Assembly (NCBI RefSeq): GCF_005280655.1 | Contig: NZ_CP040058.1 | Span: 1,588,001-1,652,000 of the forward strand | From: Anaerostipes rhamnosivorans | Lineage (GTDB): Bacteria; Bacillota; Clostridia; Lachnospirales; Lachnospiraceae | Length of the DNA: 64,000 nt | Reading direction: 5' to 3' | Shown here: piece by piece, positions 1 to 64,000 of the stretch | How the letters are laid out: every line of letters starts with the position of its first letter | Numbering within the stretch: the stretch's first letter is position 1 | Notes under the pieces: generated by a model | The model's database searches: none | What the model was told of the DNA's origin: nothing | The model's input: the letters and a program-made list of their open reading frames with translations, nothing else | Program-made: the position numbers and the translations under genes

Positions 1-69
1 AAGCCTGAACGAATATGTAACGTTTAAAGAAAACACACAAAACGTAAAATGATAGGAGTCAAAAGGAGC

Positions 70-146
70 CACTTTACGAAAGTTATTTACCACTATTGGA
101 GGAGCGCATTTCAAAAGCGTGACGGAAATAGTGGTAAATAACTCAT
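70..146. repeat. palindromic repeat unit, copy 1
   Basis: Perfect 17-base inverted arms (81-97 and 127-143, left arm AGTTATTTACCACTATT) enclose a 29-base insert in which GCGC (104-107) can pair with GCGT (117-120) around a 9-base loop. A short upstream hairpin, ACTTT-ACG-AAAGT (71-83), overlaps the base of the long stem, so the two folds exclude each other. Copy 2 lies 185 bases downstream in the same orientation. It looks like a REP/MITE-like extragenic palindrome or a transcribed structured RNA; which one is not known. Confidence 0.8.
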
Positions 147-254
147 GACATTTTCCACATGATTTCCGTTCGGCTCTTAGAATGCCTCACTCCAATTATG
201 TAGAAAATGGACGTAATGTCTGCTGGAGAAGGGCTTCTGTCAAAAGAAGGGTGA

Positions 255-331
255 CACTTTTCAAAAGTTATTTACCACTATTGGAGGAGCGTATTTCAAA
301 AGCGCGACGGAAATAGTGGTAAATAACTCAT
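255..331. repeat. palindromic repeat unit, copy 2
   Basis: Same unit as 70-146, with identical 17-base arms (266-282 and 312-328). The few differences from copy 1 keep the pairing: the inner stem is GCGT (289-292) with GCGC (302-305), so the G-U wobble has moved to the other end, and the small upstream hairpin is ACTTTT-C-AAAAGT instead of ACTTT-ACG-AAAGT. Pairing kept through wobbles rather than perfect DNA complementarity hints that the + strand RNA is what folds. Confidence 0.8.
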
Positions 332-392
332 TCCCACAGGGCAGTCTGTAATTTCATACCCTGCGGGTGGACGTGCTTTGTACGATAAGGTA

Positions 393-401
393 TGATATAC
401 T
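393..401 (+). promoter_or_regulatory. extended -10 promoter candidate for the LysR gene
   Basis: TGA-TATACT (393-401) is an extended -10 element 33 bases upstream of the LysR start. No good -35 hexamer is seen at 16-18 bases upstream. Confidence 0.4.
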
Positions 402-433
402 CAAAGCTAAGAAACTAATCCTGGAGGTATCCT

Positions 434-1318
434 ATGAATCTGAATCATCTGTATTATTTCAGAACGTTGGTGAAAGAGCAGCACTATACGAAAGCTGCCC
501 AGATATTAAATATCACGCAGCCAAGCCTGAGCCATGCCATCAATGCTTTGGAAAAGGAGTTGAATGTCAAATTATTTGAGAAAGTTGGAAGAAATGCCAG
601 GCTTACCAAGGAAGGTGAACTTTTTTGGCGTTATGTGGTGCAGTCTCTGGATATGCTGGATGAAGGCAGGCGGGTTGTGGGTGAAGTCTCTGGAATGGTA
701 GGCGGTTTCATTGATATCGGATATATTTATACACTGGGAAGTCATTTTATTCCCCAGAATATGAGCGATTATATGAATATGAACGAGGGGAAAAATATCA
801 GGTTTTCCTTTGGCCAGGGGACCACGGAACAGATGATAGAAGAATTAAAAAAGGGAACCTATGATTTGGTATTTTCGTCCTATAAAGAGGGGGAGGACCG
901 GCTGAACTTTATTCCAGTAGTGGAAGAAGAGCTTGTGTTGATTACACCGAAAGGCCATCCGCTGTCCCGGGAAAAGGCTGTTGATCTGGCGGAGACGACC
1001 ACATATCCGTATATTATGTTCTCCAGAAAGAGTGGACTGAGGCCGTTTATCAACAAGCTGTTTACAAAGGTAAAAGCACAGCCGTTTATCGCATATGAGG
1101 GGGAAGAAGATTCTTCCGTGGCGGGACTTGTGGCCGCTGGGCTGGGTATCTCCATCGTGCCCAGAATCCCGCTCCTGGAAACAATGGAAGTGGAAGTGAT
1201 CCCTATTAAAAGGCCGGAGATCAAACGCTATATTTATCTCGTTACGCAGAAGGATAAATACTTGTCGCCGATCGTGCAGGATTTTATCAAGTTTATAAAA
1301 TCCCGCCACCAGCTGTAG
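434..1318 (+). CDS. LysR-family transcriptional regulator
   Basis: 294-residue DNA-binding regulator of the LysR family, the usual length. The N-terminal winged helix-turn-helix is at residues 1-60, with the recognition helix in ITQPSLSHAINALEKEL; residues 90-290 form the periplasmic-binding-protein-like effector domain. The ATG is preceded by GGAGGT at 423-428. LysR regulators often control a divergent gene, but there is none here; the next gene on the same strand has its own promoter, so the target cannot be read from context. The inducer is unknown. Confidence 0.9.
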   Translation: MNLNHLYYFRTLVKEQHYTKAAQILNITQPSLSHAINALEKELNVKLFEKVGRNARLTKEGELFWRYVVQSLDMLDEGRRVVGEVSGMVGGFIDIGYIYTLGSHFIPQNMSDYMNMNEGKNIRFSFGQGTTEQMIEELKKGTYDLVFSSYKEGEDRLNFIPVVEEELVLITPKGHPLSREKAVDLAETTTYPYIMFSRKSGLRPFINKLFTKVKAQPFIAYEGEEDSSVAGLVAAGLGISIVPRIPLLETMEVEVIPIKRPEIKRYIYLVTQKDKYLSPIVQDFIKFIKSRHQL

Positions 1319-1355
1319 AAAAGGAGGCAGAGGATTCTCCAGTCTCAGTCCAATA

Positions 1356-1384
1356 TTGAAAGAAATGCCGGATTATGGTATACT
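1356..1384 (+). promoter_or_regulatory. sigma-A promoter of the chorismate mutase-shikimate kinase gene
   Basis: TTGAAA (1356-1361), 17-base spacer, TATACT (1379-1384), lying 42 bases before the start codon of the next gene. Close match to the vegetative consensus. Confidence 0.7.
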
Positions 1385-1425
1385 GAACCACATTAGATTA
1401 CGATTGAAGAAAAGCGAGGAACACA

Positions 1426-2202
1426 ATGGGAAAGTTAGAAGAGATCAGAGCCAGACTGGAGATCTGTGACAAACAGATCGTGTCAGTTCTGGAAGACCGG
1501 ATGGATATTATCAAAGAGATCATGGAGTACAAAAAAGAAAACGGACTTCCGATCCTCCAGCCAGAGCAGGAAAAGCGTCAGAGAAAGATGCTGAAAGAGC
1601 ATGTAAAAGATAATACATATAAGGAAGAGATTCTGAACATTTTTACTTATATTGTTGAAAATAGCAGAAGGATTCAGGCCAGGACTCTGTTTACCCATAA
1701 TATTTTCCTGATTGGATTTATGGGAGTTGGTAAAAGTACAGTTTCTGACTATTTGAGTACGATTCTTGCCTCTCCCCAGGTGGAGATGGATCAAGTAATT
1801 GTAGACAAAGAGAAGATGTCTATCAATAAGATTTTTGAAGAGTATGGTGAAGAGTATTTTAGAAACTGTGAGACTAACCTGCTGATCGAACTGCAGAAAA
1901 AGAATAACCAGATTGTGTCCTGTGGAGGCGGAGTGGCCATGAGAGAGATCAATGTGCAGGAGATGAAAAAGAACGGACGAGTGGTTCTTTTGACCGCTTC
2001 TCCGGAGACTATCTTAGAGCGCGTCAAAGACAGCGATGAACGTCCGCTGCTCCGTGGACGCAAAAATACAGAGTATATCTCTGAACTCATGGAGATCAGA
2101 AGACCGAAGTACCGTGCGGCAGCAGATGTGATCGTAGATACGGACAAAAAAAGTGTTGAGGAGATTGCAGAGGAGATTGTCGCAAAGTTAACCCATCTAT
2201 AA
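1426..2202 (+). CDS. aroK: chorismate mutase-shikimate kinase fusion
   Basis: 258-residue cytoplasmic protein joining two steps of aromatic amino acid synthesis that are not consecutive. Residues 1-85 are an AroQ-type chorismate mutase helix bundle (chorismate to prephenate; opening LEEIRARLEICDKQIVSVLE). Residues 93-258 are shikimate kinase (shikimate to shikimate 3-phosphate), with Walker A GFMGVGKST at 97-105, the substrate-binding CGGGVAMR and the lid arginines in ERPLLRGR. Both domains look intact and full length. No other aro gene is adjacent. A weak GCGAGGA site precedes the ATG. Confidence 0.9.
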   Translation: MGKLEEIRARLEICDKQIVSVLEDRMDIIKEIMEYKKENGLPILQPEQEKRQRKMLKEHVKDNTYKEEILNIFTYIVENSRRIQARTLFTHNIFLIGFMGVGKSTVSDYLSTILASPQVEMDQVIVDKEKMSINKIFEEYGEEYFRNCETNLLIELQKKNNQIVSCGGGVAMREINVQEMKKNGRVVLLTASPETILERVKDSDERPLLRGRKNTEYISELMEIRRPKYRAAADVIVDTDKKSVEEIAEEIVAKLTHL

Positions 2203-2218
2203 AATAGGAGGAATGAAG

Positions 2219-3403
2219 ATGCAGGCATTTACCCATCACACACCGACAGAAATCATTTTTGGAAAGGCTTCCGAGAACAAAGCCGCTGAACTGGTCAAGA
2301 AGTATCACGGTTCCAGAGTCTTTGTTGTGTATGGAGGAGGAAGCGTCAAAAGAACAGGGCTTCTTCAAAGAGTGACAGAAACACTGGAAAAAGCAGACCT
2401 TCAAGTGGAGACCATCGGCGGGGTAAAACCAAACCCGAGACTGGATTTTGCCAGAGAGGCTGTGAAGAAGGCGATTGAGTTCAACGCAGATTTTATTTTA
2501 GCTGTGGGCGGCGGAAGTGTTATTGACACGGCAAAGGCAGTGTCCCATGGAGTTGCAAATCCAGACACAGATATCTGGGAGTTCTGGTCCAGAAAAAAAC
2601 CGCTTCAAAAAACTCTGCCGGTTGGTGTCATCTTGACTCTTGCGGCTGCCGGAAGTGAGACCAGCGATTCTGCGGTTCTTACGAATACTGAGATCCAGGT
2701 CAAAAGAGGCCTTGGCACGGACCTGAACCGTCCGGAGTTTGCCATCATGAATCCGGAACTCACTTATACCCTTCCAAAGTATCAGGTGGGATGTGGGATC
2801 GTAGATATTATGATGCATACATTAGACCGTTATTTTACAAAGACCAAAGGCAATCAGCTGACGGATGAGATCGCAGAAGGCCTTCTGCGCACTGTGATCG
2901 CTAACGGAAGGATTGCAATTAAAGATTCCCATAATTACGATAGCATGAGTGAGATCATGTGGTGCGGAAGCATTTCCCACAACGGACTGACCGGCCTTGG
3001 GGCAGAGAAGGACTTTGCGCCTCACCAGCTGGGACATGAACTGAGCGCCAAGTTTGACATTGCGCACGGAGCCAGCTTATCCGCCGTATGGGGAGCATGG
3101 GCAGAGTATTCCTACGTGGAGGATGTGGATCGGTTTGTGCGTTTTGCAGACAAAGTATGGGGAATTTCAGGAGACAACAAAGAAGAAGTGGCAAGAAAGG
3201 CCATCAATGCCACAGTCAACTATTTTAAGTCACTGGACATGCCGACTTGTTTTTCAGAAGCACCGGAGATCGGCATAAAAACAGACGATGAGCTGTGGGC
3301 AATGGCAGACGGATGCTCCTACCAGAATACGAGGACGATCGGTTCCTTCCGTGTTTTGAACAAGGAAGATATCTTTAATGTATACAAATTGGCAAATAAA
3401 TAG
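2219..3403 (+). CDS. iron-containing alcohol (butanol-type) dehydrogenase
   Basis: About 394 residues, group III Fe-dependent alcohol dehydrogenase of the BdhA/YqhD type, reducing aldehydes such as butanal with NAD(P)H. The nucleotide loop is AVGGGSVIDTAKAVSHG; the metal ligands are the Asp and His of GIVDIMMHTLDRYF and the two His of PHQLGHELSAKFDIAHG. An in-frame ATG at 2213 directly abuts the AGGAGGA site (2206-2212), while the ATG at 2219 sits 6 bases away and gives MQAFTHHTPTEIIFG, so 2219 is preferred. It starts 16 bases after the aroK-type gene and may be cotranscribed. The physiological substrate is unproven. Confidence 0.88.
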   Translation: MQAFTHHTPTEIIFGKASENKAAELVKKYHGSRVFVVYGGGSVKRTGLLQRVTETLEKADLQVETIGGVKPNPRLDFAREAVKKAIEFNADFILAVGGGSVIDTAKAVSHGVANPDTDIWEFWSRKKPLQKTLPVGVILTLAAAGSETSDSAVLTNTEIQVKRGLGTDLNRPEFAIMNPELTYTLPKYQVGCGIVDIMMHTLDRYFTKTKGNQLTDEIAEGLLRTVIANGRIAIKDSHNYDSMSEIMWCGSISHNGLTGLGAEKDFAPHQLGHELSAKFDIAHGASLSAVWGAWAEYSYVEDVDRFVRFADKVWGISGDNKEEVARKAINATVNYFKSLDMPTCFSEAPEIGIKTDDELWAMADGCSYQNTRTIGSFRVLNKEDIFNVYKLANK

Positions 3404-3468
3404 TTGATAAGAAGTACCATTTATTATAGAATGTTATAGAACAAAATGATTAAGGAGGAAATTACGAT

Positions 3469-4026
3469 ATGGTATCCGCAGGAGATTTTAAGAATGGGTT
3501 AACCATCGAATACGAAGGCAATATTTATCAGATTATTGAATTTCAGCATGTAAAGCCTGGAAAGGGAGCAGCCTTCGTGCGTGCGAAGTTAAAGAATATT
3601 AAGAGTGGGGGGGCGATCGAAAAGTCTTTCCGTCCATCTGAAAAGTTTGAGAATGCTCACATTGAGCGAAAAGAAATGCAGTATTTATATACAGATGGTG
3701 AATTATTCCACTTCATGGATCCGGAGACATTTGACCAGATCGCATTAGATCCGGACACCATCGGTGATTCATTAAAGTTTGTAAAAGAAAACATGAATGT
3801 AACTTTGGTTTCTCATAACGGAACCGTTTTCCAGGTAGAAGCACCTCTGCATGTAGAACTGCTGGTGACAGAGTGTGAACCGGGAGAAAAAGGAAACACA
3901 GCTCAGGGTGCTACAAAGCCATGTACGGTAGAGACGGGTGCAAATGTCAATGTTCCTCTGTTCGTCAACCAGGGTGACACATTAAAGATTGATACAAGAA
4001 CCGGGGAATATTTATCCAGGGTATAA
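3469..4026 (+). CDS. efp: elongation factor P
   Basis: 185 residues, the standard EF-P length with three beta-barrel domains (KOW-like, OB, C-terminal). EF-P enters the ribosomal E site and relieves stalling at polyproline stretches. The tip loop [10 protein letters not shown] carries Lys32, the residue modified in Bacillus-type EF-P. AAGGAGG stands 9 bases before the ATG. The following transporter gene begins 2 bases after the stop. Confidence 0.97.
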
Positions 4027-4028
4027 GC

Positions 4029-4901
4029 TTGTCAAAGAATCAGAAGATTCGGGGGATCATCTGCATTATCCTGTCAGCGTTCTGCTTTGCATGGATGAAT
4101 GCTTTTGTAAAGCTTTCGGGCGATCTCCCTTCGATTGAAAAGAGCTTTTTCAGAAACCTGGTGGCTTTGATCTTCGCATTTGTCATGATCAAAAAAAGCG
4201 GCGCCGGGTTCCGGTTTCAAATGAAGAATTTACACTGGTTTATCCTAAGGTCCTTAGCAGGGACCTTAGGTATTTTTTGCAATTTTTATGCGGTGGATCA
4301 TCTGGTGCTTTCCGATGCGTCTACGCTGAACAAATTGTCGCCATTTTTTGTGATTGTATTTTCTTATTTGATTCTGAGAGAAAAGATTACCATATTCCAG
4401 TTGACTTGTATCACATCCGCATTTATCGGCAGTATGTTTATTGTAAAACCAAGTTTTGCATCAGTTTCTGTTCTTCCGGCATTCATAGGATTCATGGGAG
4501 GATTGTTCGCGGGATGCGCCTATGCCTGCGTCAGGAAGCTTGGTACCAGAGGGGAGAGAGGACCATTCATCGTCTTTTTCTTCTCCACATTTTCTTGTAT
4601 CAGCTGTATTCCTTTTATGATCGGGAATTTTCATCCGATTTCCGGAATCCAGCTCGTTTATCTGCTTCTTGCAGGGCTTGCGGCAGCGGGAGGGCAGTTT
4701 TCCATCACGGCGGCCTACACCTATGCGCCGGGAAAAGAAATATCCATTTATGATTATACGCAGATTATTTTTTCCACTCTGCTGGGATTTTTCCTGTTTG
4801 GCCAGGTGCCGGACGGATTCAGTATCCTTGGATATCTCATCATCATCGCTGCAGCTGTGGTTATGTTTTTCTACAACAACCGCAGGGACAAAAAAGAATA
4901 A
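4029..4901 (+). CDS. EamA/DMT-family membrane transporter
   Basis: 290-residue integral membrane protein with about ten hydrophobic segments arranged as two EamA repeats, typical of drug/metabolite transporters. The start is TTG at 4029, two bases after the efp stop; it is chosen because the first membrane helix (IRGIICIILSAFCFAWM) begins at about residue 7 and the next ATG would cut into it. The ribosome site is poor, so translation may be coupled to efp. The substrate cannot be inferred. Confidence 0.82.
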   Translation: MSKNQKIRGIICIILSAFCFAWMNAFVKLSGDLPSIEKSFFRNLVALIFAFVMIKKSGAGFRFQMKNLHWFILRSLAGTLGIFCNFYAVDHLVLSDASTLNKLSPFFVIVFSYLILREKITIFQLTCITSAFIGSMFIVKPSFASVSVLPAFIGFMGGLFAGCAYACVRKLGTRGERGPFIVFFFSTFSCISCIPFMIGNFHPISGIQLVYLLLAGLAAAGGQFSITAAYTYAPGKEISIYDYTQIIFSTLLGFFLFGQVPDGFSILGYLIIIAAAVVMFFYNNRRDKKE

Positions 4902-4916
4902 GATCGTATTTTGCAA

Positions 4917-4954
4917 GGGAAGTTCTCCGATGTTCGAGGGGGCTTCCTTTTTTG
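4917..4954 (+). terminator. rho-independent terminator after the DMT transporter
   Basis: GGAAGTTCTCC pairs with GGGGGCTTCC through G-C and G-U pairs and runs into six T residues (4949-4954). Confidence 0.65.
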
Positions 4955-5020
4955 TATTCTAAAAGCCCGGACTTGTTCATATATTAGGGTTATACAGCTT
5001 TACGAAGAAGGAGGAGTTCT

Positions 5021-5953
5021 ATGGAATACACAAGTGAGATCTACCATATTCTTCCGAGGTCTGTCCGGGGACTGATGCTAAAGAGCGGTTTAAAGCCAGA
5101 TCAGCTGCAGGAAATCAGGCTGAGGATCCATCAGCCGGTGATCATCCGCTATGAAAATAAAGAGTATTTTTTGTCAACTGGCGGAAAGCTCACTTCCAGC
5201 CATCATTTTGTACATGTTCTCACAAGGGAAGAATTAAAACAGATGATGGAATATATCAGCAATTACTCCCTTTATGCCTATGAAGACCAGTTGAGACAGG
5301 GATTTTTGACGGTCAAAGGAGGACACCGGGTGGGGATTGCGGGCAAAGTCTCCATTGAGGACGGTGAGATTAGGACGATGAAGCATATTACATTCCTAAA
5401 CATCCGGGTGGCCCATGAGGTCATCGGCTGTGCGGAGTCTGTGTTTAAACTCTGCACAGAACATGGACATCTTCTGCCGGTGCTGATCGTATCGCCGCCG
5501 GGCAGGGGAAAGACAACGCTTCTAAGAGATATGATCCGTTTGGCATCAGACGGCGGAGAGACTGTGGGTGTGGTGGATGAGCGCAGTGAGATCGCAGCTT
5601 CCTATATGGGAGTGCCGCAGAATAAGGTGGGTATCCGCACAGATGTCATGGACGGATGTCCAAAATCAGAGGGTATGATGATGCTGGTGCGTTCGATGGC
5701 TCCCAATGTGATCGCTGTAGATGAGATAGGAAAAAAAGAGGATGTGGATGCCATGCTGTACAGTGCCTACTGCGGCTGTACCCTGATGGCGACCATCCAT
5801 GGAAAAGATATGGAGGAATTAAAAAAGGTGCCGTATGTAGGGGAAATGATTCAAAGAAAAGTGTTTCAGCGTTATATTGTGCTCAGTGAACAGGGAGACG
5901 CAGGGTCGGTCAAAGAAGTATTAAATGAGGAGGGGGTGAAGCTGTATGGTTAA
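5021..5953 (+). CDS. spoIIIAA: stage III sporulation protein AA, ATPase
   Basis: 310-residue cytoplasmic ATPase related to type II/IV secretion motors; in the mother cell it powers or assembles the SpoIIIA-SpoIIQ channel to the forespore. Walker A is SPPGRGKTTLL near residue 160; the Walker B region is MAPNVIAVDEIG. First gene of an eight-gene operon; AAGGAGGAG precedes the ATG. The upstream spacer contains an ATACA core at 4992-4996 resembling a sigma-E -10, but no matching -35, so the promoter is not assigned. Confidence 0.95.
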   Translation: MEYTSEIYHILPRSVRGLMLKSGLKPDQLQEIRLRIHQPVIIRYENKEYFLSTGGKLTSSHHFVHVLTREELKQMMEYISNYSLYAYEDQLRQGFLTVKGGHRVGIAGKVSIEDGEIRTMKHITFLNIRVAHEVIGCAESVFKLCTEHGHLLPVLIVSPPGRGKTTLLRDMIRLASDGGETVGVVDERSEIAASYMGVPQNKVGIRTDVMDGCPKSEGMMMLVRSMAPNVIAVDEIGKKEDVDAMLYSAYCGCTLMATIHGKDMEELKKVPYVGEMIQRKVFQRYIVLSEQGDAGSVKEVLNEEGVKLYG

Positions 5954-6464
5954 GCTGTTTGGGGCGGCCATTGTAATAATATCCGGGGGCATCCTTGGAT
6001 TCTACCGGGCATCCCGTGAGAGAAAAAGACTGGAGCAGGGCATTGAGCTCAAACGGCTTTTGTATCTTTTGCAGGGGGAGATTCGCTACGGGCTGACACC
6101 GCTTCCCGATGCCATAGGGACAATAGCGGGGAAGATGAATTCGGAGTTTTCTGTTTTTTTGACGGATGTATCGAAAAAGCTTTCCTCCTACCAGGAAGAA
6201 ACATTTTCCCAGGTGTGGAAGAGCTCGGTGGAACAGGACCTTGTACCCTATGTCCAGGAAAAAAAGATGCTGGAGCCGTTTTCAGCCATGGGGGATACAA
6301 TTGGATATTTGGACAAGGACATGCAGGTGAAGACGATTGATTTCACCATTGAGCAGATTGAGGAGAGGATGTATCAGATCAAAGACCAGGTGATCAAAAA
6401 CTGTAAACTATATCAGAGCCTTGGATTATCCTTTGGACTTCTCGTAGTGATTATTTTATTGTAA
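5946..6464 (+). CDS. spoIIIAB: stage III sporulation protein AB
   Basis: 172 residues with one hydrophobic segment at each end (start LFGAAIVIISGGILGFY, end LGLSFGLLVVIILL) and a helical middle resembling the GspF-type secretion platform protein. It overlaps spoIIIAA by 8 bases, so translation is probably coupled; GGAGGGGGTG provides the ribosome site. Confidence 0.93.
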   Translation: MVKLFGAAIVIISGGILGFYRASRERKRLEQGIELKRLLYLLQGEIRYGLTPLPDAIGTIAGKMNSEFSVFLTDVSKKLSSYQEETFSQVWKSSVEQDLVPYVQEKKMLEPFSAMGDTIGYLDKDMQVKTIDFTIEQIEERMYQIKDQVIKNCKLYQSLGLSFGLLVVIILL

Positions 6465-6474
6465 GGAGGATCTT

Positions 6475-6672
6475 ATGAGCGTAAACATTATCTTTCGGAT
6501 TGCGGCTGTGGGAATCCTGGTCACGATTCTTGTCCAGGTACTGAAACATTCGGGAAGGGATGAACAGGCATTTTTGATCACACTCGCCGGGCTAATTCTT
6601 GTACTGTCATGGGTGATCCCTTATATCTATGATCTTTTTGAGAGTGTACAGACACTGTTCACGATATCTTAG
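6475..6672 (+). CDS. spoIIIAC: stage III sporulation protein AC
   Basis: 65-residue membrane protein with two hydrophobic helices, the normal size of SpoIIIAC. It lies between spoIIIAB and spoIIIAD with short gaps (10 and 9 bases) and an AAGGAGG site. Confidence 0.93.
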   Translation: MSVNIIFRIAAVGILVTILVQVLKHSGRDEQAFLITLAGLILVLSWVIPYIYDLFESVQTLFTIS

Positions 6673-6681
6673 GAGGCAGCA

Positions 6682-7062
6682 ATGGTTAAGATCGCACTTT
6701 TCGGCATCATAGCCAGTATTTTGACACTGAAAATAAAATCCATAAGGCCGGAATACGGCCTGGTGATCGGCCTGGTATCCAGTTTGTTCCTGGCCATTTA
6801 TGCCCTGGATGAGATGGGAAAGATCATAGATCTGTTTGATACCATTGAGTCCTATTCAGGCATTCCGGGGACATACATACAAATCCTCCTGAAACTGATC
6901 GGTATTTCGTTTTTGTGTGAGTTTGCCGCCAACGTCTGCAAGGATGCTGGACAGGCAACCATGGCAAAACAGGTGGAGATGGCAGGGAAGCTGTCCATAC
7001 TTGTGGTGAGCCTGCCGATTCTGGAATCCCTGCTGACCACACTAGAAAGGCTGATGGGATGA
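6682..7062 (+). CDS. spoIIIAD: stage III sporulation protein AD
   Basis: 126-residue multi-helix membrane protein of the SpoIIIAC/AD family; the C-terminal half contains the conserved stretch ISFLCEFAANVCKDAG. Its stop overlaps the spoIIIAE start by 4 bases (ATGA). Confidence 0.93.
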   Translation: MVKIALFGIIASILTLKIKSIRPEYGLVIGLVSSLFLAIYALDEMGKIIDLFDTIESYSGIPGTYIQILLKLIGISFLCEFAANVCKDAGQATMAKQVEMAGKLSILVVSLPILESLLTTLERLMG

Positions 7063-8183
7063 GACAAAAGATTATATTGCTTGCATTTATCTTTGTACTG
7101 ATGTTTACTGCAAAGGTGTCTGCAAAAGAAGAGGAAGACTTAAGCGATTATTCATTTGAGCAGGTAGAAAAAACCCTGGAGAAAGCGCAGGTTCATTTTT
7201 CTTATGAGGAGCTGGTGAAAAAGCTGATCACAGGAAATATAAAAGGCGCTTTTTCCATGGTGACAGAAAGTATCGGGGACCAGCTGTTTTCGATCCTCTC
7301 AGAAAACAAAAATTTCATGAAGCAGCTGATTGTGGTGGCCATTATTGCGGCAGTGTTCAAGAACTTTTCGGATGCTTTTTTTCAGGGGAATACTGGGGAC
7401 ACGGCATTCTATGTAACCTACATGATCCTGATCGGGCTGATGGCAAATTCTTTTTTCTTTTTGAATTCTATCACAGACCAGGTGATCTCCACGCTTATTG
7501 ATTTTATGAAGGGCCTCATCACGGCATATTCCATTGCGGTGGTGGCCACCACCGGGGTATCCACGTCGGTGGCACTTTATGAGATGTATCTGTTTGTGAT
7601 CTATATTATCTCACTTTTGGTTCAGAGTGTGATTTTTCCGGCGGTCAAAATCCTGTTTGTCTTAAAGATCGTCAACCATATCTCTCTGGAGGAGAAGCTT
7701 TCCAGGCTCTGTGACGCCTTAGAATGGGCAGTCAGGGCGCTTTTAAAAGGACTTCTGGCCGTAGTGCTGGGAATTCAGATGATACAGGCTATGCTGCTTC
7801 CGGCCGTGGATTCCGTAAAAGATGGAATCTTAAAAAAGGGAGTCTCCATGATCCCCGGAGTGGGACAGGGAGTCAGTACGGTGACAACCACACTGATCGG
7901 ATCGGCGGTGGTAATCAAGAACAGCATCGGGGCGGCAGGGATCTTTGCCCTGTGCGTGATCATTCTCGTGCCGCTGCTGCAGATCGGCGGGATCTTACTT
8001 TCTTACATTGGGACAGGGATCCTGCTCCAGCCTGTATCGGATAAGCGGATCACAGGATCTCTGGATGCGGTGATCAAGAGCGGCAAGCTGCTCATAAGGA
8101 CGGTATTTACCTTAAGCATCCTGTTTATCCTGTCGATCGCTATCGTGGCATTTTCCACAAACATTAATTACTACACGGGGTGA
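7059..8183 (+). CDS. spoIIIAE: stage III sporulation protein AE
   Basis: 374-residue polytopic membrane protein, the largest membrane subunit of the SpoIIIA complex. It begins with a cleavable-looking signal (IILLAFIFVLMFTAKVSA), followed by an amphipathic segment and at least six hydrophobic helices. Start overlaps spoIIIAD by 4 bases. Confidence 0.94.
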   Translation: MRQKIILLAFIFVLMFTAKVSAKEEEDLSDYSFEQVEKTLEKAQVHFSYEELVKKLITGNIKGAFSMVTESIGDQLFSILSENKNFMKQLIVVAIIAAVFKNFSDAFFQGNTGDTAFYVTYMILIGLMANSFFFLNSITDQVISTLIDFMKGLITAYSIAVVATTGVSTSVALYEMYLFVIYIISLLVQSVIFPAVKILFVLKIVNHISLEEKLSRLCDALEWAVRALLKGLLAVVLGIQMIQAMLLPAVDSVKDGILKKGVSMIPGVGQGVSTVTTTLIGSAVVIKNSIGAAGIFALCVIILVPLLQIGGILLSYIGTGILLQPVSDKRITGSLDAVIKSGKLLIRTVFTLSILFILSIAIVAFSTNINYYTG

Positions 8184-8189
8184 CGGCTT

Positions 8190-8645
8190 ATGCAGTATAT
8201 CAAAGCAATCGTTTTTTTTCTGATACTTATGACACTGGTAGGCCAGCTGTGCCAGGGAGACAAATATAAACCATATATCCGGCTGGTAACTGGATTTATG
8301 CTGCTGGCGCTTATGATGAAACCGGTGGCCTATGTGATGAATCTGGGACCAGAAGATATCACTGTATTTTCTAATATGGCATCGGGGAGCACGGAGTCTT
8401 CGTTCCGTAGCAAGGCCGTGGACAGTTATAAAAGCAGGGAGGAAAAGAAGATCAAAAAAATCCTTGCATCTTATAAGATTGAGGCTGAGGAAGTGGAAGT
8501 CGATGTGGATGACACAAAGGATGAGACGGAAATCAGTGAAATATCCGTCAAAGTGAAAAATGAGAAATTAGAAGGAAAGAAAGTAAAAACAGTACTTTTG
8601 AACTTCTATAATGTAGATGAGAGTCATATCAATATAAGTGAGTAG
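8190..8645 (+). CDS. spoIIIAF: stage III sporulation protein AF
   Basis: 151 residues: two N-terminal membrane helices (first 55 residues) and a charged domain facing the intermembrane space, with the alpha-beta pattern of ring-building proteins. GGGGTGA serves as ribosome site. Confidence 0.9.
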   Translation: MQYIKAIVFFLILMTLVGQLCQGDKYKPYIRLVTGFMLLALMMKPVAYVMNLGPEDITVFSNMASGSTESSFRSKAVDSYKSREEKKIKKILASYKIEAEEVEVDVDDTKDETEISEISVKVKNEKLEGKKVKTVLLNFYNVDESHINISE

Positions 8646-8652
8646 GAAGTGT

Positions 8653-9195
8653 ATGATGGACAAAAAGGAACTGATTCAAAAAATTGAATCTATGGGTACA
8701 AAAAAAATCGTCTTGATCTTTGTTCTGGGCATCGCTTTGATTGTGTTTTCCTTTCCTTCATCCGGAAAGAAAACTTCAAAAAGCGCCAAGAGCACGGAAA
8801 GCCAGGAGGATACGTCATCCACGGACGCCTATGTCAAAAAACAGGAGCAGCGGCTCATGGCTGCGTTAAAGCAGGTGGAAGGTGTGGGAAAAGTCAAGGT
8901 GATGATTACTCTAAAATCTTCAAAAGAGTCAGTTGTCAACAAAGATACACCATATGAGGAGAGTACTAAAAAGGACGAAAAAACGGTAAAGGAAGACGAA
9001 GAGACCGTTTTGATTGATAAAGACGGGGAAAAAGTTCCTTACATAGTGAAAGAAGTAGAACCTGAAGTGGAAGGAGTTGTAGTGGTGGCACAAGGCGGAG
9101 GAAGCGATATTATCAACCAGAATATCGTCGATGCGGTGAGTGTGTTGTTTCACATTTCATCTTATAAAATAAAGGTGTTAAAAATGGAGGACTAA
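8653..9195 (+). CDS. spoIIIAG: stage III sporulation protein AG
   Basis: About 180 residues: short cytoplasmic tail, one membrane helix (KIVLIFVLGIALIVFSF), then an extracytoplasmic ring-building domain; SpoIIIAG forms the large ring of the feeding-tube channel. The frame also opens at GTG 8638, overlapping spoIIIAF, but AGGAAG (8644-8649) better fits ATG 8653 or 8656. Confidence 0.9.
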   Translation: MMDKKELIQKIESMGTKKIVLIFVLGIALIVFSFPSSGKKTSKSAKSTESQEDTSSTDAYVKKQEQRLMAALKQVEGVGKVKVMITLKSSKESVVNKDTPYEESTKKDEKTVKEDEETVLIDKDGEKVPYIVKEVEPEVEGVVVVAQGGGSDIINQNIVDAVSVLFHISSYKIKVLKMED

Positions 9196-9199
9196 GGAA

Positions 9200-9769
9200 A
9201 TGAAGAAAATCGTGAAAAAAAATCAATTAATCATCACAACTCTGGCTGTAATCATCGCAGTCGCGGGCTATGTCAATTATACGGGACAGTACATCACGAC
9301 TTCAAAAGATAAAGCAAAAACCGTGAGCAATACGGCAAAGACGGCATCCCAGAGCCAGGCCAAGGATGACATCACCGATGTAGGAGAGGCAGTGCTCACA
9401 AACGCCCAGGTAAGCAATTATGTGGCAAAAGCAAAGCTTGAGAGAGAACAGACCCACAGCAAAGCAAAGGATACCCTGGAAGAGATCATCAAAGATAAGA
9501 CCGTCAAGGACAGCGTGAAACAGGATGCAGTTGACAAACTCTCCACACTGGCAGAGCAGATGGAGATGGAGACAGCCACTGAAAATCTGTTGGGCGCCAA
9601 AGGATTTTTAAATTCCATTGTGACAATTCAAAACGGAAACGTGGACGTTTTGGTAAACTTAAAAGACATCTCCAAAGTGGAGAGAAGCCAGATTGAGGAT
9701 ATTGTCACAAGAAAGACCGGCTGCAAACTTGAAAATGTGGTGATCACGTCAATAAAAACAGAAGATTAA
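9200..9769 (+). CDS. spoIIIAH: stage III sporulation protein AH
   Basis: 189 residues: one N-terminal membrane helix (LIITTLAVIIAVAGYVNY), a linker rich in Lys, Thr, Ala and Ser, and a C-terminal YscJ/FliF-like ring domain that in known sporulators binds forespore SpoIIQ across the two membranes. Last gene of the operon; a strong terminator follows. Confidence 0.93.
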   Translation: MKKIVKKNQLIITTLAVIIAVAGYVNYTGQYITTSKDKAKTVSNTAKTASQSQAKDDITDVGEAVLTNAQVSNYVAKAKLEREQTHSKAKDTLEEIIKDKTVKDSVKQDAVDKLSTLAEQMEMETATENLLGAKGFLNSIVTIQNGNVDVLVNLKDISKVERSQIEDIVTRKTGCKLENVVITSIKTED

Positions 9770-9776
9770 AGATTCG

Positions 9777-9818
9777 GTGTGTAAATTCCATGGGAAGGGA
9801 TTTGCACACTTTCTTTTT
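9777..9818 (+). terminator. terminator of the spoIIIA operon
   Basis: A 13-pair stem (GTGTGTAAATTCC at 9777-9789 with GGGATTTGCACAC at 9797-9809, two G-U pairs) followed by TTTCTTTTTT. Confidence 0.85.
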
Positions 9819-9820
9819 TC

Positions 9821-9850
9821 TTGCATAACATCAATAAGTTTTGGTATAAT
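9821..9850 (+). promoter_or_regulatory. sigma-A promoter of the asp23-nusB-xseA unit
   Basis: TTGCAT (9821-9826), 18-base spacer, TATAAT (9845-9850), 74 bases before the asp23 ATG. Confidence 0.75.
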
Positions 9851-9923
9851 TAACATACTGTATATATGAAGGATCATAGAACAGAAGAAAAAGTTTTTAG
9901 AAGCAATCAGCAGGAGGCTTTTT

Positions 9924-10301
9924 ATGGAGAATAAAAGTAGTAGTTATAAGATTCAGGAAAAAGGGCTGCTCGGAGAGGTGAAGATCGCAGACGATGTCAT
10001 CGCGATCATTGCGGGACTGGCAGCGACAGAAGTCAAAGGAGTCGCAGGCATGTGCGGCAATATCACAAATGAGCTGGTGAGCAAGCTGGGTATGAAGAAG
10101 CTTTCCAAGGGTGTGCACGTCAATGTGGAGGGAAATCATGTCAGTGTGGATCTGGCCATAGAACTGGATTACGGAGTCAGTATTGCACAGATTTCCAAGA
10201 AGGTGCAGGAGAAGGTCAAGACAGCCATAGAAAATATGACAGGGATGACCGTCGATGAAGTCAACGTAAGGATCGCCGGCGTAGCCCTGGAAGAAGAATA
10301 A
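9924..10301 (+). CDS. Asp23/Gls24 family protein (YqhY-like)
   Basis: 125-residue cytoplasmic protein of the Asp23 family. YqhY-type members sit next to acetyl-CoA carboxylase or nusB genes and are thought to influence envelope or fatty acid homeostasis; the exact role is unknown. The conserved core ADDVIAIIAGLAATEVKGVAG and a Val/Ile-rich tail are visible. The AGGAGG site is 8 bases from the ATG. Confidence 0.9.
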   Translation: MENKSSSYKIQEKGLLGEVKIADDVIAIIAGLAATEVKGVAGMCGNITNELVSKLGMKKLSKGVHVNVEGNHVSVDLAIELDYGVSIAQISKKVQEKVKTAIENMTGMTVDEVNVRIAGVALEEE

Positions 10302-10363
10302 TCAAAAGAGACGGAGCTGTGAAAATCAGTTCCGTTCTTACTGTAAAGAGAAAGGACCGTAGG

Positions 10364-10759
10364 ATGACAAGGAGTAAATTAAGAGAGCAGATGTTCCGTC
10401 TGTGTTTTTCCATTGATTTTCATGCAACAGAGGAGTTTGAAGCGCAGGCTGACCTGTACTTGGAAGAAAATGATTTTTTCAGGAACAAAGAAAAAGAGTA
10501 CATCAAGAAAAGGACGCTTGACATGCTGTCCCGTCTTGGTGAGATCGACCAGAAGATCAATGAAAACAGCAAAGGATGGGATATTAAGAGGCTTGGAAAG
10601 GCAGAGCTTACGATCTTAAGAATTGCGGTTTATGAAATTATGTTTGATGAGGATATCCCCAACAAAGTTGCCATCAACGAAGCAGTGGAACTTTCTAAGA
10701 CCTACTGCAATGAAAAAGCGGCATCCTTTGTCAATGGGATTTTAGGAAAGATTGGTTAG
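10364..10759 (+). CDS. nusB: transcription antitermination protein NusB
   Basis: 131-residue all-helical RNA-binding protein that acts with NusE/S10 in antitermination of rRNA transcription. The open frame reaches back to GTG 10319, but ATG 10364 behind GTAGGA gives the normal length and N-terminus (TRSKLREQMFRLCFSIDF). The C-terminal motif NEAVELSKTY followed by ASFVNGILGKI is diagnostic. xseA starts immediately after the stop. Confidence 0.93.
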   Translation: MTRSKLREQMFRLCFSIDFHATEEFEAQADLYLEENDFFRNKEKEYIKKRTLDMLSRLGEIDQKINENSKGWDIKRLGKAELTILRIAVYEIMFDEDIPNKVAINEAVELSKTYCNEKAASFVNGILGKIG

Positions 10760-11962
10760 ATGAACAAGGTATTTTCAGTTGCGCAGATCAATGCGTATAT
10801 CAAAAGAATCTTTCAGAGCGATTATGCTCTGAATCGGATTTATATCAAGGGGGAAGTCTCCAACTGTAAGTATCATTCCTCGGGGCATATTTATTTTTCC
10901 CTGAAGGATGATAAAAGCCAGATCTCCTGTGTGATGTTTGCCAACCAGAGGATGAACGGGCTGGATTTTGATATGGAGAACGGGCAGACAGTCATTGTCT
11001 CAGGGAGCATCAGCGTGTTTGAGAGAAACGGTACTTATCAGCTCTATGCCAATGAGATTTCCCTGGACGGCATCGGAAGACTCTATGTAGAGTTTGAAAA
11101 GCTCAAGGAGAGACTGTATCAGGAGGGGCTATTCGATCACGAGAAGAAAAAGCCGATCCCAAGGAATCCCAAATCGGTAGGCATCGTCACGGCGAAGACA
11201 GGAGCAGCGATCCAGGATATCATCAGTGTGGCAAAGCGGAGAAATCCCTATGTGCAGCTTGTGCTGTATCCGGCTCAGGTACAGGGGGACGGTGCATCGG
11301 ATACCATTGTAAAGGGAATCCAGACATTGGACCGTTACGGCGTGGATGTTATCATCATTGGCCGGGGCGGCGGGTCCATTGAGGATCTCTGGGCATTTAA
11401 CGAAGAAAAGGTGGCCAGAGCCGTCTATGCGGCCAGAACACCGATCATTTCTGGTACAGGCCACGAGGTGGACACGACAATCGCAGATTATGCGGCAGAT
11501 TTAAGAGCAGCCACTCCCACTGCGGCATGTGAGCTTGCGGTGCCGGATCTCAGGGAGACACTGGAAGCCATTGATGTTAGAAAGCGCAGGCTTTTTGCAC
11601 AGATGCAGTATGTCACAGGCAATTACCGTCTCAAGGTAGAGAGATACCGAAGGAAGATGCATGGGTTTGATCCGAGGCTTAAGCTCCAGGAACAGAAGAT
11701 GATCTTTGCGGAATTAGAAGAACGGCTTCATGGGCGGATGGATCACCTCAAGAAGGACTACCGCCACAGGCTTGAGATCTATATGGAACGGCTTCACGGA
11801 ATGTCACCTACAGCGAAGCTGATCGGGGGATATGGATATCTGTCAGTGGGAGACAACGAGCCACTCACATCTGTGAAGGGGGTTAAGATCGGGGAGGAAG
11901 TGACGATCACCATTTCCGACGGGCAGCTCACCACAGAAGTCAGAGACATTAGAGATATTTAG
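10760..11962 (+). CDS. xseA: exodeoxyribonuclease VII large subunit
   Basis: 400-residue catalytic subunit degrading single-stranded DNA. N-terminal OB fold at residues 1-100 (IYIKGEVSNCKYHSSGHIYF), nuclease domain at about 125-330 with GRGGGSIEDLWAFNEE and GHEVDTTIADYAAD, and a long coiled C-terminal part. The ATG abuts the nusB stop with no spacer; the ribosome site AGGAAAG lies inside nusB. Somewhat shorter than the E. coli protein, as usual in Firmicutes. Confidence 0.95.
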   Translation: MNKVFSVAQINAYIKRIFQSDYALNRIYIKGEVSNCKYHSSGHIYFSLKDDKSQISCVMFANQRMNGLDFDMENGQTVIVSGSISVFERNGTYQLYANEISLDGIGRLYVEFEKLKERLYQEGLFDHEKKKPIPRNPKSVGIVTAKTGAAIQDIISVAKRRNPYVQLVLYPAQVQGDGASDTIVKGIQTLDRYGVDVIIIGRGGGSIEDLWAFNEEKVARAVYAARTPIISGTGHEVDTTIADYAADLRAATPTAACELAVPDLRETLEAIDVRKRRLFAQMQYVTGNYRLKVERYRRKMHGFDPRLKLQEQKMIFAELEERLHGRMDHLKKDYRHRLEIYMERLHGMSPTAKLIGGYGYLSVGDNEPLTSVKGVKIGEEVTITISDGQLTTEVRDIRDI

Positions 11963-11969
11963 ATAACGG

Positions 11970-12010
11970 AGCACTTTTACAAATGAGACATGTAGAAGTG
12001 CTTTTTCTTT
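11970..12010 (+). terminator. terminator after xseA
   Basis: GCACTTTTAC (11971-11980) pairs with GTAGAAGTGC (11992-12001, one G-U pair) and is followed by TTTTTCTTT. It separates xseA from xseB, which is unusual for subunits of one enzyme. Confidence 0.75.
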
Positions 12011-12023
12011 ATAAAAATTTAAG

Positions 12024-12052
12024 TTGAATGAACGTCTGTTCTGAATTATAAT
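12024..12052 (+). promoter_or_regulatory. sigma-A promoter upstream of xseB-ispA-dxs
   Basis: TTGAAT (12024-12029), 17-base spacer, TATAAT (12047-12052). A second candidate, extended -10 TGA-TATAAT, lies at 12095-12103. Confidence 0.65.
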
Positions 12053-12143
12053 AATAACAACTGAAAATAAGGAAAAGATAATTCACAGAAAATATGATAT
12101 AATCTAAAAAATAGATGCAGAAAGGATATGAGGTACCACAGAT

Positions 12144-12356
12144 ATGGCTAAGGAGAAATTTCAGATAGATGAAGGATTTATACAGCTGGATGAGATCATC
12201 AAGCAGCTGGAGCAGGAGGACGTGAAGCTGTCTGACGCAGTAGCTCTATATACAAAGGGCGTGGAAGTGCTGAAGGAATGCAGGGATTCCTTGGACAAGG
12301 TGGAGAAGGAACTGATCATTTTAGAGCAGGATGGAGAACAGAATGGATCATTTTAA
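12144..12356 (+). CDS. xseB: exodeoxyribonuclease VII small subunit
   Basis: 70-residue helical hairpin protein that binds XseA. The sequence FIQLDEIIKQLEQEDVKLSD and a downstream heptad-like pattern fit the family. It has its own promoter, split from xseA by a terminator. Its end overlaps the start of ispA. Confidence 0.92.
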   Translation: MAKEKFQIDEGFIQLDEIIKQLEQEDVKLSDAVALYTKGVEVLKECRDSLDKVEKELIILEQDGEQNGSF

Positions 12357-13236
12357 ACAAGAGATGGCAAAGAGAACAGAACACATTGAGAGTGTGCTGG
12401 ATATCTATCTTCCCAAACCGGAAGGACTGCAGAAGACAGTGCTTACGGCCATGAACACAACAGTCCGGGCAGGGGGGAAGAGACTCAGGCCTATGCTCAT
12501 GGAGGAAACCTATAAGATGTTCGGCGGTACAGGCAGGGTCATAGAACCATTTATGGCGGCGATCGAGATGATCCATACCTATTCCCTGATCCATGATGAT
12601 CTGCCGGCACTGGATAACGATGACTACCGCAGGGGACAGAAGACCTGCCATATCGTCTACGGGGAAGATATGGCGGTCCTGGCTGGAGATGCGCTGTTAA
12701 ACTATGCTTTTGAGACCGCATCCGCAGCTTTTGATATGGAGGACGCAGATCTTTTAAGAACTGCAAAGGCCATCCAGATCCTGGCAAGGAAACCGGGCAT
12801 TTATGGTATGATCGGCGGTCAGACAGCTGATGTGGAACTGGAGGGCAGAGAGCTATCATTAGATGAGATCATGTTTATCCACCACAATAAAACTTCTGCG
12901 CTGATCGAAGCGTGCCTGATGATTGGTGCAGTGCTTGCGGGTGCTTCTGATGAGCAGGTTCACCATATGGAACAGTGTGGAAGGAAGATCGGGCTGGCGT
13001 TTCAGATTCAGGATGATATTCTGGATATTACAGGGACAGAGGAAGAGATCGGCAAACCTGTGGGCAGTGATGAGAAGAATCACAAAACCACATATGTGAC
13101 GTTAAAAGGTATTGAGCAGGCCAAACGAGATGTAGAGCTTATCTCTATGGAAGCGGTCTCTGTGCTTAAGGATTATGATGAGGCAGACGGTTATCTGACC
13201 GGTCTGGTGGAGTATCTGATCCACAGGACCTATTAA
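12343..13236 (+). CDS. ispA: geranyl/farnesyl diphosphate synthase
   Basis: 297 residues; condenses isopentenyl diphosphate with allylic diphosphates for quinone-independent isoprenoids such as undecaprenyl carriers. First Asp-rich motif IHDDLPALDNDD and second motif FQIQDDILDITG are intact; GGKRLRPM binds substrate. The frame opens at ATG 12331, but GGAGAA (12333-12338) sits correctly for ATG 12343. It overlaps xseB by 14 bases, implying coupled translation. Followed by dxs, also an isoprenoid gene. Confidence 0.94.
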   Translation: MDHFKQEMAKRTEHIESVLDIYLPKPEGLQKTVLTAMNTTVRAGGKRLRPMLMEETYKMFGGTGRVIEPFMAAIEMIHTYSLIHDDLPALDNDDYRRGQKTCHIVYGEDMAVLAGDALLNYAFETASAAFDMEDADLLRTAKAIQILARKPGIYGMIGGQTADVELEGRELSLDEIMFIHHNKTSALIEACLMIGAVLAGASDEQVHHMEQCGRKIGLAFQIQDDILDITGTEEEIGKPVGSDEKNHKTTYVTLKGIEQAKRDVELISMEAVSVLKDYDEADGYLTGLVEYLIHRTY

Positions 13237-13264
13237 GCAAAAGGAAGACATTGAAGGAGTCAAT

Positions 13265-15142
13265 ATGTTAGAACAGATAAAGCATCCCAATGACATAAAG
13301 AGTATCAATCCGAAAGATTACAGACTTCTGGCCAAAGAGATCCGGAAGTTTTTGCTTTTGAATGTAAGCAGAACAGGAGGCCATCTGGCTTCCAATCTGG
13401 GAGCCGTGGAGCTTACAATGGCTCTGCATCTTACGATGGATTTTCCGAAAGACCAGCTGGTTTTTGACGTAGGGCACCAGTCCTATGTCCATAAGATTCT
13501 CACAGGCAGGATGGAAGGATTTAAAAGTCTGCGCCAGTACGGCGGCATGAGTGGTTTTCCAAAGCGCACGGAGAGTGACTGCGATGCGTTTCACAGCGGA
13601 CACAGCTCTACATCCATAGGTGTTGCCCTGGGTCTTGCACAGGCCAGGGACCTGAAGGGAACGGATGAGACCATCGTGGCGGTTCTGGGTGACGGGGCTC
13701 TTTCCGGTGGTATGGCTTATGAGGCTCTTAATAACATGGCCAGACTCAGGGAAAAGAAACAAAAGCTCATCGTAGTACTCAATGACAATAAGATGTCCAT
13801 ATCGGAGAATGTAGGCGGAATGTCCGGCTACCTGAACCGGGTGCGGTCTAAAAAAGAATATGTAGATTTTAAAGGAAATATTGAAAAATCATTGATGCAG
13901 ATTCCATTAGTGGGAGAACCCATTGCCAAAGGCCTAAAGAAATCCAAGGATTCCATCAAGCAGCTGTTTGTGCCGGGGATGATGTTTGAAGATATGGGGA
14001 TTACTTATATCGGACCCATTGATGGGCACAATGTACCGCTTTTGGTGGAGACCTTTGAGCGCGCCAAGAAGCTGGATGAGCCAATCATTCTCCATGTAGT
14101 CACAAAAAAGGGAAAGGGATATAAGTTTGCAGAACAAGATCCTTCCCGTTTTCACGGAGTAAATCCCTTCAATGTTCGGACCGGGAAAGCGCTGAAAAGC
14201 GGGGGAGGTCTGTCCTATACAGATATTTTTTCCGAGACAGTCACCGCTCTTGCACAGGAAGATCCGGAGATTGTGGCTGTTACAGCGGCTATGCCGGAGG
14301 GGACAGGACTTTCAAAGTTCCGTGAGAGATTCCCGGAGCGTTTTTTTGACGTGGGTATTGCTGAGCAGCATGCCGTGGCATTCTGTGCAGGTATGGCAGC
14401 TAAAGGACTGAAGCCCGTGGCCGCTGTTTATTCCACATTTTTGCAGAGGGCATATGACCAGCTGCTGCATGATGTGGGCATCGGAAGGCTCAACATGCTG
14501 ATCGGCGTGGACCGGTCCGGCCTGGTAGGAGCAGACGGTGAAACACATCAGGGTATCTTTGATGTGACTTATCTGTCTTCCATCCCAAATTTTACAGTGA
14601 TGGCCCCGATCAACGGAAAAGAATTAAAAGAAATGGTCACCTGCGCTCTCAAAGAATTTGATGGACCCGTGGCTGTCAAATACTCCCGTGGCTCCGCATC
14701 CAATTTGTTTGAAGAGCAGTATACTCCGCTTAAAAAGGGGAAAGGATGTATCCTAAAGCAAGGCCTGGACATTGCACTGATTCCTCTCGGCAACATGATG
14801 GAGGAAGGAATTCTAGTATATGAAGAACTGATAAAGGACGGGTATACGCCTACACTGGTCAATCCAAGATTTGTAAAGCCTCTGGACGAGGAGTTAATTT
14901 GTTCTCTCATGGATAGACACCGTCTGATCGTAACGATGGAGGAGGGGGTCTTAAATGGAGGATTCGGGCAGCAGGTGACACAGATCCTCACCGAGCATGA
15001 TTACAAAGGAAGGATCCGGAATATCGGTATTGATGACCGTTTTGTGGAGCACGGTTCCGTAGGTGAACTCAGAAAGATGCTGGGGCTTGACAGCGCGTCA
15101 ATGACACATAAGATCAAAGAGTGGATTGGAGATAAAGCATGA
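13265..15142 (+). CDS. dxs: 1-deoxy-D-xylulose-5-phosphate synthase
   Basis: 625-residue thiamine diphosphate enzyme, first step of the MEP isoprenoid pathway (pyruvate plus glyceraldehyde 3-phosphate). The ThDP site GDGALSGGMAYEALNN lies near residue 150; the central transketolase domain has DRSGLVGADGETHQG; the C-terminal domain has MEEGVLNGGFG. Length normal. GAAGGAG precedes the ATG. Overlaps tlyA by 4 bases. Confidence 0.97.
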   Translation: MLEQIKHPNDIKSINPKDYRLLAKEIRKFLLLNVSRTGGHLASNLGAVELTMALHLTMDFPKDQLVFDVGHQSYVHKILTGRMEGFKSLRQYGGMSGFPKRTESDCDAFHSGHSSTSIGVALGLAQARDLKGTDETIVAVLGDGALSGGMAYEALNNMARLREKKQKLIVVLNDNKMSISENVGGMSGYLNRVRSKKEYVDFKGNIEKSLMQIPLVGEPIAKGLKKSKDSIKQLFVPGMMFEDMGITYIGPIDGHNVPLLVETFERAKKLDEPIILHVVTKKGKGYKFAEQDPSRFHGVNPFNVRTGKALKSGGGLSYTDIFSETVTALAQEDPEIVAVTAAMPEGTGLSKFRERFPERFFDVGIAEQHAVAFCAGMAAKGLKPVAAVYSTFLQRAYDQLLHDVGIGRLNMLIGVDRSGLVGADGETHQGIFDVTYLSSIPNFTVMAPINGKELKEMVTCALKEFDGPVAVKYSRGSASNLFEEQYTPLKKGKGCILKQGLDIALIPLGNMMEEGILVYEELIKDGYTPTLVNPRFVKPLDEELICSLMDRHRLIVTMEEGVLNGGFGQQVTQILTEHDYKGRIRNIGIDDRFVEHGSVGELRKMLGLDSASMTHKIKEWIGDKA

Positions 15143-15957
15143 AAGAACGATTAGATGTGCTTCTGGTAAAAAGAGGCCTTGCGGCGTCCAGAGAGAAGGC
15201 GAAGGCCATCATCATGTCAGGCGTAGTTTTTGTGGACGGCCAGAGAGAAGACAAGGCAGGCACTATGATTAAAGAGGAACTGCCCATTGAGATCAAAGGA
15301 AAAACACTAAAATACGTAAGCCGTGGAGGATTGAAGCTGGAAAAGGCAATGAACCAGTTCGGTATCCGCCTGGACGGCAGGGTGTGTATGGATGTGGGGG
15401 CATCCACCGGAGGATTTACCCACTGTATGCTTCTGAATGGGGCAAAGAAGGTCTATTCCGTGGATGTAGGGCACGGGCAGCTGGACTGGAGCCTGAGAAA
15501 CGATGAGAGAGTCGTGTGTATGGAGCGTACCAATATGCGCTATGTAACTCTGGAGGATATTGATGAACCGGCACAGTTTGTTTCCATTGACGTTTCCTTT
15601 ATCTCATTGACCAAGATCCTGCCGGCGGTTTACGGGATCCTGGAGACCGGAGGTGAAGTTACTGCCCTGATCAAACCTCAGTTCGAGGCCGGCAGGGAAA
15701 AGGTCGGAAAAAAGGGAGTGGTAAGGGATCCGGCGGTTCATGAGGAAGTCATTGAAAAGATCACAGAGTTTGCCAGCGGCAATGGCTTTGAACTCCTTCA
15801 TCTGGATTATTCTCCGATCAAAGGGCCGGAGGGAAACATAGAGTACCTCCTTCATATGAGAAAGACGGAAGAAAAGCAGCATGAGAATGTCCTAAAAGGA
15901 AAGATACCGGAAGTGGTGGGGGCATCCCACGGTGACTTGGAGAAGGCAAAAGAGTAG
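15139..15957 (+). CDS. tlyA: TlyA-type rRNA 2'-O-methyltransferase with S4 domain
   Basis: 272 residues. The S4 RNA-binding domain at 1-60 (RLDVLLVKRGLAASREKAKA) precedes a Rossmann methyltransferase with the SAM loop DVGASTGGFTHC near residue 90. Family members methylate ribose in 16S and/or 23S rRNA and are sometimes annotated as hemolysin. In Bacillus the orthologue (YqxC) sits in the same dxs-tlyA-nadK-argR-recN order. The ATGA overlap with dxs suggests translational coupling. Confidence 0.93.
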   Translation: MKERLDVLLVKRGLAASREKAKAIIMSGVVFVDGQREDKAGTMIKEELPIEIKGKTLKYVSRGGLKLEKAMNQFGIRLDGRVCMDVGASTGGFTHCMLLNGAKKVYSVDVGHGQLDWSLRNDERVVCMERTNMRYVTLEDIDEPAQFVSIDVSFISLTKILPAVYGILETGGEVTALIKPQFEAGREKVGKKGVVRDPAVHEEVIEKITEFASGNGFELLHLDYSPIKGPEGNIEYLLHMRKTEEKQHENVLKGKIPEVVGASHGDLEKAKE

Positions 15958-15970
15958 AAGAAGGTAGACA

Positions 15971-16819
15971 ATGAAGAATTTTTTGATTATGACCAATGAA
16001 GTGAAGGACCCCGGTTTTGCCGCATCGAACCGGATCAAGGAATATCTTGAGGCAAAGGGCGGGACGGCCGTCTTAAGAGAAGATTTTACGGAAGATACCC
16101 AGACTTACTCCAATATTCCCGATGATGCGGAATGCGTGATCATCTTGGGGGGAGACGGAACGATGCTGCATGCATCCCGGCTGATCGCACCTCATGACCT
16201 TCCAGTGGTGGGAGTCAATCTGGGTACCCTTGGTTTTCTGACAGAGATCGAAATGTCCCATCTCTCAGAAGGTCTTGACGATCTGCTCAATGACCGGTTT
16301 CATATCGAGGAGAGGATGATGCTGGAGGGATGTATTTTCCACAGGGATATTTCCTGTTACCGGCTTTCCGCCCTCAACGACATTGTGATCACCAGGAGCG
16401 GTTTTTCCAGGATTATTTCGTTTAAGATCATTGTCAACGGTGAGCTCTTGGATGTGTATGCTGCGGACGGTGTGATCATTTCCACACCTACCGGATCCAC
16501 GGGATACAACCTCTCGGCCGGGGGACCCATAGTCAATCCGGAGGCGAATGTCATACTGATTACTCCGGTATGTCCGCATTCTTTGCAGGCAAAGAGTATT
16601 GTGCTGGGAGAATGGGATACCATTGAGATCCATATACAGAAGGTGCGCAAAACACAGCTTGAGGAGGCTCTGGTCACCTTTGACGGGCAGGTGGCAGAAC
16701 GTCTGAACCCTGGCGATATCATAAAGATCAACAAGTCCCGGAAGGTGGCGAAGGTTGTCAAAGTACAAGAAAGAAGTTTTTATCATACACTCCGTGCGAA
16801 AGTTGGTGGAAAAGCATGA
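15971..16819 (+). CDS. nadK: NAD kinase
   Basis: 282 residues; phosphorylates NAD to NADP. The conserved ILGGDGTMLHASR, NLGTLGFLTE and STPTGSTGYNLSAGGP motifs are present. GAAGGTAG precedes the ATG; the stop overlaps argR by 4 bases. Confidence 0.95.
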   Translation: MKNFLIMTNEVKDPGFAASNRIKEYLEAKGGTAVLREDFTEDTQTYSNIPDDAECVIILGGDGTMLHASRLIAPHDLPVVGVNLGTLGFLTEIEMSHLSEGLDDLLNDRFHIEERMMLEGCIFHRDISCYRLSALNDIVITRSGFSRIISFKIIVNGELLDVYAADGVIISTPTGSTGYNLSAGGPIVNPEANVILITPVCPHSLQAKSIVLGEWDTIEIHIQKVRKTQLEEALVTFDGQVAERLNPGDIIKINKSRKVAKVVKVQERSFYHTLRAKVGGKA

Positions 16820-17280
16820 AAAAAAAGAGACAGCAGGCAATCATTGAACTGATCGCCAAAAGGCCTATCGAGACCCAGGAGGAACTGACGAACCGTCTGA
16901 ATGAACAGGGCTTTAAAACGACCCAGGCGACGGTCTCCAGGGATATCAGAGAACTTGAGCTGACTAAAATCCCGCTTCCGGACGGAAGACAGGCATATGG
17001 GCTGCTGGCCGCCAGGGAAAAAGAAGTAGCAAAGTCCTACCAGCGGATTCTAAATGACGCTATTGTTTCTATGGAGACAGCGGGAAATCTTCTGGTCATT
17101 AAAACGGCGGCAGGTATGGCGATGGCCTGTGCCGCTGCTCTGGATGATTTGGATCTTCCAGGGCTTTTGGGATCCATCGCAGGGGATGACACAATTTTCT
17201 GTGCGGTCAGAGAGCAGGAAAAAGGCAGCGATATCATCGGAGAGATTCGTCTGATGATGGAAAGCACAAGTGATAAGTAG
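16816..17280 (+). CDS. argR: arginine repressor ArgR/AhrC
   Basis: 154-residue hexameric regulator of arginine metabolism. The winged helix at residues 1-70 includes TTQATVSRDIRELEL; the C-terminal oligomerisation and arginine-binding domain has LLGSIAGDDTIFCAV. No ARG box was identified in this window. Coupled to nadK by an ATGA overlap, and followed by recN as in Bacillus. Confidence 0.95.
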   Translation: MKKKRQQAIIELIAKRPIETQEELTNRLNEQGFKTTQATVSRDIRELELTKIPLPDGRQAYGLLAAREKEVAKSYQRILNDAIVSMETAGNLLVIKTAAGMAMACAAALDDLDLPGLLGSIAGDDTIFCAVREQEKGSDIIGEIRLMMESTSDK

Positions 17281-17287
17281 GTGAACT

Positions 17288-18970
17288 ATGTTACAGAGTC
17301 TGCATGTTAAAAATTTAGCTTTAATTGATGAGATAGAGATTCATTTTGATGAGCATTTAAATATTCTGACCGGTGAGACAGGTGCGGGGAAGTCCATTAT
17401 CATCGGCTCTATTGAGAGCGCTCTTGGGAAGAAGGTTTCCAGGGATATGATCAGGCCTGGGGAAAAAGAGGCCCTGATCGAACTCTTATTCTATACAGAG
17501 GATGATGATATCCTCAGGGATCTAAAAGAGAAAGATCTGCCTGCAGAAGACGGCATGATCCTGATCAAAAGGGTGATCTCAGAAAAACGCAGCGTCAACC
17601 GTATCAACGACTGTATGGTCACATTGAAAACACTTCAGGAGGTTTCAGAAAGGCTCATGAACCTTCACGGACAGCAGGAGCACCAGACACTTTTAAATGA
17701 AAAAAATCACAAATCGATTTTAGACCATTTTTTAAGCCAAAATGGGAAACAATATGTAAAAGATACAAAAACGTCTTTTGGACACCTTCAGAAGCTTCAG
17801 AAGCGCAAGAGTGAGTTTGCGGTAGATGAAGCCCAGAGACTCCGGGAGATGAGCTTTTTAAACCATGAGATTCAGGAAATTGAGGATGCGCATCTCGTTA
17901 AAAATGAAGATGAAGCTCTGGATGAGCACTATCAGAGGATGGTACACAGCCAGGAGATCATGGAAGGCATGAAAAGTGCTTATGAGTGTACTGGGAATGA
18001 AACAGAAGTGTCGGTGGGAACGCTGCTCTCCACAGCCTTAAAGGACCTTCAGGGTATTGTGAATCTGGATCCGGCACTTGGAGATTCCTATGAACAGCTT
18101 CTTCAGGCGGAAGACATCATCAATGGATTTAACCAGCAGGTTTCAGAATATATGTCATCCATGGAATTTGATGCCGAAGAGTTTGCCCGCACAGAGGAGA
18201 GGCTTAACCTGGTCAACAGCCTGAAGGACAAGTACGGCAGGACCATTGAGGATGTGTTAAGCTACCAGTATAAGGCTCAGGAGAAGCTTTTAACTTACGA
18301 ACATTACGAGGAGGAAAAGGAGCTGCTCCTGAAACAGATCGCCCAGGCAGAAAAGGAGTTTTATGAAAAGGCCGGAAAACTGTCAAAAGAGCGCAGAAAG
18401 GCCGCAAAGATTTTGGAACAGCAGATTTTTAAGGCTCTCTCAGATCTCAATTTTCTCTCTGTTAAGTTCCAGATCAAGGTTTCACCTTCTGAGACGGCCA
18501 ATGCTGACGGAGTAGATCAGGTAACTTTTTTGATCTCTACCAATCCGGGCCTTCCGGTGCGGCCTATGGCAGAAGTGGCATCCGGAGGTGAACTCTCTAG
18601 GATCATGCTGGCTGTCAAATCCGTTCTTGCGGATGTGGATCAGGTGGGAACGTTGATTTTTGACGAAATCGACACGGGGATCAGCGGAGAGACGGCAAAT
18701 AAGGTTGCCAGGAAGATGGCAGTCATTGCGAAGGACCATCAGGTATTAGCCATTACCCATCTGCCGCAGATTGCGGCCATGGCAGACGCTCACTATTATA
18801 TTGAGAAGTATGCCGATAAAACAAAGACCACCACCACCATACAAAGACTTTCCGAAGAGGATTCCCTGAGGGAATTAGGACGGATGATCAACGGCGATGA
18901 TCTCACGGAAGCCGTTTTAAAAAACTCAAAAGAAATGAAAAGTTTAGCAAATGACGCAAAATTATACTGA
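17288..18970 (+). CDS. recN: DNA repair protein RecN
   Basis: 560-residue SMC-like ATPase acting early in double-strand break repair. Walker A TGETGAGKSIII is near residue 35, followed by long coiled-coil arms (about 150-370), the ABC signature ASGGELSRIMLAVK and Walker B LIFDEIDTGISGE. Normal length. No LexA-type box seen; it appears cotranscribed from upstream. Confidence 0.96.
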   Translation: MLQSLHVKNLALIDEIEIHFDEHLNILTGETGAGKSIIIGSIESALGKKVSRDMIRPGEKEALIELLFYTEDDDILRDLKEKDLPAEDGMILIKRVISEKRSVNRINDCMVTLKTLQEVSERLMNLHGQQEHQTLLNEKNHKSILDHFLSQNGKQYVKDTKTSFGHLQKLQKRKSEFAVDEAQRLREMSFLNHEIQEIEDAHLVKNEDEALDEHYQRMVHSQEIMEGMKSAYECTGNETEVSVGTLLSTALKDLQGIVNLDPALGDSYEQLLQAEDIINGFNQQVSEYMSSMEFDAEEFARTEERLNLVNSLKDKYGRTIEDVLSYQYKAQEKLLTYEHYEEEKELLLKQIAQAEKEFYEKAGKLSKERRKAAKILEQQIFKALSDLNFLSVKFQIKVSPSETANADGVDQVTFLISTNPGLPVRPMAEVASGGELSRIMLAVKSVLADVDQVGTLIFDEIDTGISGETANKVARKMAVIAKDHQVLAITHLPQIAAMADAHYYIEKYADKTKTTTTIQRLSEEDSLRELGRMINGDDLTEAVLKNSKEMKSLANDAKLY

Positions 18971-18997
18971 GTGCTTTTCTTAGGTTTCAGACATAAT

Positions 18998-19036
18998 AAA
19001 AAGGATGTATCGCATAAAAGCATACGTCCTTTTTTA
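18998..19036 (+). terminator. terminator after recN
   Basis: AAAAAGGATGTAT (18998-19010) pairs with ATACGTCCTTTTT (19022-19034, one G-U pair) around the loop CGCATAAAAGC, ending in a T run. Confidence 0.85.
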
Positions 19037-19071
19037 AATCATTTATGATTTAATCTGTTTAGGAGGAAACC

Positions 19072-20289
19072 ATGAGAAAATACTACTACCGCAAACTTCT
19101 CATTGCTCTGTTTGTCATAAACATCGTAGGAATCTGTGCCGTTTATTTCAAATACTGCAGAAATGTACTGCCCAATGCCATTGAGCTGACCATGGGAGAA
19201 AAAGCATGTCTAAAGTATGACGTGCCGGCGGTTGGGATGGTCAAGGATCAAAAGATCAAGCTAAACCAACCGTTTGTTCTGACGAAGGACTCCGTTGGAC
19301 AGGATGAGATCAAAGCAAAGCTGTTTGGAACCATTCCGTTAAAAGACATTAAGGTGAATGTTGTCAAACAAAAAACACTGGTGCCCAGCGGAAAGATCGT
19401 AGGTATCTATGTGGAGACAAATGGGATCCTTGTATTGGAAACAGATATGATCACAGGCGTAGACGGAGGCAACCATACTCCGAGCGCAAATAAGCTGTAT
19501 CAAGGTGATTATATTCTGTCAGTCAATGGATCAAAGGTTGAGACAAAGGTTGATTTTATGAAAAAAATCAATGAATGTAATGGTAAGGAAGTCACTCTGC
19601 AAGTGATCCGAAACCATAAAAAAACCAAGATCAAGGTGCAGCCTGTCCAGTCTGTCACCGACAGTCAATATAAGATCGGAGCCTGGGTCAGGGATAACAC
19701 CCAGGGGATCGGAACTATGACCTACGTGGCAGGAAATGAGTTTGGAGGCCTGGGGCACGGGATCTGCGACATGGACACCGGAAAACTGATGGATATCAAA
19801 GGCGGATACCTGCTCACTCCGCAGATCGATACGATCCAGAAGGGAAAATCCGGCTCCCCGGGAGAGATTGTCGGAAGCATTTATTACAAGGAGGCGAACC
19901 TGCTGGGAACGATCCGCAAAAATACCAAATATGGAATTTACGGAACTACCCAGTCGGATAAAAAAGACAAAGCCTACCGTATCGGTTATAAGCAGTCAGT
20001 AAAGACTGGAAAAGCGCAGATCATAAGCTGTATCAGCGGTAAGAGGGAGACCTATGATATTGAGATCAAAAGTGTGGATCAATCCAACCATGATGTACTA
20101 AAGGGGATGGAGATTGAGATTACAGATCCAAAGCTGTTAAAACAGACCAATGGTATCGTTCAAGGTATGAGCGGAACTCCTATCATTCAGAACAACCACA
20201 TTATAGGTGCTGTGACCCATGTCTTTGTGGACGATTCGACAAAAGGGTACGCAACCTTTATTGAAAATATGCTAAATTCCTCTAAATAA
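19072..20289 (+). CDS. spoIVB: SpoIVB serine peptidase
   Basis: 405-residue S55-family protease secreted from the forespore to signal pro-sigma-K processing. Residues 9-28 form the membrane anchor; a PDZ domain spans about 105-190; the peptidase domain contains the catalytic His in GLGHGICDMDTG and the Ser in QGMSGTPIIQ. GGAGGAAA precedes the ATG. It lies between recN and spo0A as in Bacillus. Confidence 0.95.
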   Translation: MRKYYYRKLLIALFVINIVGICAVYFKYCRNVLPNAIELTMGEKACLKYDVPAVGMVKDQKIKLNQPFVLTKDSVGQDEIKAKLFGTIPLKDIKVNVVKQKTLVPSGKIVGIYVETNGILVLETDMITGVDGGNHTPSANKLYQGDYILSVNGSKVETKVDFMKKINECNGKEVTLQVIRNHKKTKIKVQPVQSVTDSQYKIGAWVRDNTQGIGTMTYVAGNEFGGLGHGICDMDTGKLMDIKGGYLLTPQIDTIQKGKSGSPGEIVGSIYYKEANLLGTIRKNTKYGIYGTTQSDKKDKAYRIGYKQSVKTGKAQIISCISGKRETYDIEIKSVDQSNHDVLKGMEIEITDPKLLKQTNGIVQGMSGTPIIQNNHIIGAVTHVFVDDSTKGYATFIENMLNSSK

Positions 20290-20357
20290 GATGATTTTGT
20301 TGTTATTTACAAAGAACTTGCGAAGGATAAGGGGTGTTTGTAAAGTTTGCAAAAATA

Positions 20358-20363
20358 TATAAT
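20358..20363 (+). promoter_or_regulatory. possible -10 element of spo0A
   Basis: TATAAT at 20358-20363, 37 bases before the spo0A start codon. No good -35 at normal spacing and no clear sigma-H site were found; the AT-richness makes a chance match possible. Confidence 0.25.
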
Positions 20364-20399
20364 TATATTGTAAATAAAAACAGAATCGGAGGACTTAAC

Positions 20400-21218
20400 A
20401 TGAGCAAAATTAATGTGGCAATCGCGGATGATAATCAGAAAATGGTCAGTATGATGACTCAGCTTTTAAACTTAGATCAGGATATCGAGGTCATCGGAAG
20501 TGCAGGCAACGGTGAAGCAGCCGTGGAGATTATCAAAGAGAAAAAGCCGGACGTTGTTCTTCTGGACATTATCATGCCGAAGCTTGACGGAATTGGGGTA
20601 TTGGAAAAGCTTCGTGATGAGCGACTGGAAAAACAGCCGACGGTGATTATGGTGACTGCCATGGGACAGGAGAGTGTTGCCGAGGAAGCAATGGAGCTGG
20701 GAGCATCTTACTTTATCTTGAAACCATTTGATTCGGAAATGGTAATCCGAAAAATAAAACAAGCAAAATTAGACAAAAAAGTACAGAAGCCTTTTGTCGC
20801 ATTAAAGAACCAGGAAGGGCTAAATAAAAACCAGCTGGAAATCATTATCACAAATATTATCCATGAAATAGGTGTGCCGGCTCATATTAAGGGCTACCAA
20901 TATTTAAGAGATTCCATTATGCTGGCCATCTACGACATGGATATTCTAAACTCAATAACCAAACAACTATATCCAACAATAGCGAAACAGTTTGGTACTA
21001 CATCTAGTAGAGTGGAAAGAGCAATCCGCCACGCTATTGAGGTGGCCTGGGGCCGTGGAAAAATGGATACGATCGATGCTTTGTTTGGATATACGGTTCA
21101 TGCGGGAAAAGGGAAACCGACAAATTCAGAATTTATTGCACTGATTGCTGATAAAATCAGACTTGAGTATGGAGATCGAATCGTGTCGCAAAAAATGTCT
21201 GAAAATGATGGAAGATAG
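20400..21218 (+). CDS. spo0A: sporulation master regulator Spo0A
   Basis: 272-residue response regulator that switches on sporulation when phosphorylated. The receiver has the full set: acidic pocket Asp10-Asp11, phosphoacceptor Asp56 in LLDIIMP, the Thr of VTAMG and the Lys of LKPFD. The C-terminal effector domain carries the recognition helix [20 protein letters not shown]. The frame extends upstream to 20334, but CGGAGGA (20387-20393) fixes the ATG at 20400. A shorter paralogue follows directly. Confidence 0.97.
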
Positions 21219-21239
21219 TAAATATTGTTTGATTATGCG

Positions 21240-21269
21240 ATTGACAAAGGGGAATATGCTTGATATATT
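21240..21269 (+). promoter_or_regulatory. strong promoter of the Spo0A paralogue, overlapping a 0A-box-like site
   Basis: A perfect -35 TTGACA (21241-21246), 17-base spacer and extended -10 TGA-TATATT (21261-21269). The -35 lies inside ATTGACAAA (21240-21248), which matches the reverse 0A-box consensus TTYGACAAA at 8 of 9 positions. Control by Spo0A is an inference; part of the match is forced by the -35 itself. Confidence 0.6.
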
Positions 21270-21311
21270 TCTCTCTTAGAATGGTTAGATTTGGATGGAG
21301 GGGTATACATA

Positions 21312-22118
21312 ATGTATGATAAACGGAAAATTTTGATAGCTGTCAGCAGTCAAAATGAGGCTAAGGAACTTTGCAGAGAAATGGAAAATGAAATGCAGGT
21401 AGTGGGAGTTGCCTATGACGGTGCCTCCGCAGTTAAGCTAATTAAGGAACAAGAGCCTGATGTAGTAGTGATTGATATCGTCCTCCCGGTTTTAGATGGA
21501 CTGGGTGTGATTGAACAGTGCAACGGTACCATAGCCGATGACAAAATACCTTCTTTTATTGCAATAACCTCCATAGGAAACCAGAGACTGATCGAATGTA
21601 TCAGCCTTATGGGTGTAGACTACTGCATGATGAAGCCGTTTCATACAAATGTGTTAATTGACAGGATCAATCAAATGATGAGAATGAAAAGGGTGAACAA
21701 CAATTACCCAAAGACATTTGAGGTAAAAAGTGAACCCGCTCAAAAGACGTTTACGGAATATGATATTCAAAAAGATGTGACAAAGATCATCAGGGATCTT
21801 GGGATTCCTGCACATATAAAAGGCTATCAATATATCAGGGAAGGCATCATAATGGCGATCCATGATGTTAACATGATGAATTACATAACAAAACTATTAT
21901 ACCCAACCATAGCTCAAAAATATAAAACAACTTCCAGCAGTGTGGAAAGAGCCATCCGCCATGCCATCGAAGTGGCTTGGAGCAGAGGAAAGATCGAACT
22001 GCTGGAAGAAATGTTTGGATATACGATCAGTGCCGGCAAAGGAAAGCCGACAAATTCTGAATTCATAGCACTCATTGCGGATAAACTCAGACTGGAATAT
22101 CATATGAATGCCTCTTGA
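21312..22118 (+). CDS. Spo0A paralogue with degenerate receiver acidic pocket
   Basis: 268 residues, collinear with Spo0A over its whole length. The C-terminal DNA-binding half is very similar (shared [13 protein letters not shown] and [17 protein letters not shown]). The receiver keeps phosphoacceptor Asp55 (VIDIVLP), the Thr (AITSIG) and the Lys (MMKPF), but the Mg-binding pair is Ser12-Ser13 instead of Asp-Asp, so normal phosphorylation is doubtful. In the recognition helix SRVER has become SSVER. GGAGGGG precedes ATG 21312. It probably arose by tandem duplication and may compete with, or modulate, Spo0A at 0A boxes. Confidence 0.9.
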
Positions 22119-22128
22119 TTCAGTAGAA

Positions 22129-22152
22129 AACCGCCAGAATGCTATTTCGGTT
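22129..22152 (-). terminator. possible terminator of rqcH
   Basis: Read on the - strand, AACCG and CGGTT with an inner ATTC/AAAT pairing form a hairpin followed by TTTTC. It lies between the convergent spo0A paralogue and rqcH. Weak. Confidence 0.35.
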
Positions 22153-23893
22153 ACAATTCTTTGATGCCTGAAATATCAGGAATGCACATCATTGAATAAT
22201 TAGTATGGTAAATGACAAATCCAGGCTTTGCTTTCGGCGGTTTTTTTAATTCTTTTCTCTGGATATAATCAATTTCCACTTTTGGAGCCTGACGGCCGCT
22301 GGAATAAAAAGCGGCAAGCCGGCCGGCTTCTTCAAAAGTAGCATCCGGCAGAGTATCCGCCTGTTCCTTTTTGACTATGACGTGTGATCCTGGCATATTT
22401 TTTGCATGGAACCACCAGTCTCCTCCGTTAGCAAACTTAAAGGTCAATTCATCGTTTTGATAATTATTTTTGCCTACGTACATATGAAAGCCGTCAGAAG
22501 ATACAAAGTGGAGAGGTTTCGATTTGGCTGGTTTTTTTACCCCTTTTGAACCCCGTTTTTTCAAGTAGCCGTAATCTGAGAGTTCCTGCTTGATGGATGC
22601 AAGATCCTGTTCATTCTCTGCAAGGGTAAGAGAAGACGCAATCGATTCCAGATGCATCAAGTCATCCTTTGTCTCCACTGTAAGCTCGGAGAGAGCCTCA
22701 AAGGTCCTTTTCAGTTTGTTATATTTGGTAAAGTATTTCTGTGCATTCTCCTGAGGAGTTTTCGCAGGATCAAGAGGGATCGTGATTTCCTCGTTGGTGT
22801 AATAGTTCAGGCACGTGAGGGATTTGGATTCAGGCTCAAGCCCGTATCCATATGCCTGGATCAATTCTCCATATATTTTGTATTTATCTCTTTTTTCTGT
22901 ATCGAGAAGCTGTTTTCTCTGCAGATCATATTTCTTGCTCGTACGTTCCATAGAAGTCTGGACGATTTTTCTCAGATCCGCAGACTTCTGTTTCATTCTT
23001 GTATACTTTTCTTTTTCTGAATAATAGCTGACTAAAACATCGCTAATGGAAGGAAATATCTTCACGTCATAAGATGTCTCATAGGATGTCATAGGAAAAC
23101 AGGAAAATTCTTTTGGTTCTCCATTCTGATAAATAATATTTGGCACATATTCGTGCTTTTCCACAGCAAGAGCCAGTTTCTTAAGCTGAGCGTAAAGGTC
23201 AGAGCACTGATCTTGTGTCAGAGCATCTGTGGGCTGGTTTCCGTCCACTCCGGCGCGGTAACAGATCTCGTTTGCCAAAAATGAACTCATGCCTGTGATG
23301 GAAGAATAAAGAGCCTTCCCCATGGACACCGGTTTTGGTTTGATATCGCTGAGGAAATCCTCCAGAGTCAGAGACTCAATATCCTTTTTATGCTGCGTTG
23401 GAGGAGTACAGTACTCCATTCCCGGCAGAACTTCCCGCTTGGAACTCATATTGGCCCCCACGTGCCGGATGCTGTCTAGGATCATTCCGTCCTGTCCTAC
23501 AAAGATTAAATTGCTGTGTTTGCCCATCAATTCAATGATCAATTTTTTTCGACATACATCGCCTAGTTCATCCAGATGTTCCACGGTGATCTCAATGATC
23601 CGCTCATAGCCCGGCTGTTCTACAGAAATGATCCGGCCATTGCTCAGATGCTTTCTCAAAAGCATACAGAAATTGGGGGCCTGGATGGGATTTTGTTTGC
23701 CCTGTCCTGACAGATACACGATCGGCAGGCTGGGACTAGCGGAGAGATGTAGCCTTAAAGTCTCACGGTTCTGTTTGATCACAAGGGTGATCTCATCAGC
23801 CTCAGGCTGGTATATCTTATAGATTCTTCCGTTTAAAATCTTTTCGTTTAATTCATTTACAATATTTGAAATGACAAATCCGTCAAATGCCAT
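22151..23893 (-). CDS. rqcH: RqcH/NFACT-family ribosome quality control protein
   Basis: 580 residues. NFACT-N lies at 1-135, helical coiled arms at about 250-430 and the NFACT-R domain at about 440-550 (GGDWWFHAKNMPGSHVIVK). RqcH binds split 50S subunits and adds C-terminal alanine tails to stalled peptides; older annotations call it fibronectin-binding protein. Residues 97-98 are Glu-Arg where the family reference has Asp-Arg (DR motif), a conservative change at a functional site. GGAGG stands 7 bases before the ATG. The gene is divergent from the PH-domain gene. Confidence 0.93.
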   Translation of the reverse strand: MAFDGFVISNIVNELNEKILNGRIYKIYQPEADEITLVIKQNRETLRLHLSASPSLPIVYLSGQGKQNPIQAPNFCMLLRKHLSNGRIISVEQPGYERIIEITVEHLDELGDVCRKKLIIELMGKHSNLIFVGQDGMILDSIRHVGANMSSKREVLPGMEYCTPPTQHKKDIESLTLEDFLSDIKPKPVSMGKALYSSITGMSSFLANEICYRAGVDGNQPTDALTQDQCSDLYAQLKKLALAVEKHEYVPNIIYQNGEPKEFSCFPMTSYETSYDVKIFPSISDVLVSYYSEKEKYTRMKQKSADLRKIVQTSMERTSKKYDLQRKQLLDTEKRDKYKIYGELIQAYGYGLEPESKSLTCLNYYTNEEITIPLDPAKTPQENAQKYFTKYNKLKRTFEALSELTVETKDDLMHLESIASSLTLAENEQDLASIKQELSDYGYLKKRGSKGVKKPAKSKPLHFVSSDGFHMYVGKNNYQNDELTFKFANGGDWWFHAKNMPGSHVIVKKEQADTLPDATFEEAGRLAAFYSSGRQAPKVEIDYIQRKELKKPPKAKPGFVIYHTNYSMMCIPDISGIKEL

Positions 23894-23922
23894 AGTTGCA
23901 CCTCCATTTTTTAGACACTCGT

Positions 23923-23931
23923 ATTATAGCA
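23923..23931 (-). promoter_or_regulatory. extended -10 promoter of rqcH
   Basis: On the - strand TGC-TATAAT (23931 down to 23923), 29 bases before the rqcH start. No good -35; the TGn extension may compensate. Confidence 0.5.
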
Positions 23932-23949
23932 CGTCGCACCTTGTTTTGG

Positions 23950-23979
23950 TTGATTTTTTGCTGGCAAAGCAGGTATAAT
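23950..23979 (+). promoter_or_regulatory. sigma-A promoter of the PH-domain gene
   Basis: TTGATT (23950-23955), 18-base spacer, TATAAT (23974-23979), 36 bases upstream of the start. Confidence 0.65.
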
Positions 23980-24015
23980 GGAAAGGTAATTTGCAGAATA
24001 TGGAGGACCGAGTCA

Positions 24016-24411
24016 ATGATAGATGAACAAAACAAAACATGGTCAGACCGCAGGCATCTGATGTGGTGGCCGATTACCTTTACAAAATACAGGGTTGAGA
24101 ACCAAAGATTATATACGGAGACGGGACTTTTGTCAACACATGAGGAGGAATGCCTGTTATACAGGATCATGGATGTATCCTATGAGAGGAGCTTCGGCAA
24201 CCGCGTGTTCGGTACCGGTACTATCCGCCTTACGACCAAGGATGCCTCTACTCCGGTCATTGAACTCAAGAATATTGCGGATTCCAGAAGGGTCAAGGAT
24301 CTGTTGAGCCAGTGGATCGAGGAGGAACGCATCGCCAAACGGGTGGTGGGACGTGACATGTACGGCGCAAGCAGCCACATGGATGATGATATGCCGGATA
24401 GAGATATGTAA
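24016..24411 (+). CDS. bacterial PH-domain protein
   Basis: 131-residue protein resembling the bPH_2 (DUF304) fold: WWPITFTKYRVENQRLYTETG opens it in the typical way, then alternating beta strands and a closing helix (SRRVKDLLSQWIEEER). Unlike YdbS-type members it has no membrane helices, so it is probably cytosolic. The C-terminal tail is acidic and Met-rich. GGAGG at 24002 sets the ATG at 24016. Function unknown. Confidence 0.75.
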   Translation: MIDEQNKTWSDRRHLMWWPITFTKYRVENQRLYTETGLLSTHEEECLLYRIMDVSYERSFGNRVFGTGTIRLTTKDASTPVIELKNIADSRRVKDLLSQWIEEERIAKRVVGRDMYGASSHMDDDMPDRDM

Positions 24412-24422
24412 AACAAATGCTG

Positions 24423-24455
24423 CCACTGTGGAGAGAAATTTCTGCGGTGGTTCTG
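24423..24455 (+). terminator. hairpin after the PH-domain gene, possible terminator
   Basis: A 12-pair stem (24423-24434 with 24439-24450, several G-U pairs) capped by a GAAA tetraloop. The T stretch behind it is poor (TTCTGT), so termination is uncertain. Confidence 0.4.
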
Positions 24456-24477
24456 TCATATATCAGCACTGAAAAGG

Positions 24478-24506
24478 TTGACAACTAAAGGATAGACTGG
24501 TATGAT
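24478..24506 (+). promoter_or_regulatory. sigma-A promoter of the his operon
   Basis: Perfect -35 TTGACA (24478-24483), 17-base spacer, TATGAT (24501-24506). The predicted leader is only about 60 bases with a small hairpin (AAAGTG/CGCTTT), too short for a T-box. Confidence 0.75.
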
Positions 24507-24573
24507 TACTAAAGTGTTTAATGTGGTAGCGAATTAGCGCTTTAATTTGTTAAAGTAAAGAAGGAGAAGAATT

Positions 24574-25785
24574 ATGAATCAGAAGAGGGTCCATACGCCG
24601 GAAGGAGTAAGGGATATATACGGATTGGAATGCAAAAAGAGACTCAGGTTAAAGGACAAATTAAACCATGTATTTGGACTTTACGGCTATGAGAATATCA
24701 TAACTCCGACTTTTGAATTTTTTGATATTTTTAACAGCGAGAAGGGAACAGTTTCTTCCAAAGAGATGTACAAATTTTTCGACCGGGAGGGGAACACCCT
24801 GGTACTTCGCCCGGATATCACGCCTTCTGTGGCGCGCTGTGTAGCAAAGTACTATGACAGTGAGGAGCGGAATCTGCGGTTTGCCTATACGGGAAATGTT
24901 TTCTTAAACAACTCCAGCTATCAGCTGAAGCTTAAGGAGACCTGCCAGATGGGCGCGGAGCTGATCAATGAGACATCCAGCCGCGGGGATGGGGAGATCA
25001 TTGCTATGGCCTTGGATTGCTGCCTCAATGCTGGACTTAAGGACTTCCGCCTGACCATCGGACAGGTAGAGTATTTTCAGGGGCTTGTGGAGTGCATTGG
25101 GGATGAAGACGTGAAAGAACAGCTGAGAGAGCTGATTATCAACAAAAACTTCTTTGGGCTGATCGAATTTGTGGAGGGGCTTGACATTCCTCAAAATATA
25201 AAGGATGTGTTTGTCCAGTTCAATGAACTGAATGGTGATGTGGATATCCTTGATAAGGCTGACGCGCTTGTGTCCAACGAGACTTCAAAGAAAGCCATCC
25301 AGAAGCTGAGGAAGGTATACCGGATGCTGGAAATCTACGGACTGGAACAGTACATAAGCTTTGATCTGGGGATGCTCAGCCGCCATAATTACTACACCGG
25401 GGTGATTTTTAAAGCCTACACTTACGGAACGGGAGATGCGGTGTTAAAAGGCGGACGTTACGACAACCTGATCGAACAGTTTGGCAAAAAGGCACCGTCC
25501 GTTGGATTTGCCATTGTACTCGATAATCTGATGATGGCTATGGAGCGCCAGAAGATCGAAATGGAGGCTGATACCGCGGATATGCTGATCATCTATGAGG
25601 AAGATGCCATGGAAGCCGCCATTCCTGCTGCTGTGGGCTACAGGAAGGAAAACAAGACAGTCATATTGGAAAAACGGGACCGGGGCCTTGAAGAGTATCA
25701 GGCTATGGCTTTGGACCAGTCTATCGGATGTATTTTATATTATGAAACCAGGGATACCGTCAGGGATTTAACGAAAGGGCAGTAA
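24574..25785 (+). CDS. hisZ: ATP phosphoribosyltransferase regulatory subunit
   Basis: 403-residue HisRS-like protein without tRNA charging function; required partner of short-form HisG. The class II fold is seen in LRPDITPSVARC and in LGMLSRHNYYTGVIFKAY; the C-terminal anticodon-binding domain is reduced. Its place before a short hisG supports HisZ rather than HisS. AAGGAGAAG precedes the ATG. Confidence 0.93.
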   Translation: MNQKRVHTPEGVRDIYGLECKKRLRLKDKLNHVFGLYGYENIITPTFEFFDIFNSEKGTVSSKEMYKFFDREGNTLVLRPDITPSVARCVAKYYDSEERNLRFAYTGNVFLNNSSYQLKLKETCQMGAELINETSSRGDGEIIAMALDCCLNAGLKDFRLTIGQVEYFQGLVECIGDEDVKEQLRELIINKNFFGLIEFVEGLDIPQNIKDVFVQFNELNGDVDILDKADALVSNETSKKAIQKLRKVYRMLEIYGLEQYISFDLGMLSRHNYYTGVIFKAYTYGTGDAVLKGGRYDNLIEQFGKKAPSVGFAIVLDNLMMAMERQKIEMEADTADMLIIYEEDAMEAAIPAAVGYRKENKTVILEKRDRGLEEYQAMALDQSIGCILYYETRDTVRDLTKGQ

Positions 25786-25786
25786 C

Positions 25787-26440
25787 ATGAGATATATAAC
25801 ATTTGCACTGGCAAAAGGAAGACTTGCCAAGAAAACATTATCTTTGCTGGAACAGATAGGGATCACCTGCGAAGAGATGAAGGACGAAAAAACAAGAAAA
25901 CTGATCTTTGTAAATGAGGAGCTGAAGCTTAAGTTTTTCCTTTCCAAAGCCAGTGATGTGCCGACTTATGTGGAATATGGCGCGGCTGATATCGGAGTGG
26001 TCGGAAAGGATACGATACTGGAGGAAGGCCGGAATCTTTATGAGGTACTGGACCTTGGATTCGGCAAATGCAAGATGTGCGTGTGCGGACCTAAGGACGC
26101 CAAAAAGTATTTAAACGGCAGCCAGCTGATCCGTGTGGCATCCAAATATCCGAATATCGCAAAAGAATATTTTTATAACAAAAAACTCCAGACCGTGGAG
26201 ATTGTAAAACTCAACGGATCTGTGGAGCTTGCGCCGATCGTAGGCCTTTCAGAAGTCATTGTGGATATTGTGGAGACAGGATCTACTTTAAGGGAAAACG
26301 GGCTGGAAGTGTTGGAAGAGATCTGTCCGCTCTCTGCCAGGATGGTCGTGAACCAGGTGAGCCAGAGAATGGAGCAGGAGCGCATCAGTAAGATTGTCAT
26401 TGAGTTGAAAAAGTTATTGGACGAGAAAAAACAGAGGTAA
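25787..26440 (+). CDS. hisG: ATP phosphoribosyltransferase, short form
   Basis: 217 residues, catalytic subunit for the first step of histidine synthesis (ATP plus PRPP). It lacks the C-terminal histidine-binding domain of long HisG and therefore needs HisZ. The motifs FALAKGRLAKKTL and the PRPP-binding VDIVETGSTLRENGL are present. One base separates it from hisZ. Confidence 0.96.
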   Translation: MRYITFALAKGRLAKKTLSLLEQIGITCEEMKDEKTRKLIFVNEELKLKFFLSKASDVPTYVEYGAADIGVVGKDTILEEGRNLYEVLDLGFGKCKMCVCGPKDAKKYLNGSQLIRVASKYPNIAKEYFYNKKLQTVEIVKLNGSVELAPIVGLSEVIVDIVETGSTLRENGLEVLEEICPLSARMVVNQVSQRMEQERISKIVIELKKLLDEKKQR

Positions 26441-26444
26441 GGCT

Positions 26445-27740
26445 ATGAGAACGGTAAAGATCAACAAAGATTCCATTGCAGACATTTTGAATGATCTGCT
26501 GAAAAGAAGCCCGAATCACTACGAGGGATATCAGGAACAGGTGGATGCTATTGTCAATGACGTAAAGGCAAGAGGCGATGAGGCGGTGTTTGAGTACACC
26601 GAGAAGTTCGACGGGACCAAGCTTACAGCTGACACGATCCTGGTCACGGAAGAGGAGATCAGAGAAGCTTATGACAAAGTGGATCCGTCTCTTTTAGCGG
26701 TTATAAGAAAGGCCATTGTCAATATCCGTGATTTCCACCAGAAGCAGAAACAGAACAGCTGGTTCGATACACAGGAAAACGGTATTCTGTTGGGACAGAA
26801 GGTGACGCCCCTTGCAACCTGCGGTGTCTATGTACCGGGAGGAAAAGCAGTTTATCCTTCCTCTGTCCTCATGAATATTGTTCCGGCCCATGTGGCAGGA
26901 GTAAAAGAGATCATCATGGTCACACCTCCGGGCAGAGACGGAAAAGTGAATCCGAATACCTTGGTTGCAGCAAAGGAAGCAGGGGCAGCGAAGGTATATA
27001 AAGTCGGAGGGGCCCAGGCTGTGGCGGCATTGGCTTTCGGAACCGCCTCCATCCCAAAGGTGGATAAGATCGTGGGACCGGGAAATATTTATGTGGCGCT
27101 GGCCAAAAAAGCGGTGTACGGCAACGTGAGCATCGACTCCATCGCAGGACCGAGCGAGATCCTGGTGCTGGCTGATGACAGCGCCAATCCGCGGTATGTG
27201 GCAGCGGATCTTTTATCCCAGGCAGAACATGACGAGATGGCCAGTGCCATCTTGGTGACTACAAGCGAAAAGCTTGCCAAGAAGGTTTCGAAAGAAGTGG
27301 ATGGTTTCCTAAAACAGCTTTCCAGAACGGAGATCATGGAAAAATCCCTGGACTCCTTCGGCTATATTCTCATCGCCAAGGATCTAAAAGAGGCAGTGGA
27401 TGTGGCAAATTCTATCGCATCGGAGCATTTAGAGATCATGACAGAAAACCCGTTTGATGTTATGACCAGAATCCAGAATGCGGGGGCAATCTTCATCGGG
27501 CAGTACAGCTGCGAACCGCTGGGAGATTATTTTGCTGGACCAAACCACGTACTTCCCACCAACGGAACTGCAAAATTCTTCTCTCCGCTGAGTGTGGATG
27601 ATTTTATCAAAAAATCTAGTGTAATCTATTACTCCAGAGAAGCCCTGGAGCCGGTCCACACAGATATTGAAACATTTGCAGAACAGGAAGAGTTGACAGC
27701 TCATGCCAATTCTATTAAAGTGAGATTTGAAAACGATTAA
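26445..27740 (+). CDS. hisD: histidinol dehydrogenase
   Basis: 431-residue zinc enzyme carrying out the last two oxidations to histidine. The signature GPGNIYVALAKKAVYG and SIAGPSEILVLADDSANP and the catalytic EHLEIMTENP are visible. Length normal; 4 bases after hisG. Confidence 0.97.
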   Translation: MRTVKINKDSIADILNDLLKRSPNHYEGYQEQVDAIVNDVKARGDEAVFEYTEKFDGTKLTADTILVTEEEIREAYDKVDPSLLAVIRKAIVNIRDFHQKQKQNSWFDTQENGILLGQKVTPLATCGVYVPGGKAVYPSSVLMNIVPAHVAGVKEIIMVTPPGRDGKVNPNTLVAAKEAGAAKVYKVGGAQAVAALAFGTASIPKVDKIVGPGNIYVALAKKAVYGNVSIDSIAGPSEILVLADDSANPRYVAADLLSQAEHDEMASAILVTTSEKLAKKVSKEVDGFLKQLSRTEIMEKSLDSFGYILIAKDLKEAVDVANSIASEHLEIMTENPFDVMTRIQNAGAIFIGQYSCEPLGDYFAGPNHVLPTNGTAKFFSPLSVDDFIKKSSVIYYSREALEPVHTDIETFAEQEELTAHANSIKVRFEND

Positions 27741-27755
27741 GAGAAAGGAAGCAAT

Positions 27756-28343
27756 ATGAGCCGCAGTGCAGAAATTATCCGGAATACAAGTGAAACAAAG
27801 ATCAGGCTGTCCATCGATCTGGACGGGCGAGGAGCCTCTGAGGTAGATACAGGCATCGGTTTTTTTGACCACATGCTCATCAGCTTTGCCAAGCACGGTT
27901 TTTTCGACCTGAAGGTAAAAGTGGATGGCGACCTGCATGTAGACAGCCACCACACTATAGAAGATACCGGAATTGTTCTCGGTGAGGCCATCAAGCAGGC
28001 AGCCGGCGACAAAAAAGGAATTAAAAGATACGGCTCCTTTGTCCTGCCGATGGATGAGACTCTTGTGCTGTGCGGTCTAGATCTGTCAGGACGACCTTAC
28101 TTTGACACGGATCTTACCTTTACGGCAGACAGGGTCGGTGGATTTGATACTGAAATGGTACGGGAGTTTTTCTATGCCGTATCCTATGCCAGTGCCATGA
28201 ATCTGCATATCAGGAAATTGGCCGGTACCAACAACCATCATTTGATGGAGGCGGCGTTCAAGGCATTCGCTAAGGCGTTGGATGAGGCATGCAGCATCGA
28301 CCCGCGGATCACAGATGTGCTTTCCACGAAAGGGGCATTATAA
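27756..28343 (+). CDS. hisB: imidazoleglycerol-phosphate dehydratase
   Basis: 195 residues, monofunctional dehydratase without a phosphatase domain. Metal-binding motifs DHMLISFAKHG, DSHHTIEDTGIVLGE and AGTNNHHLMEAAFKAFAK are intact. AGAAAGGA precedes the ATG; the next gene starts directly after the stop. Confidence 0.97.
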   Translation: MSRSAEIIRNTSETKIRLSIDLDGRGASEVDTGIGFFDHMLISFAKHGFFDLKVKVDGDLHVDSHHTIEDTGIVLGEAIKQAAGDKKGIKRYGSFVLPMDETLVLCGLDLSGRPYFDTDLTFTADRVGGFDTEMVREFFYAVSYASAMNLHIRKLAGTNNHHLMEAAFKAFAKALDEACSIDPRITDVLSTKGAL

Positions 28344-29582
28344 ATGGAAGAACAGATAAAAATTATCCCATGTATTTATGGGGAAGAACTTTCAAAGGCG
28401 GCAAAGGCTTACGACCATGCGGGGGCGGACGCTGTCAGCTATTATGACACAAAGATCACGGCGGAGACCGTAAAAGAGATCGCCAAGGACATAGATATTC
28501 CTCTGTATGCAGGGGGAGGCATAGAGGATCTGGAAGACGTAAAAAAGATCCTGTACGCAGGAGCTTCTAAGGTCTGCCTTGGAAAGAGTGTTCTCGTGGA
28601 CAAAGAGATCGTAAAGAAGGCCAGTGACCGATTTGGAAAGGACCAAATCATCGTGTCCATAGATCTGGATACCCAAAAAGACGCAGCGGCATTTGCAAAA
28701 GAGATGGCAAGGCTCGGGGCAGGAGAACTGCTGCTGGTGACAGATAAGGGATATGATGGTTATGCAGAGCTGATTGGGCAGATCAAAGAGGTATCCGGGC
28801 TTCCAATCATGGTGAGTATTCCTGATGCTAAAGAAGCAGTCAGGGTATTAAAGCTTACCGGGGCTCATGACCTGGCGGTGGCGTCCGTAGATTCTTTTCC
28901 TGTCATGGAACTGAAGCATCAATGTAAAGCTGCTGGATTCGCAGTCAATACTTTTGAAAGTTCTATGAGCTTTGATGAATTTAAATTAAACAGTGATGGA
29001 ATGCTAACGGTAGTTACCCAGGATTATAAGACCAATGAAGTGCTCATGGTTGCTTATATGACAAAGGAAGCGTATGAAAAAACTGTGGAGACCGGGGTCA
29101 TGACCTATTACAGCCGCAGCAGGAACGAACTTTGGACGAAGGGAGATACCTCAGGACATTATCAGTACGTGAAGTCTTTGACTATTGACTGCGATAGAGA
29201 TACCCTGTTAGCCAAGGTAGAGCAAGTGGGAAATGCCTGTCATACCGGAAATTATTCCTGCTTTTTCACGGATCTTGTGAAGAAGGAATACAAAGATGAC
29301 AATCCGATGGAAGTATTCCAGTCTGTCTATGATGTGATCATGGACCGCAAGGAACATCCGAAGGAAGGCTCCTATACCAATTATTTGTTTGAAAAAGGAA
29401 TTGATAAGATCCTTAAAAAGGTCGGTGAGGAAGCCACGGAGATCGTCATTGCGGCTAAAAATCCCGATGTGGAAGAAATGAAGTATGAAATATCTGATTT
29501 CTTATACCATCTGATGGTGCTTATGGCGGAACGGGGCATGACCTGGGACGAGGTGACCAAGGAATTAATTGAAAGAAAATAA
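28344..29582 (+). CDS. hisI: HisF-like pseudo-barrel fused to bifunctional HisI-HisE
   Basis: 412 residues in three parts. Residues 1-205 resemble a HisA/HisF half-of-pathway barrel ([34 protein letters not shown]), but the first catalytic Asp (IIPCLD in HisF) is Tyr and the loop after it is deleted, so catalysis is unlikely. Residues about 215-315 are phosphoribosyl-AMP cyclohydrolase ([38 protein letters not shown]). Residues about 325-412 are phosphoribosyl-ATP pyrophosphatase ([15 protein letters not shown]). No hisA, hisF, hisH or hisC follows in this operon. The barrel may be a scaffold or channeling module. Confidence 0.9.
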
Positions 29583-29611
29583 TTGTCATACGCTGTCCGA
29601 TTTGATATAAT
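29583..29611 (+). promoter_or_regulatory. promoter of the small membrane protein gene
   Basis: TTGTCA (29583-29588), 17-base spacer, extended TGA-TATAAT (-10 at 29606-29611). The leader carries CAAACCA/TGGTTTG, a 7-pair hairpin just before the ribosome site. Confidence 0.7.
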
Positions 29612-29660
29612 TGCCACATGAGCAAACCAAAGAACTGTGGTTTGATAAAGGAGGCAGGAC

Positions 29661-29822
29661 ATGCACGCATATTTATCAGAGTTTATCACATATCTGATCA
29701 AGTTTATTTTTTTGCTTGCTGTATCGGTAGGCGGTGTTTTTTTCGGAAAGAAGCTGGCTGTCGGTAAGATGCAGAAGAAGTCGCAGAAAGCAAAGGAACA
29801 ACAGGGACCGGATCAGCAATAG
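29661..29822 (+). CDS. small single-pass membrane protein, 53 residues
   Basis: Open frame of 53 codons with ATG 8 bases after AAAGGAGG. It has one hydrophobic helix (residues about 8-28, FITYLIKFIFLLAVSVGGVFFG) followed by a basic segment (KKLAVGKMQKKSQKAKEQ) and an acidic/Gln end, so N-out/C-in topology is likely. It is bracketed by its own promoter and terminator. No recognised family; probably a lineage-specific small protein. Confidence 0.75.
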   Translation: MHAYLSEFITYLIKFIFLLAVSVGGVFFGKKLAVGKMQKKSQKAKEQQGPDQQ

Positions 29823-29844
29823 ATGTGTAAGATAGAATGGAAAG

Positions 29845-29873
29845 CCTTCTGAATGTAACAGAAGGTTTTCTTT
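29845..29873 (+). terminator. terminator of the small membrane protein gene
   Basis: CCTTCTG (29845-29851) and CAGAAGG (29859-29865) form a perfect 7-pair stem, followed by TTTTCTTT. Confidence 0.8.
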
Positions 29874-29874
29874 A

Positions 29875-30040
29875 TTCCATAGGAAAGTTCTCCCTATGGA
29901 ACAAAAAAGCCCTCCGGGCATGATGCGCACGATGTGCCAAGGAAGGCTGCTTTGCAGCCGCACATCGGCGCGCAAAGCGGAACAAGTCCCTCGTGATTGA
30001 GGGATTGAGGGAGTTGAAGCGGACTTGTCCGCTTTGTTCA
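29875..30040. repeat. composite palindromic element upstream of alaS
   Basis: Four palindromes in a row: TTCCATAGG/CCTATGGAA (29875-29901); GCCC-TCC-GGGC (29909-29919); a cruciform-like hairpin 29925-29973 with CGATGTGC/GCACATCG around a perfect GGCTGC-TTT-GCAGCC; and a long stem pairing 29974-29989 with 30021-30035 (one bulged A), with GAGGGATT tandem repeats inside it. More GC-rich than its surroundings. It could be an extragenic mobile palindrome or a cis-acting RNA in front of alaS; no T-box core is present. Confidence 0.65.
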
Positions 30041-30079
30041 ATGTAATAAGTGTAATACTAATTTTAGGAGGATGGAAAT

Positions 30080-32722
30080 TTGAAGGCATATGGAGTGAAC
30101 GAATTGAGGAAGATGTTCCTTGATTTTTTTGAGAGCAAAGGGCATTTGGTGATGAAGAGTTTTTCTCTGGTTCCCAAAAACGATAAGAGCCTTCTGCTGA
30201 TCAATGCAGGTATGGCACCGTTAAAGCCGTATTTTACCGGACAGGAAGTGCCGCCGAAGACCAGAGTCGCAACCTGTCAGAAATGTATCCGTACCGGAGA
30301 TATCGAGAATGTAGGAAAGACTGCAAGACACGGTACCTTTTTTGAGATGCTCGGAAACTTTTCTTTCGGGGATTATTTTAAGACTGAGGCAATCCGCTGG
30401 TCATGGGAGTTCCTCACAGAAGTTGTAGGACTTGATCCAGACCGTCTGTATCCTTCTGTATATCTGGATGATGACGAGGCATTTGAGATCTGGGAAAAAG
30501 AAATTGGCATTGCCCCGGAGAGGATCTTCCGCTTTGGAAAAGAGGACAACTTCTGGGAGCATGGAGCAGGACCCTGCGGGCCATGTTCAGAGATCTACTA
30601 TGACAGAGGAGAGAAGTACGGATGCGGAAGTCCGGACTGTACGGTAGGCTGCGAATGCGACCGCTACATGGAAGTGTGGAACAACGTATTTACTCAGTTT
30701 GAAAACGATGGAAACGGCAATTATGAAGAGCTGGAAAATAAAAATATTGATACTGGAATGGGTCTAGAGCGTCTGGCTGTTGTAGTCCAGGAAGTGGATT
30801 CAATCTTTGACGTGGACACAATCAAAGCGATCCGTGACAAGATCTGTGAACTGGCGGGTGCGACTTACGGTGCGGATGAAAAAAATGATATTTCCATCCG
30901 GGTCATCACAGACCATATCCGTTCTGCGTCATTTATGATCTCTGATGGGGTCATGCCATCCAACGAAGGGCGCGGATATGTGCTCCGCCGTCTGATCCGC
31001 CGTGCGGCAAGACATGGAAGAATGTTAGGCTTGAAGGATCTGTTTTTGGCGGGCTTAAGCAAAACTGTGATTGCGGAATCTAAAGACGGATATCCAGAAC
31101 TAAAAGAAAAAGAAGAATTTATCTATAAGGTTCTCACAAAAGAGGAAGAACAGTTTAACCGTACTATCGACCAGGGACTCCAGATTCTTGCCGAGATGGA
31201 AGAAGACATGGAAAAGAAAGGGAAGAAGCAACTGGAAGGAAAGGATGCTTTTAAGCTCTATGACACATACGGATTCCCACTGGATCTGACAAAAGAGATC
31301 CTTGAGGAAAAAGGTGTCTCCGTAGATGAAGACGGATTCCAGGAAGCTATGGAACAGCAGAGAAAGCAGGCCAGGGCAGCAAGGGAGACGACAAACTATA
31401 TGGGAGCCAGTGCTACGGTATACGAACAGCTGGATCCATCTATGACATCTGAGTTTGTAGGGTATGACACGCTGACCTGTGAGTCTGAGATCATTGCCAT
31501 GACAACGGACAAGGAAGTGACGGATACTCTGGTGGAAGGCCAGAGGGGAACCATTATCTGCTCTAAGACACCGTTTTATGCTACCAGCGGTGGCCAGGAA
31601 GCGGACCAGGGTGTCATATTAAGCGAGAATTCCTCTTTTGCCGTAGAAGATGTCATAAAGCTTTCCGGAGGAAAGTTCGGGCATGTGGGTTATGTCAACG
31701 AAGGAAATTTAAGTGTCGGTGAAAAAGTTCTCTTAAATGTCAACGAAAGAAACCGGCGTCAGACAGAAAAGAACCACAGTGCAACCCATCTTTTGCAGAA
31801 GGCTCTGCGCACTGTCTTGGGAAGCCATGTGGAGCAGGCAGGTTCCAGTAACAATGCGAAGCATTTAAGATTCGACTTTACTCATTTCTCTCCGATGACA
31901 CCGGAAGAGATTAAAAAGGTGGAGGATATCGTCAACGAAGAGATTGCCGCAAACCTGGCCGTGGATACAAAGCTGATGTCTATGGATGAGGCTAAAAATA
32001 CAGGAGCTATGGCATTGTTTGGTGAAAAATACGGAGACGAAGTAAGGGTTGTCTCCATGGGAGACTTCTCAGTGGAACTTTGCGGAGGTACTCATGTACC
32101 TAATACAGGCGCGATCACTGCATTTAAGATTCTATCAGAGACCGGTGTGGCTGCAGGAGTCAGAAGGATTGAAGCGATTACAGACAAGGCAGTTTTTGAA
32201 TATTATGAGAAAATGGAGCAGGAACTTTTAGAGGCTGCAAAGATCGTAAAAGCAGCTCCTGCAAAACTGATGTCACGTCTGGAAGCTTTGATGGCGGAAC
32301 TGAAAGAACTGCACAGTGAGAACGAGTCTTTAAAGAGCAAGCTGGCAAAGGATGCACTTGGGGATGTTATGGATCAGGTGCAGGAAGTGAACGGAGTGAA
32401 GCTTCTGGCAGCAAAAGTGGCGGACGTGGATATGAACGGTCTGCGTGAACTGGGCGATTCCCTGAAAGACAAGCTTGGGGAAGGTGTGATCGTTCTGGCA
32501 TCCTCCATGGGAGGAAAGGTGTTCCTTGTGGCTATGGCCACAGCCGGAGCCCAGAAAGCCGGAGCCCATGCGGGTAATCTGATCAAGGGCATCGCCGGAT
32601 GTGTCGGCGGAGGCGGAGGCGGCCGTCCGAATATGGCGCAGGCAGGCGGAAAGAAGCCGGAAGGTATTGATGAGGCTATTGCTAAGGTGAAGGAAGAACT
32701 GGAAGGGCAACTTAGTAATTAA
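30080..32722 (+). CDS. alaS: alanyl-tRNA synthetase
   Basis: 880 residues, full length. The class II aminoacylation domain at 1-460 has CIRTGDIENVGKTARHGTFF; the editing domain has KNHSATHLLQKALR and ELCGGTHVPNTG with its zinc ligands; the C-Ala domain ends in a Gly run near GGGRPNMAQAGGK. The start is TTG at 30080, 8 bases after AGGAGG; the only nearby ATG (30072) is out of frame. The rare start may lower expression. Confidence 0.97.
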   Translation: MKAYGVNELRKMFLDFFESKGHLVMKSFSLVPKNDKSLLLINAGMAPLKPYFTGQEVPPKTRVATCQKCIRTGDIENVGKTARHGTFFEMLGNFSFGDYFKTEAIRWSWEFLTEVVGLDPDRLYPSVYLDDDEAFEIWEKEIGIAPERIFRFGKEDNFWEHGAGPCGPCSEIYYDRGEKYGCGSPDCTVGCECDRYMEVWNNVFTQFENDGNGNYEELENKNIDTGMGLERLAVVVQEVDSIFDVDTIKAIRDKICELAGATYGADEKNDISIRVITDHIRSASFMISDGVMPSNEGRGYVLRRLIRRAARHGRMLGLKDLFLAGLSKTVIAESKDGYPELKEKEEFIYKVLTKEEEQFNRTIDQGLQILAEMEEDMEKKGKKQLEGKDAFKLYDTYGFPLDLTKEILEEKGVSVDEDGFQEAMEQQRKQARAARETTNYMGASATVYEQLDPSMTSEFVGYDTLTCESEIIAMTTDKEVTDTLVEGQRGTIICSKTPFYATSGGQEADQGVILSENSSFAVEDVIKLSGGKFGHVGYVNEGNLSVGEKVLLNVNERNRRQTEKNHSATHLLQKALRTVLGSHVEQAGSSNNAKHLRFDFTHFSPMTPEEIKKVEDIVNEEIAANLAVDTKLMSMDEAKNTGAMALFGEKYGDEVRVVSMGDFSVELCGGTHVPNTGAITAFKILSETGVAAGVRRIEAITDKAVFEYYEKMEQELLEAAKIVKAAPAKLMSRLEALMAELKELHSENESLKSKLAKDALGDVMDQVQEVNGVKLLAAKVADVDMNGLRELGDSLKDKLGEGVIVLASSMGGKVFLVAMATAGAQKAGAHAGNLIKGIAGCVGGGGGGRPNMAQAGGKKPEGIDEAIAKVKEELEGQLSN

Positions 32723-32741
32723 ATAAAGAAATGAATTATTG

Positions 32742-32792
32742 AGAAAGATTCATAGACGAGCAGAATTATTGCTGTCTATGAATCTTTTTTCT
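32742..32792 (+). terminator. terminator of alaS
   Basis: A 14-pair stem AAAGATTCATAGAC (32744-32757) with GTCTATGAATCTTT (32774-32787), an inner AGCA/TGCT pairing, then a T run. Confidence 0.9.
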
Positions 32793-32998
32793 CTAACATA
32801 AAATATATAGTTGATTATTTTATACTAATAGTTGACTTTATAAAAGATTAAATATTTAAATAATTAAAAAAGAAGTTGAATATATGTAGAGAAAGAGTTA
32901 TAATTAAGAAAAATAACAATAAATTCCATAAATAAAAAATAAAGGTGGTGATAGTTTGAATGTTTTAATTCAATTTAATCATGTAGTTTGAGCAATAT

Positions 32999-34282
32999 AT
33001 GTTTAAGGGCAATACGAGGAGGTACGGGGATGAAAAAAACAAATTAATGTTAAGTACATTTTTGGGATTATGTTTGTTGGCAATAGTGCTATTTGGGATT
33101 AGTAATAGCAATATAAAGGCAAAAAAGCTTTCTAATAAACAACAAATAAAAAACATTGTAAACCATTATTTTACAGATTTTTATGATTCCTTAGTTACTT
33201 ATAAGCTTCCGGCAAATACCGAAGATTATATTGAAAATAATGAGAACACTTATCTCTACAAAAAAATACTGGAATTTGATTCAAAAAGCAGTAAAAATAT
33301 TGGTTCTGGTTTTCATGATTACAAATTGAAAACTAAATATAAGAAATTAAAAATTTTTAAGAACAAGGCAGAGGTTAAACTTTTATTGACAGTTGATTAT
33401 CATTATAAGGAAGCAAAAGATATGGATTCTGCTTATTATAATATTAAATATGACTTTAAACTAAACAAAAAAGATGGAAAATGGAAGATTTATTTTATAG
33501 ATACTAACAATGAGAATTATGAGTATTTTAAAAGTGAAGTTCAGCAAAGGAAAAAAGTATTAAAAAGAATCAAAACCAGAAGTAACGCAGATCCAGTACG
33601 TCAAAGTATCGACCAGACCTGCGAAGAAATGACAGATTCATCAGAAACGCAAAATGAAGAATTGAAGAATCTTACGGAGACTGTAGATGAAAATCGACAG
33701 ACACCGGAATTTCGCTCTGTTTCCAAATCATATTCATGGAAAAACGGAATTGATTATGCGTTAACATATGCTGAAAAAAAGCGTATTTTCTATGTGGTCC
33801 CGAATGAAAATGACTGCACTAATTTTATTTCACAGTGTGTATGGGCAGGATACGGAGGATATGTGAAAGGGGACAAGAAAAAGACAAAAAGTAATATGAA
33901 AAATAAAGTTCGTATGGTATCGGGAGTTTGGCAAGGAGGAGAAGGCGGAGGAACTGGAAATTGGGAAAGTGTAAAATCGTTTTGGAGTTATGCTATCAAA
34001 GATAAAACCTATGGACCAAAAGGGAAAGGATATAACAATAATAAACTTGTAAGAACATTGACTAATATAAGCTTTGGAGATGTAATTCAAAGCAAAAACA
34101 ATAAGACAAAAAATGATTACAAACATAGTGCATATGTGTCTTCAATTGAAAAACGGTTAACTTATGTTAGCCAACATAATAGAAGAAGGCGATCATTATC
34201 CAGTTGGATAAACTATAATGGAGGTCCAGGAAAGTGTTATATGCGAAGAATACACTTTTCAAGTGCTAAATTTAGTAAATAG
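32999..34282 (+). CDS. secreted amidase-domain protein with out-of-frame start
   Basis: About 420 residues. N-terminal signal helix (LMLSTFLGLCLLAIVLFGI), a charged region of about 200 residues, and a C-terminal Amidase_6-like domain with the putative catalytic Cys in NENDCTNFISQCVWAG and a later His in DYKHSAYVSS. The main frame opens at ATG 32999 without a ribosome site. The only SD-supported ATG (33030, behind GAGGAGGT) is in another frame and stops after five codons; one extra A in the A7 tract (33033-33039) would join it to the main frame as MKKNKLMLSTFLG. Base composition is far more AT-rich than neighbours, suggesting transfer. Confidence 0.75.
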   Translation: MFKGNTRRYGDEKNKLMLSTFLGLCLLAIVLFGISNSNIKAKKLSNKQQIKNIVNHYFTDFYDSLVTYKLPANTEDYIENNENTYLYKKILEFDSKSSKNIGSGFHDYKLKTKYKKLKIFKNKAEVKLLLTVDYHYKEAKDMDSAYYNIKYDFKLNKKDGKWKIYFIDTNNENYEYFKSEVQQRKKVLKRIKTRSNADPVRQSIDQTCEEMTDSSETQNEELKNLTETVDENRQTPEFRSVSKSYSWKNGIDYALTYAEKKRIFYVVPNENDCTNFISQCVWAGYGGYVKGDKKKTKSNMKNKVRMVSGVWQGGEGGGTGNWESVKSFWSYAIKDKTYGPKGKGYNNNKLVRTLTNISFGDVIQSKNNKTKNDYKHSAYVSSIEKRLTYVSQHNRRRRSLSSWINYNGGPGKCYMRRIHFSSAKFSK

Positions 34283-34304
34283 ATTTATGAATAGGAGAAG
34301 AATT

Positions 34305-34715
34305 ATGAAAAAAACAACCAAAGTAAGCACTCTACTCTTGTTTATTATGATATGTTTCTTATGTCAAGGCTGTACAAAAAAAGAGAATAAGGTTAAGAAC
34401 AACAATAAAATTTTAAAGTTAAGTGTCCATGAAGAAAAGAAGTTAATCAAGGATGCTGAAAAGCGGCTAAAAAATGACATGAATGAGACTTTAAAAGAGG
34501 TTAAATATGATCCCGAGTATTATAAAAAGATTAATTATAAATCCAGAGATCAATTCATAAAAGAGATTGTAAGTGAAAAATTTCAAAAGAAGTATTCAAC
34601 AGATCAGATTGTCATACTACAAGCCTATTATAAAGACACTGGAGAAGTAGATTCTATGATCTATGGGAAGGATTCTAAAACTGGCACGTGGAAATATTTA
34701 CAACGATTTCGTTAA
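34305..34715 (+). CDS. putative lipoprotein
   Basis: 136 residues. The signal KVSTLLLFIMICFLCQGC ends in a Cys usable for lipidation, although the lipobox (CQGC) is not canonical. The rest is Lys/Glu-rich and helical, with a C-terminal beta-rich stretch. It lies 22 bases after the amidase-like gene in the same AT-rich patch and may act with it at the cell surface. AGGAGAAG precedes the ATG; the frame extends upstream inside the previous gene but without support. No family recognised. Confidence 0.7.
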   Translation: MKKTTKVSTLLLFIMICFLCQGCTKKENKVKNNNKILKLSVHEEKKLIKDAEKRLKNDMNETLKEVKYDPEYYKKINYKSRDQFIKEIVSEKFQKKYSTDQIVILQAYYKDTGEVDSMIYGKDSKTGTWKYLQRFR

Positions 34716-34796
34716 GGTCAAAACAAGTTGAATCAATGATATATAGGGAAAGGGAGGTGAAGTTCTTAAAAGGTTTAATTAATATTTGTTGATTTA

Positions 34797-34805
34797 TGGT
34801 ATAAT
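34797..34805 (+). promoter_or_regulatory. extended -10 promoter before the 101-residue gene
   Basis: TGG-TATAAT at 34797-34805; no strong -35. The leader contains GGAC-TTCA-GTCC. Confidence 0.5.
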
Positions 34806-34874
34806 AAAGCCAACAAGTACTTTATAAATCAACTCTGGACTTCAGTCCGCTGGATTCAAAAGAAGGAGGACTTT

Positions 34875-35180
34875 ATGCTTCGAAAAAAGAACTTAATCTA
34901 TCAGGGGCGATCCGTAAAGAAGTTTAATGAGATTAGGGATCTTTTGGATATCTATCGCGTAAAATATACATATCAGGTGAAGGATACAGTTAACGATGCT
35001 GGAAGTGACTCTCTGCTTTCTTTTTTAGGACGGCAGCAGGGAATGGCACCCAGAGCCTTCACCGGAAGCGCTGGAATTTCTGGGGAAGATTTAAAAAATT
35101 ATATGATCTACGCATATGAGACTGACATTGAGGAGAAGGTGCTCAAAAGCCTGTGGGAAGAAGTTTGTCAGGATGTTTAG
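34875..35180 (+). CDS. conserved-looking hypothetical protein, 101 residues
   Basis: Soluble, mixed alpha/beta protein with no recognised domain. The N-terminus is basic (LRKKNLIYQGRSVKKFNEI) and the C-terminus acidic and helical. AAGGAGGA stands 6 bases before the ATG, and it has its own promoter, so it is likely real. Base use matches the core genome rather than the AT-rich patch before it. Confidence 0.7.
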   Translation: MLRKKNLIYQGRSVKKFNEIRDLLDIYRVKYTYQVKDTVNDAGSDSLLSFLGRQQGMAPRAFTGSAGISGEDLKNYMIYAYETDIEEKVLKSLWEEVCQDV

Positions 35181-35228
35181 ATATCAGAAAAGAAATCTCT
35201 TTTTTCAGTGGAAACATCATTTTTACTA

Positions 35229-35256
35229 TTGACGAATATCCGAATTATGGTATAAT
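35229..35256 (+). promoter_or_regulatory. promoter of rpsU
   Basis: TTGACG (35229-35234), 16-base spacer, extended TGG-TATAAT (-10 at 35251-35256). Confidence 0.65.
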
Positions 35257-35329
35257 AATCTAGTGCAAGAAAGTGCCCAAACAGTCATAATGCACAATAT
35301 AAGGCTGGAGGGGAGGTCAGGAATTAAGA

Positions 35330-35506
35330 ATGTCAAACGTTATTGTTAAAGAAAATGAATCTTTAGACAGCGCTCTTCGCAGATTTAAGAGAAACTGTGC
35401 CAAAGCAGGTATTCAGCAGGAAATCCGCAAAAGAGAGCATTACGAAAAACCGAGTGTTCGTCGTAAGAAAAAGTCTGAAGCGGCTCGTAAAAGAAAAGTA
35501 AAATAA
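35330..35506 (+). CDS. rpsU: 30S ribosomal protein bS21
   Basis: 58 residues, strongly basic, typical S21: opens [20 protein letters not shown] and ends in [22 protein letters not shown] lies 13 bases before the ATG, which is rather far. A strong terminator follows. In Bacillus, rpsU likewise lies just upstream of the yqfC-yqfD-phoH group. Confidence 0.95.
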
Positions 35507-35513
35507 TAGAAGC

Positions 35514-35551
35514 AAGCATCGTATACTTGAGGTATACGGTGCTTTTCTTTT
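35514..35551 (+). terminator. terminator of rpsU
   Basis: A 13-pair stem AAGCATCGTATAC (35514-35526) with GTATACGGTGCTT (35532-35544) around TTGAG, then TTCTTTT. Confidence 0.88.
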
Positions 35552-35619
35552 GCATATATTAAAACAACGATAGAATGCTTTAGTGTGCGGCTGCGCCAAA
35601 AAGCATAGTGAGGGTCAGT

Positions 35620-35886
35620 ATGAAGAAAAAGCCAAAGGAGGCATTAGCCAAAGGTTTATCCCTTCCAAGAGATGTGGTCTTTGGCGATTTTATTATTACC
35701 TTGACAGGCAATGAACAGGTGATGATTGAAAATTATAAGGGAATCCTATCTTACGAAGAGAATCAGATTGTCGTCCAGGGAAACCATGTGGTTTTGAGGA
35801 TTGTAGGGACAAATCTCGTCATTCAATATTATTCCATGGAAATTATGAAGGTGACCGGTGAAATTACACGGCTGGAATACGCATAA
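35620..35886 (+). CDS. yqfC: sporulation protein YqfC
   Basis: 88-residue small protein of the YqfC family (sigma-E regulon in Bacillus), all-beta in the second half (VVLRIVGTNLVIQYYSMEIM). Function unknown. The frame opens at GTG 35608, but ATG 35620 behind GAGGG fits better. It forms a unit with yqfD. Confidence 0.85.
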   Translation: MKKKPKEALAKGLSLPRDVVFGDFIITLTGNEQVMIENYKGILSYEENQIVVQGNHVVLRIVGTNLVIQYYSMEIMKVTGEITRLEYA

Positions 35887-35898
35887 AGGAGAATCAGA

Positions 35899-37134
35899 AT
35901 GGTCAGATTAATACAATATTTTTTTGGAAGCATCTTTTTAGAGATTTCGGGTCCCTCCGTGGAACGTTTTTTAAACCTGTGTGCAAAGCAAAACCTCGTG
36001 TTGTGGAAGTTGAAACCAGGAGGGAAGGGATATCAGTGTTCGATACAAAAGAGAGCCTATGAAACTGTTTTGACACTGGCAGAAAAAACTGGAACTACGG
36101 TTCAGATTCTGGGGAGAAAAGGGCTTCCCTTTTTTTTATTGCAGCACCGGAAGAGAAAAATGTTCTTCTTCGGTATCGGGATGGCCTTAGTTTTGATGTT
36201 TTTAATGTCACAGTTCATCTGGGAGATTACGATTTCTGGAAATGAGCGTTATTCAAAAAGTGATATGCTGAAATATGTAAGAAACAATTTTTATCAGATT
36301 GGCACCTTTAAGAAAAAGATTGACTGCAATCTTTTGGAAGAACATATCAGGGAGGACCACGAAGGAATTGCTTGGGTATCCTGCTCCATCAACGGTACCA
36401 GATTACATATTGATATCAAAGAATCGCTGGACAGAAAGACCAAACAGAATCCGAAGAAGCCATGTGATATTGTCTCCAATAAAAAAGGGACCATAACAGC
36501 CATGTCGGTGAAAAGCGGTACACCGCTGGTTCAGGTAGGAGATAAAGTAAAAATAGGTGATACGCTGATATCCGGAATGATCTACTATTACAGCGATGAT
36601 TATCAGGTGACGGAAACCAGCAAGATCAAGGCGGACGGACAGATTATTCTGAGAACCAATGAGGAATATAAAGAGACCATACCAATCGCTACCTATGAGA
36701 AGAAATTTGTATCAAAAAGTACCAGGGTGGAAAGTATACAGCTGTTAAACTGGCAGTTAAAGCTTCCAATTAAAGAACAAAAAGGCGATTTTGATGTACT
36801 TGGAGAAAAAAAGCTGTTGCACATCGGAGATCTTTATTTTCCAATCGGCATTACTACAAAGAAGTTTGAAGGGTATGAGCCCGAACGCAGGGTGTTGACA
36901 GAGGCCCAGGCCCAGAGTCGGTTAAAAAAACGTCTTGCCTCTTATCTGGAGAAGAAAAAGAAAAAAGGAATCAAAGTCATAAAGACCAATATCCAGTATC
37001 AGAGACAGGGAAACGATTACATTGCCAAGGGAACCATCCAGGTGGAGGAACCGGTGGGAAAGATCAGAAACATCAAGTCACTGACAAAAAAACAGGTGGA
37101 GAAGATTACACCAACAACAGCAACTCCGCGCTGA
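35899..37134 (+). CDS. yqfD: sporulation protein YqfD
   Basis: 411 residues: cytoplasmic N-terminal domain (1-90), one membrane helix (about 93-113, MFFFGIGMALVLMFLMSQFIW) and a large extracytoplasmic part beginning with a FtsQ/POTRA-like segment (ITISGNERYSKSDMLKYVRN). Sigma-E-controlled family needed for efficient sporulation. AAAGGAGAA precedes the ATG. Confidence 0.9.
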   Translation: MVRLIQYFFGSIFLEISGPSVERFLNLCAKQNLVLWKLKPGGKGYQCSIQKRAYETVLTLAEKTGTTVQILGRKGLPFFLLQHRKRKMFFFGIGMALVLMFLMSQFIWEITISGNERYSKSDMLKYVRNNFYQIGTFKKKIDCNLLEEHIREDHEGIAWVSCSINGTRLHIDIKESLDRKTKQNPKKPCDIVSNKKGTITAMSVKSGTPLVQVGDKVKIGDTLISGMIYYYSDDYQVTETSKIKADGQIILRTNEEYKETIPIATYEKKFVSKSTRVESIQLLNWQLKLPIKEQKGDFDVLGEKKLLHIGDLYFPIGITTKKFEGYEPERRVLTEAQAQSRLKKRLASYLEKKKKKGIKVIKTNIQYQRQGNDYIAKGTIQVEEPVGKIRNIKSLTKKQVEKITPTTATPR

Positions 37135-37161
37135 TTCTGTCAGACAGGTGACCACAAATTG

Positions 37162-37190
37162 TTGAAAAGATTTAAGGCAAATGGTAAACT
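37162..37190 (+). promoter_or_regulatory. promoter candidate of phoH
   Basis: TTGAAA (37162-37167), 17-base spacer, TAAACT (37185-37190). Confidence 0.5.
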
Positions 37191-37228
37191 ACTAGTAATA
37201 TAAGAAAATAATAGGTTGAGGAGAAACT

Positions 37229-38236
37229 ATGAATCCGATAGAAATAGATGTGGAATTCCCTTCTGAACATGGAGGGAATGTATTTGGACAGTTTGATGTT
37301 TACATGAAGAAGATTGAAAAAACGCTTCATGTAAACCTTATCTTAAGAGACGGGCAGCTTAAAGTGGTCGGCAGCGAAGAAGCGGTGAAAAAGGCACAGT
37401 CCGTGATTGGAGAGCTTTTGGAGCTATCCCGAAGAGGCAATATTATTACAGAGCAGAATGTCAATTATGCCTTATCTCTTTCCATGGAGGAAAAAAGCGG
37501 CCATCTGCTGGAATTGGATAAAGATGTGATCTGTCACACTGTTCAGGGGAAACCGGTAAAGGCAAAGACCCTGGGACAGAAAAAATACTTGGAGCAGATC
37601 TCAGAAAAGATGATCACGTTCGGGATTGGGCCGGCAGGAACTGGAAAGACCTACTTAGCCATGGCCATGGCGATCACGGCGTTTAAAAATGATGAGGTAA
37701 ACCGGATCATTTTGACCAGACCGGCCATAGAGGCAGGCGAAAAGCTGGGATTTTTGCCTGGGGATCTGCAGAGCAAGGTTGATCCGTATTTAAGGCCACT
37801 CTATGATGCTCTCTATGAGATCATGGGAGCGGAAACTTTTATGAAGAATATGGAGAAAGGGCTGATCGAAGTTGCACCGCTGGCCTATATGAGAGGTAGA
37901 ACCCTGGATAATTCCTATATCGTGCTGGATGAAGCGCAGAATACGACACCGGCCCAGATGAAAATGTTTCTCACAAGAATCGGATTTGGCTCAAAAGCTA
38001 TCATCACCGGGGATCTGACACAGAAGGATCTGCCGTTTGACAGTGTATCCGGTCTAGAAGAATCGGTGAGAGTGCTCGGAAAGATTCCGGATATCGGGAT
38101 CTGCCGGCTGACCAGCAAGGACGTGGTACGCCATCCTCTTGTACAGCAGATTGTCACTGCTTATGAAAAATATGAAGAGAGCAAAAACCGGAAGAAGAAA
38201 GAGAAAGCCCCGCGGAAACGAACGAAAGATAGGTAA
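37229..38236 (+). CDS. phoH: PhoH-like ATPase
   Basis: 335 residues: an N-terminal KH-like region (1-110) and a P-loop ATPase with Walker A GPAGTGKTYLAMA near residue 138 and Walker B YIVLDEAQNTTPAQMK. PhoH proteins are thought to act in RNA metabolism together with YbeY, which follows. The C-terminus is very basic (Lys/Arg-rich tail). AGGAGAAA precedes the ATG. Confidence 0.94.
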   Translation: MNPIEIDVEFPSEHGGNVFGQFDVYMKKIEKTLHVNLILRDGQLKVVGSEEAVKKAQSVIGELLELSRRGNIITEQNVNYALSLSMEEKSGHLLELDKDVICHTVQGKPVKAKTLGQKKYLEQISEKMITFGIGPAGTGKTYLAMAMAITAFKNDEVNRIILTRPAIEAGEKLGFLPGDLQSKVDPYLRPLYDALYEIMGAETFMKNMEKGLIEVAPLAYMRGRTLDNSYIVLDEAQNTTPAQMKMFLTRIGFGSKAIITGDLTQKDLPFDSVSGLEESVRVLGKIPDIGICRLTSKDVVRHPLVQQIVTAYEKYEESKNRKKKEKAPRKRTKDR

Positions 38237-38240
38237 GATT

Positions 38241-38738
38241 ATGAGTGTTTTTTTAGAAAATGAGTACGAAGGAACAGCGGATATAGATTGTGAAATGATT
38301 GCCCGGCAGGTGATCGAGGCTGCTGTGGATTATGTAACATGTCCTTTTGAGTGTGAAGTAAATTTGATGCTTGTAGGGAATGAAGAGATTCATCAAATCA
38401 ATCTGGAGCAGAGGGGGATTGATCGTCCTACGGATGTCCTTTCGTTTCCGATGATCGAGTATGAAAAACCTGCATGCTTTGATGGTTTAGAGGAAGATTT
38501 GGCTGCTTTTCATCCGGACTCAGGTGAACTGATGCTGGGTGACATTGTGATTTCCATGGACAAGGCTAAAGAGCAGGCAGATGCTTATGGACACAGCTTA
38601 AAGAGAGAATATGCTTTTTTGATCGCCCACAGTATGCTCCATCTGTTTGGCTATGACCACATGGAGGAGAAGGAACGTGCGGTGATGGAACAAAAACAGG
38701 AAGAGATCTTGCAGCAGGTCCACTACACGAGAGATTAG
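38241..38738 (+). CDS. ybeY: endoribonuclease YbeY
   Basis: 165 residues; single-strand endoribonuclease in rRNA maturation and quality control. The zinc motif HSMLHLFGYDH (His-x3-His-x5-His) is intact. Start ATG 38241, 4 bases after phoH; the longer frame upstream lies inside phoH. The yqfF-type HD phosphohydrolase gene that separates phoH from ybeY in Bacillus is missing here. Confidence 0.94.
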   Translation: MSVFLENEYEGTADIDCEMIARQVIEAAVDYVTCPFECEVNLMLVGNEEIHQINLEQRGIDRPTDVLSFPMIEYEKPACFDGLEEDLAAFHPDSGELMLGDIVISMDKAKEQADAYGHSLKREYAFLIAHSMLHLFGYDHMEEKERAVMEQKQEEILQQVHYTRD

Positions 38739-38746
38739 AGGTAACT

Positions 38747-40399
38747 ATGGGGAAAAAACAAAAGAGCAGTTTTTTAGTACAAGGAACCATTTTAGCAGCA
38801 GCTTCATTGATCTGCCGCGTCATCGGCCTTTTATACCGCAGACCCTTAACCGCCATTATCGGCAACGAGGGTATGGGGTACTATGGGTTTGCGTATAACG
38901 TTTACAGCATTATCCTGCTGATCGCATCCTTCAGCATACCGCTGGCAGTTTCAAAATCAATAGCCGCAAGGCTTGCCATGAAAGAATATAAAAATGCCCA
39001 GAGGGTTTTCCATGGAGCTTTAGTATATGTAGTGATCGTCGGAGGGGGCGCTGGCCTGATCACTTTTTTTGGTGCACCGGCATTTCTTCCGAATCAGCCA
39101 GGTGCTGTTCTTGCTTTAAGAACGATGGCACCGACCATTTTTTTATCTGGTATTCTGGGTGTTTTAAGAGGCTACTTTCAGGGACATTCTACAATGGTGC
39201 CCACTTCTGTATCACAGATATTGGAACAGATTTTGAATGCTATTTTCAGTGTTCTCATGGCTTATGTTCTGGTAGCACCATATGTAGGCATCAGCGGAAA
39301 GGTAGCCACATATAAGCTGGCCAAATATGGAGCTGCGGGAAGTGCCATAGGTACAGGAGTTGGAGTTCTTACAGGGCTGCTTTTCTGCGGTATTATCTAT
39401 TGGGTCTACCGGCCAAAGGTAAAGCGTCAAATAGCTGCGGATAAGACAAAGAAGATAGAGTCTTATCAGAGAATATTAAAAATTTTATTGCTGACGATTA
39501 CTCCGGTTATTTTCAGCACGGCAATATATAACTGCAGCGCGATCATTGACTCTACCTTGTTTAGTACGATTATGGTCAACAAAGGCATGGCGTCCAGGTC
39601 AGTGGCTGCTTTGTTCGGCATTTTTTCAAACCAGTATAATGTTTTGATCAATGTGCCAGTTGCTATCGCCTCTGCGTTATCCAATGCCATTGTACCGGAT
39701 ATTGCAGGAGCATACGCAGTCAATGATAAGCAGCGGATGAATGAAAGTATCAATATGGCCATAAAATTTACGATGATCATTTCCATCCCTTGTGCCGTGG
39801 GCATGGGCGTTCTTGCAAAACCGATTGTCGGCCTTCTATTTGGTCCTGCTAAAGCATTTGGACTTGGTCCGAAGCTGCTGATGGTTGGTGCGGTCTCCAT
39901 TGTATTTTACTGTCTTTCTACACTCAGCAATGGAATATTACAGGGGATGGGCAAGATGAAAGTGCCGGTCCGACATTCGGCAGTATCTGTAGTGATCAAT
40001 GTTTTTGTTTTGATCGTTTTGCTTTATACAACGAAGGTGGATACTTATGCTTTAGTATTTGCTACTATGGCATTTTCGTTTGTCATGTGTATCTTGAATG
40101 CCCGTTCCATTAAAAAATATACTGGATATGAACAGGAAGTGTCCAAGACATTTATAAAACCTCTGATCAGTGCTGTTGCAATGGGAATTGTGATAGGGAT
40201 TATAGGATTTGTTTTTCAGAGATTCATGTCAGGGACAAGTCTTGGCTATGCTTTGTGTCTGTTGATAGCAGTTCCTCTTGGAGCATTGGTATACTTTGTT
40301 GCTATCATTGGATTAAAGGTTTTTGAGGAAGAAGAACTTCAGAGAGTACCAAAAGGTCATTTGATATTAAAAATGGCAAAAAAATTGAGATTATTATGA
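38747..40399 (+). CDS. SpoVB/MurJ-type polysaccharide flippase
   Basis: 550-residue polytopic membrane protein with about 14 helices (MATE/MOP superfamily). Members export lipid-linked precursors; SpoVB works in spore cortex synthesis. Sequence cannot separate SpoVB from vegetative lipid II flippases, but the sporulation-rich context favours the former. AGAGGTAA precedes the ATG, 8 bases after ybeY. Confidence 0.85.
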   Translation: MGKKQKSSFLVQGTILAAASLICRVIGLLYRRPLTAIIGNEGMGYYGFAYNVYSIILLIASFSIPLAVSKSIAARLAMKEYKNAQRVFHGALVYVVIVGGGAGLITFFGAPAFLPNQPGAVLALRTMAPTIFLSGILGVLRGYFQGHSTMVPTSVSQILEQILNAIFSVLMAYVLVAPYVGISGKVATYKLAKYGAAGSAIGTGVGVLTGLLFCGIIYWVYRPKVKRQIAADKTKKIESYQRILKILLLTITPVIFSTAIYNCSAIIDSTLFSTIMVNKGMASRSVAALFGIFSNQYNVLINVPVAIASALSNAIVPDIAGAYAVNDKQRMNESINMAIKFTMIISIPCAVGMGVLAKPIVGLLFGPAKAFGLGPKLLMVGAVSIVFYCLSTLSNGILQGMGKMKVPVRHSAVSVVINVFVLIVLLYTTKVDTYALVFATMAFSFVMCILNARSIKKYTGYEQEVSKTFIKPLISAVAMGIVIGIIGFVFQRFMSGTSLGYALCLLIAVPLGALVYFVAIIGLKVFEEEELQRVPKGHLILKMAKKLRLL

Positions 40400-40430
40400 G
40401 TTTTTCTCCATTGTTCTCAGTCGGCTCTGG

Positions 40431-40517
40431 AAAGGCCTCCTTCCAACAATGAAGAAAAACTATCGGCCTTCTTTCTTGCGTTATCTTTATTGAGGTACAT
40501 GGAAAGGAGGCTTTTTG
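40431..40517 (+). terminator. long-loop hairpin with T run after the flippase
   Basis: AAAGGCCTCCTTCCA (40431-40445) pairs with TGGAAAGGAGGCTTTT (40500-40515, one bulge) across a loop of about 54 bases and ends in five T residues. It can act as the flippase terminator; the long loop is unusual and could hide a regulatory RNA. Confidence 0.5.
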
Positions 40518-40724
40518 TTCATTTGGGAGGAACTGACACATGCTGAAATGTTATGCTTTCTGACGCAAAATGAATCCTTAAAGATTTTTCAAAAAGATGA
40601 ATTGTTTCTATCTAACAACGTTTGATATAGGAAATCTGATTATGCTCATAAATAACAAAACAACAGTTTTACTATAAATTCTCTACATTCAAATGAGCCT
40701 TGATATGACTGATTAATGTTAAAA

Positions 40725-40779
40725 AATACAAGAAAACCGTAGTGTACCAATTATAATAAATATGAAGTACGCTACGGTT
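40725..40779 (-). terminator. terminator of the lysO pair
   Basis: Inverted repeat 40735-40747 and 40767-40779 (13 pairs, one G-U). Read on the - strand it is followed by TTCTTGTATTTTTT. Confidence 0.75.
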
Positions 40780-40826
40780 AGTGTTGAATTTATAGACCAC
40801 GCCTTGGACAATGACAATTCTGTTTC

Positions 40827-41429
40827 TTATCCTGCGTTAAGACATAAGGAAATGAGTATCGGGACGAAGAAAGAACAGATAATGCCGTTCAAAACAGACA
40901 GCACGACCGTTTCCTCATTCGTATATTTTAATATGACAGGGAGCGTCGTATCTTCACTCGTTGCACCAGCAGGAGCGATACAGGTAAAATGATTGAACCG
41001 CAACGCCAGAAACGGAATGATGAAGAAAGAGAATATCTCCCTCATAAGGTTGCTCATAAAAGCAATGCTTCCTAATTCCGCTCCTTCTAATTTGCTGATT
41101 GTTGCCCCTGCAAGGCTGTACCAGCCCAGACCGCTTGTAACCGCAGTCGCATGACCCGCAGGCATTTTCAAGATTGCTGAACAGAACAGTCCGCCCAGAA
41201 GCGAGCCTGCAATAATTCCCGCAGGGATAATGAAAATCTTAATGTGGTATTCCTTGATTTTCTGTATGATACCGTCGTGCATACCGATACTGATACCAAC
41301 AGAAAACATCAGTATGTACAGGACAATGTTTGAATGTTCCGTAAGAATGGATATGAGAACATTGTCCATATCAGAACAGCCATAAGCTATCCCGAAAGTC
41401 AAGGAAAGTATCGTCAAAAGGACTATCAC
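40827..41429 (-). CDS. lysO: LysO-type lysine exporter, C-terminal part
   Basis: 200-residue membrane protein matching the second part of LysO (DUF340/YbjE), about six helices, with conserved AVTSGLGWYSLAGATISK and AFMSNLMREIFSF. LysO exports lysine and toxic analogues. Its start overlaps the upstream half-gene by 4 bases, as in other split exporters, so both halves should be made together. Isolated on the - strand in a gene-poor patch. Confidence 0.85.
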   Translation of the reverse strand: MIVLLTILSLTFGIAYGCSDMDNVLISILTEHSNIVLYILMFSVGISIGMHDGIIQKIKEYHIKIFIIPAGIIAGSLLGGLFCSAILKMPAGHATAVTSGLGWYSLAGATISKLEGAELGSIAFMSNLMREIFSFFIIPFLALRFNHFTCIAPAGATSEDTTLPVILKYTNEETVVLSVLNGIICSFFVPILISLCLNAG

Positions 41430-41731
41430 AGTTCTTCACTCCTTTCCGCAGAAATTCCCCTGTCTTTCTTCATAAACCTTTGTGTCAGATAGTAGACCAG
41501 AACGACAGAAAGCAAAGTAGGTATGAAAAAGAACAGAAAGCTCGTTATCCCCAGCGACGAAAGTTCTTCAAAGAAATTCTCCTTTTCTCCCAGCGTGACA
41601 CCCATAGAAAAGATTAAGACAAATGTGCATAGCAGGGAAACAGATTCATTTTTCTTTTTCAAGCGTCGCAGGAAAGCAAGCCTGCCTATCAAAATGCCAA
41701 TACACATGATGATAAGTATATCCATATTCAA
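41426..41731 (-). CDS. lysO: LysO-type lysine exporter, N-terminal part
   Basis: 101-residue membrane protein with three helices (IIMCIGILIGRL; SLLCTFVLIFSMGVTLGEKE; ITSFLFFFIPTLLSVVLVYY), corresponding to the N-terminal third of E. coli LysO. AAAGGAG precedes the ATG on the - strand. The break from the C-terminal part is a clean ATGA overlap rather than a frameshift scar, so it is a two-gene architecture. Confidence 0.83.
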   Translation of the reverse strand: MNMDILIIMCIGILIGRLAFLRRLKKKNESVSLLCTFVLIFSMGVTLGEKENFFEELSSLGITSFLFFFIPTLLSVVLVYYLTQRFMKKDRGISAERSEEL

Positions 41732-42111
41732 AACTCCTTTCGCTAAAATTTACACACTTAGACACTATATCAAATAATTAAGATTCCGTCATCATGTTCC
41801 AAGAAATATCGGCATTTTTGCGGTACGAAATCATTGATCGCCTTTAATGCGCCAGATTAGTCGTGGACGGCAAGGCTTTCTGTTTCAATCCGAAAATACA
41901 CGGACAAAACGGTACTGCTTCATAATCGGACTGCACAGCCCTTTGATTTTTCTACAAGCTCTTTGTCGGGTGAAAACAGGAATATATCCTTGACCGCCCG
42001 CCATAGAACCTTCATGCTTTCTAAACGATCCGTGTCTCTTTACAATTTTGATAATTAATTATAATCTGTTTGCTTTTCTGCTATAATATAAGAAAAAGCG
42101 GAGGATAGGGC
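41732..42111. other. spacer with lysO and downstream-gene promoters, possible gene remnant
   Basis: On the - strand TGA-TATAGT (about 41772-41764) is an extended -10 for lysO. An 82-codon - strand frame (41770-42015) with two in-frame stops reads like coding sequence in places (MKVLWRAVKDIFLFSPDKEL, then FVPQKCRYFLEHDDGILII), possibly a decayed gene, but the evidence is weak. No lysine riboswitch motif was found. Confidence 0.4.
42079..42087 (+). promoter_or_regulatory. extended -10 promoter of the tandem Sm-like gene
   Basis: TGC-TATAAT at 42079-42087, 25 bases before the start codon; no clear -35. Confidence 0.5.
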
Positions 42112-42651
42112 ATGAATCAAATATTAGAACAGATGCAGCAGGAAAAGAAACTGGTCAGCTTATATCACTTTGTCGGAGGCAGGGAAAAGATTTTAGAAGG
42201 TTACATTCTGTACATAACAGAACAAGAACTTCTAGCGGCGAAGATTTCAGAAAGAGGAGAATACGACGGTTTTATTCTGGAACGACCGGATCATTTCTTC
42301 AGGGCACAGACTGACGGCAGCAGGGAGAGGCGGATTGGAACGCTGTATCTCCACAAGAAAAGAAGTCACGGGAGGATTATAAAGAAGGATCATCAGTCCT
42401 GTATGGAGGCACTTTTGAGATATGCCAAGGAACAGAGACTGCTCGTGAGTTTTTATATGGATGAAGACAGAAGATATTCCATTCTCGGATCCATTCTGGA
42501 TTTCAGCAAGAATTTTGTCAAAGTCCAAAAGATTGATACCGATGGTTTTGAAGACGGTTTTGTGTATCTGGATATTCAGAAAGTAATTTCCTGCCGATGT
42601 GATACGGCAAAAGAACAGGATATTTTGCTGCTGAATCATATAAATTGCTAA
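42112..42651 (+). CDS. hypothetical protein with two Sm-like repeats
   Basis: 179 residues built from two copies of a short beta-barrel motif: residues about 13-65 (LVSLYHFVGGREKILEGYIL) and about 108-160 (LVSFYMDEDRRYSILGSILD), each ending in an acidic DGF turn (EYDGFILE, FEDGFVYLD). The pattern resembles LSm/Hfq-like or other SH3-like barrels and suggests an internal duplication. A basic linker (KKRSHGRIIKKDHQ) joins them, so nucleic acid binding is possible. CGGAGGATA precedes the ATG. No family name assigned. Confidence 0.7.
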   Translation: MNQILEQMQQEKKLVSLYHFVGGREKILEGYILYITEQELLAAKISERGEYDGFILERPDHFFRAQTDGSRERRIGTLYLHKKRSHGRIIKKDHQSCMEALLRYAKEQRLLVSFYMDEDRRYSILGSILDFSKNFVKVQKIDTDGFEDGFVYLDIQKVISCRCDTAKEQDILLLNHINC

Positions 42652-42714
42652 ATTTGATTTTTTTTGAATAGGACGGTTGATTTTGGGAACGCTTAAGGAA
42701 AAGGAGTGTTTCGT

Positions 42715-43089
42715 ATGAACAAAATCAACCGTTTTTTATTAATATATATGGTGGTCATCACCACCCTCTGTGGATATATGTGTTATGTAGCTTTTTATCA
42801 GAAGGATACAAGCCAGGACAAGCTGGTCCATCAGGTTCAGTCTACTATTATCAAAGAACAGACCACAAAGGAGCAGGCAGCCACCAATAAAAAAGAAAAG
42901 ATCACATATGGTTTGGAAGTACGCGATGGCAGTTTGGTCATCCTCAACAATCAGACAAAAGAAATCTTTGAATATACTGATTTAAAAAAGAGTGATCTTC
43001 CAGATGAGATCAAACAAATGCTCAAGGAGAAAAAGAAATTTCATTCTGTAGAAGAAGTTTATCATTTCCTTGAGTCTTACAGCAGTTAG
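42715..43089 (+). CDS. small membrane-anchored protein, BofC-like in outline
   Basis: 124 residues: N-terminal membrane helix (about 7-27, FLLIYMVVITTLCGYMCYVAF), a Gln/Lys/Thr linker, then a small extracytoplasmic domain (ITYGLEVRDGSLVILNNQTK and DLPDEIKQML). The layout resembles BofC-type forespore regulators, but the similarity is only suggestive. AAGGAG (42701-42706) supports ATG 42715 over GTG 42706. Confidence 0.65.
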   Translation: MNKINRFLLIYMVVITTLCGYMCYVAFYQKDTSQDKLVHQVQSTIIKEQTTKEQAATNKKEKITYGLEVRDGSLVILNNQTKEIFEYTDLKKSDLPDEIKQMLKEKKKFHSVEEVYHFLESYSS

Positions 43090-43145
43090 CACTATAATCT
43101 AAGGTAGAAGAAAAAATTCATTACAAATAGATTGAGGTGACCGGA

Positions 43146-44321
43146 ATGAAGAGAGTTTTTTTAATCGTACTGGACAGCTTTGGCATCGGGGAAGCGCCGG
43201 ATGCAAAGGATTTCGGAGACGAGGGCAGCAATACACTGCGGGCAGTTTCCAAAAGCCAGTACTTTGACCTACCGAATCTAAGCAAGCTGGGATTGTTTTC
43301 GATTGACGGCGCAGAAATTGACGGTGAGAGGCAGGAGATCATTCCTATCGGCGCCTATGGGCGGATGACAGAGCAGTCCAAGGGCAAGGACACCACCATT
43401 GGCCATTGGGAGATTGCGGGAATTATTTCCAGACAGCCGCTGCCCGTCTACCCGAAAGGATTTCCAAAAGAGGTGACAGAGCTTTTTGAACAGGAGACCG
43501 GAAGAAAGATTTTATGCAACCGTCCTTATTCTGGCACAGAGGTGATCAAGGATTACGGAGATGAGCATGTAAAGACAGGAGCGCTCATCGTATATACATC
43601 AGCAGACAGTGTGTTTCAGATCGCAGCCCATGAAGAAGTGGTGCCGCCAGAGGAATTATACCGATACTGCAAAATAGCCAGAAAGATTTTGACAGGCAAG
43701 CATGGCGTAGGCCGGGTCATTGCCCGCCCGTTTGTCGGCGAAAGCGGAAATTACACAAGGACATCCAACCGGCATGATTTTTCTATCGAACCGCCGAGGG
43801 TGACCATGCTGGATCAATTAAAGGAAAAAGGCCTAAGTGTGATCGGGATCGGAAAAATCCATGATATTTTCGCAGGAAAGGGATTGACCGAGTTTTCGTT
43901 TTCTAAAAATAACGAAGACGGAATCGAACAGACAAAAGAATGGATGAAAAAAAAGTTTGAGGGTCTCTGCTTTGTCAATCTTGTGGACTTTGATATGCTC
44001 TATGGACATCGCAATGATGTGGATGGCTATGCAAAAGCTCTGACCTATTTTGACAAGCAGCTTCCGAAGCTGATTGGACTTATGCAGGAGGGTGATATCC
44101 TGATGATAACAGCAGACCATGGATGCGATCCGTCGACACCGTCCACAGACCATTCCAGGGAATATACACCGTTTCTTATGTATCACCACGGACAGACAAA
44201 AGGGGTAAACTTAAAAACGAGAAAAACATTTGCGGATATCGGGAGCACTGTGTTAGACTATTTTGGTATAGAATCAAAATTAGACGGAACCAGTGTTTTG
44301 GAGGAAATAGATGAAATATGA
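43146..44321 (+). CDS. deoB: phosphopentomutase
   Basis: 391-residue metalloenzyme interconverting ribose 1-phosphate and ribose 5-phosphate in nucleoside salvage. Metal sites are seen in VLDSFGIGEAPDAKDFGDEG and ITADHGCDPSTPSTDHSREY. GAGGTGA sets ATG 43146 (GTG 43137 lies inside the ribosome site). Overlaps the next gene by 11 bases. Confidence 0.95.
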   Translation: MKRVFLIVLDSFGIGEAPDAKDFGDEGSNTLRAVSKSQYFDLPNLSKLGLFSIDGAEIDGERQEIIPIGAYGRMTEQSKGKDTTIGHWEIAGIISRQPLPVYPKGFPKEVTELFEQETGRKILCNRPYSGTEVIKDYGDEHVKTGALIVYTSADSVFQIAAHEEVVPPEELYRYCKIARKILTGKHGVGRVIARPFVGESGNYTRTSNRHDFSIEPPRVTMLDQLKEKGLSVIGIGKIHDIFAGKGLTEFSFSKNNEDGIEQTKEWMKKKFEGLCFVNLVDFDMLYGHRNDVDGYAKALTYFDKQLPKLIGLMQEGDILMITADHGCDPSTPSTDHSREYTPFLMYHHGQTKGVNLKTRKTFADIGSTVLDYFGIESKLDGTSVLEEIDEI

Positions 44322-45534
44322 TGTAATCATCGCAGGAGGCGGAGCATCTGGTATGACGGCAGCTATCACAGCGGCCGGCAGAGGATGCTCCGTCCTTGTG
44401 CTGGAACGGATGGAAAAACTGGGGAAAAAGATCCTGGCAACAGGCAACGGACGGTGCAATCTGACCAACAGCTTTCTGGACCAGGACTGTTACCGGGGAG
44501 AAAAACCGGGCTTTCCCTATTCGATGCTGGAACAATTCGGGGTACCTGAAACCCTGGATTTTTTTCAGTCCATGGGGATGCTTACCACGGATTTAGACGG
44601 TTATTACTATCCTGCATCCATGCAGGCATCCACGGTAGTTGACACATTGGCCGGTAAGATAAAGAGCCTGGATATTGATGTGAAAACAGAGGCTTTAGTT
44701 GAGGAAATCAAAAAGATTAAGGATACATTTTATATAAAAAGCGGAAAAGACCAGTACCAGGGCAGAAACGTCATATTGGCAGCCGGTGGAATGGCACAGG
44801 AGAAGCTTGGAAGCAACGGAAGTGGCTACGGATTGGCAAAAAGCCTGGGGCATACAGTGACGGATCTGTTTCCTGCTCTGGTGGCGCTGGAGTCTGGAGA
44901 ACCATTTTTTAAATATTTGGCAGGGGTCCGCAATGGATCCAGCCTCTCTGTTTATGTGAACGGTCAGAAAAAAGTCTCACAGGAGGGAGAGGTCCAGTTT
45001 ACCAAATATGGAATATCGGGGATACCGGTGTTTCAGGTCAGCAGGTACGCTATTGACGCTCTCAGAAAGAAAAAGAAAGTGGAGATCATTTTAAATCTGA
45101 TGCCGGAACAGATCACATTGAAGGAGATGATGGAATATTTCCGTAAGGTGGGAAGTTACAAGACGGCGGAGGAATTTCTTCAGGGATTTATGAATAAGAA
45201 ATTGGCATTTACTGTGCTTAACCGTCTAAAGATCCGCCCTGAAACCAGTGTAAAAGAACTTGGACAGAAGGAACTGAGACAGATCCGCACGATGATACAG
45301 AAATTTACGGTTCCTATTTCGGGGTACAAAGGGTTTGATATGGCACAGGTCACTGCAGGCGGGGTCTCTGTGAAAGAAGTTATGGAGGGAACCCTGGAAT
45401 CTAAGATCCACAGGGGACTGTATTTTACTGGAGAGATCCTGGATGTGGACGGTACCTGCGGCGGTTACAATTTACAATGGGCTTTTACCTCAGGGTACAT
45501 AGCGGGAAATCAGATAAAGGCGGGAAATCAATGA
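44311..45534 (+). CDS. HI0933/YhiN-family flavoprotein
   Basis: 407 residues; NAD(P)/FAD-dependent oxidoreductase of the HI0933 family. The dinucleotide site is IIAGGGASGMTAAITAAGRG, with the family motif KKILATGNGRCNLTN and the C-terminal FTGEILDVDGTCGGYNLQWA. Substrate unknown. Starts inside deoB and overlaps the next flavoprotein by 4 bases. Confidence 0.9.
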   Translation: MKYDVIIAGGGASGMTAAITAAGRGCSVLVLERMEKLGKKILATGNGRCNLTNSFLDQDCYRGEKPGFPYSMLEQFGVPETLDFFQSMGMLTTDLDGYYYPASMQASTVVDTLAGKIKSLDIDVKTEALVEEIKKIKDTFYIKSGKDQYQGRNVILAAGGMAQEKLGSNGSGYGLAKSLGHTVTDLFPALVALESGEPFFKYLAGVRNGSSLSVYVNGQKKVSQEGEVQFTKYGISGIPVFQVSRYAIDALRKKKKVEIILNLMPEQITLKEMMEYFRKVGSYKTAEEFLQGFMNKKLAFTVLNRLKIRPETSVKELGQKELRQIRTMIQKFTVPISGYKGFDMAQVTAGGVSVKEVMEGTLESKIHRGLYFTGEILDVDGTCGGYNLQWAFTSGYIAGNQIKAGNQ

Positions 45535-47126
45535 TCAGAATCAGTCAGATAAAGCTTCCGGCAGTACACACAAAAAAACAGCTGGAACAGAAGATAAAGA
45601 AGGAAGTACATTACGCGCAGTTTCAAACCTATGAGATCTTTAAACGTTCTTTGGATGCGAGAAAAAAAGATCAGATCAGCTATGTGTATACAGTTGACGT
45701 AGAAATGGAGCGGGAGCAGGAGTTTCTGAAAAGAAACAAAAATTCTAAAATAACAAAAGTAGAAAAGAAACAGTATCATATCCCGGTGTGCAAAAAAGAA
45801 ATCCCGGCACGTCCTGTGGTGATCGGCATGGGGCCGGCCGGATTGTTTGCCGCCCTGGTACTGGCTGAAGTCGGATTAAAGCCGGTGCTTGTGGAGCGGG
45901 GAAAACCCGTGGAGGAGCGTATGAAGGATGTGGATGCCTTTTGGGAGACCGGGGTCCTGAATCCTGAGTCCAATGTCCAGTTCGGAGAAGGAGGTGCCGG
46001 AACCTTTTCTGACGGTAAGCTGAATACCGCAGTGAAAGATAAGTTTGGGCGGAACCGGTTTGTGCTGGAGACCTTCGTAAAGTACGGAGCTCCGGAAGAA
46101 ATCTTATATGACGGAAAGCCTCATATCGGTACGGATCTGCTCTGTAAAGTGGTGGCAAATATGAGAGCTGCCATCTGCCATGCAGGGGGAGAGGTTTTGT
46201 TTGAGAGTAAGGTGACGGACATCCGGACAGAGGATCACAGACTGTCTGGCCTGGTCATTAATGGCGCAGAATTATTGGAGTGTGAAGCGGCAGTGCTCGC
46301 GGTGGGGCACAGCGCCAGGGATACCTTCGAAATGCTGTATGACAGAAAACTTTTTATGACTCCAAAGTCCTTTGCCATCGGCGTGCGGGTGGAGCATCCG
46401 AGACAAAGGATCGACGAATCCCAGTATGGAAAAGCGGCAGAGAGCGGGAAACTGCCCACAGCGTCATATAAATTAACGTACCGGGCATCCAATGGAAGAA
46501 GCGTTTATTCCTTCTGCATGTGTCCGGGAGGATTTGTGGTCAATGCATCCTCTGAAAATGGAAGGCTGACGGTCAACGGAATGAGTAACCATGACCGTAT
46601 GGCAGAGAACTCAAACAGCGCGATCATTGCCAGTGTGACACCGGAGGACTTTGGCGACGACCATCCGCTTGCAGGTGTCAGCTTTCAGAGAAAATGGGAA
46701 GAGAAAGCTTATCAGGCTGGCAGGGGAAGGATTCCGGTCCAGAAGCTTTCCGATTTCAGGGAAAACAGGGCGAGCGAGTGTTTTGGAGCCATTCTTCCGA
46801 ATACAAAAGGGAAAACGGCATTTGCAAACATAAGGGAGTGTCTCCCAGATGAAATTTCTGAAGCGATCTTGGAAGGTATGGATGCTTTTGAGAAAAAGAT
46901 CAGAGGATTCTCAGATGGGGACACTGTTTTAAGCGGGATTGAGGCGAGGACCTCTTCGCCGCTCAGGATGGAGAGGGACGAAACTTTTCAGGGCAGTATC
47001 CCTGGCATTTACCCGTGTGGAGAAGGAGCCGGATATGCAGGAGGAATCACGTCTGCGGCCATAGACGGCATAAAGACGGCAGAACAATTAATCGAAAATA
47101 TGGGTAAAAAATACAACATATTGTGA
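45531..47126 (+). CDS. FAD-dependent protein of the COG2509 family
   Basis: 531 residues. N-terminal 90-residue domain (opening ISQIKLPAVHTKKQLEQKI) characteristic of this family, then an FAD fold with VVIGMGPAGLFAALVLAEVG near residue 105 and FGEGGAGTFSDGKL; the C-terminus has CGEGAGYAGGITSAAIDGIK. ATG 45531 overlaps the previous stop (ATGA), preferred to the upstream frame. Role unknown; it often occurs next to YhiN-type genes. Confidence 0.88.
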   Translation: MIRISQIKLPAVHTKKQLEQKIKKEVHYAQFQTYEIFKRSLDARKKDQISYVYTVDVEMEREQEFLKRNKNSKITKVEKKQYHIPVCKKEIPARPVVIGMGPAGLFAALVLAEVGLKPVLVERGKPVEERMKDVDAFWETGVLNPESNVQFGEGGAGTFSDGKLNTAVKDKFGRNRFVLETFVKYGAPEEILYDGKPHIGTDLLCKVVANMRAAICHAGGEVLFESKVTDIRTEDHRLSGLVINGAELLECEAAVLAVGHSARDTFEMLYDRKLFMTPKSFAIGVRVEHPRQRIDESQYGKAAESGKLPTASYKLTYRASNGRSVYSFCMCPGGFVVNASSENGRLTVNGMSNHDRMAENSNSAIIASVTPEDFGDDHPLAGVSFQRKWEEKAYQAGRGRIPVQKLSDFRENRASECFGAILPNTKGKTAFANIRECLPDEISEAILEGMDAFEKKIRGFSDGDTVLSGIEARTSSPLRMERDETFQGSIPGIYPCGEGAGYAGGITSAAIDGIKTAEQLIENMGKKYNIL

Positions 47127-47158
47127 TAGAAAATATCTGGACACACAATATATATAGG
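47111..47158 (+). promoter_or_regulatory. pair of NrdR boxes upstream of nrdD
   Basis: Two 16-base sites, 47111-47126 and 47143-47158, each match the NrdR-box consensus ACACWATATATWGTGT at 13 of 16 positions and begin 32 bases apart, the usual three-turn spacing. Box 2 sits between the -35 and -10. nrdR is encoded at 58160. The assignment is an inference from pattern. Confidence 0.65.
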
Positions 47159-47166
47159 TTTATAAT
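47138..47166 (+). promoter_or_regulatory. promoter of nrdDG
   Basis: TGGACA (47138-47143), 17-base spacer, TATAAT (47161-47166). The spacer is occupied by an NrdR-box-like site. Confidence 0.65.
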
Positions 47167-47198
47167 AAGGGACAGAATATGTGAAAGGGTGAAGATAA

Positions 47199-49358
47199 AT
47201 GAAAGTTATTAAGAGAAATGGCAGTAAAGTGGAGTTTGATCCGGCTAAAATTGAACTTGCCATCTTAAAAGCAATGCGGTATGGAAGCGGAGTGGTAGAC
47301 GAGAAATGCGCAAAAGATATTTCCTTTGAGATCCATGAGCAGCATCAGGGAGATGAGGATATCAGCATTTATCGTATTGAGGACCAGGTTTTTGAAAAGC
47401 TGATCGAAAAGCAGCAGATTCTCACAGCCAAAGCTTACGAAGGCTACCGGAAGGTCCGGGAGTTCCAGAGAGAGACCAATACCATTGATAATGAGGTGTT
47501 TGGGATCGTGACAGGGGAAAACCAGGAGGCCCTGGATGAGAACTCCAACAAGGATCCGAATATCCTGGCAACCCAGAGAGACTTGATCGCCGGAGAATTT
47601 TCCAGGGACTACTGCCGGCGAATGATGCTGCCGCCTAAAATCGTTCAGGCACATGATGACGGGATCATTCATTTTCACGACATGGATTATTATATCCAGC
47701 AGATGCACAACTGCGACCTAGTGGACTTAAAGGATATGTTCAGAAACGGGACTGTCATAAACGGAAAACTGATCGAGACGCCCAAGTCTCTTCAGACGGC
47801 ATGTACGGTGGCGACCCAGATTGTACAGCAGGTGGCCAACGGACAGTATGGCGGCCAGACCATATCTTTGGCGCATATCGCTCCTTTTGTGAGAGTCAGC
47901 TTTGAAAAGCATAAGGATAAGGTTAGAAAAGAAGGAGAGATGATCGGCAAAGCATATACGGAGCAGGAAGTGGAGCTGATCGCAAATGACCGCCTGCACG
48001 ATGAAATCGTATCGGGAATCCAGACGATCCAGTATCAGATCAACACCTTTTCCACCACCAATGGTCAGGCGCCGTTTTTATCTGTATTTATGTACATAAG
48101 CGAAGAGCCGGAATATGAGAAAGAGACGGCAATGCTCATTGAGGAGATGTTAAAGCAGCGCTATGAAGGTATGAAAAATCCGGTAGGGGCCTATGTGACA
48201 CCTGCATTTCCGAAGCTTTTATATGTACTGGATGAAAATAATGTTCCGAAAGACAGTCAGTACCGGTATCTGACGGATCTGGCAGTCAAATGTGTAGCCA
48301 AGCGCATGATGCCTGACTTCATATCTGCAAAAATCATGAGAAAGAATTACCAGGGGGAAGTTTTCCCATGCATGGGCTGCAGAAGCTTTTTGGCTCCATG
48401 GAAGGATGAGGACGGAAATTATAAATGGTACGGAAGATTCAACCAGGGTGTTGTGACCATCAATTTGGCCGATGTAGGGCTGTCCGCAGAACAGGATATG
48501 GACAAGTTCTGGAACATTCTTGAGGAAAGGCTGAGCCTTTGCAGAGAGGCCTTGATGCTCCGCCATGAAAGCCTCAAGGGAACATTATCCGATGTGAGCC
48601 CGATCCACTGGCAGTTTGGTGCCATTGCAAGGCTGAAGCCGGGTGAGACCATCGACAAGCTGCTGGAAGGCGGATATTCCACTCTTTCCCTTGGCTATAT
48701 CGGACTGTATGAGTGTGTGCTTTCTCTTCTTGGGAAAAGCCACACAACAAAAGAAGGGGATGAGTTATCTGTCGAGATCATGAAACGTTTGAGAGGCGCA
48801 TGTGATCAATGGAAGGAAGAGACGGGACTTGGATTCAGTGTATACGGAACACCAGCGGAGTCAACAACCTATACATTCGCACGAAGCCTGAAGAAACGGT
48901 TTGGTATCGTGGAAGGCATCACAGATAAAGATTACATCACAAACTCTTACCATGTAAATGTGACAGAACCCATAGATGCTTTTGAAAAGCTTGGATTTGA
49001 AGCTAAATTTCAGAGCATTTCCTCTGGCGGAGCCATCAGCTATGTGGAAGTGACCAATTTGAACCAGAATCCAGAAGCCCTTTCCATGCTGATCGACTAT
49101 ATGTATGACACTATCCAGTATGCAGAAATCAATACCAAGTCTGATTACTGCCAGGAATGTGGATTTGACGGGGAGATCCTTCTGGATGAGAATTACGAAT
49201 GGTACTGCCCAAACTGCGGCAATAAGAGCCACAAGACCTTAAATGTCTGCCGCAGGACCTGTGGATATCTGGGCGACAACTTTTGGAATAAGGGAAGGAC
49301 CCAGGAGATCGGGGAGCGCTTTGTACATTTGGATAACCAGATGCAAGAGGTGAACTGA
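47199..49358 (+). CDS. nrdD: anaerobic ribonucleoside-triphosphate reductase
   Basis: 719-residue class III reductase making dNTPs without oxygen. The N-terminal ATP-cone (KVIKRNGSKVEFDPAKIELA, residues 1-90) allows allosteric control. The C-terminus has the zinc site CQECGF/CPNCGN and the glycyl radical loop RRTCGYLGDNF. AAAGGGTGA precedes the ATG. nrdG follows 1 base after the stop. Confidence 0.97.
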   Translation: MKVIKRNGSKVEFDPAKIELAILKAMRYGSGVVDEKCAKDISFEIHEQHQGDEDISIYRIEDQVFEKLIEKQQILTAKAYEGYRKVREFQRETNTIDNEVFGIVTGENQEALDENSNKDPNILATQRDLIAGEFSRDYCRRMMLPPKIVQAHDDGIIHFHDMDYYIQQMHNCDLVDLKDMFRNGTVINGKLIETPKSLQTACTVATQIVQQVANGQYGGQTISLAHIAPFVRVSFEKHKDKVRKEGEMIGKAYTEQEVELIANDRLHDEIVSGIQTIQYQINTFSTTNGQAPFLSVFMYISEEPEYEKETAMLIEEMLKQRYEGMKNPVGAYVTPAFPKLLYVLDENNVPKDSQYRYLTDLAVKCVAKRMMPDFISAKIMRKNYQGEVFPCMGCRSFLAPWKDEDGNYKWYGRFNQGVVTINLADVGLSAEQDMDKFWNILEERLSLCREALMLRHESLKGTLSDVSPIHWQFGAIARLKPGETIDKLLEGGYSTLSLGYIGLYECVLSLLGKSHTTKEGDELSVEIMKRLRGACDQWKEETGLGFSVYGTPAESTTYTFARSLKKRFGIVEGITDKDYITNSYHVNVTEPIDAFEKLGFEAKFQSISSGGAISYVEVTNLNQNPEALSMLIDYMYDTIQYAEINTKSDYCQECGFDGEILLDENYEWYCPNCGNKSHKTLNVCRRTCGYLGDNFWNKGRTQEIGERFVHLDNQMQEVN

Positions 49359-49359
49359 T

Positions 49360-49857
49360 ATGCGGTACGCACAGATCAGAAAAATTGATATTTCCAACGG
49401 GACCGGCATCCGGACGTCCCTGTTTGTGCAGGGCTGCAGAAGAATGTGCAAAGGCTGCTTTAATCCGGAAACATGGGATTTTAACGGTGGATTGGAATGG
49501 GATGAGCATTCAGAAGAACAATTCCTTACGCTGACCGGAGGAGAACATATCACAGGCGCCACCATTCTGGGAGGAGAACCCATGGAGCCTGAAAACCGTG
49601 AAACCGTCAAGGAAGTATTAAAAAAACTGAAACAGCGGTACCCCGAAAAAACTACTTGGATGTATTCCTCCTATTTATACGCGGAGATCATGGATTTTGA
49701 TCCGGAGGTTCTCAGGTACCTGGATGTTTTGGTGGACGGTCCTTTCGTAGAAGAACAGAAGGATTTGAACTTAAGATTCCGCGGCAGCAAAAACCAAAGG
49801 GTGATCGATGTGCAGGCATCCCTGAAAAATGGAGACGTAGTGCTTCTTGATTTCTAA
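49360..49857 (+). CDS. nrdG: anaerobic ribonucleotide reductase activating protein
   Basis: 165-residue radical SAM enzyme generating the glycyl radical on NrdD. The cluster motif is CRRMCKGCF (Cys-x3-Cys-x2-Cys); TILGGEPMEPENR is the SAM-binding GGE motif. AGAGGTGA precedes the ATG. Confidence 0.96.
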   Translation: MRYAQIRKIDISNGTGIRTSLFVQGCRRMCKGCFNPETWDFNGGLEWDEHSEEQFLTLTGGEHITGATILGGEPMEPENRETVKEVLKKLKQRYPEKTTWMYSSYLYAEIMDFDPEVLRYLDVLVDGPFVEEQKDLNLRFRGSKNQRVIDVQASLKNGDVVLLDF

Positions 49858-49889
49858 ATATAAACGAAAATCCAGTAGATTATGGATGA

Positions 49890-49925
49890 ATGGCTCCAGA
49901 GCATTTTGCTTTGGAGTCATTTTTC
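49890..49925 (+). terminator. terminator of nrdDG
   Basis: ATGGCTCCAGAGC (49890-49902) pairs with GCTTTGGAGTCAT (49908-49920, G-U pairs) and is followed by TTTT. Confidence 0.8.
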
Positions 49926-50023
49926 GAGATTTAATGGACACGTTGAATCGCTTTTCCAATTTTCACGCTCAAAGTGCTGTCCGCCGGAAGTGAGAACAAC
50001 GTCGAATTTTCAGCCATAGAACA

Positions 50024-50053
50024 TTGATTTTTTTTAGAAAAAGGATTACAATA
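50024..50053 (+). promoter_or_regulatory. promoter of proB-proA
   Basis: TTGATT (50024-50029), 18-base spacer, TACAAT (50048-50053). Confidence 0.55.
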
Positions 50054-50105
50054 ACGATAAACTGCGCTGATGGAAAATCAGCAGGAGAGGACAGGATCAC
50101 TTCGC

Positions 50106-50960
50106 ATGGAAAACAGAGAAAAACTAAAGAATAAGAAACGGATTATAGTAAAAGTAGGGACATCTTCCCTGATTCATCCAAAGACAGGACAGCTGAACCT
50201 GTTCCGTCTGGAGAAGCTGGTGAGAGTTTTAACGGATCTCCACAATGGCGGGAAGGACGTCATTCTAGTGTCATCAGGAGCCATTGGGGTCGGATTTAAA
50301 GCACTGGGCTTAAAGGAACGGCCCGATTCTCTGCCGATGAAGCAGGCATGCTCTGCCGTGGGACAGGGACAGCTGATGATGATCTACCAAAAGCTGTTTG
50401 CGGAGTACAACCAAGGCTCTGCACAGATATTGATCACAAAGGAAACCATGCTGAACGATAAACGCAGGTTTAATGCCAGAAATACATTCAACCAGCTGCT
50501 CAGTTTAGGCATCATTCCCATTGTAAATGAAAATGACACGGTATCCACGGAAGAGATCGAGTTCGGAGACAACGATACCTTATCTGCGGTGGTCACTGCG
50601 GTGGTGGAAGGAGATCTTTTGATCCTGCTGACGGATATCGATGGATTATATACCGATGACCCGCATAAAAATAAAAGAGCAAGACTGATCTCAGAGGTGC
50701 CTGTGATCACCGAAGAGGTGGAAAACATGGCCAAGGGCGCTGTCACCAAAGTGGGGACTGGAGGAATGGCAACAAAGATTGCGGCGGCTAACATTGTGAC
50801 CGACTGCGGGGCTGATATGGTGATCGCCAACAGCCGGGACTTTAATGATCTGAATAGGATCGTGGACGGGAAAGACATCGGAACACTGTTTTTGGCCCAT
50901 AAGAGAGAACATTTTGATTTCAGAAAGTATTTGACAGAATGTCCGTACTTAAATTCATAA
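50106..50960 (+). CDS. proB: glutamate 5-kinase
   Basis: 284 residues; first step of proline synthesis. The amino acid kinase fold has RIIVKVGTSSL, VSSGAIGVG, NENDTVS and LLTDIDGLYTDDP. The RNA-binding PUA tail of longer ProB proteins is absent, as in many Firmicutes. The frame opens at 50070 without a ribosome site; ATG 50106 gives the usual N-terminus. Confidence 0.94.
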   Translation: MENREKLKNKKRIIVKVGTSSLIHPKTGQLNLFRLEKLVRVLTDLHNGGKDVILVSSGAIGVGFKALGLKERPDSLPMKQACSAVGQGQLMMIYQKLFAEYNQGSAQILITKETMLNDKRRFNARNTFNQLLSLGIIPIVNENDTVSTEEIEFGDNDTLSAVVTAVVEGDLLILLTDIDGLYTDDPHKNKRARLISEVPVITEEVENMAKGAVTKVGTGGMATKIAAANIVTDCGADMVIANSRDFNDLNRIVDGKDIGTLFLAHKREHFDFRKYLTECPYLNS

Positions 50961-50981
50961 TTTTTACTGGAAAGGAATAGT

Positions 50982-51191
50982 ATGAACGAAGACAAGATTA
51001 GAAGAATCAATGAACTGTATCATCTGGAAAAGTCCGTTGGGCTTTCGGAAGAAGAAAAGAAAGAACAAAAGAAACTGCGCACAGAGTATATCCAGTCTGT
51101 CCGGGCGAATCTGCGCGGCCAGCTTGATAATATCAGTATAAAGAATGAGGACGGAAGCGTTACTCCGCTGAAGCCGAAAGGAAAGCACTGA
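50982..51191 (+). CDS. DUF896/YnzC-family protein
   Basis: 69-residue helical hairpin protein (RINELYHLEKSVGLSEEEKK, then LRTEYIQSVRANLRGQLDNI). Small UPF0291 family found in Firmicutes, function unknown. It sits between proB and proA with 21- and 20-base gaps, so it is cotranscribed with proline genes. GGAAAGGAAT precedes the ATG. Confidence 0.9.
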   Translation: MNEDKIRRINELYHLEKSVGLSEEEKKEQKKLRTEYIQSVRANLRGQLDNISIKNEDGSVTPLKPKGKH

Positions 51192-51211
51192 GATAAAGCA
51201 GGGAGGTTGTT

Positions 51212-52453
51212 ATGTTAGAGCAATTAGGAAAACAGGCAAAAGAAGCATCTGTGATTCTGGCCCAGGCAGCCATGAATGACAAAAATGAACTGCTCCGGGA
51301 AGCGGCAGACCAGCTGGTCACAAACCAGAATTACATTTTATCTGAGAATGTAAAGGATGTGAAGGCGGCCATGGAGAGGGGCATGTCAGAGGCATTGGTG
51401 GACCGGCTCACCCTGACGGTGGACCGGATTGAGGGCATGTCAGAAGGCCTTCGGCAGGTAGCGGACTTAGAGGATCCCATCGGGGCTGTCACAGAGATGA
51501 AGCCCAATAAGAGCGGACTGCTCATAGGAAAAAAGGTGGTACCTCTTGGCGTTGTGGGGATTATCTATGAGTCCCGCCCAAACGTCACCGCAGATGCGTT
51601 TGCCCTGTGTTTTAAGACGGGGAATGCATGTCTGCTCCGGGGCGGCAGCGATGCTATACATTCCAATATCGCTATAACAAAAGTCCTCCAGGAAGCCTTG
51701 GAAAAGAAGAAGATGCCGATATCCAGCATCCAGCTTCTGGAAGATACAAGCAGGGAGACTGCCACAAAGATGATGCAGATGAACGAATATATCGATGTGC
51801 TGATTCCAAGAGGCGGGGCAGGGCTGATTCAGAGTGTTGTAAAGAACAGCACCGTGCCGGTGATCGAGACGGGAACCGGCAACTGCCATACCTATGTGGA
51901 TGAGTTCGCGGACCCTGAGATGGCAGTAAATATCGTGGTCAATGCCAAAACCCAGAGACTGGGAACTTGTAATACCTGTGAATCCCTTGTCATCCATAAG
52001 AATGCCGTGCAGACTCATCTGCCGGCTATCGTGGAGGCTCTGCTGCAAAAAGGTGTGCAGGTCAGGGGAGACGAGAGAGTCATGGCGGTCAATGACCAGG
52101 TGTTGAAAGCTTCCGAGGAGGACTGGGGCACAGAGTATTTAGATGCTGTGATCTCTGTAAAGGTGGTCGACAGCTTCGATGAAGCGATTGAACATATCAA
52201 CCGCTACAACACAAAACATTCAGAGGCTATCATCACAGACTCCTATTCCCGTGCTCAGGAATTTTTAGACAGGATTGATGCGGCGGCCGTTTATGTGAAT
52301 GCCTCTACCAGATTCACGGACGGGTTTGAGTTCGGATTCGGGGCAGAGATTGGAATCAGTACCCAGAAGATCCATGCCAGGGGGCCTATGGGACTGAACG
52401 CCCTTACGACCACCAAATTTATTATTTACGGAAACGGGCAGACAAGGCGTTAG
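51212..52453 (+). CDS. proA: gamma-glutamyl phosphate reductase
   Basis: 413 residues; second step of proline synthesis, NADPH-dependent. The aldehyde dehydrogenase fold has the catalytic Cys in [14 protein letters not shown] and the motifs [15 protein letters not shown] and [19 protein letters not shown]. Length normal. GGGAGG lies before the ATG; a terminator follows. Confidence 0.96.
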
Positions 52454-52468
52454 ACAAAGGATAATTTC

Positions 52469-52504
52469 AAAGGAGGAGTTTCTCAAGAACGGGGGACTCC
52501 TTTT
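52469..52504 (+). terminator. terminator of proA
   Basis: AAAGGAG (52469-52475) with CTCCTTT (52497-52503), an inner GTT/AAC pairing, and a short T run. Confidence 0.65.
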
Positions 52505-52645
52505 AGATTGATAATATATTCACATATAAAATCCCTGATTGTTTATTTTTTAGTGCAAAATATAGAAAAAAAGAAAAGAATGGACATATTATAGTGAAAT
52601 TTATGTTATTTCATGGGATTTTGATTGTGAAAAAAATGTCGAGAG

Positions 52646-52674
52646 TTGATTTTGCATGCTAAACAATTTATCAT
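52646..52674 (+). promoter_or_regulatory. promoter candidate of the rnf operon
   Basis: TTGATT (52646-52651), 17-base spacer, TATCAT (52669-52674), 44 bases before rnfC. Confidence 0.55.
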
Positions 52675-52717
52675 AAAGTATATGGAAATTTAAGAAAAGA
52701 GAAAGGAAGGCTTAAAA

Positions 52718-54034
52718 ATGGCATTGTTTACATTTAGCGGCGGAGTTCATCCGGATGACGGGAAAGAATACGCAAAAAATTCCCCAATCACGGAATATCT
52801 GCCAAAAGGAGATGTTGTTTTACCTGTCGGCCAGCATATTGGAGCACCTGCGAAACCGATCGTACAAAAGGGTGACCAGGTACTGGCGGGACAGAAAGTA
52901 GCGGAAGCAGGCGGTTTTGTATCCGCAAATATTTTCAGCTCTGTTTCTGGAACTGTAAAAACAATTGAGCCGAGAGTGACTCCTGCCGGAGCAAAGGTAA
53001 ATGCAATTGTAATCGAGAACGACGGAGAGTTCAAAGAAGCGGAATTTAAGGCAAAGCCGTATAAGGAAATGACCAAGGACGAGATCCTTGCCGCCATCAA
53101 AGAAGCGGGGATCGTGGGACTTGGAGGGGCAGGATTCCCTACCCATGTAAAACTAGCTCCGAAAGATCCTGATGCCATCGAGTATATCATTGTCAACGGA
53201 GCAGAGTGTGAGCCTTACATAACTGGAGATTACCGGATCATGATGGAAACTCCGGAGGTCCTCGTGGAAGGGCTGAATATCGTACTGGATTTATTCCCAA
53301 AAGCAAAGGGGATCATTGCGGTGGAGGACAACAAAAAAGATGCCATTGCCAAAGTGAGCGAGTGTGTCAAAGGAGATTCCAGGATAACAGTAGCCGAATT
53401 AAAGACTAAATATCCTCAGGGAGCAGAGCGTTCCCTGATCTATGCCACCACCGGAAGAGCGATCAATTCCAGCATGCTGCCGGCTGACGCAGGATGTATT
53501 GTGGATAATGTTGCGACCATTGTTGCCATCAAGGATGCGGTGAAAGAAGGAAGACCTCTATTCAGACGCGTTGTGACAGTGACTGGGGATGCCATTGAGA
53601 GTCCGAAAAACCTTCTTGTGCGTACCGGAACCAATGTCAATGAACTGATCGAAGCAGCAGGAGGATTCAAAGGACAGCCTGAAAAGGTGATCTCCGGAGG
53701 ACCGATGATGGGAATGGCCATGTTTACCACGGATGTCCCGGCGGTCAAGACATTTTCCTCTCTGCTGGCATTTACAAAAGATCCTGTATCAGCAGTGGAG
53801 CCTAGCAACTGTATCAACTGTGGGCGCTGTGTCAGTGTCTGTCCTCAGAAGTTAATGCCGGCAAGGTTGTCCGTTCTGGCAGATAACAACAATTTTGAAG
53901 CATTTGAAGCGCTTCACGGAGATGAGTGTGTGGAATGCGGGTGCTGTTCTTTTATCTGTCCGGCGAAGAGAAACCTGGCACAGTCAATGAAGACAGGACG
54001 TAAGCAGGTCTTGGCAAATCGTAGAAAGAAGTAA
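52718..54034 (+). CDS. rnfC: Rnf complex subunit C
   Basis: 438-residue peripheral subunit taking part in NAD reduction. The NADH/FMN-binding core resembles NuoF (GIVGLGGAGFPTHVKL). Two [4Fe-4S] motifs close the protein: CINCGRCVSVCP and CVECGCCSFICP. GAAAGGAAGG precedes the ATG. First gene of rnfCDGEAB, the usual clostridial order. Confidence 0.97.
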   Translation: MALFTFSGGVHPDDGKEYAKNSPITEYLPKGDVVLPVGQHIGAPAKPIVQKGDQVLAGQKVAEAGGFVSANIFSSVSGTVKTIEPRVTPAGAKVNAIVIENDGEFKEAEFKAKPYKEMTKDEILAAIKEAGIVGLGGAGFPTHVKLAPKDPDAIEYIIVNGAECEPYITGDYRIMMETPEVLVEGLNIVLDLFPKAKGIIAVEDNKKDAIAKVSECVKGDSRITVAELKTKYPQGAERSLIYATTGRAINSSMLPADAGCIVDNVATIVAIKDAVKEGRPLFRRVVTVTGDAIESPKNLLVRTGTNVNELIEAAGGFKGQPEKVISGGPMMGMAMFTTDVPAVKTFSSLLAFTKDPVSAVEPSNCINCGRCVSVCPQKLMPARLSVLADNNNFEAFEALHGDECVECGCCSFICPAKRNLAQSMKTGRKQVLANRRKK

Positions 54035-54047
54035 AGGAGAGGTACAT

Positions 54048-54998
54048 ATGAACGAAACATTATATCGTGTTTCAGCAAACCCGCACGTAAGGGACAAAAG
54101 CTCAACACAAAGCATTATGCTGGACGTAATCCTTGCATTACTCCCGGCTACAGTTTTTGGTATCTATATCTTCGGTGCATCTGCGGCTGTGACTATTGCG
54201 GTTTCTATCGTTACCTGCGTAGCTGCCGAGTATATCTATCAGAAATTAATGAAACAAAAAGTATCAGTAGGTGATTTAAGCGCGGTCGTAACCGGCCTTC
54301 TGCTGGCACTCAACCTGCCGGCAGGCGTTCCATTCTGGATGCCGGTACTGGGCGGTATATTTGCGATCATCGTCGTAAAACAGGTTTTCGGAGGATTGGG
54401 CCAGAATTTCATGAACCCTGCATTGGGTGCCCGTTGTTTCCTGATGATCTCCTTTGCGGCAAGGATGACTACATTTACCTATGACGGAGTGACCACAGCC
54501 ACACCTCTGGCCCTGCTGAAAGCAGGAAAGAGCGTAGATCTTGGAAGGATCTTTACAGGATTTATTCCGGGTACGATTGGAGAGACATCTGCCGTACTTC
54601 TGATCTTAGGCGGCATTTACCTTGTATTAAAGAAAGTTATCTCACCGATGATCCCATGTATCTACGTGGCAACGGTGGCTGTTTTTGTATTGCTTTTTGG
54701 AGGACATGGCTTCGATCTTACTTATATGGCGTCTGAGATTTTTGCAGGCGGACTGATGCTCGGCGCGATCTTTATGGCAACCGACTATGTGACCTCACCG
54801 ATCACTTCCAAGGGCAAGATCATCTTCGCCGTTCTGTGCGGACTTCTGACCGGTATTTTCCGTCTGTTCGGGCCGATGGCAGAGGGTGTTTCTTATTCCA
54901 TCATCATTGCGAACCTGATTGTTCCTCTGATTGAGAAGATTACAGTTCCGACACCGTTTGGAATTGTGAAGGCAAAAGGAGGCAAAGACAATGAATAA
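54048..54998 (+). CDS. rnfD: Rnf complex subunit D
   Basis: 316-residue integral membrane subunit with about nine helices. The flavinylation motif region DGVTTATPLA carries the Thr expected to bind FMN covalently; NPALGARCFLMISF and FMATDYVTSPIT are conserved. AAGGAGAGG precedes the ATG. Confidence 0.96.
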   Translation: MNETLYRVSANPHVRDKSSTQSIMLDVILALLPATVFGIYIFGASAAVTIAVSIVTCVAAEYIYQKLMKQKVSVGDLSAVVTGLLLALNLPAGVPFWMPVLGGIFAIIVVKQVFGGLGQNFMNPALGARCFLMISFAARMTTFTYDGVTTATPLALLKAGKSVDLGRIFTGFIPGTIGETSAVLLILGGIYLVLKKVISPMIPCIYVATVAVFVLLFGGHGFDLTYMASEIFAGGLMLGAIFMATDYVTSPITSKGKIIFAVLCGLLTGIFRLFGPMAEGVSYSIIIANLIVPLIEKITVPTPFGIVKAKGGKDNE

Positions 54999-55602
54999 AA
55001 GTTTAGTAAGCGATTGTATTAAATTATTTATCATCACTCTGGCTGCCGGCCTGATCCTTGGTTTCGTCTACAACGTGACCAAAGATCCGATTGCAAAGCA
55101 GGAAGAAAAGACAAAACAGGAGGCGTACAAAGCAGTATTCAAAGACGCGGACCGTTTTGAAGCAGTGAAATTAAATACAAAAGAGATCAGTAAAGCTTTG
55201 AAGGCAAAAGACCTTGGACAGAATACAATCAACGAGATCGCCAAAGCAGTTGACAAGAACGGAAAAGAACTTGGATATGTTTTCTCTGTGACAAACCCTG
55301 ACGGGTACGGCGGTGACATCACTCTTTCTGTAGGTGTGAAGGATGACGGTACGGTCAACGGATATGAGACCTTAACGATCTCCGAAACCGCAGGTCTTGG
55401 TATGAAGGCAAAAGAAGATGAATTCAAGAGCAACTTTACAAATAAAAAAGCAAAACAGTTTGAAGTCGTAAAAGACGGTTCCGGGAAGAATGACGACTCT
55501 AAGATCGACGCCATCAGCGGTGCTACGATCACCAGCCGCGCAGTCACAAGCGGAGTCAACAGCTGTGTTGCATTGATGGATACATTGAAAGGAGGTAATT
55601 GA
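54991..55602 (+). CDS. rnfG: Rnf complex subunit G
   Basis: 203 residues: one N-terminal membrane helix and an extracytoplasmic FMN domain. The flavinylation signature is ISGATITSRAV, with covalent FMN on the second Thr expected. Overlaps rnfD by 8 bases. Confidence 0.96.
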   Translation: MNKSLVSDCIKLFIITLAAGLILGFVYNVTKDPIAKQEEKTKQEAYKAVFKDADRFEAVKLNTKEISKALKAKDLGQNTINEIAKAVDKNGKELGYVFSVTNPDGYGGDITLSVGVKDDGTVNGYETLTISETAGLGMKAKEDEFKSNFTNKKAKQFEVVKDGSGKNDDSKIDAISGATITSRAVTSGVNSCVALMDTLKGGN

Positions 55603-55603
55603 G

Positions 55604-56305
55604 ATGAAAAGTAATCCAGTAGAACGTTTGATCAATGGTATTGTCAAAGAAAATCCTACTTTCGTCTTAATGCTCGGAATGTGTCCTACCCTTGCGGTTA
55701 CAACATCCGCGATCAACGGGGCAGGCATGGGGCTTTCTACTACAGCCGTGTTAATGTTTTCTAACTTGATCATCGGTCTTATGAGAAATGTGATTCCCGA
55801 CAGAGTCCGTATTCCGGGTTATATTGTTATCATCGCGTCATTGGTTACGGTTGTTCAGTTCCTTTTACAGGGCTATGTGCCGTCTCTAAATGCAAGCCTT
55901 GGAATCTATATCCCTCTGATCGTTGTAAACTGTATCATCCTGGGACGCGCAGAGTCCTTTGCATCCAAAAACGGAGCAATCCTCTCTTTCTTCGACGGTG
56001 TCGGAATGGGACTTGGATTTACCATTGCCCTGACGGTGATCGGAGCTTTCCGTGAACTTCTCGGTGCAGGGACGATCTTCGGTGCAAAGATCATGCCGAG
56101 CGCTTACGAGCCAATCACGATCTTCATCCTGGCTCCCGGTGCATTCTTTGTCCTGGCCTGCCTTGTAGCGGCCCAGAATAAAGCAAGAAGCAAAAAACCG
56201 AAAAAAGCAGGAGAGCCTGAGTCTTCCGGCTGCGGCGATTGTTCCAGCTGCGGAAACGGTGCCTGTGGAAGCCGGTTTTTCGATAACAGTGTGGATGACA
56301 AATAG
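55604..56305 (+). CDS. rnfE: Rnf complex subunit E with Cys-rich tail
   Basis: 233-residue membrane subunit, six helices, paralogous to RnfA. Beyond the family core it carries a cytoplasmic tail of about 35 residues with four cysteines in SSGCGDCSSCGNGACG (Cys-x2-Cys-x2-Cys-x4-Cys), which could hold an iron-sulfur cluster or zinc. AAAGGAGG precedes the ATG. Confidence 0.95.
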   Translation: MKSNPVERLINGIVKENPTFVLMLGMCPTLAVTTSAINGAGMGLSTTAVLMFSNLIIGLMRNVIPDRVRIPGYIVIIASLVTVVQFLLQGYVPSLNASLGIYIPLIVVNCIILGRAESFASKNGAILSFFDGVGMGLGFTIALTVIGAFRELLGAGTIFGAKIMPSAYEPITIFILAPGAFFVLACLVAAQNKARSKKPKKAGEPESSGCGDCSSCGNGACGSRFFDNSVDDK

Positions 56306-56317
56306 GGAGGGTGAACA

Positions 56318-56893
56318 ATGTCAAATTTATTATTAGTCGCAATCGGTGCGGCATTAGTTAATAACGTAGTTTTGAGCCAGTTCTTAGGCCTTTGTCCTTT
56401 CCTTGGTGTATCCAAGAAGGTAGAGACTGCCGGCGGAATGGGTGCTGCGGTTATTTTCGTTATCACCATCGCCTCAGCAGTTACATATTTCGTGTATGCC
56501 GGGATCCTTGTGCCGCTTCATCTGGAATATCTGCAGACCATCGCATTTATCCTTGTCATCGCGGCATTGGTACAGTTTGTGGAAATGTTCTTAAAGAAGT
56601 CTATGCCGGCTCTGTATGAGTCCCTGGGTGTATATCTTCCGCTGATTACGACCAACTGTGCTGTACTTGGTGTAGCTTTAAATAACGTTCAGTATGAATA
56701 TAATTTTATCACCAGTGTTGTCAATGGATTCGGAGTGGCTGTGGGATTCACCATCGCCATTGTAATTCTGGCTGGAATCCGTGAAAAATTAGAATACAAT
56801 AACATCCCGGAATCTTTCAAAGGAATGCCCATCACTCTTGTCACGGCAGGTTTGATGGCGATTGCTTTCTTTGGATTCTCAGGAATCATATAG
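56318..56893 (+). CDS. rnfA: Rnf complex subunit A
   Basis: 191 residues, six membrane helices, with the conserved NNVVLSQFLGLCPFLGVS and LPLITTNCAVLGVAL around the buried Cys that with RnfE ligate an intramembrane iron-sulfur centre. GGGAGGGTG precedes the ATG. Confidence 0.97.
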   Translation: MSNLLLVAIGAALVNNVVLSQFLGLCPFLGVSKKVETAGGMGAAVIFVITIASAVTYFVYAGILVPLHLEYLQTIAFILVIAALVQFVEMFLKKSMPALYESLGVYLPLITTNCAVLGVALNNVQYEYNFITSVVNGFGVAVGFTIAIVILAGIREKLEYNNIPESFKGMPITLVTAGLMAIAFFGFSGII

Positions 56894-56906
56894 GGAGGTA
56901 GCAAAA

Positions 56907-57701
56907 ATGGATATTACAGCAATTATCCTTGCGGCCGTTGTGGTCGGAGGAATTGGTTTGGTCATTGCTATTCTTTTAGGAATCGCTTCTGAGAAGTTCA
57001 AGGTTCCGGTAAATGAAAAAGAAGTAGCAGTCCGCGCGGAACTTCCTGGAAATAACTGTGGAGGATGCGGATATGCCGGATGTGACGGACTTGCAAAAGC
57101 CATTGCAAACGGTGAGGCGGCAGTAGGTGCCTGTCCTGTAGGCGGGCCTTCGGCTGCAGAAAAGATTGGTGCTATCATGGGTGTGGAAGCAGGTGACTTT
57201 GTGAAGCAAGTGGCATTTGTAAAATGTGCGGGGACCTGTGAGAAGGCGTCAAACAAATATGAATACACAGGCCAGATGAGTTGTGTAGAAGCGATGAACG
57301 TACCCGGAGAAGGACCGAAGGGCTGCTCTTTTGGATGTATGGGATTCGGAAGCTGCGCCCAGGTCTGTCCTGAGGATGCCATTTCCATTGTCAACGGCAT
57401 TGCGTATGTTGACAAAGAAGCATGCATCGGCTGTGGAAAATGTACCGATATCTGTCCAAAGGGCTTGATTGAACTGGTTCCTTACGACAAAAAGCATTTA
57501 GTACAGTGTAATTCAAAAGACAAAGGAAAAGATGTCATGTCCGTGTGCAAAGCCGGATGTATCGGCTGCGGTCTCTGTGCAAAGGAATGCAAGCTGGGAG
57601 CAATCACCGTAGAAAATAACATTGCCCATGTAGATTATGAGAAATGTGTCAACTGCGGTCTTTGTGCAAAGAAGTGTCCGAAGAAGATCATCACTGCATA
57701 A
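56907..57701 (+). CDS. rnfB: Rnf complex subunit B, ferredoxin entry point
   Basis: 264 residues: N-terminal membrane helix (IILAAVVVGGIGLVIAILLG), the four-Cys motif NNCGGCGYAGCDGLA and several [4Fe-4S] ferredoxin motifs (CIGCGKCTDICP, CIGCGLCAKEC, CVNCGLCAKKCP). Receives electrons from reduced ferredoxin. The frame extends back into rnfA, but GGGAGG supports ATG 56907. Last gene of the operon. Confidence 0.96.
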   Translation: MDITAIILAAVVVGGIGLVIAILLGIASEKFKVPVNEKEVAVRAELPGNNCGGCGYAGCDGLAKAIANGEAAVGACPVGGPSAAEKIGAIMGVEAGDFVKQVAFVKCAGTCEKASNKYEYTGQMSCVEAMNVPGEGPKGCSFGCMGFGSCAQVCPEDAISIVNGIAYVDKEACIGCGKCTDICPKGLIELVPYDKKHLVQCNSKDKGKDVMSVCKAGCIGCGLCAKECKLGAITVENNIAHVDYEKCVNCGLCAKKCPKKIITA

Positions 57702-57713
57702 TAATAGAATCAG

Positions 57714-57751
57714 AAAAGGCTGTATCTGTGATTCAGATATGGCCTTTTTTT
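57714..57751 (+). terminator. terminator of the rnf operon
   Basis: AAAAGGC (57714-57720) and TATCTG (57723-57728) pair with CAGATA and GCCTTTTT downstream, ending in seven T residues. Confidence 0.85.
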
Positions 57752-57771
57752 GCACCTTTTTTTATCACGGG

Positions 57772-57779
57772 CATACACT
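57772..57779 (+). promoter_or_regulatory. sigma-E-like -10 before the PRC-barrel gene
   Basis: CATACACT fits the sigma-E -10 consensus CATACAnT exactly, 31 bases before the start. The -35 region is not recognisable, so support is partial. Confidence 0.3.
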
Positions 57780-57809
57780 ATTATAACTATTTTTCTGGGG
57801 TGGCTTATC

Positions 57810-58055
57810 ATGAAATTTTTAGAGTTGAGGGAGAAGGATGTCATTAACTGCCGGACCGGAGATAAACTGGGATGTGTGATAGATCTGGAATTTGATCCCG
57901 GATCAGGACAGATCTTATGTCTGATCGTTCCGAAGGCTACAAAGGTGCTTTGCTTTGCAAAAGGGGAATTTTATTATATTCCGTATAAAAGAATCGTGAA
58001 AATAGGCTGTGATACCGTATTGGTGGATATAATTGAAAAAGAATGTTTGAAGTGA
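57810..58055 (+). CDS. YlmC/YmxH-family PRC-barrel protein
   Basis: 81-residue PRC-barrel protein (KFLELREKDVINCRTGDKLG, then IPYKRIVKIGCDTVLVDI). YlmC/YmxH proteins are small, sporulation-associated in Firmicutes, and of unknown activity. GGGGTGG precedes ATG 57810. The nrdR promoter lies over its 3' end. Confidence 0.87.
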   Translation: MKFLELREKDVINCRTGDKLGCVIDLEFDPGSGQILCLIVPKATKVLCFAKGEFYYIPYKRIVKIGCDTVLVDIIEKECLK

Positions 58056-58075
58056 TTTAGAAAAAATGATATACT
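58047..58075 (+). promoter_or_regulatory. promoter of nrdR
   Basis: TTGAAG (58047-58052), 17-base spacer, extended TGA-TATACT (-10 at 58070-58075). Confidence 0.6.
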
Positions 58076-58098
58076 TCCCTTAATGAATGGAAATTTTT

Positions 58099-58119
58099 GA
58101 GGCAGACATGTTCTGCCTC
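58099..58119 (+). other. perfect 8-pair hairpin in the nrdR leader
   Basis: GAGGCAGA-CATGT-TCTGCCTC. It is not followed by a T run, so it is not a standard terminator; its place in the leader allows a role in mRNA stability or in binding a regulator. Confidence 0.5.
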
Positions 58120-58159
58120 TCACAAAAGAACAAAGTAAACATCCCGGGAGGTAGAAAAG

Positions 58160-58609
58160 ATGAGGTGCCCTTATTGTGGAAGCGAGAATTCCAGAGTTAT
58201 TGATTCCAGACATTCGGAAGACAATAATTCCATACGCAGAAGAAGACAGTGTGATGACTGCAGCAAGCGTTTTACGACTTATGAAAAGATAGAGACAGAA
58301 CCGCTGTCAGTGATCAAAAAGGACAAAACCAGGCAGATGTATGACCGCTCCAAGATCAAGGCCGGCATTGTGCAGTCCTGCCATAAGCTGCCCATCTCCA
58401 TGGGACAGATTGACCAGCTGGTGGATGAGATTGAGACAAAGATCTATAATCTCGGACAGAGAGAAGTGGAGAGTTCTGTCATCGGAGGAATTGTCATGGA
58501 CAAGCTCAAAGAACTCAACGAAGTGGCATATGTGCGTTTTGCGGCCATATACAGAGAGTTCAAGGATGTGAACACATTTATGAGTGAACTGAAAAAATTG
58601 CTCAAATAA
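58160..58609 (+). CDS. nrdR: ribonucleotide reductase repressor NrdR
   Basis: 149 residues. N-terminal zinc ribbon (CPYCGSENSRVIDSR with a second pair in CDDCSKRF), then an ATP-cone at about 48-138 that senses ATP/dATP. Represses ribonucleotide reductase genes through paired NrdR boxes, which are found before nrdD in this window. GGGAGG precedes the ATG. Confidence 0.97.
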   Translation: MRCPYCGSENSRVIDSRHSEDNNSIRRRRQCDDCSKRFTTYEKIETEPLSVIKKDKTRQMYDRSKIKAGIVQSCHKLPISMGQIDQLVDEIETKIYNLGQREVESSVIGGIVMDKLKELNEVAYVRFAAIYREFKDVNTFMSELKKLLK

Positions 58610-58683
58610 TTGTAAAAATATAGAATATATGATAAAATAGTACATATTGTAGGTTGTAAGGCTTCCGGAGAGAAGGAGGCTTT

Positions 58684-60201
58684 ATGTTTTGTTCGATGAT
58701 CAGCGGCATTGTCTCAGGTGCCGCAGGCGTTATCATACAGGTTGAAGTGGAACTTCGGAGCGGTCTCCCATATTTTACTATGGTGGGCCGCCTTTCTAAT
58801 GAAGCAAAGGAATCCAGGCACAGGGTAGAATCTGCCCTGCGGGCTCTTGGATGCCCGCTTCCGCCCATGAAGGTTACGGTGAACTTATCTCCTGCCGATA
58901 TCAGAAAGACAGGTACCGCATTCGACCTTCCCATCGCAGCGGCCGTTTTGGCTGGTCTTAACTATATCCCAATTAATAAAGAATTGAAGATCTGTATCCT
59001 GGGGGAGCTGGGCCTTGATGGCAGTGTCCACGGGATCCGTCAGTGTCTTCCGATTATACTGGAAGGAAAAAAGCAGGGAATCCGGCGGTTTATGGTACCC
59101 TATGACGATATGGAGACGCTTGGACACGTAAAGGATGTGGAACTGGTCCCGGTAAAACATCTGTCTGATGCGGCAGATTTCTTCCGCCGGGGAAAGATCC
59201 TTTCTTATGAATATTCAAAGAAACAGAAGAACCTTACAAAAAAAGCTTTTGATTTCTCTGAAATTAAAGGACAGGTGTTCCTAAAAAGAGCTCTGGAGAT
59301 CGCAGTCACCGGAAGGCACAATATCCTTTTGATCGGTCCTCCCGGGTGCGGCAAAACCATGGCAGTCAATTGTGTTTCTTCTATTATTAATAGTTTGACA
59401 GAGGAAGAATACTTAGAGGTACAGTCACTCTACCAGGCAGCTGGAATCTATAGGGATGCGGAGGATTTCTGCCCGCCTTTCAGGATGCCCCATTCCTCTA
59501 TCTCAAAAGGGGCGCTGATTGGTGGGGGAGCGGTTCCAAAGGTCGGAGAGATCACGCTCAGCCACAAAGGCTGTCTTATATTAGACGAATTATCGCAGTT
59601 TGACTCCAAATGTCTGGAAGCTCTGAGACAGCCTTTGGAGGACCGCCAGATTATTTTAAACCGGCTTGGGAGAGACTATACCATGCCGGCAGACTTTTTC
59701 TTGATTGCCGACATGAATCCCTGTCCCTGTGGCAACAGCTTTACTCCGGAGGCGTGCCGCTGCAGTATGAGTGAGAAGCGTTCTTATTATCATAAGCTTT
59801 CCGGCCCCATCCTGGACCGTTTTGATCTGGTCATTACGGTGAGGCAAGAGGCAAAAACCTCAGATGCTGTTTCGGAGAATTCGGCTTTAGTCAGAGCCAG
59901 GATCCGGAATTCTGTGGCAGAGGAGCAGAAGGAACTTTTGGGCACACCGTATGCATACTATAGTCAGGTGAAAGCGGAGGATTTGAAAAAAATCTGTCCT
60001 TTAAATTCAAAATGCAGACAGATTTTAAGAGAAGAACAGAACAAACATCATATTTCTATGCGTGGTGTTCATAAGATGATGAGAATAGCAAAAACCATCG
60101 CCAGGATGGAGAATAAAAGAAGGATTGAGGAGGCACATCTCATCGAAGCACTATCCCTGAGAAATATGGAGTTTTTATCGGAGGTGGCTGGGTGTGAATG
60201 A
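58684..60201 (+). CDS. ComM/YifB-family Mg-chelatase-like AAA+ ATPase
   Basis: 505 residues: N-terminal ChlI-like domain (SGAAGVIIQVEVELRSGLPY), AAA+ core with Walker A GPPGCGKTMAVN near residue 225 and Walker B LILDELSQFD, the MNPCPCGN loop and a C-terminal lid. ComM-type helicases promote branch migration during natural transformation. It overlaps dprA by 8 bases, supporting a DNA-uptake or recombination role. Confidence 0.93.
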   Translation: MFCSMISGIVSGAAGVIIQVEVELRSGLPYFTMVGRLSNEAKESRHRVESALRALGCPLPPMKVTVNLSPADIRKTGTAFDLPIAAAVLAGLNYIPINKELKICILGELGLDGSVHGIRQCLPIILEGKKQGIRRFMVPYDDMETLGHVKDVELVPVKHLSDAADFFRRGKILSYEYSKKQKNLTKKAFDFSEIKGQVFLKRALEIAVTGRHNILLIGPPGCGKTMAVNCVSSIINSLTEEEYLEVQSLYQAAGIYRDAEDFCPPFRMPHSSISKGALIGGGAVPKVGEITLSHKGCLILDELSQFDSKCLEALRQPLEDRQIILNRLGRDYTMPADFFLIADMNPCPCGNSFTPEACRCSMSEKRSYYHKLSGPILDRFDLVITVRQEAKTSDAVSENSALVRARIRNSVAEEQKELLGTPYAYYSQVKAEDLKKICPLNSKCRQILREEQNKHHISMRGVHKMMRIAKTIARMENKRRIEEAHLIEALSLRNMEFLSEVAGCE

Positions 60202-61276
60202 GAAACTTTCTTGGTTTTGGTTTACATCCCTTCTGGAGATGAACCGGAAAACACAGGGGGAGATCCTTTCCGTGGCAGTCCATCCGGAGGAACTTCGGAA
60301 ACTCAGCGGAGAAACAGCAATGACCCTTCTCTCAAAGAGACAGTACCAGTTGTTTCTTAAGACCAGGGAGGAGTCATATATCTGTAGAAGATATGACAGA
60401 TTAAAAGAGCAGAATGCAGATTATATTATATGGAAAGAACCGGATTATCCGGAAAGGCTCAGGCAGATTTATGACTACCCTTTCGGTATTTTCAGAAAAG
60501 GCCGGCCGGTCGATTCAAGCCTTTCCATTGCCATGGTTGGAGCCAGATCCTGTACCCTGTACGGAAGGGAAATGGCAGAGTATATGGCGGGGGAACTGTC
60601 AAAAAGGGGTGTACTCATCGTCAGCGGTATGGCCAGGGGGATCGACGGTGCGTCCCATAGAGGTGCACTGCAGGGTAAGGGAACAACGGCGGGTGTCTTA
60701 GGCTGCGGTATCGACCAGGTTTACCCAAAAGAACACCGAAAACTGTACCAGCAGGTGCAGGAGAGGGGAGTCATCTACTCTGAGTATGGGCTGGGTGTGG
60801 AGCCGTTTTCATTTCTTTTTCCGCAGAGAAACAGGATCATCAGCGGCCTGGCTGACGGTATCTTAGTGGTGGAGGCCAGGGAGAGAAGCGGATCTCTGAT
60901 CACAGCAGACTGCGGATTGGACCAGAACAAAGAAATTTTTGCTATTCCGGGCAATGTGACAAGTTCTGCATCCAAGGGCTGTCATCACCTGATCCAGCAA
61001 GGCGCCAAGCTGGTTTCCACTCCGGAAGATATTCTGAATGAATTTCCAAAATTCAGAGATATTTCACATAATGTCTGTCAATTTGATAAAAATTCACTTG
61101 CTAGAGGTGAAAAAATGGTGTATGATGTTTTGAGTTTGGAACCCAAATGTCTGGAACAGATAGCCCAGGAGTCAAAACTGCCGATTCCGGAGGCAGTGAC
61201 ATCTTTGTATTATTTAGAACGGCAGGGGTTGGCAGAAGAAATACTGAAAAATTATTACATAATAAAATATAATTAA
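60194..61276 (+). CDS. dprA: DNA processing protein DprA
   Basis: 360 residues; loads RecA on incoming single-stranded DNA. The Rossmann-like core has MVGARSCTLYGREMAEYMAG, SGMARGIDGASHRGAL and FPQRNRIISGLADG; the C-terminus is a winged-helix domain (about 290-355). GTG start at 60194 behind GAGGTGG, inside the end of the comM-like gene. topA follows 11 bases later. Confidence 0.95.
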   Translation: MNEKLSWFWFTSLLEMNRKTQGEILSVAVHPEELRKLSGETAMTLLSKRQYQLFLKTREESYICRRYDRLKEQNADYIIWKEPDYPERLRQIYDYPFGIFRKGRPVDSSLSIAMVGARSCTLYGREMAEYMAGELSKRGVLIVSGMARGIDGASHRGALQGKGTTAGVLGCGIDQVYPKEHRKLYQQVQERGVIYSEYGLGVEPFSFLFPQRNRIISGLADGILVVEARERSGSLITADCGLDQNKEIFAIPGNVTSSASKGCHHLIQQGAKLVSTPEDILNEFPKFRDISHNVCQFDKNSLARGEKMVYDVLSLEPKCLEQIAQESKLPIPEAVTSLYYLERQGLAEEILKNYYIIKYN

Positions 61277-61287
61277 GAGGTGCAAAA

Positions 61288-63372
61288 ATGCCAAAATACT
61301 TAGTAATTGTAGAATCACCAGCGAAAGCAAAGACGATCAATAAATTTTTAGGGAAAAATTATACAGTCATTGCGTCCAACGGTCACGTGAGGGATCTCCC
61401 GAAGAGTACCATGGGAATCGATCTGGAACATAATTTTGAACCAAAATATATCACGATCCGCGGCAAGGGAGAAGTATTGGCAGCATTGCGGAAAGAAGTA
61501 AAAAAGGCTGATAAAGTTTATCTCGCAACTGACCCCGACCGGGAAGGGGAAGCCATCTCATGGCATTTGTATTATGCCCTGAAGCTGGAGAATAAGAAAT
61601 GCAGCCGTATTACATTTAATGAGATCACCAAGAATGCAGTCAAGGAATCCTTAAAGCACGCCAGGGAGATCGATATGGATCTGGTGGATGCCCAGCAGGC
61701 GAGACGTGTCCTGGACCGGATCGTGGGATATAAGATCAGTCCTCTTTTATGGGCAAAGATCAAGAGAGGGTTAAGTGCGGGCCGTGTACAGTCTGTGGCG
61801 CTTAGGCTGATCTGTGACCGGGAAGAAGAAATCAACGCATTCATACCGGAAGAATACTGGTCGCTGGACGCTTTTTTGAACGTGAAGGGAAGCAAAAAGC
61901 CTCTGGAAGCAAAGTTTGCAGGTGATAAAGACGGAAAGATTGAGATCGAAAATGAAGAACAGCTGAACGAGATCCTCTCCAAGCTTGAGGGGGCAAAGTT
62001 TAAAGTTGACAATGTGAAAGTTGGAGAGCGTATCAAGAAAGCACCTCTCCCGTTTACAACAAGTACCATGCAGCAGGATGCGTCCAGCAAGCTGAATTTT
62101 CCTACAGCTAAGACCATGAGGATTGCCCAGCAGCTGTATGAGGGTGTGGACATCAAAGGGAAAGGCACTGTCGGACTGATCACCTACCTGCGTACAGACT
62201 CCACAAGGATTTCTGAAGAAGCAGACAAAAATGCCAGAGAGTTCATTTCCGAAACCTACGGAAGTGATTTTGTGGGAAACGGACAAGTTGCGAAGAAAGA
62301 CAACAAAAATGTGCAGGATGCCCATGAAGCCATCCGCCCTACTTACATCGAAAACACCCCGGCCAGCTTAAAAGAACAGCTTTCCAGAGACCAGTTCCGT
62401 CTATACCAGCTGATCTGGAACCGGTTCATGGCCAGCCGAATGAGTGCAGCGAAGTATGAGACTACATCGGTAAAGATCGACGCCAACGGATACAGATTTA
62501 ACGCTTCAGCATCAAAGATTGTTTTTGACGGATTTTTGACCGTTTATAACATTGACAATGAAAAATCAAAAGGAAATGTCATGCTGAAAAGCATTGATAC
62601 TTCCACGGAGCTGAAATTAAAAGAGTTTGATCACAAACAGCATTTCACCCAGCCGCCGGCACACTATACAGAAGCTACACTGGTGCGTACGTTGGAGGAA
62701 CAGGGAATCGGGCGTCCGAGTACCTATGCGCCGACCATATCTACCATCATCGCCAGAAGGTACGTGGTAAAAGAGAAAAAGAATCTCTATGTGACCGAGC
62801 TGGGAGAAGCAGTCAACACCATGATGAAAAAGGCATTTCCGTCTATCGTGGATGTACATTTTACCGCAACAATGGAAGCGCTGCTGGATATGGTAGAGGA
62901 AGGAAAAGTCCACTGGAAATCAGTAGTGGAAAACTTCTACCCTGATCTGAAGGAAGCGGTTGAGGCTGCGGAAAAAGAACTGGAACAGGTGACTATAGAA
63001 GATGAGGTGACGGATGTGCTGTGCGACCAGTGCGGAAGAAACATGGTCGTCAAGTACGGGCCGTACGGTAAATTTCTCGCCTGTCCGGGATTCCCGGACT
63101 GCAGGAATACAAAACCTCACTTTGAGAAGATCGGAGTTCCTTGTCCGCTGTGCGGAAAAGAAGTCGTCCTGAAGAAAACAAAGAAAGGCCGGAAGTACTA
63201 TGGCTGTGAAGACAATCCAGAATGCGAATTCATGTCATGGCAGAAACCTTCTACTGTCAAATGTGAACGCTGCGGCAAATACATGGTAGAGAAAGGTAAA
63301 AAACTGGTTTGTTCAGACGAACACTGCGGATATGTCTGTGATCTGCCGAAGGAGGAAGAAGTTACAGAATAA
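61288..63372 (+). CDS. topA: DNA topoisomerase I
   Basis: 694-residue type IA enzyme relaxing negative supercoils. The Toprim domain has VESPAKAKTINKFLG and TDPDREGEAISWH; the catalytic Tyr is in TYLRTDSTRIS. Three C-terminal zinc ribbons are visible (CDQCG/CPGFPDC, CPLCG/CEDNPEC, CERCG/CSDEHC). AAGAGGTG precedes the ATG. Confidence 0.97.
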   Translation: MPKYLVIVESPAKAKTINKFLGKNYTVIASNGHVRDLPKSTMGIDLEHNFEPKYITIRGKGEVLAALRKEVKKADKVYLATDPDREGEAISWHLYYALKLENKKCSRITFNEITKNAVKESLKHAREIDMDLVDAQQARRVLDRIVGYKISPLLWAKIKRGLSAGRVQSVALRLICDREEEINAFIPEEYWSLDAFLNVKGSKKPLEAKFAGDKDGKIEIENEEQLNEILSKLEGAKFKVDNVKVGERIKKAPLPFTTSTMQQDASSKLNFPTAKTMRIAQQLYEGVDIKGKGTVGLITYLRTDSTRISEEADKNAREFISETYGSDFVGNGQVAKKDNKNVQDAHEAIRPTYIENTPASLKEQLSRDQFRLYQLIWNRFMASRMSAAKYETTSVKIDANGYRFNASASKIVFDGFLTVYNIDNEKSKGNVMLKSIDTSTELKLKEFDHKQHFTQPPAHYTEATLVRTLEEQGIGRPSTYAPTISTIIARRYVVKEKKNLYVTELGEAVNTMMKKAFPSIVDVHFTATMEALLDMVEEGKVHWKSVVENFYPDLKEAVEAAEKELEQVTIEDEVTDVLCDQCGRNMVVKYGPYGKFLACPGFPDCRNTKPHFEKIGVPCPLCGKEVVLKKTKKGRKYYGCEDNPECEFMSWQKPSTVKCERCGKYMVEKGKKLVCSDEHCGYVCDLPKEEEVTE

Positions 63373-63384
63373 TAAGGAGTAGCT

Positions 63385-64000
63385 ATGAGTGTACAATTAT
63401 TAGATAAAACCAGGAAGATCAATAAATTACTGCATAACAACAACTCGCAAAAAGTTGTATTTAATGACATCTGCCAGGTATTGATGGAAGTCATGGATTC
63501 TAATGTGATCGTTATCAGCAAAAAGGGTAAGATCCTAGGCATACAGAATTCAGACGAGATCGAGTCCATCCAGGAGATGATCAGCGGCAAGATCGGAGAT
63601 TACATTGACACAGATTTGAACGAGAGGCTTTTGACCATCTTATCCACCAAAGAAAATGTCAATCTTCAGACTCTTGGCTTTGAAAGTGACATTCACCACT
63701 ACTGCGGGATCATTTCCCCGATCGACATTGCGGGAGAGAGATTCGGCACTCTGTTTATGTACCGGGTGGAAGACGATTATACCATCGATGACATTATCCT
63801 TGCAGAATACGGAACCACAGTCGTGGGACTGGAAATGATGCGTTCCGTCAGTGAAGAAATGGAAAGTGAACGCAGAAAACGGAGCATCATTGAGTCCGCG
63901 TTCCGGACCCTCTCATTTACCGAGCTGGAAGCTGTCCATCATATCTTTGATGAACTGAGCGGAAGTGAGGGGATTCTGGTCGCCAGCAAGATTGCCGATC
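63385..64000 (+). CDS. codY: transcriptional regulator CodY (3' end outside the window)
   Basis: The first 205 residues of CodY, the GTP- and branched-chain-amino-acid-sensing global repressor. The GAF domain fills residues 1-155 (QLLDKTRKINKLLHNNN; HYCGIISPIDIAGERFGTLF); the linker and the first part of the winged helix follow (FTELEAVHHIFDELSGSEG). The DNA-binding helix continues beyond base 64000. AAGGAGTAG precedes the ATG. topA upstream of codY recalls the Bacillus order, although intervening genes are absent. Confidence 0.95.
   Translation, partial: MSVQLLDKTRKINKLLHNNNSQKVVFNDICQVLMEVMDSNVIVISKKGKILGIQNSDEIESIQEMISGKIGDYIDTDLNERLLTILSTKENVNLQTLGFESDIHHYCGIISPIDIAGERFGTLFMYRVEDDYTIDDIILAEYGTTVVGLEMMRSVSEEMESERRKRSIIESAFRTLSFTELEAVHHIFDELSGSEGILVASKIAD

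Follow-up and report, generated by a model that had tools for sequence, protein, structure and literature searches.

The window analysed here, a stretch of 64,000 nucleotides from Anaerostipes rhamnosivorans, carries two spo0A-like genes in direct succession. The first, spo0A itself (positions 20400 to 21218, forward strand), was recognized by family and domain searches and by alignment and encodes a canonical protein of 272 amino acids, with Asp10, Asp11, Asp56, Thr and Lys in the receiver and Arg in the recognition helix. Ahead of it, the list of open reading frames places a gene at 19072 to 20289 on the same strand, which from the usual position before spo0A we take to be spoIVB-like. Behind spo0A, across a gap of 93 bp, lies the subject of this study, a complete gene on the same strand that encodes 268 amino acids (21312 to 22118). 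Its ATG is preceded by a ribosome-binding-site-like GGAGGGG (21297 to 21303, read from the sequence), upstream of which a promoter scan found a sigma-A-like promoter, TTGACA-17-TATATT (21241 to 21269), both on the forward strand. A convergent gene on the reverse strand (22151 to 23893, from the same list), whose product presumably resembles an NFACT/RqcH protein, bounds the locus downstream.

An earlier reading made from the DNA letters alone (the sequence-only reading) had called the second gene a full-length Spo0A-like gene placed right after spo0A, and both the open reading frame and the family searches confirm this. The paralogue scored 149 bits against Pfam Spo0A_C (cut-off 25), 49.2 bits against Pfam Response_reg (cut-off 30.2) and 288.8 bits against TIGR02875 spore_0_A (cut-off 200), the last marking it as a full-length member of the Spo0A family; spo0A itself reached 359.7 bits against TIGR02875, and both copies exceed the cut-offs of the full-length model and of both Pfam domains. 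The two proteins are identical at 48% of 240 aligned columns, and the AlphaFold model of the paralogue has a mean pLDDT of 83.

Closer comparison located the differences. An ungapped alignment sets KILIAVSSQ of the paralogue opposite NVAIADDNQ of spo0A: Val11-Ser12 (codons at 21342 to 21347) substitute for the metal-binding Asp10-Asp11, and Ser13 faces Asn12. The sequence-only reading, which had Asp10-Asp11 replaced by Ser12-Ser13, was right that the acidic pair is gone and one residue off in the pairing. It had also seen the phosphoacceptor Asp, the Thr and the Lys as retained, and they are, as Asp55 (21474 to 21476), Thr86 and Lys108 (21633 to 21635). Taking a complete receiver pocket as two acids, Asp, Thr/Ser and Lys, the paralogue reads VSDTK and lacks the complete pocket of Spo0A. 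In the DNA-binding domain, Ser210 (21939 to 21941) aligns with Arg211 of the Spo0A recognition helix (B. subtilis numbering), the single Arg-to-Ser change that had been spotted before, and Arg161 (21792 to 21794) and Tyr191 (21882 to 21884) correspond to His162 and Ser/Ala192 of Spo0A, respectively.

To place the paralogue, 189 distinct Spo0A-like sequences were assembled, comprising 127 with Arg211, 61 with Ser211 and one with Cys211. With columns 162, 188, 192 and 211 removed, 60 of the 62 non-Arg211 sequences still formed one clade, hereafter the S clade; S-types are thus defined by the tree and R-types by their Arg211 residue. In the same set, the 44 R-types that sit beside an S-type also form one clade (support 99). 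A quick IQ-TREE tree of 121 rows (55 S-types, 41 partnered R-types and 25 of the 73 other R-types drawn at random) recovered the S group as one clade (95) as well as the partnered R group (98), as did FastTree on 169 rows (99 and 98); long branches occur on several rows of these trees and of the 189-sequence tree. The S-types remained one group in trees of the receiver alone (92) and the DNA-binding domain alone (77), and the partnered R group required two changes in the receiver-only tree. Judged by eye, the subgroups of the partnered R-types parallel those of the S clade. The paralogue therefore belongs to one old family of Spo0A paralogues in Lachnospiraceae. The simplest history for these trees would be a single old duplication whose tandem product was inherited vertically in one branch, with a dispersed S branch that may reflect an early split or transfer.

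Within the genus Anaerostipes, the paralogue was present in 10 of the 11 genomes searched, the other nine copies at 64 to 97% identity, and spo0A adjoins it in all ten, although a contig end cuts that spo0A in two of them (G009 and G010). The remaining genome, the draft G004, has no match to spo0A, the paralogue or the spoIVB-like gene, and does contain spoIVA. We considered G004 as a natural loss of the pair and dropped it, the spoIVB-like gene being absent too and a draft gap explaining this as readily as a deletion. Beyond the genus, we used N-[YF]-ITKLLYP as a DNA signature of the paralogue, a strict one that misses some S-clade members. Among 396 Lachnospiraceae genomes that are at least 90% complete, 15 had it, representing 11 of 280 genera, and among 392 genomes sampled across the class the window's own was the single one with it; the 374 class genomes sampled from other families gave no match. 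Eighteen further genomes had two Spo0A matches, and six of them hold S-clade members missed by the signature, five lying within the 396. An S-clade member is thus carried by at least 20 of the 396 Lachnospiraceae genomes, which makes the paralogue a minority feature of the family.

Gene order is fixed in adjacent pairs. Of the 60 S-clade sequences, 45 share a locus with an R-type and 44 stand directly behind a full-length one, always downstream and on the same strand; the difference is one S-type that is third in a row in G005. Counted as combinations, the 44 R and 44 S sequences form 45 pairs. Three further S-types (L010, L100 and L106) follow an R-type that is incomplete and lies at a contig end, and the remaining 12 have no adjacent R-type in view, some being extra copies and some dispersed. 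The dispersed S-types of G202, G434 and G021 (the Cys variant) have an R-type elsewhere in the genome, outside the partner clade. Since such a dispersed subfamily exists, adjacency is not obligatory. As to extra copies, G005 has three Spo0A-like genes in a row (L014) and G008 has an additional dispersed S-type (L016), and both of these fall together in the tree, on long branches.

Is this second gene still under selection? Between the window's genome and its relative G003, the paralogue has a dN of 0.013 and a dS of 0.85 (dN/dS 0.015), close to the 0.012 of spo0A, and its DNA-binding domain shows zero amino acid changes at a dS of 0.72. Across S-types, whole-gene dN/dS was 0.015 to 0.038 in the six comparisons that could be computed (three more were saturated), and receiver dN/dS was 0.018 to 0.055 in seven comparisons. 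In alignments of 52 S and 111 R sequences, the DNA-binding domain is as conserved in S-types as in Spo0A (column entropy 0.53 versus 0.55 bits), and the receiver is looser (1.97 versus 1.74 bits). That the S receiver changes faster than that of Spo0A is what a decaying, functionless duplicate would show, yet purifying selection of this strength means that the paralogue is not decaying, and its presence in ten genus genomes and, by the strict signature, in 11 genera of the family also speaks against such a duplicate. Decay is excluded, and a duplicate without function is hardly credible. The first of the two observations that the sequence-only reading had named as fatal to its view, a decaying copy confined to a single strain, was not made, and the adjacent pairs it had suggested looking for across Lachnospiraceae do exist.

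The same reading had described the receiver pocket as dismantled, and the clade bears this out. Both acids are present in 0/60 S-clade sequences, compared with 80/83 R-types without an adjacent partner and 18/44 R-types with one; likewise, the complete pocket is found in 0/60 S-types versus 80/83 unpartnered R-types. Loss is concentrated on the second acid (position 11), which is acidic in a single S-clade sequence, and the first (position 10) is lost in 11/60. What is conserved, then, is the lost second Asp together with Ser at the Arg211 position; the Ser-Ser pair itself, whose conservation among relatives had been put forward as a check, is ruled out as a signature, occurring at columns 11 and 12 in only three of 60 sequences, each closely related to the window's genome.

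This pattern resembles that of bacterial pseudo-receivers, which lack pocket residues and lose the second acid more often than the first. Passages of a review of such proteins describe the second acid as binding the metal directly and give it as non-acidic in about 80% of pseudo-receivers, the first in about 20% (PMC12632262). With a Response_reg domain scoring above its cut-off and the second metal-holding acid gone in 59/60, the S-clade receiver matches the published description, and on sequence grounds the S clade is in agreement with the reported rates of loss. It differs from aspartate-less receivers (PMC4395418) in that the window copy keeps Asp55 and the clade keeps the phosphoacceptor Asp in 55/60.

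Such retention could mean that the S-type is a second Spo0A that can still be phosphorylated, with weaker metal binding, the first acid, Asp56, Thr/Ser and Lys being enough. Besides Asp56, the clade indeed keeps Lys108 in 54/60 sequences and an acidic residue at position 10 in 49/60, and among the database proteins listed as matches, five of the 110 Ser211 proteins with both pocket columns filled have both acids. This is nonetheless very improbable, considering that 59 of 60 S-types have lost the second acid, that the phosphoacceptor is Glu (two) or Asn (three) in 5/60, and that the window copy has lost both acids. In the receiver, Tyr104, Lys108, Pro109, Arg118 and Gln121 are 90 to 98% conserved in the S clade.

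The five proteins combining Ser211 with an intact acid pair (P0032, P0075, P0096, P0107 and P0120) include metagenome sequences. Of the 120 database proteins among the matches listed, 112 have Ser211 and eight Arg211, and seven of these eight join an S-like pocket to the Arg211-type domain (P0006, P0049, P0060, P0063, P0065, P0074 and P0085). Such mixed signatures may be chimeras of tandem neighbours, produced by assembly or by real recombination.

The DNA-binding domain tells of change at a few positions within a conserved frame. Arg211 is retained in 0/60 S-clade sequences, with Ser in 59 and Cys in one; Ser/Ala192 is replaced by Tyr (54) or Phe (6) in all 60; and His162, present in 126/127 R-types, has become Arg in 51/60. 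Glu213, Arg214 and Arg217 are retained in 60/60. According to passages of PMC3485338, Spo0A contacts G2, C4 and G5 of the 0A box TGTCGAA. Parts of PMC9195935 report that Paenibacillus polymyxa SC2, with Spo0A R211H plus a change in DegU, forms no endospores, and that H162R is a suppressor of A257V in B. subtilis Spo0A.

One explanation for such clade-wide changes is that the S-type reads a changed DNA site and commands a small regulon of its own, independent of Spo0A. The dispersed S-types that exist without an adjacent spo0A would fit, as would two second Spo0A copies outside the S clade, L287 (G179) and L299 (G076), that carry Ser211 with acid pair and pocket intact; this gain suggests that DNA reading has been a repeated target of change. 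We consider a separate regulon unlikely, however, given that 44 of the 60 S-types have stayed directly behind spo0A and that no alternative box was found before spoIIE or spoIIGA in 30 genomes. TGTCGAA-like boxes were present there both in the 19 genomes with an adjacent pair and in the 11 without one, some of the matches overlapping a -35-like TTGACA, and no clear altered or mixed 0A box was seen before spoIIE or spoIIGA in the 19 pair genomes. No feature told the two sets apart, although for spoIIGA the comparison has little power, 17 of the 30 upstream stretches being shorter than 380 bases.

Several other proteins with a Spo0A_C domain came to light in these searches. The window's genome encodes a stand-alone, receiver-less Spo0A_C protein with Ser at the Arg211 position (G000:C1:2851958-2852290; L003, L032; frame of 166 amino acids), to which the frames L030 and L031 are similar, and a 77-amino-acid frame whose weak Spo0A_C match still exceeds the cut-off (G000:C1:1686720-1686911; L004). 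In five genomes (G194, G283, G096, G218 and G032), the best Spo0A match is itself receiver-less (L292 to L296): in open frames of 181 to 215 amino acids, a vestige of the receiver's first part precedes a complete Arg211-type DNA-binding domain, and each genome has a second short copy as well. Relatives of these proteins are named in Acetatifactor and Lachnospiraceae.

How the second gene is expressed bears on whether it might oppose Spo0A. The promoter in the window matches the consensus at 11 of 12 positions. Scanning 18900 to 22400 gave 11 sites versus 8.8 +/- 3.1 in shuffled sequence, so promoter-like sites in general are no commoner there than by chance; for the spacer plus the last 30 bases of spo0A, none of 200 letter shuffles reached 11/12. 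The same promoter recurs in G003, G006 and G010, and the gaps of G001, G002, G005, G007 and G008 have no site of 10/12 or better. Among 42 distinct pairs, whose gaps range from 9 to 172 bp (median 97.5, with five of only 9 to 41 bp; apparent negative gaps at four loci are open frames running into the neighbouring gene), 21 have an intergenic promoter of at least 10/12. The strong vegetative-type promoter claimed by the sequence-only reading is present in the window, therefore, without being a general property of the pairs; co-transcription and separate promoters probably both occur. A perfect TGTCGAA lies in nine of the 42 gaps, all in pairs with an upstream Spo0A devoid of the acid pair, and starts 28 to 52 bases before the -35 element in eight pairs and inside the promoter spacer in one.

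An S-type could also act as a competitor, occupying the same 0A boxes or forming inactive dimers with Spo0A and so delaying sporulation until Spo0A~P is high. The strong sigma-A-like promoters of the window and of several lineages fit vegetative expression, and in the passages on P. polymyxa SC2 the replacement of Arg211 by His coincided with loss of sporulation, the DegU change being present as well (PMC9195935). A threshold-setter of this kind is unlikely in our view: a mere DNA-titrating decoy needs no replacement of one and the same residue by Ser in 59/60 proteins, and half of the pairs have no separate promoter, so that both proteins would be made together.

In some pairs the upstream protein, too, is altered. 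Of the 45 adjacent pairs, 43 were classed, and in 25, some of them from closely related genomes, neither protein has a complete five-residue pocket. From the upstream Spo0A of 23 of these 25 the second acid is missing, and 17 have Lys-His for Asp-Asp there, none of the 17 keeping Lys108; Lys-His or Asn-His replaces Asp-Asp in L042, L046, L076, L104 to L146 and others, and in G198 and G431 the upstream R-type with this replacement also has Asn for the phosphoacceptor Asp56. Reciprocal retention of the pocket within pairs, with a better-preserved S-type beside a degenerate Spo0A, was suggested by eye and then dropped (19/25 versus 10/18, Fisher p = 0.20, ignoring kinship between genomes and omitting two pairs in which the R receiver is truncated or misaligned).

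Sporulation genes accompany these pairs. The spoIVA gene was found in all six pocket-less-pair genomes examined (G050, G080, G427, G116, G389 and G141); overall, 20 of 21 S-type genomes covered by the search have it. Five of those six were also searched for spoIIE and spoIIGA, and all had matches to both; across the 30 genomes, the best matches passed the curated cut-offs for spoIIE in five and for spoIIGA in none, alike with and without the pair and including the genus. Even so, both strains of Anaerostipes caccae tested in PMC12888040 formed spores in vitro. In seven Anaerostipes genomes, the spoIIE frames (L236 and L239 to L244) are 470 to 520 amino acids long and cover the model in its later part only; the lengths are 767 to 791 in five genomes that have no adjacent pair and 791 to 800 in G172 and G419; some other pair-less genomes are short too. 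If the species with pocket-less pairs sporulate, they have lost or replaced the phosphorylation input. It is conceivable, if rather unlikely, that one branch of the Lachnospiraceae starts sporulation through a complex of two Spo0A proteins instead of by phosphorylating a single one.

The reading we favour, as a serious possibility that falls a little short of probable, is that the S-type is a phosphorylation-independent partner that joins Spo0A~P on 0A-box DNA. As a standing partner that needs no phosphorylation itself, it would occupy 0A boxes jointly with Spo0A~P, either in heterodimers or by mixed tandem occupancy, and would rely on Spo0A for its placement because of the altered contact at position 211. 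Such a partner could shift which promoters are bound, or the level of Spo0A~P needed for a response. We prefer this because of the adjacency of 44/60 S-types, the fixed order, the single clade, the parallel R and S subgroups and the purifying selection, together with a conserved DNA-binding domain that has lost Arg211 and kept Glu213, Arg214 and Arg217, the loss of the second acid, the conserved receiver residues from Tyr104 to Gln121 and the reported H162R suppressor. Against a partner of Spo0A~P weigh the lack of a clear altered or mixed box before spoIIE and spoIIGA, the dispersed S-types and the five Ser211 proteins that have the acid pair; reciprocal pocket retention, which this reading would like to see, was not significant.

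Compared with Spo0A as known from B. subtilis, C. difficile and others (TIGR02875), the S-type has the same receiver and Spo0A_C domains, a family score above the cut-off and Glu213, Arg214 and Arg217; it differs in lacking the acidic pair, in having Arg211 replaced by Ser, Ser192 by Tyr and His162 mostly by Arg, and in always coming second where the two genes adjoin. A precedent for partnership is offered by BldM and WhiI, whose DNA-binding domain is of a class other than that of Spo0A and which are not known to be a tandem duplication. Both are atypical developmental response regulators of Streptomyces, one being the partner of the other: according to passages of PMC4125116, an atypical regulator, which has no action by itself, controls later promoters as part of a heterodimer. 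That heterodimer was demonstrated experimentally (PMC4125116), and the one between S-type and Spo0A is inferred; the S-type would extend the control exerted by spo0A much as WhiI does for BldM. Clostridium thermocellum, in the account given in part of PMC4890492, likewise has a second full-length Spo0A homologue, Clo1313_0637, of unknown role, beside the one required for sporulation; their locus tags are far apart, so these two genes are not adjacent.

In the portion of the open-licence literature covered, we came across no account of a family like the S clade, with pseudo-receiver Spo0A proteins encoded in tandem with Spo0A. Spo0A does not occur in the main text of the pseudo-receiver review (PMC12632262), and the passages covered of PMC12888040, a paper with a Spo0A tree of Anaerostipes genomes, make no mention of two copies. 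Spo0A is treated as the one marker of spore formation and as its master switch. Because both copies score above the cut-off of one and the same family model, surveys of spo0A presence and absence are blind to the difference. Our results suggest that spore formation in Anaerostipes and some relatives is run by a pair of regulators, not by one. As a natural series of variants, the pairs offer a means of probing the purpose of Spo0A phosphorylation. Spore formation governs the spread of gut commensals between hosts, and a conserved second Spo0A whose receiver is disabled, together with lineages in which neither copy has the pocket, would imply that for part of the gut spore formers the textbook phosphorylation model fails.
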